Below are positions 1-33,952 of a DNA stretch of 33,952 bases, in pieces. The notes beneath the pieces were generated by a model. The model was not told the origin of the DNA, ran no database searches, and saw only the letters and a program-made list of their open reading frames with translations. Within the stretch, counting starts at the first letter, position 1; every line of letters starts with the position of its first letter. The DNA is from Lewinella cohaerens DSM 23179 (lineage in GTDB: Bacteria > Bacteroidota > Bacteroidia > Chitinophagales > Saprospiraceae), in contig NZ_KB903565.1 of the NCBI RefSeq assembly GCF_000379805.1, positions 267,872 through 301,823 on the forward strand. Reading direction: 5' to 3'. The translations under genes and the position numbers were made by a program.

Positions 1-512
1 TTGTATGTGGTGGAGCGTTTGATGGTATTGAAAAAGTGATCAGCCGCCGCTTAAATACCCAGGTAATTGGCTACCGAGGCGAGACCAAAGAAAAGATAGA
101 TCGGGAAAATATGTTGAGCTATGTCAACCACCAAGACTTAAAGTCTTTTGGATTGATTCCCGAATTATTAGGCCGTTTGCCAGTACTAACTTACCTCGAC
201 CCGCTGGATCAGGAGTCTTTGGTTCGAATCCTGACAGAGCCGAAAAATTCCCTGCTACGTCAGTATAAGAAATTGTTTGAATTGGAAGGTATTGAACTGT
301 CCTTCACCGAAGATGCAATTCATCTTATTGCTGAAAAAGCACTGGAGTTTAAACTCGGTGCTCGTGGCTTGCGGTCTATTTGCGAAGCTATTATGACCGA
401 CGCCATGTTTGAACTGCCAGGGCAAAAGGAGATTACGACTTTCGAGATTACCGCAGCTTATGCAGATGAGAAGTTAGGTAGATCAAAATTGAGTAGGTTG
501 AAAGCTGCTTAA
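1..512 (+). CDS. clpX: ATP-dependent Clp protease ATP-binding subunit ClpX (3' part)
   Basis: This is the C-terminal part of the AAA+ unfoldase that feeds substrates to the ClpP peptidase in the cytoplasm. The reading frame is open from base 3 to the TAA at 510-512, about 169 residues, and the start lies outside the window. Visible hallmarks are CGGAFDGIEKVISRR at the left edge, GLIPELLGRLPV (the conserved arginine-finger segment), and GARGLRS (sensor-2 arginine) near the C-terminus, followed by the small alpha/beta C-terminal subdomain. The segment after LIPELLGRLP matches ClpX order and spacing. The Walker motifs and zinc-binding domain would lie upstream and cannot be checked. The gene is followed by an intrinsic terminator at 571-608. 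A GTG at 36 lies inside the frame and is not the real start. Confidence 0.96.
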   Translation, partial: VCGGAFDGIEKVISRRLNTQVIGYRGETKEKIDRENMLSYVNHQDLKSFGLIPELLGRLPVLTYLDPLDQESLVRILTEPKNSLLRQYKKLFELEGIELSFTEDAIHLIAEKALEFKLGARGLRSICEAIMTDAMFELPGQKEITTFEITAAYADEKLGRSKLSRLKAA

Positions 513-570
513 TAAAAGTTCTAAAATTGATATAACTCGCAGGTGTAGAATAACCACTTGCGATAAAAGG

Positions 571-608
571 AAAACCTCCGTACTTAGCTAAGTGCAGAGG
601 TTTTTTTT
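571..608 (+). terminator. Rho-independent terminator of clpX
   Basis: The arms AAAACCTCCGTACTT and AAGTGCAGAGGTTTT pair with one mismatch and one G-T wobble around an AGCT loop, followed by a run of eight T. It lies about 60 bp after the clpX stop codon. Confidence 0.85.
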
Positions 609-640
609 GAAGTTGGGGTTCTATTAGAAGGCAGAATAAA

Positions 641-673
641 AAAACCGAACACTAAGGGGAAGTGTTCGGTTTT
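641..673. terminator. Perfect 13-bp stem-loop, second terminator-like hairpin
   Basis: The arms AAAACCGAACACT (641-653) and AGTGTTCGGTTTT (661-673) are perfectly complementary around a 7-nt loop. The stem starts with A-tract and ends with T4, so it could terminate transcripts on either strand. It lies 32 nt after the first terminator. Confidence 0.65.
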
Positions 674-733
674 GGTACCCTAAAACTCAGATGCCCCGTC
701 TTCACGGAGAATCTAAAAAACCGTGTAATTTTT

Positions 734-755
734 CAGGATACTATGATCCTGTTTT
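734..755 (+). terminator. Short stem-loop with T-run
   Basis: CAGGAT (734-739) and ATCCTG (746-751) pair perfectly around a 6-nt loop and are followed by TTTT. A further CACGG/CCGTG pair (703-707 and 721-725) lies just upstream. The pair could be a weak third terminator or the 3' end of a small structured RNA; the stem is short, so confidence is low. Confidence 0.3.
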
Positions 756-1184
756 CATGTGAATGTGATTTCCTTATCCTTAATAACAACTCAAAGATAA
801 GGGAGTAATTAGCGAGATTCCAGATGATATTATGTATTAACGTTGTGTCTTAATTTGTAGGTAAAGGTTTGTTTTTTGTTGTAGTAAATTGATAGTTAGT
901 GTTTTGTGGTGTTTTTGTGGTTGTGTTTTGTTATAATTTTATATATCTGATTTTGACTACGCTAGTATCACCTTGGGCATTGTTTCGCTAGAAAATCCTT
1001 CTGTTGAGCATTTACAGCCTCTTCATTACGTCTCAAGTATCTTACTCATTGGGGGGATAAGGCCAGCGGATAGCAACCCTTTTTCGCTATTGCTTTTGCG
1101 GAGGAGGTGTTACTAAAACTAAAATATGCATTATACCTGGTATAGGTAAGGCCTATTTTTTTTCTGAAACAAGTCTATAATGCT
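756..1184. other. Gene-free AT-rich interval with a C-free G/T-rich tract
   Basis: No convincing reading frame is present. Bases 850-946 contain no C on the plus strand and are dominated by T and G, ending in an A/T run near 930-946. A weak hairpin (ATAGG at 1142-1146 with CCTAT at 1152-1156) followed by T8 lies just upstream of the next gene. I found no exact TAnnTTTG promoter for the gene at 1185. Confidence 0.5.
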
Positions 1185-2354
1185 ATGCTTTCTCTTCAAT
1201 TAAAAGCCGGAATATGCTTTGGGGTATTCTTCTTCGTCTCTTTGGTTGCCAATAGTCAAACGACACTTTTTTTACAGGATACGCTCCTGTTCAAAGGTTC
1301 TCTAACCTACTCCGGTTCAAGGTCCAATTTGGCTATTACGGATTTTGAATTCAACCTGGATACTTTTTCTTCTGGACGTATTACGAATATTCATAGCCTG
1401 GAAATTCACAATCTTTTGCGGGGTGAAATAGCGGAAGCAATGGTTTGCCGCCCCATCTATTATGCACAATTGCGCCACCAAGGCCATGATTATCTTGTTG
1501 TGGATAATGACGGAGATGCTGTTTTTCAACAGTATGATATTTATCCTTTGCCTTTTCTTGATCCTCTTTTGCTACAATTTCATCCTTTTGGAGACGAGGA
1601 TGCCGCCGCTATCATTGACCTTTCGGTAAAGATCAAGTTTGATGGAGGCAACATCTATTTTAGTCCGTATCAGCTGTATACCAGTACCATTCAGATAGAA
1701 GGTGCTAGCTATGATGTAACGGTCTGGCCTTTCTTGCCGGAGGTGAAGATCAAAGTTGGTGGCGAAGGTGATTTTAAGTTGCTCAGTGCTGAAAACAACT
1801 ATTACAAAGAGCACGAAGTATTTGCTTTAGCCGGACGCAGGTTCAAGTTCTCAGCGTTTGATTACCACCAAAAAACAATTCAATTGGAAGAATTGGCTAA
1901 GGACGAACCGCTTTACGGTTACAAAACAGGCACCTTTTTTTATGAATGGGTAGAAACAGATAACACCAGCATCAATTGGGACAGCCTCGGGATAGACCGA
2001 ACGATTCCTCACTTGGTTTACTTCGGTGCAAAGTGGTGTGGCGCATGCCAAGAGGAGCTTCCAAAACTTCAAAGTCTCTATCCGCTTTTACAGCGAAATG
2101 GGATGGACATGGTCAGCGTGACGGCACAACACCGAGAGTCGGACGCAGAAATTATGGCCTACACCTCCGAGCGAGAAATCCCAGGAATCTCCGTCGTTGA
2201 AAGCATGGACGGGATCAACACCCTAATTCGATATTTAGAGGTGGATAGGTACCCTACCTATGTTTTTATTGCACCTATTACGGGTGAGATTTTATACCGG
2301 TCGGATAGTTCAGAGATGGAGCTGCATGAGTTTTTGTATGAGTTTTTGAAGTGA
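1185..2354 (+). CDS. Secreted thioredoxin-fold (TlpA-like) protein
   Basis: This 389-residue exported protein has a signal peptide (residues 1 to about 24, hydrophobic core then ANSQ). About 230 residues of unrecognised beta-rich sequence follow. The C-terminal thioredoxin-like domain runs from about residue 270. The active-site motif WCGAC is at 284-288 and the cis-proline loop YPTYVF has its proline near 357, the spacing expected of a thioredoxin fold. By family knowledge such periplasmic or outer-surface TlpA-like proteins reduce or exchange disulfides in exported proteins; substrate and direction are not visible here. No lipobox cysteine or T9SS tail is present. The ATG at 1185 is the first one followed by a good signal peptide. 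The downstream gene has its own promoter, so an operon is unlikely. Confidence 0.85.
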   Translation: MLSLQLKAGICFGVFFFVSLVANSQTTLFLQDTLLFKGSLTYSGSRSNLAITDFEFNLDTFSSGRITNIHSLEIHNLLRGEIAEAMVCRPIYYAQLRHQGHDYLVVDNDGDAVFQQYDIYPLPFLDPLLLQFHPFGDEDAAAIIDLSVKIKFDGGNIYFSPYQLYTSTIQIEGASYDVTVWPFLPEVKIKVGGEGDFKLLSAENNYYKEHEVFALAGRRFKFSAFDYHQKTIQLEELAKDEPLYGYKTGTFFYEWVETDNTSINWDSLGIDRTIPHLVYFGAKWCGACQEELPKLQSLYPLLQRNGMDMVSVTAQHRESDAEIMAYTSEREIPGISVVESMDGINTLIRYLEVDRYPTYVFIAPITGEILYRSDSSEMELHEFLYEFLK

Positions 2355-2420
2355 AAAACCCCAAATTTGGAGACTTTCTCCCTGGATATTGGCCTCATTA
2401 GAAATTTTACCTACTTACTC

Positions 2421-2453
2421 TTGGGGGGCATCTATACAATTCCATTAATTTTG
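2421..2453 (+). promoter_or_regulatory. Bacteroidota-type promoter for the S1 protease gene
   Basis: TAATTTTG (2446-2453) is an exact match to the Bacteroidota -7 consensus TAnnTTTG. A TTG at 2421-2423 lies 22 nt upstream, within the 17-23 range described for Flavobacteriia. Transcription would begin near 2460, which puts the GTG at 2455 in the promoter and favours the ATG at 2509. Confidence 0.6.
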
Positions 2454-2508
2454 GGTGGATTTGGGACAGCACAGAAATAAATTAGCATCATCAAACAACA
2501 TCAGGAAA

Positions 2509-5500
2509 ATGCAAAAGCTTACGACTATGCTTTTGTTGCTTATGACGGTATGCCTAACGCTCAATGGCCTCACCGCACAGAATATAGCAGCAACTACAAC
2601 ACCACTCAGCCAGGTAGAACAGTTAAAACTACCAGCACTGGATAACGAAGAATTACTACAAGCGGAAGAGGTTCGTCGTGGTCCTGGTGTGGCGCCACGC
2701 TTTGCCGAGACCATGGAAGTGGATGTTTCGCCTACGACGCATGGTACTTGGGAAATCAATAAAGGTACTGCCGTCTGGCGGCTACGTGTACCTTCGCCAG
2801 GAGCCAAGTCAATCAATTTTGGTTTCGACCAATTTCGTATGCCTCAAGGCGGGCAACTGATGTTGTATACCCCGGATGGTGCGCTCGTACAAGGGCCTTT
2901 CACGCCAGCTGATAATGAAGAACATGAAGAATTATGGACGCCAGTTATCCCAGGTGACGAATTGGTCATCGAGGTAAGCCTGCCAGTGGCTCGCCAAAGT
3001 GAGCTACGCCTTCATTTGAAATCGGTAAATCACGACTTTTTGGGCTTTGGTGATATTGCCAGCAGCGTACTTTCCGGTTCTTGTAACCTGGATGTCGTTT
3101 GTGGTGCTGCCGATGGTTGGGGTATTGTGGATCAGTACCGTGATATTATCCAATCGGTAGCGGTGATGGGCTTCAATGGAAACACGTTTTGCACGGGTTT
3201 TCTGGTGAATAATGCCAGCCAGGATTGTACGCCCTTTTTTATGACGGCCAACCACTGTGGGGTCAATAATGGCAATGCGCCAAGTTTGGTGGTTTACTGG
3301 AATTACATCAACAGTGTTTGTCGCCAGCCGGGAACAGGAGCTAGTGGAGGAGCAGGAAACGGCTCTTTGGCAGATTTTAATTCAGGTTCTATTTTTCGCG
3401 CATCTTATGGCCCATCAGATATGACCTTGGTGGAATTGGATGACCCTGTTTCGGAAACAGCCAATGCCTGGTTTGCAGGGTGGGATGCTCGCGAAGTAAT
3501 TGCAGCAGATACCATCATTGGCATTCACCACCCCAGTACCGATGAAAAGCGGATCAGTTTTGAATTTGATGGTGTTTATTCAGGCTTTTATCCAGGAGAT
3601 AACCCTGATGCTGCGGGCAACCACCTGATTATCGAAGATTGGGACATCGGTACGACAGAGGGCGGTTCTTCCGGCTCGCCGATTTTTAACGCAAACAAAC
3701 AAGTCATTGGCCAATTGCATGGTGGTGATGCTTCTTGTAATAATGATGCTTATGATAGCTACGGTTGGTTGTTTTTCTCCTGGGAAGGAGGGGGGACGCC
3801 CAGTACTCGCCTGCGTGATTGGCTGGATCCAGATAATACCGGTGTACTTCAAATTTCAGGACGATCACAAGTACAGTGTAGCTTTTTTGCAAGTGCAGAC
3901 CCCGTTCAGCAAACTTTATGTGCGCCTTCCTTTGCGACCTATGATATCAGCGTTAATGAAGGATTTTCTGGGCCGGTGACCCTTTCTTTAGTCAATCTCC
4001 CTACAGGCTTGACCGTTGTATTTGACCAAGCTGTAGTAAACCCAGGTGAAGGCACCCAGATGACGGTTATGGGCACAGGGAACCTTGCCGAGGGAAATTA
4101 CAGTTTTATGCTTAATGGCACAGATGGCACCAATGAGAGTAACCAAGAACTAAGCCTTGATATTTTGGTGGGAACACCTGATCCTGCAACTTTATTGAGT
4201 CCGGCAGACATGGCCGTTGACCAGTTCGCAGGCCTGACGCTTTCCTGGTCTGCGGAAGCAATGGTCGATAGTTACGATGTAGAAATTGCCACAGATCTGG
4301 CTTTTTCAGATGTCATTGCCACAGGGATGAACTTGGAGGAGACTACTTTTCAGACCCCAAGTCTGGATGTTCTAACGGTTTACTATTGGCGGGTACGCTC
4401 GAATAATCTTTGTGGTACAGGTGAATGGTCTGTGCCGTTTCAGTTTACCACCTTTGACCTGACTTGCACGTCTACCTCTGCTTCGACCAAAGGCGTTACG
4501 ATTGGTCCTAATGCGGGGACGGTCACCACTTCTACCGTGACCATTAATCAGCCTGGTTTCATTGTCGATGTAAGCTTAATTAATCTTAGTAGCGATCATA
4601 CTTGGATGGGTGACCTTGATGCCACGCTCACTTCACCGACAGGAACAGTCATTAATTTATTCAATCGTCCTGGGTGTAACCGAGGAGGGATATTTGCCAG
4701 TTTTTATGATGATGCAATGGCAACGTCGAATGATTTTGAGAATACCTGTTCCCAAGAAGTCATAGCCATTGAAGGCGATTTTCAACCCGCTCAGCCTTTC
4801 AGTACCTTTTCTGGTGAATTAGCAACAGGCGAATGGACATTGACAATTACTGATTATGCTAATGCGGACGGTGGTGCTTTGCTAGGGTGGAGCTTGGAGG
4901 TTTGTACGGAGATACCTTCTGAAGTTGTTTTGATTCCTTCTGTAAATGAATTGAGTACCTGTGATGATTCCGTGGTACTAGAACTTACCTTAGGTAACGG
5001 CTTCGCTGGCCCTGTAACACTTAGCGCTACGAACCTGCCAGGTGGAGCAACAGCTGATTTTGAAACAAACCCGGCAATGCCTGGTAGTACCATCATGGTG
5101 ACCTTCAACAACCTAACTGGCGGTAATTTTAATGTCACTCTGGAGGGCACTGATGGCACGAGTGATGCTAGCGAAGGCATTATGCTTACTGTTTTTGATG
5201 GTGTGCCTGCTGGGGCAACCTTGCTTACGCCAGCAGATATGGCTATTGATGAATATCCGAATGTATTGCTTTCCTGGATGCCAGAACCACTGGCGGTGAA
5301 CTATGATGTAGAAATTGCTACTGATCCTGACTTTGCCAATGTCATTGCTACAGGAACAAACCTTACAGAAGCCTCTTTTCTTACCCCTACGCTAGACGTT
5401 CTTACGAATTACTACTGGCGTGTACGTTACACCAATTTGTGTGGAGAAGGAGAGTGGTCAGAAGCTTTCCAATTCACCACAATAGCGGTCAATTGTGCGA

Positions 5501-7353
5501 TCAGTACAGCTTCTACCAAAGGGATTACTATTGGTCCGGATAACGGTACGGTCACCACTTCTGCCTTGATGATCAATCAAACAGGAGTAATCCAGGATGT
5601 GAGCCTCACCAACCTTAGTAGTAACCATACTTGGATGGGTGACCTTAATGCGACCCTGACTTCACCTTCCGGGACGGTCATCGATTTGTTTAATCGACCT
5701 AGTTGTAACCAAGAAGGGATATTTGCCAGTTTTTCTGATGACGCAACAGTAACGGCTGCCGAATTTCAAGGAACCTGTGAAACTGAGGGTACAGCCATTG
5801 AGGGCGAGTTTCAGCCAGCAGAACCCTTCAGTATTTTTGCCGGAGAAGAAGCCAACGGCCTCTGGATACTGACTATTGTTGACAACGCTAATCAGGATGG
5901 TGGCAATTTATTGGGTTGGAACCTGGAAATTTGTACGTTGGCCCCTGCGAATGTTGTACTGACTCCTTCCGAGGATGAACTAAGTACTTGTAGTGGTAGT
6001 TTCGCAATAGTTGAGCTTACTGTAGGTTCAGGTTTCGCTGGCCCCGTAACGCTCAGCGCAAGTAACCTGCCTGGAGGTGCGACGGCTGATTTTGAAACGA
6101 ATCCAGTGATGCCTGGGGCCACGGTAAATGTAACTTTCAATAACCTTACAAGCAGTGGCAATTTTAATATCGAACTGCAAGGTACTGATGGTGCAGAGAC
6201 AGCAACAACGATACTGGGACTTGAAATACGGAGTACCCCAGGAGCGCCTGTATTGAATACCCCTGCTGACGGTGCCACAGATATCAATCTGGCGACACTG
6301 ATGCAGTGGACACCATTGGTAGACGCAACAGACTACCTGTTGACCTTATCCACCAGCCCTGATTTAAGTGACCCGATACTGGTCTTTCCAGCCCTCAATC
6401 CAACGGTTCAACCGGGTGGGTTACTGTACAATACTACTTACTATTGGCAAGTCGTAGGTAATAACGATTGTGGTGCAGGAACTCCCAGCCCTATTTTTAG
6501 TTTCACTACCAGTCCGGACATCTCCGTTAGTGCTAGCCCATCTACTTTGAACAGTTGTTTGACGGATCAAACAACGGCGGTATTTACCCTTGGTGAAGGC
6601 CTTGGAGATGAGCATGCCGTGACTATTATTGCTATGCCTGCTACCGATTTTAACGGGTTTAGCTCCAGCTTTTCTACCGCTACTCGGGAGTTGAGCCTCG
6701 TATGGGATAACTTTCTTGGAGTAACTCCAGGGACTTACGTGCTTTCGGTAACCATTACGGGTGAAGGCTACAGTAATGTTGGTCAGGTAACCATCAATGT
6801 AGAAACGGCACCGTCGCTGTCTGTGCCACAGTTACCTGGAAATACAGCGGAACTACCAGGAGATGATCCTGTAGATTTTTCTTGGGCAGCAGTAGATGGT
6901 GCAGATAGCTATCGGCTGGAAATTGCCACGGATGATACCTTCATAGATGTAATTTTGGCAGAAACAGTTAACGGCACAAGTTATACTGCCGACTTAGCGC
7001 CAGGTCAATACTATTGGCGAGTTGCGACGATCAATGATTGTGGAGAATCCATCTCTGGGTTCTTTATCTTTACAGTTATGGAGAGCAATGCGGTCCTGGA
7101 ACTGGCCGGCACACGCCTGGAGGTTTGGCCTAATCCAACAACTGGCCCTGTACAAATTTCCCTTACCGGTGAACTTGCGAATGACCTCTTTGTTGAGGTT
7201 TTCAGTGTACATGGACAACAGTTGAGGCATGAGCGCCTATCTGCTCGTACTGGTGTTCAGCAACTGGATTTAGGCAACCTGCCAGCAGGTGCTTATTTAC
7301 TTCGTTTAAAAAGTGGCACTGCACAAAAAACAGTAAGAATACTGGTGCAGTAG
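2509..7353 (+). CDS. Secreted trypsin-like serine protease with P-domains and T9SS sorting domain
   Basis: This is a 1614-residue exported protease. Starting at the ATG at 2509 gives a clean signal peptide ending near LTAQ. A trypsin-fold domain of the lysyl-endopeptidase type follows. The catalytic triad is visible as His249 in MTANHC, Asp304 in SDMTLVEL and Ser388 in GGSSGSP. After it come Ig-like (A), fibronectin-III-like (F) and proprotein-convertase P-domain (P) units in the order A-F-P, A-F-P, A-F, A-F. The two P-domains are near residues 655-802 and 996-1146. A T9SS type-A sorting domain (WPNPTTG onward, about 1540-1614) closes the protein. It should cross the outer membrane through T9SS and act on the cell surface or outside. 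Specificity cannot be read from sequence. Transcription likely stops at the hairpin at 7399-7460. Confidence 0.93.
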   Translation: MQKLTTMLLLLMTVCLTLNGLTAQNIAATTTPLSQVEQLKLPALDNEELLQAEEVRRGPGVAPRFAETMEVDVSPTTHGTWEINKGTAVWRLRVPSPGAKSINFGFDQFRMPQGGQLMLYTPDGALVQGPFTPADNEEHEELWTPVIPGDELVIEVSLPVARQSELRLHLKSVNHDFLGFGDIASSVLSGSCNLDVVCGAADGWGIVDQYRDIIQSVAVMGFNGNTFCTGFLVNNASQDCTPFFMTANHCGVNNGNAPSLVVYWNYINSVCRQPGTGASGGAGNGSLADFNSGSIFRASYGPSDMTLVELDDPVSETANAWFAGWDAREVIAADTIIGIHHPSTDEKRISFEFDGVYSGFYPGDNPDAAGNHLIIEDWDIGTTEGGSSGSPIFNANKQVIGQLHGGDASCNNDAYDSYGWLFFSWEGGGTPSTRLRDWLDPDNTGVLQISGRSQVQCSFFASADPVQQTLCAPSFATYDISVNEGFSGPVTLSLVNLPTGLTVVFDQAVVNPGEGTQMTVMGTGNLAEGNYSFMLNGTDGTNESNQELSLDILVGTPDPATLLSPADMAVDQFAGLTLSWSAEAMVDSYDVEIATDLAFSDVIATGMNLEETTFQTPSLDVLTVYYWRVRSNNLCGTGEWSVPFQFTTFDLTCTSTSASTKGVTIGPNAGTVTTSTVTINQPGFIVDVSLINLSSDHTWMGDLDATLTSPTGTVINLFNRPGCNRGGIFASFYDDAMATSNDFENTCSQEVIAIEGDFQPAQPFSTFSGELATGEWTLTITDYANADGGALLGWSLEVCTEIPSEVVLIPSVNELSTCDDSVVLELTLGNGFAGPVTLSATNLPGGATADFETNPAMPGSTIMVTFNNLTGGNFNVTLEGTDGTSDASEGIMLTVFDGVPAGATLLTPADMAIDEYPNVLLSWMPEPLAVNYDVEIATDPDFANVIATGTNLTEASFLTPTLDVLTNYYWRVRYTNLCGEGEWSEAFQFTTIAVNCAISTASTKGITIGPDNGTVTTSALMINQTGVIQDVSLTNLSSNHTWMGDLNATLTSPSGTVIDLFNRPSCNQEGIFASFSDDATVTAAEFQGTCETEGTAIEGEFQPAEPFSIFAGEEANGLWILTIVDNANQDGGNLLGWNLEICTLAPANVVLTPSEDELSTCSGSFAIVELTVGSGFAGPVTLSASNLPGGATADFETNPVMPGATVNVTFNNLTSSGNFNIELQGTDGAETATTILGLEIRSTPGAPVLNTPADGATDINLATLMQWTPLVDATDYLLTLSTSPDLSDPILVFPALNPTVQPGGLLYNTTYYWQVVGNNDCGAGTPSPIFSFTTSPDISVSASPSTLNSCLTDQTTAVFTLGEGLGDEHAVTIIAMPATDFNGFSSSFSTATRELSLVWDNFLGVTPGTYVLSVTITGEGYSNVGQVTINVETAPSLSVPQLPGNTAELPGDDPVDFSWAAVDGADSYRLEIATDDTFIDVILAETVNGTSYTADLAPGQYYWRVATINDCGESISGFFIFTVMESNAVLELAGTRLEVWPNPTTGPVQISLTGELANDLFVEVFSVHGQQLRHERLSARTGVQQLDLGNLPAGAYLLRLKSGTAQKTVRILVQ
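3880..6510 (+). repeat. Intragenic tandem modules (Ig-like, FN3-like, P-domain)
   Basis: The coding DNA repeats modular units. Ig-like units begin near 3880, 4912 and 5940, FN3-like units near 4176, 5200 and 6235, and P-domains near 4460 and 5490. The second and third Ig-like units are nearly identical in protein (FAGPVTLSA, LPGGATADFETNP), and the two P-domains share HTWMGDL and LFNRP, which points to recent duplication. A more diverged A-F pair continues to about 7075. Confidence 0.8.
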
Positions 7354-7398
7354 TTTTAAATATGCATTAAAATACAAAAGAACAGTTTACTGTTTTAT

Positions 7399-7460
7399 GC
7401 TCACTGCCTTTATGCTTGTTGTTCCTAGATAAGCAACTCCCAAGGCAGTGAGCTTTTTTT
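7399..7460 (+). terminator. Strong rho-independent terminator after the S1 protease
   Basis: GCTCACTGCCTT (7399-7410) and AAGGCAGTGAGC (7442-7453) are a perfect 12-bp stem followed by T7. The 31-nt loop holds a nested TGCTT/AAGCA stem. Confidence 0.88.
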
Positions 7461-7556
7461 ATGCGTTTTAGAGAGTCTTCCTTTTCTTCTTGCGACAAAA
7501 GTTGTTAGAGCACCTCCATTATTACGATATTGCTTATCGAAATTGCCGATTAGATA

Positions 7557-9038
7557 ATGAATACTGAACCTATGTATCGCCGTATCCTGTTTTTCGTTTT
7601 GCTGGGTTTGTTTGTAAATACTTTCCTTACTGCGCAAACGTCGCTGCAAGCACGGATTGACGAATGGGTAGCTGATGATTATTTTACGCACACAAGTGTA
7701 GGCGTTGCGGTTGCGGATGCTGCTACGGGAGAATTGTTGGCAGGGTATGATAGTGAAAGAAGCCTCATCCCGGCCTCCAACTTGAAGTTACTAACGACAG
7801 CCTCGGCCTTGAAAATACTGGGCCCTGATTACCAATTTGAAACACAGTTGGCTTACGATGGATATGTGGATGCAGAGGGCGTGCTTAGCGGCAATCTGTA
7901 CCTCATCGGTAGTGGTGATCCCAGTTTGGGGTCGCCAGATATGGAAGGAATCCCTGGCTTGGAAGCGCTGCTGGAACGTTTCAGTTTGGCGGTACAGCAA
8001 GCAGGCATTCGGCAGATTACCGGCAGAGTGATTACGGATGAACGCGCTTTTAGTTCTGCCGCAAACGGTAGTCACTGGCAATGGTTGGATATGGGGAATT
8101 ATTATGGCTGTGGGGCTTTTGGCCTTAATCTACATGATAATTTATACTACCTGTGTTTTCAGCAACGTGGCCAGCTAGGTACTGTTCCTCCCGTAGCAAG
8201 TATCTCGCCGGATATTCCCGGATTACAATTTACTAGCGAGGTGAAAAGTGCAAGCCGTGGATCGGGCGACAATGCTTACATATACGGAGCTCCCTATACC
8301 TATCAGCGCCACCTGCGGGGCACTATTCCGGTAGGAAGTGGCTCGTTTACCATCAAAGGAGCTATACCTGATCCTCCTTTATTTGCGGCTCAGCAATTGC
8401 AGCGCACATTGGAGTCTGTAGGGATTTTGTGTTTGCGGCCACCAGCGACCGCTCGCAGCCTAGGGGATGCCTTGCCAGCGCTAGGGGAACCCAAGGTGTT
8501 GTACACGCATAAAAGCCCGCCCTTACAGCATATCGCGGATCGTACGAATATGGAAAGCGTCAATTTATACGCGGAAGCCTTGCTACGGGCTATTGGCAGA
8601 AAGGCGAACGGAGAAGGTAGTGCAGAGGCTGGCTTGGAGGCCATCAAAACGTATTGGGAAGGCCGTGGACTTGATCTTGGCGGAGTGTTGCTTTATGATG
8701 GCTCAGGGATGGCACCAAGGAATGTGCTGCCGCCAGCATTTTTCTGTGATCTGCTTAGTGCCATGTATCAGGATGAGGATATTCAGCAAGTTTTTTGGGA
8801 AAGCCTTCCTTTGGCGGGGCGCTCGGGTAGCCTGAAAAACAGCCTCAAAGGCACAGCAGCTGAAGGTAAATTGCGTGCCAAAAGTGGTTCGTTGGAGCGG
8901 GTAAGAGCCTATTCCGGTTATGTGACCAATCGCTCAGGTAAGGTTTTGGCATTTAGTGTTTTGTTAAATAATTACCAAGGTAGTGGTGGTGATGCTCGCC
9001 GAAAGCTACTGGCCATAATGGCTCGTTTAGCGGAATAA
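7557..9038 (+). CDS. dacB: D-alanyl-D-alanine carboxypeptidase/endopeptidase (PBP4 family, S13)
   Basis: This 493-residue periplasmic penicillin-binding protein trims or cleaves peptidoglycan cross-links. All three active-site motifs of the serine penicillin-binding fold are visible: SNLK at 74-77 (nucleophile Ser74 and Lys77), SVN at 334-336, and KSG at 442-444 in the KTG position, followed by the typical RAYSGYV. The roughly 260 residues between the first two motifs match the large insertion characteristic of the PBP4/S13 family. A hydrophobic signal sequence covers about residues 8-27, ending near LTAQ. An alternative ATG at 7572 would also give a good signal peptide. The gene stands alone, between the terminator at 7399-7460 and a long palindrome downstream. 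Confidence 0.94.
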   Translation: MNTEPMYRRILFFVLLGLFVNTFLTAQTSLQARIDEWVADDYFTHTSVGVAVADAATGELLAGYDSERSLIPASNLKLLTTASALKILGPDYQFETQLAYDGYVDAEGVLSGNLYLIGSGDPSLGSPDMEGIPGLEALLERFSLAVQQAGIRQITGRVITDERAFSSAANGSHWQWLDMGNYYGCGAFGLNLHDNLYYLCFQQRGQLGTVPPVASISPDIPGLQFTSEVKSASRGSGDNAYIYGAPYTYQRHLRGTIPVGSGSFTIKGAIPDPPLFAAQQLQRTLESVGILCLRPPATARSLGDALPALGEPKVLYTHKSPPLQHIADRTNMESVNLYAEALLRAIGRKANGEGSAEAGLEAIKTYWEGRGLDLGGVLLYDGSGMAPRNVLPPAFFCDLLSAMYQDEDIQQVFWESLPLAGRSGSLKNSLKGTAAEGKLRAKSGSLERVRAYSGYVTNRSGKVLAFSVLLNNYQGSGGDARRKLLAIMARLAE

Positions 9039-9043
9039 TTACC

Positions 9044-9149
9044 TTCTCTGTCATTTTTTGTGTTTAGAGTCAAGCGAAAACAAAAATCACGTTCCTTACC
9101 AGTCACTTACGATTTTTGCTTTAGCTTGACCACAAAAATTGTCAGAGAA
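9044..9149. repeat. Long imperfect palindrome (about 106 bp)
   Basis: Outer arms of 19 nt (9044-9062 and 9131-9149) pair with two mismatches. Inner arms GTCAAGC/GCTTGAC (9069-9075 and 9124-9130) and CAAAAATC/GATTTTTG (9081-9088 and 9111-9118) continue the stem to a 22-nt loop. It fills nearly the whole gap between two same-strand genes. There is no T-run after it, so it is not a standard terminator. Confidence 0.7.
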
Positions 9150-9166
9150 TCAATAATTGTTGAAAA

Positions 9167-10018
9167 ATGAACGAAAGAAACAAAGGCTTAATCGCGGTTC
9201 TGTTGGCGGCATTGGTATGGAGTAGTGCCGGGCTTTTTATCAAATGGCTACCCCAAGAAGCGTTTACAATCCTGTGTGTTCGGGCGCTGTATACGATGGT
9301 GGTTTTTTTCGCAATTTACCGTAAGAAGGTCTTTACTTTCAACTGGCTGACCCTATGGAATAGTCTTTTTTATGCGGCACTGCTCGTCTGTTTTGTTACG
9401 GCCACCAAACTTACAACTGCGGCAAATGCCATCTTCCTACAGTATACAGGAGTAGCCTACGTACTGCTGCTAGAACCCTTGCTGTTTAAGCAGAAATACC
9501 AGCGCATCAACATCATTACGACGATCCTCTGTTTTCTAGGAATGAGCCTCTTCTTTATGGAAGGGCTGGATGTATCGGGCGGTTTGGGCTTGCTCATTGC
9601 AGCCTTGTCGGGCGTGGCGTACGCAGGGTTCATGCTTGGGCAACGATCCAATCCTCATGAATACCATGTATCCGCCGTTTTCTGGGGGAATTTCCTGGTA
9701 GTATTGGTTGGTCTACCTAGCTTGATGGCTGCAGAAACGTTTACGGGTTCCGAGCATCTCATGCTAGCCTATCTCGGATTGATCCAAATGGGCCTGGGCT
9801 ATTTATTGTTCACCTATGGCCTCAAGCGTACCACTGCCACAGAAGCGAGCCTACTCACCATGATCGAGCCGCTATTTAATCCCGTATGGGTCGCCATCGG
9901 TTTTGGCGAACGCCCAAGTGCAATGGCCATTATTGGCGGCCTCATTATCGTCGCAGCACTGATTTTTAGAATCCTGGTGCTGAAGCGCGTGAAACGGGTG
10001 AGGAGGGTAGTGAAGTGA
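9167..10018 (+). CDS. EamA/DMT-superfamily transporter
   Basis: This 283-residue integral inner-membrane protein is built almost entirely of hydrophobic segments, with about ten predicted helices in two homologous halves, as in the EamA (formerly DUF6) drug/metabolite transporter family. The N-terminal segment ALVWSSAGLFIK with a polar end, and the second-half segment GLKRTTATEASLLTMIEPLFNPVW, are typical of the two EamA repeats. The C-terminus is strongly basic (KRVKRVRRVVK), consistent with a cytoplasmic tail. Family members export amino acids, sugars or metabolites; the substrate cannot be deduced. The ATG at 9167 is the only start that keeps the first helix. The next gene starts 58 bp downstream on the same strand. 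Confidence 0.9.
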   Translation: MNERNKGLIAVLLAALVWSSAGLFIKWLPQEAFTILCVRALYTMVVFFAIYRKKVFTFNWLTLWNSLFYAALLVCFVTATKLTTAANAIFLQYTGVAYVLLLEPLLFKQKYQRINIITTILCFLGMSLFFMEGLDVSGGLGLLIAALSGVAYAGFMLGQRSNPHEYHVSAVFWGNFLVVLVGLPSLMAAETFTGSEHLMLAYLGLIQMGLGYLLFTYGLKRTTATEASLLTMIEPLFNPVWVAIGFGERPSAMAIIGGLIIVAALIFRILVLKRVKRVRRVVK

Positions 10019-10076
10019 TGGGGCACAATCAAAAGACATACAATCTGAAATTCAGTAAAATTGAAGAGGCTTTCCT

Positions 10077-10676
10077 ATGAATGAACCAATGTTCTTTCCA
10101 ACACAAGCATTATTCAGAGAATGGTTAGCTAAGAACCATGACAAAGAGACAGCGCTATTTGTTGGTTTTTATAAAGTAAAAAGTGGGTATCCAAGTATGA
10201 CTTGGTCGCAATCAGTTGATCAAGCGCTTTGTTTTGGTTGGATTGATGGTGTACGGAAGTCTATAGACGAACATTCTTATCAAATCCGATTTACGCCACG
10301 AAAAAAAACAAGTGTTTGGAGCCCTGTCAATTTAGAGAAAATTAAAAATTTAACGAAGGAGGGATTAATGCAACCAGCTGGAATTGAAGTTTTTAAAAAC
10401 AGAGCTGAAAGTAAACCTTACGATTATGCCTTCAGGCAAAAAGAGCTAAACTTGCCAAGTGATTTTGAAGATGCGTTTAAGAAAAACGCAAAAGCTTGGG
10501 CGTATTTTGAATCCCTTGCGCCATCGTATAAGAAGCATTCGATACACTGGGTAATTTCTGCGGTACAAGAAAAGACTAAAATAAAGCGGCTTAAAGAATT
10601 AATTGCTTCGAGTGAATTAGGTACAAACAAATGGAAAGATAGTAAGTACAAGAAAAAGAATAAAAAAGCAAAGTGA
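10077..10676 (+). CDS. YdeI/OmpD-associated (OmdA-like) family protein
   Basis: This 199-residue, probably cytoplasmic protein has the family arrangement of YdeI/OmdA-like proteins: N-terminal FREWLAKNH, then the signature LCFGWIDGVRKSID, the segment IRFTPRKKTSVWSPVNLEKI, and an alpha-helical C-terminal part (AWAYFESLAPSYKKHSIHWV). A lysine-rich tail ends the protein. E. coli YdeI has been linked to peptide and stress resistance, but the biochemical role of the family is not settled, so I assign none. The coding sequence is visibly more A-rich than the neighbouring EamA and PBP4 genes, with AAA/AAT-heavy codon use, which may indicate a separate origin. No signal peptide or membrane segment is visible. 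Confidence 0.88.
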   Translation: MNEPMFFPTQALFREWLAKNHDKETALFVGFYKVKSGYPSMTWSQSVDQALCFGWIDGVRKSIDEHSYQIRFTPRKKTSVWSPVNLEKIKNLTKEGLMQPAGIEVFKNRAESKPYDYAFRQKELNLPSDFEDAFKKNAKAWAYFESLAPSYKKHSIHWVISAVQEKTKIKRLKELIASSELGTNKWKDSKYKKKNKKAK

Positions 10677-10874
10677 TAAAGCAAAGATAGAGAACAAGGA
10701 AACCTTATGGATGTATATCCGGTAAGCCTATACCATTTTTTGTGCTCTCCCCCTTTAGCCCAAAAACAACCGTGAGGATCGACTTCGACAATTGCTAAAG
10801 CTTGCGACAAATGCGGCAATTTGCCTGGGGTATCATAGTGCTGCCATTTTCTTCTTGTTCGCATACAGCATACA
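10677..10874 (-). other. Convergent interval with possible coding remnant
   Basis: The 198 bp lie between the stops of the YdeI-like gene and trpS. Read on the minus strand, the interval is open and gives a protein-like stretch (for example DPHGCFWAKGGEHKKWYRL) that runs into the antisense of the YdeI-like gene. It has no credible start or family match that I recognise. It could be a decayed gene or chance; no clear terminator hairpin is visible. Confidence 0.2.
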
Positions 10875-11849
10875 CTAAGAAAACCCAAGCGTCTTCCTCA
10901 CTCTGTCTAAAACCTTCACTGCCGTTTCGCGTGCGCGGTCCTCGCCGATACTCAATAGCCTATCTACTTCGTCCAGGTTATTCATGTAGTAATCGTATTG
11001 CTCACGCTCCTTTTCAAACTTGGTCCATAGTAGTTCAAATAGGGCTGTTTTGGCGTGACCATAACCATAGTTGCCAGCACGGTAATTCGCGGCCATTTCT
11101 TCGATCTGCTCCGGAGAGGCTACGGTTGCATACAGTTGGAAGACGTTGCAAGTGTCGGGGTCTTTAGGGTCTTCTAGTGCTTTGGTATCTGTCACAATTT
11201 TCATTACATCTTTTTTAAGCTGCTTTTTGGGCTTGAAAATATCGATGTAATTATTGTAGGATTTGCTCATCTTTTGGCCATCCGTTCCGGGGATGATCAT
11301 TACCTTTTCGTCCAGTTTAATTTCTGGAATGACAAACAATTCTGTCTTGTAGTGGTGATTGATTCTTCGTGCCAATTCACGCGTGATCTCAAGGTGCTGT
11401 TTCTGATCTTTACCAACAGGAACCACCTCTGCATCGTACAGCAAAATATCTGATGACATCAATACAGGGTACAAAAACAGGCCCGCATTCACATCTTCTA
11501 ACCGATCTGCCTTGTCTTTGAATGAGTGCGCTAGACTTAAGCGCGAAAAAGGCATAAAGCAGCTCGTGTACCAGGTCAATTCACAAACCTGAGGAATCCG
11601 AGATTGGCGATAGAAGAAGTTGGAATCCGTATCAAAACCAAAGGCAAGCCACGCTGCGGCTACGGAGTAGACGTTGTTTTTGCGATCTTCAGCGTCTTTT
11701 ATCGTGGTAAGGGAATGCAAGTCGGCTATGAAAAAGAAACACTCATTGTCCGCCTTTTTCGATAATTCAACAGCTGGAAGAATAGCTCCTAGAACATTTC
11801 CTAAATGAGGTTTCCCTGAACTTTGAATACCTGTTAAAATCCTTTTCAT
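10875..11849 (-). CDS. trpS: Tryptophanyl-tRNA synthetase
   Basis: This 324-residue class I aminoacyl-tRNA synthetase charges tRNA-Trp with tryptophan using ATP in the cytoplasm. The class I signature HIGH appears as PHLGN (His15-Asn18), and the second signature KMSKS is intact at 193-197. Other tryptophanyl features are the start MKRILTGIQSSGKPHLGN, FFIADLHSLT (40-48) and the tRNA/adenylate region with VPVGKDQKQHLEITRELA. The length fits the compact bacterial TrpRS (about 325-335). It lies downstream of the dehydratase on the same strand with a 186-bp gap, so it is probably transcribed separately. A foldable leader (11865-11912) sits just before the start. Confidence 0.97.
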   Translation of the reverse strand: MKRILTGIQSSGKPHLGNVLGAILPAVELSKKADNECFFFIADLHSLTTIKDAEDRKNNVYSVAAAWLAFGFDTDSNFFYRQSRIPQVCELTWYTSCFMPFSRLSLAHSFKDKADRLEDVNAGLFLYPVLMSSDILLYDAEVVPVGKDQKQHLEITRELARRINHHYKTELFVIPEIKLDEKVMIIPGTDGQKMSKSYNNYIDIFKPKKQLKKDVMKIVTDTKALEDPKDPDTCNVFQLYATVASPEQIEEMAANYRAGNYGYGHAKTALFELLWTKFEKEREQYDYYMNNLDEVDRLLSIGEDRARETAVKVLDRVRKTLGFS

Positions 11850-11864
11850 TTCGTGTTTTTTACT

Positions 11865-11912
11865 TTACCCGTTAGGGAGCACACTTTATTTTCTGTGCAA
11901 TGCTAAGGGTAA
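11865..11912 (-). promoter_or_regulatory. Foldable leader segment upstream of trpS
   Basis: Three nested complementary pairs form one imperfect hairpin: TTACCC/GGGTAA (11865-11870 with 11907-11912), TTAG/CTAA (11872-11875 with 11903-11906) and GCACA/TGTGC (11879-11883 with 11894-11898). The hairpin ends 15 nt before the trpS start codon. It could affect translation or mRNA stability. No T-box motif or leader peptide rich in Trp codons was seen. Confidence 0.35.
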
Positions 11913-12035
11913 GTAGATAGATGTTTTATAGCTATATTAATACCAGTTAGCCTGAAATAATTCCCGTAATGGAGGTAAAAGCTACTGGAAAATTAAAATG
12001 GGATGCTAATGTACAGTTTTTGAGCAGCTGTTTCT

Positions 12036-13001
12036 TCAAAAAGGCAAATTCCCTATGTCTACATTGCCCCCTGTGAGGATAATGCCTACTGTTTTGCCCT
12101 TAAAAATCTCTGGATAAGAAAATACTGCTGCCAGAGGGACGGCACAACTGGGTTCGATGATAATCTTCATACGTTCCCATACCTGCCGCATGGCATGAAC
12201 GATGGCCTCTTCTTCTACTCTCAGGATATCAGTGACATGCTCCTTGATAATGGCGAAGGTTTTTTCACTGAGGGGCGTACGTAAGCCATCGGCAACCGTA
12301 TTGGTGGTCGCATTGCGTTCTATCTTGCCACTGTGGAATGACCGGTAAGCGTCGTCAACCTCAAAAGGTTCGGCGGCGATGACTTGGGTGTCGGGTGCAA
12401 AATAGTGGGCAGTGAGTGCAGTGCCACTCAGTAAGCCGCCACCACCAACAGGCGCCATGAGTATATCGAAGACTGTATTGGCGTCTTCCAGCAGTTCTTT
12501 AGCTGCAGTAGCCTGGCCAGCGACCACATTGTAATTGTCAAAAGGATGGATGAAATAAGCTCCTGTACGTTCTACCACTTCAGCCAGTTTGGCTTCGCGA
12601 GCCTCTGGGGTGCTTGCGCAAAAAACAACCTCGGCACCGTAGGCTTTGGTTCCGGCTACCTTTACAGCCGGTGCGTTTTCGGGCATTACGATAAAGGCGG
12701 GTACGCCCAATACCTGAGCAGCTCGGGCTACGGCCTGGGCGTGATTGCCAGAGGAGTGGGTAGCTAGCCCTCGTTCAAGTTGGGCAGGAGTCAGTCTACT
12801 GGCAGCATTGGCTGCACCCCGCATTTTGAAAGCGCCAATTTTCTGGAAGTTTTCACACTTGAAGTGAATATCTGCACCGGTCATTTCGTTGATTGCCTCA
12901 GAAGTCATGATAGGCGTGCGGTGGATAAGTGGCCGAATCAGGCGATGGCTTTCACGGATGTCTTCAGCAGTAGGTACATGTAGCAGCGTAGTGGCAGGCA
13001 T
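12036..13001 (-). CDS. PLP-dependent threonine/serine dehydratase
   Basis: This 321-residue fold-type II pyridoxal-phosphate enzyme most likely deaminates threonine (to 2-oxobutanoate) or serine (to pyruvate). The Schiff-base lysine is Lys59 in NFQKIGAFKMRGA. The substrate-carboxylate loop SSGNHAQ is at 84-90, and the glycine-rich phosphate-binding loop VGGGGL at 185-190. The length of about 320 residues shows it lacks the C-terminal regulatory ACT-like domain of biosynthetic IlvA. It therefore resembles catabolic TdcB or serine racemase, and sequence alone does not separate these. The protein begins MPATTLLHVPTAEDI. The palindrome at 13043-13104 sits about 40 bp upstream of the start and could affect its expression. 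Confidence 0.9.
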   Translation of the reverse strand: MPATTLLHVPTAEDIRESHRLIRPLIHRTPIMTSEAINEMTGADIHFKCENFQKIGAFKMRGAANAASRLTPAQLERGLATHSSGNHAQAVARAAQVLGVPAFIVMPENAPAVKVAGTKAYGAEVVFCASTPEAREAKLAEVVERTGAYFIHPFDNYNVVAGQATAAKELLEDANTVFDILMAPVGGGGLLSGTALTAHYFAPDTQVIAAEPFEVDDAYRSFHSGKIERNATTNTVADGLRTPLSEKTFAIIKEHVTDILRVEEEAIVHAMRQVWERMKIIIEPSCAVPLAAVFSYPEIFKGKTVGIILTGGNVDIGNLPF

Positions 13002-13042
13002 TGGGTTTTAGTCGGAAGATAGGAAAATTAGGTTGAACGATA

Positions 13043-13104
13043 TAAGGGATTATAAGGTCATGTAAGAATTTTAAAAAGCACTTATATGTTCTTATAATCC
13101 CTTA
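13043..13104. repeat. 62-nt palindrome upstream of the dehydratase
   Basis: TAAGGGATTATAAG (13043-13056) and its exact complement (13091-13104) form a perfect 14-bp stem. After a 2-nt internal mismatch the stem extends by CATGTAAG (13059-13066) against CTTATATG (13081-13088), with one mismatch, around a 14-nt A/T-rich loop. It could be a protein-binding palindrome or a structured mRNA leader. Confidence 0.6.
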
Positions 13105-13115
13105 GGAACAGCATG

Positions 13116-13306
13116 AAACATAAGTCATCCTGAATTTAACTTAGAAAGAGTCCGTAAAGAGCTAAAAAGAGTGATTTATCCGACTATTTATAGAAAACCC
13201 CATGATTTCACTAATAGAAATCATGGGGCTTCGTCTTTAACGATAGTTTTTGCTGTTGGTCAGCACGGATTTTAATGACAATCAAAATTCGGGATGACTC
13301 ATGTTT
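13116..13306. repeat. MITE-like element with 22-bp inverted ends
   Basis: The left end (13116-13137) and the right end (13285-13306) are inverted copies matching at 20 of 22 positions, with a shared core AGTCATCC followed by GAATTT. The 147 bp between them include a strong hairpin (13198-13228) and no open reading frame. The arrangement resembles a small non-autonomous element or a REP-type repeat. No clear target-site duplication is visible. Confidence 0.45.
13198..13228 (-). terminator. Stem-loop terminator, minus strand
   Basis: CCCCATGATTTC (13198-13209) and GAAATCATGGGG (13217-13228) form a perfect 12-bp stem with a 7-nt loop. Read on the minus strand it is followed by TTTTC, so it can end transcripts of the repeat-protein gene at 13367-15031, about 140 bp after its stop. 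Confidence 0.6.
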
Positions 13307-13366
13307 ATTTTCTGCGCAATACGATGGTTCATTAGGCTGGTTTATCTCATTTTAGGCGAAAATAGC

Positions 13367-15031
13367 CTATTGTACAATCAATTTTTGGGTAGACTGAAAC
13401 GTCTCACCACGTAACTGAACCAGGTAGAGCCCACTAGGAAGACCAAGGTTTTCAAGGTCGACAGTATGCTGGATTTCCTGGCCAGCAAGAAGCTGAAGGG
13501 AGCTAGGTTGTTGTAGCACCTTGCCGTAAGCATCCATGATCAAGATGCTGACCTCCTCGCTTTGTTCACTACGAAGGTAAAGCGTTGTTTGCTGCTGAGC
13601 CGGATTGGGAGCTATTTGCCATTGCAGGTGCTCCGGCAATGCAGCCAGTTCCTTGTTGGCCGAAACCATGGCATCACCGTATTGGTAATGTACGTTGAAC
13701 CGGTAAGTGCCCCAGTCTTCAGATTGGCTCTCATTGGCTAATAAAAAGTGGATTTGATCAACGATAACATCCCCACTCGTGATGGTGAAATAGCTGTCGC
13801 CAGCGTTACTGCCCACTGGGTAAGCTGGAGAGCCAGCGGCAGCATAACCCGGTGAAAGGCTACCATTCGTCGCTGGGCGGAAGAAGAAACGACCGCTTTG
13901 GCTTTCGCTGTTGGTGTAGTCAAAATAGCCATTGACACGCTCGCCGTGGAGTAGGCGTGCTGGCGACGGGGGACACGTCACCAGGTTTTCGATCAACACA
14001 TTGCCGAAGAACAAGTCTGTCGGTTGCAGCATCTCCAGGAGCACCTCCGTCTGGTTGGCGTTAGTGGCCTGAAAACGGATATGATCGACACGCCGATTGG
14101 CTCCGTTAATGGTAAAGTTGCAATCGGACGAACCGCTGTTGGTATAGATGCCAGAACCACAAGCAGCGTAACCAGGCGTAAGACCGTCGTTGGTAAATGG
14201 CCGAGGGAAAATACGGACTCCGGCCGCTTCAGTAGTTTCGTAATCATATTCAATGGTAACGTTGTCGCCATTGGCAAAATAGTTACCTCCTGCAGCATGG
14301 AAGTCGCTGATTTTGACTGTACTCCAGTACCAGTTTACTGGAATAAAGAAGGTATTAAGCGTTTGTGTTTGGCTTTCGTTGAGGATCGTTACCCTCAAGG
14401 CGTCTACATGGATGTTGTTACCGGAATTAATGCTAAAATTGGCTGTATGGCTTCCCGTACCTGAAAAGATAGGCGAGCCAGAAGCCCCATATCCTGGAGT
14501 GAGGTTGCCGTCTGTAAATGGACGCACAAAAATACGGGCACCACCAGGATGCGAAACATTGTAATCAAAGGAGATATTTACCTGCTCACCAAGCAGTAAC
14601 GAGCCAATTTCCTGTGGCTGGGTAAAGGAGAAGTTATTGGCGCCGTTTTCTCCAAATTGATAGGTGACAGGGATGTAAAACTCCCGTAAGGTAGCGGTCT
14701 GATCAGCAGTAGTAATCAGAAAGCGAATTTCATCAACCACCACATTGCCTCCGTTGATCGTGAAGAAAGCACTACCCGTACCATCACCACTATAGATCGG
14801 TGAGCCACTGGCACCATATCCGGGCGTAAGGTTGCCATTGGTGAATGGCCGCGCAAAAATGCGTACACCACCCGGCTCGTCAATCGTGTACTCAAAGGAA
14901 AATGTTACTTGCTCGCCGTTTGCGTAGGCTGCCACTCTCGTAGAAGGTAGGTCAATCTGGCAAATGTCATTCTGTGCAGTGAGAAAGAAGAAGGAAAAGG
15001 TCGTAATTAAGAGGGTAATCAATGTTTTCAT
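13367..15031 (-). CDS. Secreted four-repeat protein with T9SS sorting domain
   Basis: This 554-residue exported protein has no family I recognise. A signal peptide ends near LTAQ (residue 20). Four repeats of about 108 residues follow. The motif RPFT/RPAT falls at 61, 170, 277 and 385. Each repeat carries the pattern RIF.RPFT, LTPGYGASGSP, a short F.I..G strand, VD.IRF and N.SQT. The periodicity and alternating hydrophobic residues suggest beta-sandwich domains. The last 85 residues are a T9SS type-A sorting domain (IAPNP at about 473-477, ending in QKLIVQ), so the product is predicted to be exported across the outer membrane. It is divergent from the small secreted protein at 15155, with about 120 bp between the starts. 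Function is unknown; adhesion or carbohydrate binding is only a guess. Confidence 0.85.
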   Translation of the reverse strand: MKTLITLLITTFSFFFLTAQNDICQIDLPSTRVAAYANGEQVTFSFEYTIDEPGGVRIFARPFTNGNLTPGYGASGSPIYSGDGTGSAFFTINGGNVVVDEIRFLITTADQTATLREFYIPVTYQFGENGANNFSFTQPQEIGSLLLGEQVNISFDYNVSHPGGARIFVRPFTDGNLTPGYGASGSPIFSGTGSHTANFSINSGNNIHVDALRVTILNESQTQTLNTFFIPVNWYWSTVKISDFHAAGGNYFANGDNVTIEYDYETTEAAGVRIFPRPFTNDGLTPGYAACGSGIYTNSGSSDCNFTINGANRRVDHIRFQATNANQTEVLLEMLQPTDLFFGNVLIENLVTCPPSPARLLHGERVNGYFDYTNSESQSGRFFFRPATNGSLSPGYAAAGSPAYPVGSNAGDSYFTITSGDVIVDQIHFLLANESQSEDWGTYRFNVHYQYGDAMVSANKELAALPEHLQWQIAPNPAQQQTTLYLRSEQSEEVSILIMDAYGKVLQQPSSLQLLAGQEIQHTVDLENLGLPSGLYLVQLRGETFQSTQKLIVQ

Positions 15032-15154
15032 AGAAAAGGTTTTTAGAATTTAGGATTAGCTTTGGCACTCTGGTCAAAGTGCTCACATACGTTTATCCGG
15101 CGTTTTGGCGTTTCGTTACCGATGTTGGCTATTTTTTTCTAAAAACCTTACCCT

Positions 15155-15697
15155 ATGCTTAATCAATTACTTTTTACGCTTTGCCTCTTTGGCCTTACTT
15201 TTTCTGCCACTGCCCAAGAAATTACCAAGCTGGAGCTGGTTCCCAATAAAACAGTGGCCTTCGCCGGAACACTAGAGAATGGTGCTGTTATGGAAGACCT
15301 CTCGTGGGCCTGGAACAGTTCTGTCGCTTGTTTTCCAGAGACCCAGGCGAGTAAATTCCGGGGCCGCCATGTGATGTATCTGGTAGATATTCCCCGCTAT
15401 TCAGAATTGGAAATTACAGTTGTTCCAACGGATAAATCAGCCAATTATAGCCTCTATGCCTACCAAGCGGGCCAGATTACCGAAGACAACCTTGTCCCTA
15501 ACCTCAGCAGCTGCATCCGCTGTGAAGCCGACCATAAATGGGATCGCAACTACGTAAATCGTACCCAGGATCACACCCGTACCGTAAAAGATATTCTGGC
15601 GATCAACAACCCTTATCAGGCTTTAATCGTGGTCGTAGGCCCCGAAGGAGCCGAAGAGGGCGAGTTTCAATTGCAAATTTCGATGAAGAGCAGATAG
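15155..15697 (+). CDS. Small secreted protein, unknown function
   Basis: This 180-residue exported protein has a signal peptide (about residues 1-20, ending SATAQ). The mature part is beta-rich with the order TVAFAGTLENGAVM, an aromatic segment LSWAWNSSVACF, HVMYLVDIPRYSELEITVVP, SANYSLYAYQ and YQALIVVVGPEG. This strand order resembles bacterial pre-peptidase C-terminal (PPC-like) beta-sandwich domains, but I would not assign it to that family without a profile search. Three cysteines are visible after the signal region (in VACFPE and SCIRCEAD). No lipobox or T9SS tail is present, so it is probably periplasmic. It is divergent from the four-repeat protein and ends before a hairpin at 15725-15753. 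Confidence 0.75.
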   Translation: MLNQLLFTLCLFGLTFSATAQEITKLELVPNKTVAFAGTLENGAVMEDLSWAWNSSVACFPETQASKFRGRHVMYLVDIPRYSELEITVVPTDKSANYSLYAYQAGQITEDNLVPNLSSCIRCEADHKWDRNYVNRTQDHTRTVKDILAINNPYQALIVVVGPEGAEEGEFQLQISMKSR

Positions 15698-15724
15698 TTT
15701 AAAGCCGGAAAGCGGAAGTGGGAA

Positions 15725-15753
15725 GTCGGAAGTAATTCCGACCTCCGATTTTT
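15725..15753 (+). terminator. Short terminator after the small secreted protein
   Basis: GTCGGAA (15725-15731) and TTCCGAC (15736-15742) form a 7-bp stem closed by a GTAA tetraloop, followed shortly by T5. The rest of the gap to 15943 holds several more small palindromes (for example AGGTTGG/CCAACCT at 15798-15825 and CCC-TTCG-GGG) and no gene. Confidence 0.5.
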
Positions 15754-15943
15754 GACTTTTAGTGCGAAGTGCGCAATACTTCCGAATTCCAATTTTGAGG
15801 TTGGATTTGTGAGGGAGCCCAACCTTTGGCATAGCCATGCCACATAGTGATCCCTTCGGGGCCTTCGGCATACACCCTTACACTTTTCCAACTTTTACAC
15901 CTTTTTGGTGCGAGGTGTAGAATAGCTCCGACTTCCGACGTCC

Positions 15944-18900
15944 TTACTCTATTTTCACCACCCGCTCAACCGCTTTCCAATCTTGCGTACTGGCTTTGAG
16001 CCAATAAACGCCGGCAGGGTAGTTGGTCAGGTCCAGCGACGTAACATCTTCTGAGTCGATAGTCCATTCTTGCAAGGTTTTTCCTTGCACATCAATCAGT
16101 TTAAGCGTTACAATCTGGGAGGTATTCCAGCACCTTAGTAGAAGGTCTCCTGCCGTAGGATTGGGGAAGAAAGACCACTGCGGAGTAGAAGTAGCGATTG
16201 CTGCCGAACGAATCTCAGAATAAGATGCCTTGCCACTATAGTCTATCTGCCGTAGCCGGTAATAGTAGGTGAGGCCAGGTTGTACTTCTTTATCAAGGTG
16301 GGTGTAATGGTTGGTAATGGTTGGGTTGTCGGTTGCAGGTATCCAGCCAATCGGGCGGAAATCAGCCTCGTGTTCCGACCGTCTTTCAATGTCAAATCCG
16401 GCATTGTCTTCTTCCTGGGTAGTTGCCCATTGAAGGGCGATAGCCTTTGATTGAGCTTTAGCTGCAAAGCTTAACCAAGTGACAGGGAGCGGCGAGAAAT
16501 TTTTTGTACAAACCTTTATGGTCCAACCATTCAATGTTCCTCCTTCTTGACTGATATTATCACGGATATTTAAGGCCCAGTCGCCATTCATTTCCAAGTT
16601 GTTGAACGAGGAGAAGGTCTGATTAGGTTTAACTTTGTCACCAGTGTTTAGGGGGCAGCTGATATTGTTGGCTGTTCCATCGTCGAAACTTAGGAAGACA
16701 TCGTCATTGTTCCCACATATATAACTAAAGAGGTTGCGAGTCGTTCCGTTCGGTGCTTCCAGCGACACCTCCAGGTCTCCGGTACGAGAGTGGGTTATAT
16801 CGAGGTTTAGGAGATCCAGGTCTTCAATCGTTGCCCCATCAGGAATATTTAGAATGGAGGAATAATCAGCGGCAGCTCCACTGCTGATAGGCAGGCTTTC
16901 ATTGTTTTCATAAATATAGCAGGGCTCTGTTATGAAATGTCTGACGACAGAAGTAGAGCCGAGGCCGCATTCATTGCTGTCACTGATTACTCGCCAGTAG
17001 TAATCGATAGCCCCTTCTAGGTTTTCTGTAAGAACAAATTCGGTCTCACTTATCGTTGTTGAGAAGACAATATTGCTGAAAAACATATCCTCGGCCACTT
17101 CAAGGATATAAGAATCCGCAGAGGCTACGGTGTTCCAGTTGAAATAAGCGAATAAAGAAACGTTATCAATACCATCTGCGGGTTCAATAAGTCCAGGAGC
17201 CGCAGGTGCTGCCGTAAGCTGAAACGGAAGACTTGTAGACAGGTTGCCAGCGGTGCTACTGCTTTCGATTTCAACGGTGTAATTCCCTGTAGATAGGCTG
17301 CTGAAATCACTGACGGTTACGGTCACATTGTCTCCGGGGTTGATGGGGTTTTCAGAAAAGGATACATTAACGCCGACAGGGACACTGGTGGCGGAAAGGG
17401 TAATGGGATCATTGTAGCCACCAATACTGGTAGTGCTGACGATGAAATCCAAAGAAGCGCTGGCGCTGGCACAAGCAGAGAGCGTACCTCCCTCATAGCT
17501 GAAGGTGTAGTTGGGTGCAATGCCAGTAGTTATGGTGAAATTTGTATTCGAAATGTCGAAGAAGACATTGTCGGTACAACGTACCAAAACCCGGGCAGTG
17601 GTGGAGGTGCCAGCAGGGACGCTGACGCTATGGCTGCCATCATTAGGGGTGTTGCTCAGGAGTGTAACGGGGTAAGTTTGTCCTCCGTCATAAGAAAGAA
17701 GAATATCTACATTGCTACAGCTAATAGGGGCCGTGTTTGTACCTGCTACATCCCATTCGACGGTAGCGGTATTGTTCTCCGACCAGCTAATATTAGTGTT
17801 GGGGTTAGTGACCAAAAATGGGCCGGAATCAGCATCAACGCTCAGCCTTATTTGGTCTTCTGTTGTGCAACCGTAGTTGCCGTCAAAATCCCGCACCGTA
17901 AGGCGGAAATCCATATCGCGGTCTGTTTCCGGGAGAGTTTCCCACTCGGGGTCTATATTATTTCTTAGGTCTGACAAGCGCGGGAAATATCGCTCCGGTG
18001 CAGATGTAGGATCAAAAGAACGGAACATAGGCCCCTGGGTGTTGGTTGGTAGCGGCGGCATGTCTTCTCCTACTTCGTTGTCGTATTGTTCCCAGCAATA
18101 GGTGATGGGGTCGCCGTTGGGGTCGGTGGCACTGCCGGTAAGTACAAAAGGCGTACCACCAGGAATATCGTAATCCTGAACAGCAGTGACATTGGGCGCG
18201 GAGTTACTCATGTCAATAATGGTAGCACAGCTATTTCCTGTACCTGTTTCCATATAGTTAGCGATCTCCTGAATATTTCTTGCGTGGTAATAGGCGTCAC
18301 TGTTGGACTGCACATTAGGAGAGCAAATACCGGCGTAACCCATAATAGTGCTAGCACTACCTGGCTCCATGGATGCAGAGGAGCGGTTGCAAGGGTTGTT
18401 CTGGGTGTGGTTGCCCCCAAACTGATGACCCATTTCGTGCGCGACATAATCAATATCAAAGGGATCACCTACGGGAGCGCCTCTGCCAGTTACGCCACCA
18501 GCTTTATTGCTTTGACAAGGCGAGCGTAAATAAGCAACACCACCACCACCGGTGCTGAACACGTGCCCGATATCATAATTGGCGGTACCGATGACATCGT
18601 CACAAGTGCTTTGATTTTGCCCTAGCATAGCACTTCCGTTGCCATTGGTGTAGGGGTCCGTATCGCCATCAAGATAGATGAGGTCGTTATTATTGGCTAC
18701 CATCACGAGGCGTATCGCTAAGTCAGCCTCGTAAACGCCATTGACACGGTTCATGGAGGTGGCCATCGCCGAGGCTGCGCCAGCTACGGTGCCGCCATGG
18801 AAATCTGCATATTCGCCGGTGCAAGCAAGGGCCAGACGGTATTCCCGGAAATTACAATCACCGGCTCTTACTACGGCGCTTTCTTCTGTGATGGGGTCGC

Positions 18901-19447
18901 GGTCGCTTTCTGTGTGGCATTCGAATACCTCAGTAGGTTGCGGGTAATGTCTTTTGAAGTAAACCTGGTAATAATCCCGCTGGTTCCAATAGTAAGGATC
19001 GACAAACCAGGTGTTTCCTCGTTCGAGCACCATGGCGTGAAAGCCGCGAGCTGTCCAGTCGAGCCTGACGGTCGTCGTTGGGTTGGTGGTACTGACGCCT
19101 CGCCAGGTTCTGATATACGACCAGGTTGCTTGCAACTGCGGGGGCAGTAGGTCGTAGGCGACAAACTGGAAGGTTTTCCATTCGCCATCCGGAGTAGGTA
19201 GGGTGATCTGGTGGGTACTTTGAAGAGGGGTGACGTCTCGTTCGTGACTAGCAGATCTTAAGAGGTCTTTTAAAGCAGTGGTATCGGCCTGGTAAACGCG
19301 AAATCGATTAGGCGTAATTTTTCGTTCTTCTTGGCTGTCTAACTGATCGGGGGTAGCGGTTTGCCAGATCACTGATTGTGCGGCTGACGGAGTCAGTGAG
19401 CACAAGAAGAACAAACAAAAAATAAAGCTGTAAGTAAAGACTTTCAT
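15944..19447 (-). CDS. Secreted reprolysin-like zinc metalloprotease with P-domain and T9SS sorting domain
   Basis: This 1167-residue exported metalloprotease starts with a signal peptide ending near PSAAQ (residue 24). A propeptide-like region follows to about 190. The metzincin catalytic domain carries HEMGHQFGGNH at 337-347, in which His337, His341 and His347 bind zinc and Glu338 is the catalytic base. A Met-turn STIMGYAG has its methionine at 369. This arrangement fits reprolysin-like (M12B-type) enzymes. Downstream are Ig-like segments (about 420-745), an FN3-like domain (about 750-840), a P-domain (843-982), a second FN3-like domain (985-1085) and a T9SS type-A sorting domain (FFPNPTAG at 1093-1100 to the end). 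The Ig-FN3-P block mirrors the modules of the serine protease at 2509. It is expected to act outside the cell. Confidence 0.93.
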   Translation of the reverse strand: MKVFTYSFIFCLFFLCSLTPSAAQSVIWQTATPDQLDSQEERKITPNRFRVYQADTTALKDLLRSASHERDVTPLQSTHQITLPTPDGEWKTFQFVAYDLLPPQLQATWSYIRTWRGVSTTNPTTTVRLDWTARGFHAMVLERGNTWFVDPYYWNQRDYYQVYFKRHYPQPTEVFECHTESDRDPITEESAVVRAGDCNFREYRLALACTGEYADFHGGTVAGAASAMATSMNRVNGVYEADLAIRLVMVANNNDLIYLDGDTDPYTNGNGSAMLGQNQSTCDDVIGTANYDIGHVFSTGGGGVAYLRSPCQSNKAGGVTGRGAPVGDPFDIDYVAHEMGHQFGGNHTQNNPCNRSSASMEPGSASTIMGYAGICSPNVQSNSDAYYHARNIQEIANYMETGTGNSCATIIDMSNSAPNVTAVQDYDIPGGTPFVLTGSATDPNGDPITYCWEQYDNEVGEDMPPLPTNTQGPMFRSFDPTSAPERYFPRLSDLRNNIDPEWETLPETDRDMDFRLTVRDFDGNYGCTTEDQIRLSVDADSGPFLVTNPNTNISWSENNTATVEWDVAGTNTAPISCSNVDILLSYDGGQTYPVTLLSNTPNDGSHSVSVPAGTSTTARVLVRCTDNVFFDISNTNFTITTGIAPNYTFSYEGGTLSACASASASLDFIVSTTSIGGYNDPITLSATSVPVGVNVSFSENPINPGDNVTVTVSDFSSLSTGNYTVEIESSSTAGNLSTSLPFQLTAAPAAPGLIEPADGIDNVSLFAYFNWNTVASADSYILEVAEDMFFSNIVFSTTISETEFVLTENLEGAIDYYWRVISDSNECGLGSTSVVRHFITEPCYIYENNESLPISSGAAADYSSILNIPDGATIEDLDLLNLDITHSRTGDLEVSLEAPNGTTRNLFSYICGNNDDVFLSFDDGTANNISCPLNTGDKVKPNQTFSSFNNLEMNGDWALNIRDNISQEGGTLNGWTIKVCTKNFSPLPVTWLSFAAKAQSKAIALQWATTQEEDNAGFDIERRSEHEADFRPIGWIPATDNPTITNHYTHLDKEVQPGLTYYYRLRQIDYSGKASYSEIRSAAIATSTPQWSFFPNPTAGDLLLRCWNTSQIVTLKLIDVQGKTLQEWTIDSEDVTSLDLTNYPAGVYWLKASTQDWKAVERVVKIE

Positions 19448-19958
19448 TATTGCTAATGTTGTGATATCTTAAAAGATAAACATACAACTATGGGGGTAAT
19501 AAAACACCAGTTGCGAGTACAAAAGTTAGGTGGAAGGTGCCTGTCTTTCAGGGAGAAGAACGTGGTATAGGGTGAGGAGAACAAAGTAAAACGAGTGGCT
19601 ACTTTGTCTAAAAAAACTAAGGATTTATTAGAAAAGCGTACAAAAAAACTAGAAGACACTAAGCTGTTAGTCTGAATCTCCACTAAATCAACCCGCTAGG
19701 GAAATAGCCTCACAGATAAGTCCAGGTTTGATTGATTGATTTAAGTGGTTGATTATCAGAAGGGGAGCTTATATTGCGTATCTTTGTAAGATAGGTTCAA
19801 GCTTTTTTATGCTCGTGAGCATAAGTACATGCTTTTGGAAGATACATAAAAGGCCCCCTAAAACAATGGAGGCTTTAGACTGGTAAAACTCTACAGGCAC
19901 TATTTGTCCGTTGATGCCGGGATACATTATAAACTTATCATTTTTAGAATTATCAATT
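19448..19958. other. Divergent upstream region between the metalloprotease and the TonB-type barrel
   Basis: The 511 bp separate two divergent genes and hold no convincing gene. Contents are a promoter -7 element at 19779-19786, a 14-bp perfect palindrome (ATGCTCGTGAGCAT, 19809-19822) in the predicted leader of the barrel gene, and three tandem GATT units near 19730. The first in-frame start at 19911 would lack a signal peptide at its N-terminus. Confidence 0.5.
19779..19786 (+). promoter_or_regulatory. Promoter -7 element for the outer-membrane barrel gene
   Basis: TATCTTTG matches TAnnTTTG exactly. The nearest upstream TTG (19749-19751) is 27 nt away, longer than usual, so the -33 element is unclear. 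The transcript would have a leader of about 165 nt before the ATG at 19959. Confidence 0.4.
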
Positions 19959-22388
19959 ATGAGAGACCATCTCCATCTTCTTCTGCTCGCCACCCTGAGC
20001 CTATCGGGCTCAGGCGCCCTTTTTGCCCAAATGCAAGTGCAGGGACGAGTGGTGGATGTGCAGGGCGAGCCGCTCGCCTTCGCCAATATCCTCTTGCTGA
20101 CTGTCGCCGACAGCACCTTTGTGAAAGGGGAGGTTTCAGGAGAGGACGGCACTTTCGTATTCGCCGGCATGCCCGCAAACGATTACAGATTGATGCTGTC
20201 CATGGTCGGCTATGCCGAACTGTATTCTAATGCCTTTACCTTGTCAACTAACGAGCATTTATCGCTAGCTCCCTACACACTTTTAGAAAATATAAACCAA
20301 CTCGACGCGGTGACCGTCACTGCCCGTAAGCCGCTGTACGAGCAGAGAATTGATCGCTTGGTCATCAACGTAGAGAACAGTATTACCGCTGCTGGCGCCA
20401 CTGCGCTGGATGTGCTGGAGCGCTCGCCGGGCGTCGTGGTGAACCGCCAAAACAACTCCATCGCTCTGGCTGGGAAGAATGGCGTGATTGTGATGATCAA
20501 CGGCAGGATCAACCGCATGCCCATCGAAGCGGTGGTGCAAATGTTGGCTGGCATGCCGTCGGGTAATATCGAAAAAATAGAGCTTATCACCACGCCGCCC
20601 GCCAATTTCGATGCCGAGGGTAATGCCGGTTTTATCAACATCGTCATGAAACAGTCGAAGGATGCCGGCTTGAACGGCGGCTACACCTTTTCTGGCGGTA
20701 TCGGCAGGAGCAGCACTACCTCCGCAGGCATCAATTTCAACTACCGCAAAAACAAGATCAACCTCTACGGCGATTATTCCTTCGGAAGGCAGGCACAGGA
20801 ACAGCTTTTCTTGTTCGACGGTCAGATACTCCTCAACGAAAATATCCTCCGAACCTATACCCGCAGCGAGCGCGACCCCGTGCAGCGCAACCACAATGTC
20901 AGCCTCGGGTTAGATTGGACACTGAGCAAAAAAACTGTGCTGGGTATGCTCCTGTCGAGCTACGATAATCGCTGGAGTATGGACGCCGTCAATAACACGA
21001 CCATCTCCATCAACGGCACGCCGGATACCCTGCTGCGCATCGTCAACGACGAGATCAACCACTGGCAACACTTCGGCGGCAACCTCAATCTGCAACACAC
21101 CATCCGCCCCGACGAGCTACTGACGTTCGACCTCGATTTCCTCGCCTACGATAATGACAACCCAACCAATTATCTAACGTCTTACTCCGACACTGGCGGC
21201 AATTTCCTCTTTGAGGAGCGCACCTTCAGCGGCAAAGTTACGCCTATCAACGTGGGTGTTGGCAAATTGGACTACGCTAAACGCTTCTCCGATAAAATAA
21301 AAATGGAGCTTGGTCTGAAAGGTACCCGTTCCCGCTTCGACAATGACGTAACCGTCTTTAGGGTAGAAAACGCTATACCGGTGAACGACCCGACACTAAC
21401 AGCCGAATACCGGCTCGAAGAAAGCATCATGGCAGCCTACACGGCATTCGACTTCAAGTTGGATGCAAAATCCGATGCGAAACTCGGCCTGCGCTACGAA
21501 TACACCAACTCCAACCTCGGCACCACCGAACAGGCCAATATCGTGGACCGGCAGTATGGCAATTTCTTTCCCAGTGCTTTTCTTTCTAGAAGCTTCAACG
21601 ACAAGCACTCCGCCAACTTCTCCTATAGCCGTCGCATTTCCCGGCCCACCTTCAACGACATGGCGCCCTTTGTCATCTTTATCGATCCCTACACCTTCTT
21701 TTCCGGCAATGCCGCCCTGCAACCCTCCATCTCCAACAACGTGAAACTCGACTACCGCTTCGGTAGCACGCTCTTTTCCGTGCAATATACCTTGGAAGAC
21801 AGTGCCATCGCGCAGTTTCAGTCGCGGGTAATCGAAGGCACAAACCAACAACTCATCGCAGCGGAAAACCTGAAAAACCGCAATACGCTGGCCTTTACAC
21901 TGGCTCTCCCGATTCAGATAGCGGAGTGGTGGAATATGCAAAACAATATCATCGGTACTTGGCAGGAAGTGAACGTCTATTTTGACGAGACGCTCGTCAA
22001 CATCCAAAACAAAAACCTGCAAATGACGTGGATCAACAGCTTCACGCTGCCCAAGGACTTCCGGGCAGAACTGACGGGCTTTTATCAAACCAAGGCACTG
22101 TTTGGCGCCAGCATATTCCTGCCAGTGTATGGGGTCAATGTGGGGGTACAGAAAAAAATCGGTGCCAATGGCGGCACACTTCGCTTCGGCGTGGATGATG
22201 TGCTGAACTCTTTTAGATGGCGCATACAAAGCGACCTGCCGGAGTACAACCTCGTGTCCAGTAATGAAGTGGATTTCAGTCAGCGCACCTTCAAGCTGTC
22301 GTATTCTCGCAATTTTGGCAACAACTCTCTGGAAGACGCCCGGCAGCGGGCTACCGGCTCGGAGGAAGAGCGGCGCCGGGTGAACTGA
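19959..22388 (+). CDS. TonB-dependent receptor-type outer-membrane beta-barrel protein
   Basis: This 809-residue outer-membrane protein has a signal peptide (MRDHLHLLLL to ALFAQ), which is why the ATG at 19959 is preferred over 19911. A carboxypeptidase-regulatory-like beta-sandwich follows (VQGRVVDVQGEPLAFANILL, about 26-110). Next come a plug domain (about 115-220, with LDVLERSPGVVVN and a stretch like VMINGRINRMP) and a long barrel rich in aromatic alternating strands. This order matches the Bacteroidota outer membrane beta-barrel family (OMP_b-brl_3) rather than a full SusC. The ligand is unknown and there is no SusD partner. The gene is visibly GC-richer, with C-ending codons, than its neighbours, which suggests horizontal origin. 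A terminator follows at 22422-22448. Confidence 0.9.
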   Translation: MRDHLHLLLLATLSLSGSGALFAQMQVQGRVVDVQGEPLAFANILLLTVADSTFVKGEVSGEDGTFVFAGMPANDYRLMLSMVGYAELYSNAFTLSTNEHLSLAPYTLLENINQLDAVTVTARKPLYEQRIDRLVINVENSITAAGATALDVLERSPGVVVNRQNNSIALAGKNGVIVMINGRINRMPIEAVVQMLAGMPSGNIEKIELITTPPANFDAEGNAGFINIVMKQSKDAGLNGGYTFSGGIGRSSTTSAGINFNYRKNKINLYGDYSFGRQAQEQLFLFDGQILLNENILRTYTRSERDPVQRNHNVSLGLDWTLSKKTVLGMLLSSYDNRWSMDAVNNTTISINGTPDTLLRIVNDEINHWQHFGGNLNLQHTIRPDELLTFDLDFLAYDNDNPTNYLTSYSDTGGNFLFEERTFSGKVTPINVGVGKLDYAKRFSDKIKMELGLKGTRSRFDNDVTVFRVENAIPVNDPTLTAEYRLEESIMAAYTAFDFKLDAKSDAKLGLRYEYTNSNLGTTEQANIVDRQYGNFFPSAFLSRSFNDKHSANFSYSRRISRPTFNDMAPFVIFIDPYTFFSGNAALQPSISNNVKLDYRFGSTLFSVQYTLEDSAIAQFQSRVIEGTNQQLIAAENLKNRNTLAFTLALPIQIAEWWNMQNNIIGTWQEVNVYFDETLVNIQNKNLQMTWINSFTLPKDFRAELTGFYQTKALFGASIFLPVYGVNVGVQKKIGANGGTLRFGVDDVLNSFRWRIQSDLPEYNLVSSNEVDFSQRTFKLSYSRNFGNNSLEDARQRATGSEEERRRVN

Positions 22389-22421
22389 CTCTAGTTAACT
22401 TTGAGAGTACGACAAATCAGT

Positions 22422-22448
22422 GGCGGTCTGACCTATTAGGCCGCCTTT
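22422..22448 (+). terminator. Terminator after the barrel gene
   Basis: GGCGGTCT (22422-22429) and AGGCCGCC (22438-22445) pair over 8 bp with one G-T wobble around an 8-nt loop, followed by TTT. It lies 33 bp after the stop. Confidence 0.6.
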
Positions 22449-22714
22449 AGATGCATGATTTTTTATTACGCTGGGCGAAATCATCATTGACGTAGGCATC
22501 AAGTTGGGATCGTGTATACAAAACGGAATTTTTGTTTACAAACCGACTTAGGCAAAGCTTACGCCGAACGGAAAAACGCCCTCGGAGGAGCCTGTCCGGC
22601 CGCCAGGCGGGATCGGATAGTAGGAAATATCGATCTCCGCTTTGATTCGTTTGGCCCTTTCAGCCAATCGGCCTGTTTTCTTGAAGCTGCCCAGCACGCA
22701 AGGTGTACGTTGGG
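22449..22714. other. Intergenic tract with GC-rich palindrome, possible remnant
   Basis: No intact gene is seen. A GC-rich patch near 22580-22625 contains CCGCCAGGCGG, an 11-bp palindromic core, within a longer imperfect inverted repeat. Short open stretches on both strands look protein-like (minus strand: RAKRIKAEIDISYYPIPPGG) but have no start and soon meet stops. It may be a decayed mobile or REP-like sequence. Confidence 0.3.
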
Positions 22715-22770
22715 GGGTAGGAAAGGACGAAACGAGCGATGATTTATCTCATCACTCGTTTCGCCTACCC
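22715..22770 (-). terminator. Very strong stem-loop after the 681-residue POT transporter
   Basis: CGAAACGAGCGATGA (22728-22742) pairs with 22749-22763 at 14 of 15 positions around a 6-nt loop. Outside a 6-nt bulge the stem extends through GGGTAGG/CCTACCC (22715-22721 and 22764-22770). It lies 33 bp after the transporter stop on the minus strand. Its T-run is weak, so it may instead protect the mRNA end or serve both strands. Confidence 0.6.
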
Positions 22771-22802
22771 GATTGGTATCTTATCCCGCTCTAACTATTA
22801 TC

Positions 22803-24848
22803 CTAGCGTACGCCGTGCATAAGGCGTTTAACGACAGGGTTTAGGGCGATACCCAGTAAACCAAGTGTGACTGGAACAATAGTAAATATGAGGAAGAAGG
22901 TCGACAGCGAATATTGGGCGGTAATTTCCTCAATTTTGCCACCCATTTCACCAGCCACCTTATTACCTATGGCAATGGCGATATACCATATCCCGAACAT
23001 TAGTGCAATCATTCTTCCCGGCACTAGCTTACTAATATAGGATAGTGCAACTGGTGATAAGCACAATTCGCCAAGCGTGTGGAACAGGTAAGCTAAGACC
23101 AGCCAGATGATACTAACGGTAGCGACCTGTGCCCCAGGAGGTATAGCGCTAGACCCTAAAGCCAATGCACCAAAACCTATGCCTAGCAGGATCAGGCCCA
23201 ATCCATATTTGGTGGCCGCGCTAGGGTTGTACTTGCTCTCCCACCAGCGGGAAAATAGAGGCGCGAAAATGATGATAAATAACGAGTTGAGAATGCCAAA
23301 CCAAGTGGCACCGATTTCGACCTCGTTTTCTTTAATTTTCTTAATGTTGCCAACAATAACCGGCGAGGGACGATCTGCTTCTTGGGTTCTTTCCCTGGCC
23401 TTGACGGCTTTCTCGTCATCGAGGAATAAGTATTTGCCTCGTACTTCGATGAGTTTGATTTCGTCACCAACGGCCAACTGAGCAGGTTCTACGAGCGCTA
23501 CTTCTTTGGTGCTTCTAGTGGCATTCGTGGGGACGGTAGTACTTTCCATGATAAGGTGTTCTACGTCTTCTGTTTCTCCAGCTTCCGTTGCTTCCTGTAC
23601 AGTATATACGGGTACATCTACAATGAATGAATTGGAGTTTAGGTCACGATTGATCATCCAGAAAACAATGCCCCAAATGATAATAAAGCTGGAGCCAAGG
23701 AAGATATTGGACAATGGGAATCGACCAAAGGTCTGCTGGAAGAGCCGGAAGAGTACGTAAGTAATGATGCCTAATGGGATAATTGTAATCAGGATGTTGC
23801 TTACAATGAATACTGTTGCCCATTGGCCTGTCATAATCCGGCCAGTGTAGTCATTAGCAAAAATCGTCATAGATCCTCCTGCCTGTTCGAAGCAGGCCCA
23901 GAAGCAGACCGTCATGACCGCAAAGATGATAATAGCAATCATTCTATCCCGGGTTTGATCGGGATAGCGTAATATTCTGGAAATCAATAGGAAGAGAAAT
24001 AAGATGACGCCGATGAGAATATATTGGCTGGAAAAATCGGTTCCACCTATCTCTAAGAAATTAGAATTGCCGATTTTTGAAAAGGGGTCATTGATAACCC
24101 AGGTGAGACCAATGAAAGCACAGATGACTGTTAAGACTTTATCCAGCGTAGTAAACGGATTAAAGCGATCACCTTCGAACTCAAGTTGTTTTTCATCGTT
24201 TTCGCTGGTTTCTGGCTTGTCACCAACGGTGCCGAAGATTTTGCTGGCAAAGTAGAATTGTAGCATGCCTAGAAACATGAATATTCCAGCCAAACCAAAA
24301 CCGTAAGACCAAGCTACTTTTTCGCCAATGTACCCACAGAGCATAATGCCGAGAAAGGCTCCCGCGTTGACGCCCATGTAAAAAATAGTGTAGGCACCAT
24401 CTTTTTTCTCCGGATGATCTTTGTACATCAGAGAAATGATGGAGGTCATATTGGGTTTAAAGAAACCATTGCCGACAATCAGCAGGCCAATCCCCAAAAA
24501 CATGAAAATTTTGTTAAATTCCATGGCCATGGACAGGTGACCGAGGGTCATGATAAAGGCTCCAAGGATGACGGCTTTTTTGTACCCGATATATTTGTCA
24601 GCCAAGAACCCTCCCAAGATTGGCGTCAGGTAAACCAGCGAGGTATAGGTGCCGTAAAGGGACAGAGACTCTTTACTCGTCCAGTCCCATCCATTAATAC
24701 CAATGGAGGACATGAGAAAAAGTACTAAGATGGCGCGCATCCCATAGTAGGAAAAACGTTCCCACATTTCGGTAAAGAAAAGTACAAAGAGTCCTGCGGG
24801 GTGCCCCAGGACTTTCGACTCGAAGAAGGAATCTGTAGAATTACTCAT
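22803..24848 (-). CDS. POT/PTR2-family peptide transporter with extra-membrane insertion
   Basis: This 681-residue proton-coupled oligopeptide importer of the inner membrane carries the POT signature ExxERFxYYG as EMWERFSYYG (27-36). The second family signature region is IFYMGVNAGAFLG. It has GTYTSLVYLTPILGGFLADKYIG in the first half and HTLGELCLSPVALSYISKL in the second, as in DtpA-like di-/tripeptide transporters. It is longer than its neighbour because of a charged insertion of about 110 residues (399-512) between two helices, rich in Glu, Lys and Val and predicted to form a small soluble domain. The neighbour at 24962 encodes a shorter paralog on the same strand, but a terminator (24906-24944) separates them, so they are probably independent units. 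Confidence 0.93.
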   Translation of the reverse strand: MSNSTDSFFESKVLGHPAGLFVLFFTEMWERFSYYGMRAILVLFLMSSIGINGWDWTSKESLSLYGTYTSLVYLTPILGGFLADKYIGYKKAVILGAFIMTLGHLSMAMEFNKIFMFLGIGLLIVGNGFFKPNMTSIISLMYKDHPEKKDGAYTIFYMGVNAGAFLGIMLCGYIGEKVAWSYGFGLAGIFMFLGMLQFYFASKIFGTVGDKPETSENDEKQLEFEGDRFNPFTTLDKVLTVICAFIGLTWVINDPFSKIGNSNFLEIGGTDFSSQYILIGVILFLFLLISRILRYPDQTRDRMIAIIIFAVMTVCFWACFEQAGGSMTIFANDYTGRIMTGQWATVFIVSNILITIIPLGIITYVLFRLFQQTFGRFPLSNIFLGSSFIIIWGIVFWMINRDLNSNSFIVDVPVYTVQEATEAGETEDVEHLIMESTTVPTNATRSTKEVALVEPAQLAVGDEIKLIEVRGKYLFLDDEKAVKARERTQEADRPSPVIVGNIKKIKENEVEIGATWFGILNSLFIIIFAPLFSRWWESKYNPSAATKYGLGLILLGIGFGALALGSSAIPPGAQVATVSIIWLVLAYLFHTLGELCLSPVALSYISKLVPGRMIALMFGIWYIAIAIGNKVAGEMGGKIEEITAQYSLSTFFLIFTIVPVTLGLLGIALNPVVKRLMHGVR

Positions 24849-24905
24849 TATTGTCGTTGATTAATCAGTTTTATAGATGATAGCTAGGGCTGAGGTTATT
24901 TATTG

Positions 24906-24944
24906 AAAAAGTGGCCTAAAGTAAATGTATCTACTTTAGGCCAC
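24906..24944 (-). terminator. Terminator between the two POT genes
   Basis: GTGGCCTAAAGTA (24911-24923) and its exact complement (24932-24944) form a perfect 13-bp stem with an 8-nt loop. On the minus strand it is followed by T5 (24910 to 24906). It lies 17 bp after the stop of the upstream POT gene. Confidence 0.88.
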
Positions 24945-24961
24945 TATCAAGAAAGGTTATA

Positions 24962-26359
24962 TTATGTTGTTGGGTCCAATTCTTCTGCACCGTGGGTGAG
25001 TCGCTTCAGCGGTTTGAGGATCGCTAAAACGAGTATGCCAAAGAGGACACAGAAAACAGCAATTCCAGTGAAAGTCTGAAAGTCACCTGCACCAGCTGCT
25101 GATTCACCAATCAGCCCTGCGAGCTTGTTACCAATTCCGGTGGCGGCAAAATAAGCGCCCATCATGAAGGAGGCGTACTTGACGGGTGCCAGCTTGGTAA
25201 TAAAGGAAAGCGCTACCGGGGAGGCACAAAGTTCTCCGACGGTATGGAATAAATAAGCCAAGGTGAGCCAGATCATTGCTGATTTTTGTACCAGGTCACC
25301 ATTGTCTCCTACTACGACTTCGGTACTTGCTTTACTCATAAAGAGGAAACCGGTACCCATGATGATGACGCCGATGGCCATCTTGAAGAGTGAAGAAGAT
25401 TCTTTGCCTTTCTTCGCCCATTTGTACCAGAAAGAACCTACTGCGGTACCCAGAACGATGATGAAGAAAGCATTGATGGATTGAAAAATAGCCGCAGGTA
25501 CTTCATTGCCAATAAGTGGTAAGGCAAAAGAAAGCGTACGGTCTGTTTTTTGTTCGGTATAGAGGCTCATTAAACCTCCTGCCTGCTCAAAAGCTCCCCA
25601 GAAAACGATAATGATGAGGAAAGACAAGAACATGACAAGCATCCGGTCTTTTTCGACTTTCGTCAGCGGTTTTTTCATAAGCTCTTTGTCCGGAGAGTCA
25701 GCCTTGCCAATAAAGTTACCGACACCTTTCAGGTAACGAAGGCCGTAGATGTAAACGATCTGGCCAAGTGCCATGCCGATGCCTGCGAGGCCAAAGCCTG
25801 CGTGCCAGCCGTATCTAGCAGCTACGATACCTACGAGTAAGGCACCGAAGAATGCACCTAAGTTGATGCCGATGTAGAAAATGTAAAAACCTTTATCACG
25901 ACGTGCGTCACCCTGCTTGTAAAGGCCACCAACCATGGTGGAAATATTAGGTTTGAGGAAGCCAACACCAAGTACGATAAGCACTAGGCCTGAAAAGAAG
26001 GCCCATTCCTGATTGATGGCGAGGATGCCATGCCCTGCGCACAGGAGAAGCCCGCCCAGCATAACGGCGTTCTTTTGCCCTATATAGCGGTCGGCAATAA
26101 TACCACCGGGAATAGAGGTGAGGTACACAAACATGGTATAAGTACCATAAAACGACAGCGTTTCAGCATTGCTCCAGCCATAGCCAGATTGTGGATCGTT
26201 GAGCAAAATCGGAGCCGCCAGGAAAAGGGTGAGGATAGCCCTCATGCCGTAATAAGAAAAGCGCTCCCACATTTCCGTAAAAAAGAGGAAATAAAGCCCT
26301 ACCGGATGACCGAAAAGTTCTGGCTGGTCTTTAAAAGGATCATTGTCGTGATTGGCCAT
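24962..26359 (-). CDS. POT/PTR2-family peptide transporter
   Basis: This 465-residue proton-coupled peptide importer of the inner membrane is paralogous to the adjacent 681-residue protein. EMWERFSYYG is at 29-38, followed by GTYTMFVYLTSIPGGIIADRYIGQ. The PTR2 signature region FYIFYIGINLGAFFGALLVG is next. The second half carries WGAFEQAGGLMSLY and HTVGELCASPVALSFITKL. The length fits standard bacterial POT proteins (about 460-500). It lacks the soluble insertion of its neighbour. Having two copies suggests different peptide ranges or expression conditions, which sequence does not resolve. Its upstream region is shared with the divergent T9SS cargo gene at 26680. Confidence 0.95.
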   Translation of the reverse strand: MANHDNDPFKDQPELFGHPVGLYFLFFTEMWERFSYYGMRAILTLFLAAPILLNDPQSGYGWSNAETLSFYGTYTMFVYLTSIPGGIIADRYIGQKNAVMLGGLLLCAGHGILAINQEWAFFSGLVLIVLGVGFLKPNISTMVGGLYKQGDARRDKGFYIFYIGINLGAFFGALLVGIVAARYGWHAGFGLAGIGMALGQIVYIYGLRYLKGVGNFIGKADSPDKELMKKPLTKVEKDRMLVMFLSFLIIIVFWGAFEQAGGLMSLYTEQKTDRTLSFALPLIGNEVPAAIFQSINAFFIIVLGTAVGSFWYKWAKKGKESSSLFKMAIGVIIMGTGFLFMSKASTEVVVGDNGDLVQKSAMIWLTLAYLFHTVGELCASPVALSFITKLAPVKYASFMMGAYFAATGIGNKLAGLIGESAAGAGDFQTFTGIAVFCVLFGILVLAILKPLKRLTHGAEELDPTT

Positions 26360-26679
26360 GTAAGTGGTGGTTTAGAAAAGGATGTTAGTATAAAATATCG
26401 CGACCATCATGTGATTTAACGGAGGCAATCTGTTTTAGACTTTCGTGTAATTAATTATAATTCGGCTAAAATTAACTTTTTTCTCTAAGTGACCATTAAA
26501 TGACCGCCGTTAATTTTGTTATAAGGAGGTTAAACTGAATTAAAAATAGGTGTATTGATGTGTGTGGTGTAAATAAGTCATGTAGACTTCGTCATGTGGA
26601 TTACTAAAGCGGGAATATTTTGAAAATGAGAATGTACTATCTTTAATAAAACCCTTTTGAGTTATCTAAACCCGAAAAA
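26360..26679. other. Divergent promoter region
   Basis: The 320 bp between divergent genes hold no gene. On the plus strand TAATTTTG (26511-26518) matches the -7 consensus exactly, and a second candidate lies at 26619-26645. An AAGGAGGT at 26522-26529 looks like a Shine-Dalgarno site but no reading frame follows it. Confidence 0.45.
26619..26645 (+). promoter_or_regulatory. Candidate promoter for the T9SS cargo gene
   Basis: TATCTTTA (26638-26645) matches TAnnTTTG at all but the last position. TTTG at 26619-26622 lies 15 nt upstream, shorter than usual. It would give a leader of about 30 nt before the ATG at 26680. Confidence 0.35.
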
Positions 26680-28191
26680 ATGTTACGAAAAACGCTACTC
26701 TCGCTATTCTTTTATTCAATTATGTGGTCGCTATCAGGGCAGGCTTATCAACCCCTGGTGCTGGAGGATGCTCACTGGAAAATATGTCAAACTTCCGCCG
26801 AGGAAGCATGGTCTTGCGGCACACTCTTTGAGTATAATCTCGGAGCAGATACGGTTGTGGGTAATGTAGATTATCACAAACTTTACCGACGTTCTTTTTT
26901 ACCCAATGGAGAGTCAGGTGGTGGCTTGGGAGCTTACGATTTACCATTGCGAATTGTTTCAGAAACATTGGTAGGACTCATTCGAGAGGATCTATCTGGG
27001 CGTAAAGTTTTTTGGCGCGATGTTTCCTCCCTGCTCTGCCCTGATGCACCAAACAGCGAATTCTTACTCTATGATTTTGCACTTTCAGTAGGAGATACGT
27101 TGGCAGGTTGTGCTTTAGGATCCATGGACACCGTGGTGGTCACAGCAGTCAATTTAGAAGATATTTACGGAACGGAACGCCGTGTCTTCCAACTATCGAC
27201 GGGCTTTGAGCTGATCGAAGGAATTGGCTACACCAGTGGTTTGTTGGAATTGCCGATCCCGTCGGTGAGTACCCTTTCCACAAGTCTCCTTGACTATTGC
27301 CGGGCACCGGATATGGACTGCAATGTGGCTATACAGAAAGGCATGATTAATCCTTACCAAGAGTGGCATATCTCCGAGTCAATTAACTATTTTTCAGGAG
27401 GATTTACACGTATTACTTTCGAATATCGTTTCCGCAATCCTATACAAATCGATGGCCACATTTATTTCAATCTGGAAGAACGCCAACAGGCCACTCAGCC
27501 GACATGGCAAGAAACAGGTTATCGCTTTCGAGAAGCAAATGGTAAAGTCTATCGGACTTCACCCATAGAACCAGATGCCGAAGAACTCTTGCTCTACGAC
27601 TTCTCTCTTACAGAATTGGGCGACACATTTTCACTTAGCACGCTTGTGCTGGGGGAAGCCAATATGCAACTCGTACTCGTAGATACCATTACGTTGAATA
27701 ACGGAGAGCAACGCCGCCGTGTACATTGGTCGCCCGGGTATCCACTCAATCAGAATTGGTACTGGATCGAAGGCTTCGGCGCGAACGATCATCCGTTCTT
27801 TCCCTACTATACTTTCATCAATGACCTAGACGGAGAACGACGCAAGTTACAGTGCTTCTACTCCGAACCAGATCTTGATACACCTTTGTGGCAAAACGAT
27901 ATTTTTACGGGTTGTTATGATTATTTGGTTGCTAATGAAGACGTGCAAGCAACTAAAATCAGCATCTTCCCAAACCCCACCCGGACTTCCCTAACCCTGG
28001 AGGGAGGTATACTTGGCGATAGTTACGAGCTGTATGATGTACACGGTAAGCAAGTAAAACGCACGGTGGTCAGCGCTACATCAGCGATAACGGTCAACTT
28101 GGAGAACCTTCCTTCTGGTATATACGTCTACCGACTATTATCGACCGATGGAAATCTTCGTAAAACAGGAAAAATTATAAAGCGCGAATGA
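26680..28191 (+). CDS. T9SS-sorted secreted protein, unknown function
   Basis: This 503-residue exported protein has a signal peptide (about residues 1-21, ending SLSGQA). Two similar halves of roughly 200 residues follow. Each contains a tryptophan-led start (W.ICQTS or WHISES), YHKLYRR or IYFNLEE, a segment of the type LLYDFALSVGDT / LLYDFSLTELGDT, then a strand with ERRVF or QRRRVHW and a glycine-rich IEGIG / IEGFG. The C-terminus is a T9SS type-A sorting domain (IFPNPTRTS, about 427-503, ending GKIIKRE). The repeated architecture is common among Bacteroidota secreted proteins, but I know no function for it. The start at 26680 gives the signal peptide and fits the promoter. The gene is convergent with the TPR protein at 28251, 59 bp away. 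Confidence 0.85.
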   Translation: MLRKTLLSLFFYSIMWSLSGQAYQPLVLEDAHWKICQTSAEEAWSCGTLFEYNLGADTVVGNVDYHKLYRRSFLPNGESGGGLGAYDLPLRIVSETLVGLIREDLSGRKVFWRDVSSLLCPDAPNSEFLLYDFALSVGDTLAGCALGSMDTVVVTAVNLEDIYGTERRVFQLSTGFELIEGIGYTSGLLELPIPSVSTLSTSLLDYCRAPDMDCNVAIQKGMINPYQEWHISESINYFSGGFTRITFEYRFRNPIQIDGHIYFNLEERQQATQPTWQETGYRFREANGKVYRTSPIEPDAEELLLYDFSLTELGDTFSLSTLVLGEANMQLVLVDTITLNNGEQRRRVHWSPGYPLNQNWYWIEGFGANDHPFFPYYTFINDLDGERRKLQCFYSEPDLDTPLWQNDIFTGCYDYLVANEDVQATKISIFPNPTRTSLTLEGGILGDSYELYDVHGKQVKRTVVSATSAITVNLENLPSGIYVYRLLSTDGNLRKTGKIIKRE

Positions 28192-28218
28192 AAGTTGATG
28201 GTTGAAAGTTGTTTGTTT

Positions 28219-28253
28219 ACCATCAACCATCAACCATCAACCATCAACCATCA
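28219..28253. repeat. Heptamer tandem repeat (ACCATCA, five units)
   Basis: Five perfect head-to-tail copies of ACCATCA run from 28219 to 28253, the last overlapping the minus-strand stop codon of the TPR protein. An inverted copy, GTTGATGGTTGA (28194-28205), starts 2 nt after the plus-strand stop, so transcripts from either side can fold into a hairpin. The unit number may vary by slippage. Confidence 0.9.
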
Positions 28254-29687
28254 ATTCGCCGTCCTGATAACCGTACTCCTCTGAATCCAGCAACCGATGT
28301 AGAAGCTGTCGCCGGTTTTGAGGTTGCGCTGGAAAACGTCGGCTTTTTTGGGCATGTACTGGCTGTATTGGTTGATCCATTTATTGGCTTCGGCGGCAGC
28401 ATCGGCGTCTACCCTTTTGGCTTTGTTCCACATATCGATCGCAGCCCAGACGACTACCTGGCTATCCCAGCCTCGGCCAGGGCCACAAAGCGGGCCACTG
28501 CTGGCGTACATGCGGCCGATGAGGATGTAGGGTTCACCCCAGTTGCTGCGTGCATCGGCAGCGCGCTGGGCGTAGGTGCGTGCACTACTGTAACTGCGCT
28601 TATGGACGTAGTAGATTTTAGCAACCAAAAGGAGTAATTCTGATTTTCGGACGGCTTTTTCTTCTTGTTCGGCGGCGAGCAGCAGGTTTTCAATGGCACA
28701 ATCGTAATCACTTTCTTGCAGACATTTGATGCCGACACCTGCTGGACCATAAGTATCGTAGCGGCATGGCCCATCAAGAAGGGCCTTTATGGCGTCGTAA
28801 GCAGCATCCCCCTCTGTACACCCGCCCCAATTGAGACGGCTGAATACCTCGCGAGCAATTTCACAGTTTTCAGGATCGGCCTCAAACGCGGGGTAATATT
28901 TCTCTTTGTAGTACTCACAATCGTAGAAGCCTTTGACGGTTTCGAAATATTGCAGCCTTACCGGTGCGTATTCGGCTACGATTTCCCAAGCTTCGCATTC
29001 GGTATTTTTACAATTTTTCTGCCCGTGTTCGATGATGGCGAGTATCTGATCTGCGTAGACTTTGGCCTCGGCATCGGAAATAAGTGTAGAGTCATGTAGC
29101 TCGGTAAGGAGTGCCGTAAAAGGGTTGATTACAAAATAATTGGCGTCCAGGCCGTCCATTTCTATAGATTCCTTAAAGAGGTTGAAGGTTTCCAGTGGCG
29201 TAGAGCGGTCTTCGTATTTATAGTAATAATCAAAAGCCTTGCGGCCAATGACGTAGCCGCCTTTGGGGTAGCATTCGTCAATTTTATCGTAAAGTGTAAA
29301 GATAGAATCTACGTAAGCCTGGTCTCCGGTTTGGCTGAGGAAATACTCGTAGAAAAAGATGCCATCCGAGAAGACGGTGTTTCGCTGGCCATCGGCAGCG
29401 GGAGCTACAGCGTAGACTTTTTTCCAGTAGCCGTAGGCGACGTCATAGTCTTGAGCTTTGAGGAAGTCGCGGTAGAGCACATAGTTGGTTTCTGCATCAT
29501 CCTGATTAGGAGCATCGGTGAACTTTGGGCAAGGGCTAAGTTCTACTGGAGGAGGGGTAGGGCTGACAGGTTTTACCGGTTCTGTGGTTGCAGGAGTGGA
29601 GACTGTCTCTGTCGTTTTGGGAGTACAGGTGAGTAATAGTGCACTCAAACAAATCAATAAAGAAGAAAGCAGGATGATCTTTTGCAT
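28251..29687 (-). CDS. TPR-containing, lipoprotein-like exported protein
   Basis: This 478-residue protein has an N-terminal signal sequence followed by Cys21 (LLLTC). The threonine before the cysteine is unusual for a lipobox, so lipidation is uncertain. A Thr/Pro-rich linker (22-52) follows. The rest is alpha-helical. The C-terminal half contains tetratricopeptide-like repeats, such as GIKCLQESDYDCAIENLLLA and KIYYVHKRSYSSARTYAQRA (about 315-375), and a cysteine-containing tail (SFYIGCWIQRSTVIRTAN). It is probably anchored in the periplasm or outer membrane and acts as a protein-protein scaffold; its role is unknown. It is convergent with the T9SS cargo gene, and its stop codon overlaps the heptamer repeat. 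Confidence 0.82.
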   Translation of the reverse strand: MQKIILLSSLLICLSALLLTCTPKTTETVSTPATTEPVKPVSPTPPPVELSPCPKFTDAPNQDDAETNYVLYRDFLKAQDYDVAYGYWKKVYAVAPAADGQRNTVFSDGIFFYEYFLSQTGDQAYVDSIFTLYDKIDECYPKGGYVIGRKAFDYYYKYEDRSTPLETFNLFKESIEMDGLDANYFVINPFTALLTELHDSTLISDAEAKVYADQILAIIEHGQKNCKNTECEAWEIVAEYAPVRLQYFETVKGFYDCEYYKEKYYPAFEADPENCEIAREVFSRLNWGGCTEGDAAYDAIKALLDGPCRYDTYGPAGVGIKCLQESDYDCAIENLLLAAEQEEKAVRKSELLLLVAKIYYVHKRSYSSARTYAQRAADARSNWGEPYILIGRMYASSGPLCGPGRGWDSQVVVWAAIDMWNKAKRVDADAAAEANKWINQYSQYMPKKADVFQRNLKTGDSFYIGCWIQRSTVIRTAN

Positions 29688-29929
29688 AACAGCTTTTTAA
29701 AAAGAATTAACCAAAATATAAGCTGTAGATGCGAGGCGATAAAAATTTGGTGTCAGCTTTTCAAGGCCGTCAATAGTTTTGAGAAATCAGGATTGCGCCT
29801 GTTTTAGGGAAAGGGCATCTGGCAGCTGGCCCAAATATTGTAAAAAAAGCCGAAAGAGACGGATCGTAGTTTAGACTTTATTTTGGCAAGGTACGAGGAG
29901 TAAAGCATAGCATGGGATTAGAAAAACCT

Positions 29930-29937
29930 TATTTTTG
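29930..29937 (+). promoter_or_regulatory. Promoter -7 element of serC
   Basis: TATTTTTG matches TAnnTTTG exactly and lies 27 bp before the ATG at 29965, implying a leader of about 20 nt. No clear TTG is found at the -33 position. It rules out the in-frame GTG at 29935, which lies inside the element. Confidence 0.55.
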
Positions 29938-29964
29938 TGGAATAATAACAACAATTTACCTGAT

Positions 29965-31044
29965 ATGAAAGTACACAATTTCAGCGCTGGTCCTGCCATA
30001 CTTCCAGCTAGTGTAATGGCTGAAGCAGCCGAAGCCGTTCGTGATTTTAATGGTAGCGGATTGTCTATCCTGGAAATTTCTCACCGCTCGAAGGGCTTTG
30101 TTGCAGTTTTGGACGAAGCAGTTTCATTGGTACGTGAACTATTGGGACTGAGCGACGATTACGCAGTACTTTTCTTATCGGGTGGCGCAAGTAGCCAGTT
30201 CTTTATGTCAGCAATGAACTTGCTGAACGAAGATGAAGCCGCTGGTTACATCAACACCGGAGCTTGGTCGACCAAAGCGATTAAAGAAGCCAAACTATTT
30301 GGAGAGGTAAAGGAGTTGGCGAGTAGTAAGGATACCAACTTTAGCTATATCCCTAAAGGATATGCTATTCCTGAAGATTTAAAGTATGTTCATATCACTT
30401 CCAATAACACCATTTTTGGTACGCAGTTTCAGGAGTTTCCTGAGACCAAGTTGCCGTTGGTAGCTGATATGTCGAGCGATATTTTTAGCCGTCCGTTACC
30501 TATTGATCGTTTTGGGATCATCTATGCCGGCGCACAGAAGAACATGGGCCCTGCGGGAGTAACTTTAGCGATTGTACGCAAAGATTTATTGGGTAAAGTA
30601 AATCGTGCGATCCCTTCTATGTTGAAGTACCAGACGCATATTGATAAGGATTCTTCTTTCAATACTCCACCTGTATTTCCTATCTATGTGAGTATGCTGA
30701 CCCTCCGTTGGGTGAAAGCTCAAGGTGGTGTGGAAGCTATGGTGCCACGCAATGAGGCGAAGGCGAAGCTCATTTACGATGAGATTGATCGTAACCCTAT
30801 GTTTAAAGGAGTAGTCACGGATGCAGCCGACCGTTCGCGGATGAATGCGACGTTCGTATTACAAGATCAATACGCTGAGTTGGAGCAAGCGTTTCTAGCT
30901 GCTGCGGCTGCCGCAAACTGTGATGGTGTTAAAGGCCATCGTTCCGTGGGCGGTTTCCGGGCTTCCATCTACAATAGCATGGAACTGGAAAGTGTGCAGG
31001 CATTGGTAGATGTGATGAAGGCTTTTGCTGCGAAGCATGCGTAA
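29965..31044 (+). CDS. serC: Phosphoserine aminotransferase
   Basis: This 359-residue PLP-dependent aminotransferase converts 3-phosphohydroxypyruvate and glutamate to O-phosphoserine in serine biosynthesis, and related 4-phosphohydroxythreonine in the pyridoxal-phosphate pathway. The start MKVHNFSAGPAILP is the classic SerC N-terminus and decides the ATG at 29965. The PLP-binding lysine is Lys192 in YAGAQKNMGPAG. The substrate-phosphate region includes HRSKGF (40-45) and FLSGGASSQF (70-79). The C-terminal GHRSVGGFRASIYN is intact. The length is the normal 355-362. The usual partner serA is not in the window. A 17-bp stem-loop follows at 31065-31104. Confidence 0.97.
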   Translation: MKVHNFSAGPAILPASVMAEAAEAVRDFNGSGLSILEISHRSKGFVAVLDEAVSLVRELLGLSDDYAVLFLSGGASSQFFMSAMNLLNEDEAAGYINTGAWSTKAIKEAKLFGEVKELASSKDTNFSYIPKGYAIPEDLKYVHITSNNTIFGTQFQEFPETKLPLVADMSSDIFSRPLPIDRFGIIYAGAQKNMGPAGVTLAIVRKDLLGKVNRAIPSMLKYQTHIDKDSSFNTPPVFPIYVSMLTLRWVKAQGGVEAMVPRNEAKAKLIYDEIDRNPMFKGVVTDAADRSRMNATFVLQDQYAELEQAFLAAAAAANCDGVKGHRSVGGFRASIYNSMELESVQALVDVMKAFAAKHA

Positions 31045-31064
31045 GGTGCTCGTTATAATTAGCC

Positions 31065-31104
31065 AAAATCTCGAATTTCACGATTGTGTGAAGTTCGGGA
31101 TTTT
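31065..31104 (+). terminator. Stem-loop after serC, abutting the next start codon
   Basis: A 17-bp stem (31065-31081 with 31088-31104) with two G-T wobbles and a 6-nt loop ends in TTTT, 2 nt before the ATG at 31107. It may terminate serC transcripts or act as a translational hairpin for the metallopeptidase gene. Confidence 0.65.
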
Positions 31105-31106
31105 GT

Positions 31107-31853
31107 ATGTTTGGTCTTATGAAAGAGGAGTGGATCAAGCTTAAGATAGGAACGATGGAGGTGCCCGTGCAGATCATTCGTGAAAAGCGGCGGAGCATCC
31201 GGGCATCTATGGGGAAGGATAACGTCATTATGCGGTTCCCTATCAATCTGCCCGCTGGGGAAGAAGTCGCTCATCGAGAACGGTTGACGAAGTGGCTGGA
31301 GAAGCAATACGAGAAAAAAGAGGGCCTTTTTCAGCGTTACCAAAAAGCTGATTATCAAGATGGGGATACGCTACGGGTAGGCGATCGACAATACGAGTTG
31401 AGATTACGTAAGGAAGACCGCAAGACGAGCGCAGCGAGCTTAAAGCAAGGCCAGATTGTATTGCGCCTTAATAAGAATCTTGACGAGCAGCAGTTTTCCA
31501 AATCCATCCGTACGCTCCTTAGCAGAGTGGTAGGGGCCGATTATTTACCCGAGATTACTCAACGCGTACAGGCCTTGAATGAGCAATATTTTCAGCGTCC
31601 ACTCAAAGGGGTGAAACTAAAATACAACCATAGCAATTGGGGGTCCTGCTCCAATTCGGGGAATATCAACCTGAGTACACGGTTATTGTTTGCGCCACCG
31701 GAAGTAGTAGATTACGTCATCATTCACGAGCTGGCGCATTTGGTGGAACTCAACCACTCGCACCGCTTCTGGGCCGAAGTAGCGAAGGCTATGCCGGATT
31801 ACGAAAAAAAGGAGGCTTGGTTGAAAGAGTTTGGGGCGGGTTGTGATTTCTAA
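31107..31853 (+). CDS. YgjP-like (M48-type) metallopeptidase
   Basis: This 248-residue, probably cytoplasmic protein of the YgjP/DUF45 family has the zinc motif HELAH (207-211) with downstream NHSHRFW (216-222), the arrangement His-Glu-x-x-His plus a third ligand near NHS. The N-terminal part has the family segment IIREKRRSIRASMGKDNVIMRFP, and WGSCSNSGNINLSTRLLF precedes the zinc motif. The physiological substrate of the family is not known to me. A second in-frame ATG at 31119 (MKEEWIKL) may be the true start, because the first ATG sits 2 nt after a strong stem-loop. It is convergent with the lipoprotein at 31926 and shares a perfect 23-bp terminator stem with it. Confidence 0.88.
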   Translation: MFGLMKEEWIKLKIGTMEVPVQIIREKRRSIRASMGKDNVIMRFPINLPAGEEVAHRERLTKWLEKQYEKKEGLFQRYQKADYQDGDTLRVGDRQYELRLRKEDRKTSAASLKQGQIVLRLNKNLDEQQFSKSIRTLLSRVVGADYLPEITQRVQALNEQYFQRPLKGVKLKYNHSNWGSCSNSGNINLSTRLLFAPPEVVDYVIIHELAHLVELNHSHRFWAEVAKAMPDYEKKEAWLKEFGAGCDF

Positions 31854-31861
31854 CCTAGCAC

Positions 31862-31913
31862 CTACCATCGCCTACAAGGCAAATTCATTAATTTGCCTTG
31901 TAGGCGATGGTAG
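31862..31913. terminator. Bidirectional 23-bp perfect stem-loop
   Basis: The arms 31862-31884 and 31891-31913 are perfectly complementary around a 6-nt loop (TCATTA). It lies 9 bp after the metallopeptidase stop and 13 bp from the stop of the convergent lipoprotein gene. It lacks a long T-run on either side, but its position fits a shared transcript end. Confidence 0.75.
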
Positions 31914-31925
31914 TGATGGAGGGTA

Positions 31926-32891
31926 CTATTGTTGAGCCCGCATCCACTTCAGGATATCCTGAGTGTTTTTGTTGGCAACGTTGGCGGGTAGGTCTACCAA
32001 ATCACGTGCGCCCAGGTCGATGGCGATCGGTGTGCGCCCTTCGTCCTGCTTGCGTAATACCAGTAGCTGATTGTTGCGAGCAGCTTGCGTTACCTGATCG
32101 GAAACTTGCTGTGGTTCCTCAAAAAGAGGGTAGAGCATGAAGTTATCTTCTTCTGCATCATAAAAAGGTAAGATAGCTTGTACACCACCTTCGGTAGGAA
32201 GCAGAAACATAGAATGGTAGCGGCTGTTGTCAGGGTCTTGCCATTCGGCAAAAGGCAAAACAGCTTTTGGCGCATTACGGTCACTAAGGTCAAAAGCAAA
32301 AGCACCCAAATCTTGGGTGTAACCCAAAAGGTAGTCTTCCCATACCTCTAGGCGTTGTACCATGCCAGACTGTGGGTCGTCGTACTCACGCTCACTGAAG
32401 AATTCAGGTTTCAATTCCGTGAGTTTGTAATCTTGTTCCAAATCACAGACGATAACCTTGTAAAAGCCTTGAATGCCAATAATATTACTGACGCTGTTGT
32501 ATTGTACCTCGGCAATATAGTAAGGGAAGTCAGGACTAGTGTTTTCCGGGAGTGTGGTTTGGAACTTTTGCTCACAGCTACGACCATCCAATATTTCCAG
32601 AATACGGTGGCTAGGGCCTAGCTCTTCGGTAGTTGTGCTTTCGTCCGCTTTGATGACGGCTAATACATCCGGAGATTTTATCCATACACGGTTGCCGTCT
32701 AACACCTCTCCGCTAATCTGGCATTCAGGCGGGCTAAGGGTAGGGGGCGCATCTTCTTCAGGTGGTGTAGTGGTAGAGGTCTCTGGTGTAGAGCTTGTAC
32801 TGTTACTGCTCGAAGTGCCAGTGTCGGTACAGGCAACCATCATTAATAAAGCAATAAGCAAAACCATAGGGGATAAGTGGCCACGGATCAT
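31926..32891 (-). CDS. Putative lipoprotein, unknown function
   Basis: This 321-residue exported lipoprotein has a good lipobox (MVAC, with Cys21 as the lipidated residue). A Ser/Thr/Pro-rich linker of about 35 residues follows. The remainder is a beta-rich domain: VWIKSPDVLAVIK, FPYYIAEVQYNSVSNIIGIQGFYKVIVCDL, VWEDYLLGYTQDLGAFAFDLSD, FMLYPLFEEP. The strand order hints at a propeller-like fold but no known family is recognised. The C-terminal part (NNQLLVLRKQDEGRTPIAIDLGARDLVDLPA) is well conserved in character. It is divergent from the BlaI/M56 locus. Its own promoter may be the TACCTTTA at 32915-32922. The BlaI-type operators lie about 80-155 bp upstream of that, so regulation by BlaI is possible but not shown. 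Confidence 0.8.
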   Translation of the reverse strand: MIRGHLSPMVLLIALLMMVACTDTGTSSSNSTSSTPETSTTTPPEEDAPPTLSPPECQISGEVLDGNRVWIKSPDVLAVIKADESTTTEELGPSHRILEILDGRSCEQKFQTTLPENTSPDFPYYIAEVQYNSVSNIIGIQGFYKVIVCDLEQDYKLTELKPEFFSEREYDDPQSGMVQRLEVWEDYLLGYTQDLGAFAFDLSDRNAPKAVLPFAEWQDPDNSRYHSMFLLPTEGGVQAILPFYDAEEDNFMLYPLFEEPQQVSDQVTQAARNNQLLVLRKQDEGRTPIAIDLGARDLVDLPANVANKNTQDILKWMRAQQ

Positions 32892-32914
32892 AGCGTAAGC
32901 GTTTGATTGAACAG

Positions 32915-32922
32915 TAAAGGTA
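32915..32922 (-). promoter_or_regulatory. Candidate -7 element for the lipoprotein gene
   Basis: On the minus strand TACCTTTA matches TAnnTTTG at all but the last base and would start transcription about 15-20 nt before the ATG. No TTG is present at the -33 position. Confidence 0.3.
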
Positions 32923-32997
32923 AAGAATTCCGGTTGTTATATCGTGGTTTACTTCTCTTACAAATTAGAGCAAGCTAAGAATAGGCAACTATTTTAG

Positions 32998-33013
32998 TAC
33001 GAATTATTTCGTA
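32998..33013. promoter_or_regulatory. BlaI-type operator 1
   Basis: TACGAATTATTTCGTA has perfectly inverted 6-bp arms (TACGAA, TTCGTA) around 4 nt. It lies just upstream of the -33 element. Confidence 0.75.
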
Positions 33014-33018
33014 GATAA

Positions 33019-33050
33019 TTTGCTTTTACGAAATGTTTCGTATATCATTG
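33019..33050 (+). promoter_or_regulatory. Promoter of the BlaI/M56 locus
   Basis: TTTG (33019-33022) and TATCATTG (33043-33050, one mismatch to TAnnTTTG) are separated by 20 nt, the normal Bacteroidota spacing. Operator 2 fills the spacer and operator 3 covers the expected start near 33057. Transcription would run about 360 nt before blaI. Confidence 0.65.
33027..33042. promoter_or_regulatory. BlaI-type operator 2
   Basis: TACGAAATGTTTCGTA has perfect 6-bp arms around 4 nt and lies between the -33 and -7 elements, so bound repressor would block RNA polymerase. Confidence 0.78.
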
Positions 33051-33053
33051 CAG

Positions 33054-33069
33054 TACGAATTGTTTCGTA
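33054..33069. promoter_or_regulatory. BlaI-type operator 3
   Basis: TACGAATTGTTTCGTA has perfect 6-bp arms around 4 nt and overlaps the expected transcription start. With its flanks it is identical to operator 1 except for one base. Confidence 0.75.
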
Positions 33070-33077
33070 GACTGTTG

Positions 33078-33102
33078 CTGCGGGTTTTTTCTCGCAGTTT
33101 TT
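33078..33102 (+). terminator. Terminator-like hairpin 1 in the blaI leader
   Basis: CTGCG (33078-33082) and CGCAG (33093-33097) form a 5-bp stem followed by T5. It is weak and lies 20 nt after the predicted transcription start. Confidence 0.35.
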
Positions 33103-33127
33103 GAAATCACTTGCTGTTGTTAATCAT

Positions 33128-33160
33128 CAGGGCGAATTCATGAATTTGCCCTGTTTTTTT
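33128..33160 (+). terminator. Terminator hairpin 2 in the blaI leader
   Basis: CAGGGCGAATTCA and TGAATTTGCCCTG form a near-perfect palindrome (33128-33153, one G-T wobble) followed by T7, with all features of an intrinsic terminator. It stands between the operator cluster and blaI, so transcripts from the operator promoter must read through it. Confidence 0.65.
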
Positions 33161-33411
33161 GCGCAATAAGAAACAGCACAAAAATAATTTGGGTCTTCGT
33201 TTTTAAAAAAGCTGGCAAAGTGATTCATTTCAAGCGTGCCAGCTATTTGAAAAACCTAAGAGAAGAAACAACTGATTTTTTGCGCAATAAGGAACAGCAC
33301 AAAAATAATTTGGGTCTTCGTTTTTAAAAAAGCTGGCAAAGTGTTTCATTTAAAGCGTGTCAGCTATTTGAAAAACCTAAGAGAAGAAACAACTGATTTT
33401 TTGCGCAATAA
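33161..33411 (+). repeat. 121-bp direct tandem repeat (two copies plus a stub)
   Basis: Copy 1 (33161-33281) and copy 2 (33282-33402) are identical at 117 of 121 positions, and the first 9 bases of a third copy end just before the blaI ribosome binding site. Each copy holds an inverted pair AGCTGGCA/TGCCAGCT (one wobble in copy 2) that can fold in RNA. No reading frame is conserved across both copies. Confidence 0.93.
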
Positions 33412-33418
33412 AAGGAAT

Positions 33419-33808
33419 ATGAATAAACCTACGGAAGGCGAACTGGAAATTTTACAGGTGCTATGGGCAAATGGCCCGGCCACTGTTCGCAGCATCAATG
33501 AACTGTTAAATCTTTCTACTCAAAAAGAGATTGGTTATACGACTACACTAAAGTTGATGCAGCTTATGGTGGAGAAAGGTTTGCTACAGCGAGATACCAG
33601 TAGCCGTACGCATATTTATGCGGCAGCGGTAGAAGAACAATCGATAAAACGCGGTCTTCTCAAGCAATTTGTGAGCAAAACATTCCGCGGTTCTGCGGCC
33701 CAATTGGTGATGGAAGCCTTGGGGCAGCACCAGGCATCAGGCGACGAACTGGCTGAAATCAAGGCGCTGATCAACCGTATGGAGAACGATAAAAACAAGG
33801 ATATATGA
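33419..33808 (+). CDS. blaI: BlaI/MecI/CopY-family transcriptional repressor
   Basis: This 129-residue winged-helix repressor has the characteristic start PTEGELEILQVLWANGPATV, the recognition-helix segment IGYTTTLKLMQLMVEKGLL, and a C-terminal dimerisation part beginning GLLKQFVSKTFRGSAAQLV. Members bind palindromic operators as dimers and are inactivated by cleavage when a partner M56 sensor (BlaR1/MecR1) is triggered. The ATG at 33419 is chosen over an in-frame upstream start (33341) that lies within the repeat. It is preceded by AAAGGA. The next gene starts within its stop codon (ATGA at 33805-33808), as in blaI-blaR1 operons. Three TACGAA-N4-TTCGTA sites upstream are candidates for its own operators. 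Which other genes it controls is not visible. Confidence 0.94.
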   Translation: MNKPTEGELEILQVLWANGPATVRSINELLNLSTQKEIGYTTTLKLMQLMVEKGLLQRDTSSRTHIYAAAVEEQSIKRGLLKQFVSKTFRGSAAQLVMEALGQHQASGDELAEIKALINRMENDKNKDI

Positions 33809-33952
33809 AAATGATTTCCTTATTCCTCGACTCTCCCATTGCAGAAACCCTGGGGTGGACAGTGCTTCATAGTTTATGGCAAGGGGTTTTGCTGGCGCTT
33901 ATTGTAAAGATTTTGTTGCAACTGGGAGCCAAATGGACTGCCAAGAAACGGT
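33805..33952 (+). CDS. M56-family (BlaR1-type) antirepressor, N-terminal fragment
   Basis: The gene overlaps the blaI stop codon by 4 bases (ATGA) and runs off the window after 49 residues. The visible N-terminus MKMISLFLDSPIAETLGWTVLHSLWQGVLLALIVKILLQL is a hallmark of M56 peptidase/BlaR1-like membrane proteins, whose N-terminal helix begins with LGWTLLHSLWQG. By family knowledge it is a membrane zinc protease that, when it senses a signal, causes BlaI cleavage. The zinc motif and sensor domain lie beyond the window, so the signal cannot be inferred. Confidence 0.85.
   Translation, partial: MKMISLFLDSPIAETLGWTVLHSLWQGVLLALIVKILLQLGAKWTAKKR

Follow-up and report, generated by a model that had tools for sequence, protein, structure and literature searches.

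The window, the whole 33,952-nucleotide stretch of Lewinella cohaerens DSM 23179 DNA analysed here, ends in a gene for a BlaI-family repressor and the start of an M56 (BlaR1-peptidase) gene, the two overlapping at ATGA, where the M56 start codon shares bases with the blaI stop. Upstream of the pair lie three palindromes around a putative promoter, and beyond them a divergent lipoprotein-like gene that starts 106 bp before the first palindrome. The features are as follows.

31926..32891, minus strand: divergent lipoprotein-like gene, 321 aa, without Pfam family
32998..33013, no strand: putative operator 1, TACGAATTATTTCGTA, exact match, at comparable distance in relatives
33019..33022, plus strand: −33 element TTTG, read from the sequence and from the relatives' consensus aTTTGca between operators 1 and 2
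33027..33042, no strand: putative operator 2, TACGAAATGTTTCGTA, between −33 and −7, exact match, seen in relatives
33043..33050, plus strand: −7 element TATCATTG, one base off TANNTTTG, read from the sequence and the relatives' consensus
33054..33069, no strand: putative operator 3, TACGAATTGTTTCGTA, over the predicted start, exact match, start from a position rule
33128..33160, plus strand: terminator-like hairpin of 11 pairs with a T run
33151..33411, plus strand: 121-bp dispersed repeat, two copies (2.2 units), between promoter and gene
33419..33808, plus strand: BlaI-family repressor gene, 129 aa, PF03965 at 88.6 bits against a cut-off of 22.6
33805..33952, plus strand: start of the M56 gene, 709 aa, running past the window (L005:3677-5806), PF05569 at 125 bits

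Palindromes, promoter and gene pair

The window contained exactly three zero-mismatch TACGAA-N4-TTCGTA palindromes, beginning at 32998, 33027 and 33054, with starts and centres separated by 29 and 27 bp, as the initial annotation had described. They surround TTTG-N20-TATCATTG, in which the end of the 20-nucleotide spacer between the −33 and −7 elements is filled by site 2 (33027-33042), directly abutting the −7 element at 33043; the middle site thus sits between the two elements, as had been claimed. In F. johnsoniae promoters the −7 element ends in a G at position −5 (PMC6847099), and this rule places the predicted +1 at about 33055, within site 3, in agreement with the earlier assignment of the third site to the start. 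When up to three mismatches were allowed, the window held 15 matches against 12.7 expected, so that the exact cluster alone stands out.

Across the 7.3-Mb genome, the exact motif occurred at four places only, namely the three array sites and one place within an ORF on contig C79, and is thus not scattered at random. With up to one mismatch, 36 places were found as opposed to 32 for the reversed control; near-matches in this genome are therefore background, and a regulon built on them was rejected. Eleven of the 32 one-mismatch places, in 10 regions, comprised nine within ORFs and two in intergenic DNA.

At the sequence level, the gene pair presents the features of the BlaI/MecI family: PF03965, an adjoining M56 peptidase gene and dyads over its own promoter. 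An M56 gene followed blaI in 108 of 108 loci having at least 900 nt there. Pfam detected no penicillin-binding domain in the window's own M56 protein or in nine relatives, all 10 of which have the peptidase domain (seven complete; L189, L194 and L202 partial, 2,400 nt), and the NCBIfam model blaR1_generic scored 95 bits on the M56 protein against a threshold of 400, covering model positions 105-319 of 585 only. As the scan of seven complete and three partial proteins gave no sign of a penicillin-binding sensor, beta-lactam sensing is unsupported; the pair appears to resemble BlaI-BlaR1 in layout and should not be classed as a beta-lactam sensor. The same lipoprotein-like divergent neighbour of blaI was present in 15 loci, this one included (14 relatives), and may be co-regulated with blaI.

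Conservation and geometry of the array in relatives

We searched by protein similarity 60 related genomes and one genome per species of a public collection, retaining the best 80 of 570 loci from the latter, where candidates had been picked by two peptide patterns. This yielded 112 distinct BlaI proteins above 100 bits (27 + 7 + 78, the 78 coming from the best 80 of 570 loci), with identical proteins counted once and near-identical ones kept separate; the motif-recruited loci L048-L108 were excluded from these counts and included in the comparison with 17 distant homologues described below. At least two TACG-N8-CGTA sites were found within 450 bp upstream of 110 of the 112 homologues, a set that includes those from the best 80 of 570 loci. 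Under a stricter rule, which also restricts the half-site base, the count was 109 of 112, L166 dropping out, and at least one exact TACGAA-N4-TTCGTA was present upstream of 89 of 112. In the two exceptions, L022 and L039, the arrays stood roughly 1 kb away on the upstream side, where an additional DUF6624-like gene (below the Pfam cut-off; L022:1956-2855, L039:504-1481) separates them from blaI, and the putative operators stay with the operon's predicted promoter.

The reversed motif was found 0 times in the same upstream DNA, as was the true motif in 460 bp downstream; judged by these sequence counts, the array before blaI is not due to chance. The 17 more distant BlaI homologues had no qualifying site upstream. 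The named loci, among the best 80 of 570, include Saprospiraceae, Hymenobacter, Spirosoma, Pontibacter, Pedobacter, Chitinophaga, Roseivirga and Thermoflexibacter, and one locus (L192) is labelled Oligoflexales, the label being that of the record. As a separate observation, the distant homologue L160 (G017:C159), with the helix ITTLNTVLQRL, has upstream TACTACAAGTGTAGTA, reminiscent of the classical TACA/TGTA operator.

Exactly three sites were present in 51 arrays, the commonest steps being 30+27 (12 arrays) and 31+27 (8 arrays), and the 29+27 steps of the window recurred in 4 of the 51. The relatives' consensus reads op1-aTTTGca-op2-TATATnTTTG-ag-op3, with variable loop bases and with spacing and half-sites kept across arrays, while in some arrays two sites alone remain, at a distance of 54-58 bp, which would fit decay of the middle one. 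Of the 110 arrays, 55 carried the strict promoter pattern TTG-N17..22-TAnn[TAC]TTG close to their last two sites; 50 mononucleotide shuffles gave a mean of 0.58.

Predicted recognition helix, candidate targets and known repressors

Residue 46 of BlaI falls within the stretch aligned to MecI residues KTIRTLI, which we take to be the recognition helix. In a comparison of 110 rows, the window's own protein included, TACGAA accounted for 282 of 308 half-sites with L46 and 122 of 154 with I46; where G39 was paired with a different residue at 46, the figure was 20 of 42, and eight proteins combining V39/R39 with M46/T46, which make up two well-supported clades, had 0 of 38. Proteins with F46 followed no single rule (TACGAA fraction 1.00 in L040, 0.75 in L223 and 0.33 in L044), and residues other than L or I at position 46 are under-sampled because one of the candidate-picking peptide patterns has L or I there. 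The TACGAA type and the other type coexist as paralogues in six genomes (G001, G017, G020, G023, G026 and G033). A permutation test of the helix-operator association, with relatedness ignored, gave 0 of 20000, and an independent-pairs sign test, comprising three supported pairs, was not significant (median p 0.5). In this comparison, position 6 of the half-site tracks residue 46 in the predicted recognition helix, but few independent switches between types are supported.

Beyond blaI itself, 32 distinct exact-site clusters were examined in genomes of the 80-genome scan, 29 of them in loci with this BlaI; the remaining three lay before a PF00144 hydrolase gene (L066 and L097) and between an S9-peptidase-like and a small gene (L060). 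Exact sites summed over the 80 genomes numbered 115, against 57 for the reversed control, and the sites away from blaI did not exceed that control. Among 32 single sites without BlaI, 26 were placed against ORFs, 15 of them being intergenic; the sites outside this placement were L109-L112, L115 and L092, which sits next to a blaI fragment where its contig ends.

PF00144 beta-lactamase-fold hydrolases stood directly behind one or two putative operators in four genomes (L066, L097, L071 and L087). The L066 hydrolase, which scored 66.9 against a threshold of 415 for the NCBIfam class C beta-lactamase, has two close orthologues (63% and 53% identity) among 80 family genomes, and sites were located just upstream in three of three close orthologues, L066 included, two of these being pairs. 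Among remoter hydrolase homologues, the 27 examined had no site within one mismatch; a further PF00144 gene outside those 27, L087 in G032, had a single site 25 bp before it. In G084, the gene that follows the hydrolase (L113:4229-4558) is a distant BlaI-family member lacking this helix, and it could be a rival regulator of the hydrolase. Three MacB/FtsX-type permease genes (L069, L074 and L076) had one site each. Since sites elsewhere than at blaI are no commoner than the reversed motif, the permease link is only suggestive and the hydrolase link alone carries weight; as a candidate operator target, the hydrolase offers a stronger link than the permeases.

The window's BlaI matched six solved sequences, among them MecI (1okr, 1sd6), the penicillinase repressor (1sd4) and 2g9w, deposited as a 'conserved hypothetical protein' and presumably M. 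tuberculosis BlaI, of which the N-terminal part matches and which has YTT at the helix start. Staphylococcal BlaI and MecI, whose dyads at the blaZ and mecA operators lie over the promoter, are alike in that a PF03965 repressor is encoded beside an M56 peptidase gene. Their operator is TACA/TGTA (PMC7253601), whereas the array here consists of TACGAA-N4-TTCGTA at three sites, does not match the classical TACA...TGTA half-sites, and precedes an M56 gene in whose product no penicillin-binding domain was found. The CopY/CopR copper repressors are homologous and likewise have multiple operators; they differ in the RNYKACANNTGTMRNY operator and in a metal-binding Cys-X-Cys (PMC7253601), whereas the BlaI of the window has no cysteine.

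The initial annotation had set the operator apart from the TACA/TGTA type; this difference stands, but TACA/TGTA is not the sole other BlaI operator. C. thermocellum BlaI_0696 and BlaI_1845 have GTCTAT/GACTAT repeats, five nucleotides apart, in two dyads (PMC8457756). They are alike in their small autoregulatory regulons, with ordered multiple dyads before their own operon and BlaR1 genes within, and differ in having the GTCTAT half-site and two dyads, compared with TACGAA and three here (PMC8457756). Given these non-TACA/TGTA operators and ordered multiple dyads, the kind of operator is already known (PMC8457756). In the open BlaI literature, judged by title and abstract among the matches listed, neither this operator nor any Bacteroidota BlaI operator was described.

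Probable self-repression of the operon and alternative readings

The three palindromes are very probably operators of the BlaI encoded just downstream, which would make blaI-M56 a self-repressing operon. From the sequence, geometry, conservation, gene order and helix-operator correlation, we infer binding, repression, cleavage and signal in the following form. BlaI dimers, as expected from the family, would tile about 72 bp, upstream of the −33 element, between −33 and −7, and over the start; with BlaI bound, RNA polymerase could not engage and the operon would repress itself. The M56 membrane metallopeptidase from the same operon would presumably cleave BlaI on a signal, by analogy with BlaR1/MecR1, and in some relatives the same putative operator also stands before a beta-lactamase-fold serine hydrolase. 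Points against this explanation are the occurrence of the strict promoter pattern in only half of the arrays, the small number of independent events behind the helix-operator correlation, and near-matches in this genome that stay at control level.

The description of the layout as a strong one for repressing the downstream gene agrees with the geometry in relatives, but applies here with a qualification: the terminator-like hairpin and two dispersed-repeat copies intervene before blaI, making the layout less direct than in relatives. With this hairpin and repeat in the way, transcription may end ahead of blaI, and blaI expression may be altered in this genome. It is conceivable, albeit somewhat unlikely, that the array here drives a short transcript uncoupled from blaI, in which case transcripts from about 33055 would end near 33160 and blaI would be expressed from the inserted repeat. 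The hairpin with its T run (fold of 33051-33160, z −4.3) fits such a course, as do the two repeat copies, absent at this place in three other genus members (G001-G003), and the start of the last site 365 bp before the gene, compared with 96, 148 and 167 bp in those members; the operators, however, are still perfect, which suggests selection, and the terminator scan returned four sites against 2.1 in shuffles, so that the single terminator match is weak evidence. A like hairpin (cf. 33128-33153) is present in the sister genome G002 without the T run, which here comes with the repeat.

We consider it very unlikely that the divergent lipoprotein gene is the main target of the operators or that a different regulator binds them. 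That neighbour is conserved in its 15 loci, but of 104 loci with an identified nearest upstream ORF, 47 have it codirectional with blaI, and the promoter elements point toward blaI; a different regulator would also have to be squared with the joint variation of half-site and BlaI helix and with the 17 distant BlaI homologues that have no such sites. Extremely improbable is the proposal that the palindromes are RNA hairpins or protein-independent structure rather than operators: operator 3 can fold at the transcript 5′ end, yet the first two operators precede the predicted start, and variable loop bases combined with kept spacing and half-sites argue against a role in folding.

Extending the proposed self-repressing operon to the phylum, we tentatively suggest, as a possible but doubtful model, a widespread Bacteroidota BlaI-M56 switch responding to envelope stress rather than to beta-lactams, in which a differently sensing M56 protein would derepress the triple-operator promoter and, in some lineages, the hydrolase and the MacB/FtsX permeases, and in which paralogues would be kept apart by residue 46 reading operator position 6. 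For a repressor-peptidase pair common in Bacteroidota, the array provides an operator that can be put to the test, a possible rule linking helix to operator specificity and a candidate target; it could also serve as a compact, native repressible promoter in a phylum whose promoters are unusual.

The 121-bp repeat has 43 matches in the genome, the window's included, some being parts of one array, and 27, 9 and 2 matches in the three other genus members; none was found in 16 genomes of other genera, so that it is genus-restricted among the 20 genomes compared. Its copies are intergenic, occur as 1-3 tandem units in both orientations and fold into a long hairpin, in which 12 of 37 predicted pairs had both partners changed in one or more of 23 copies, with a small covariation term (−0.93). 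In 13 of 39 regions, no more than 34 bp separated the end of the repeat from the next downstream start as called mechanically. No Rfam family was found over the repeat, for which a MITE- or REP-like element and a structured RNA are both candidate identities; over 31800-33952 as a whole, Rfam returned nine matches, all well under gathering scores. Separately, a long near-perfect inverted repeat at 31853-31924, whose sole Rfam matches were microRNA models far under gathering scores, lies where the YgjP-like and lipoprotein genes converge and is possibly a two-way terminator.
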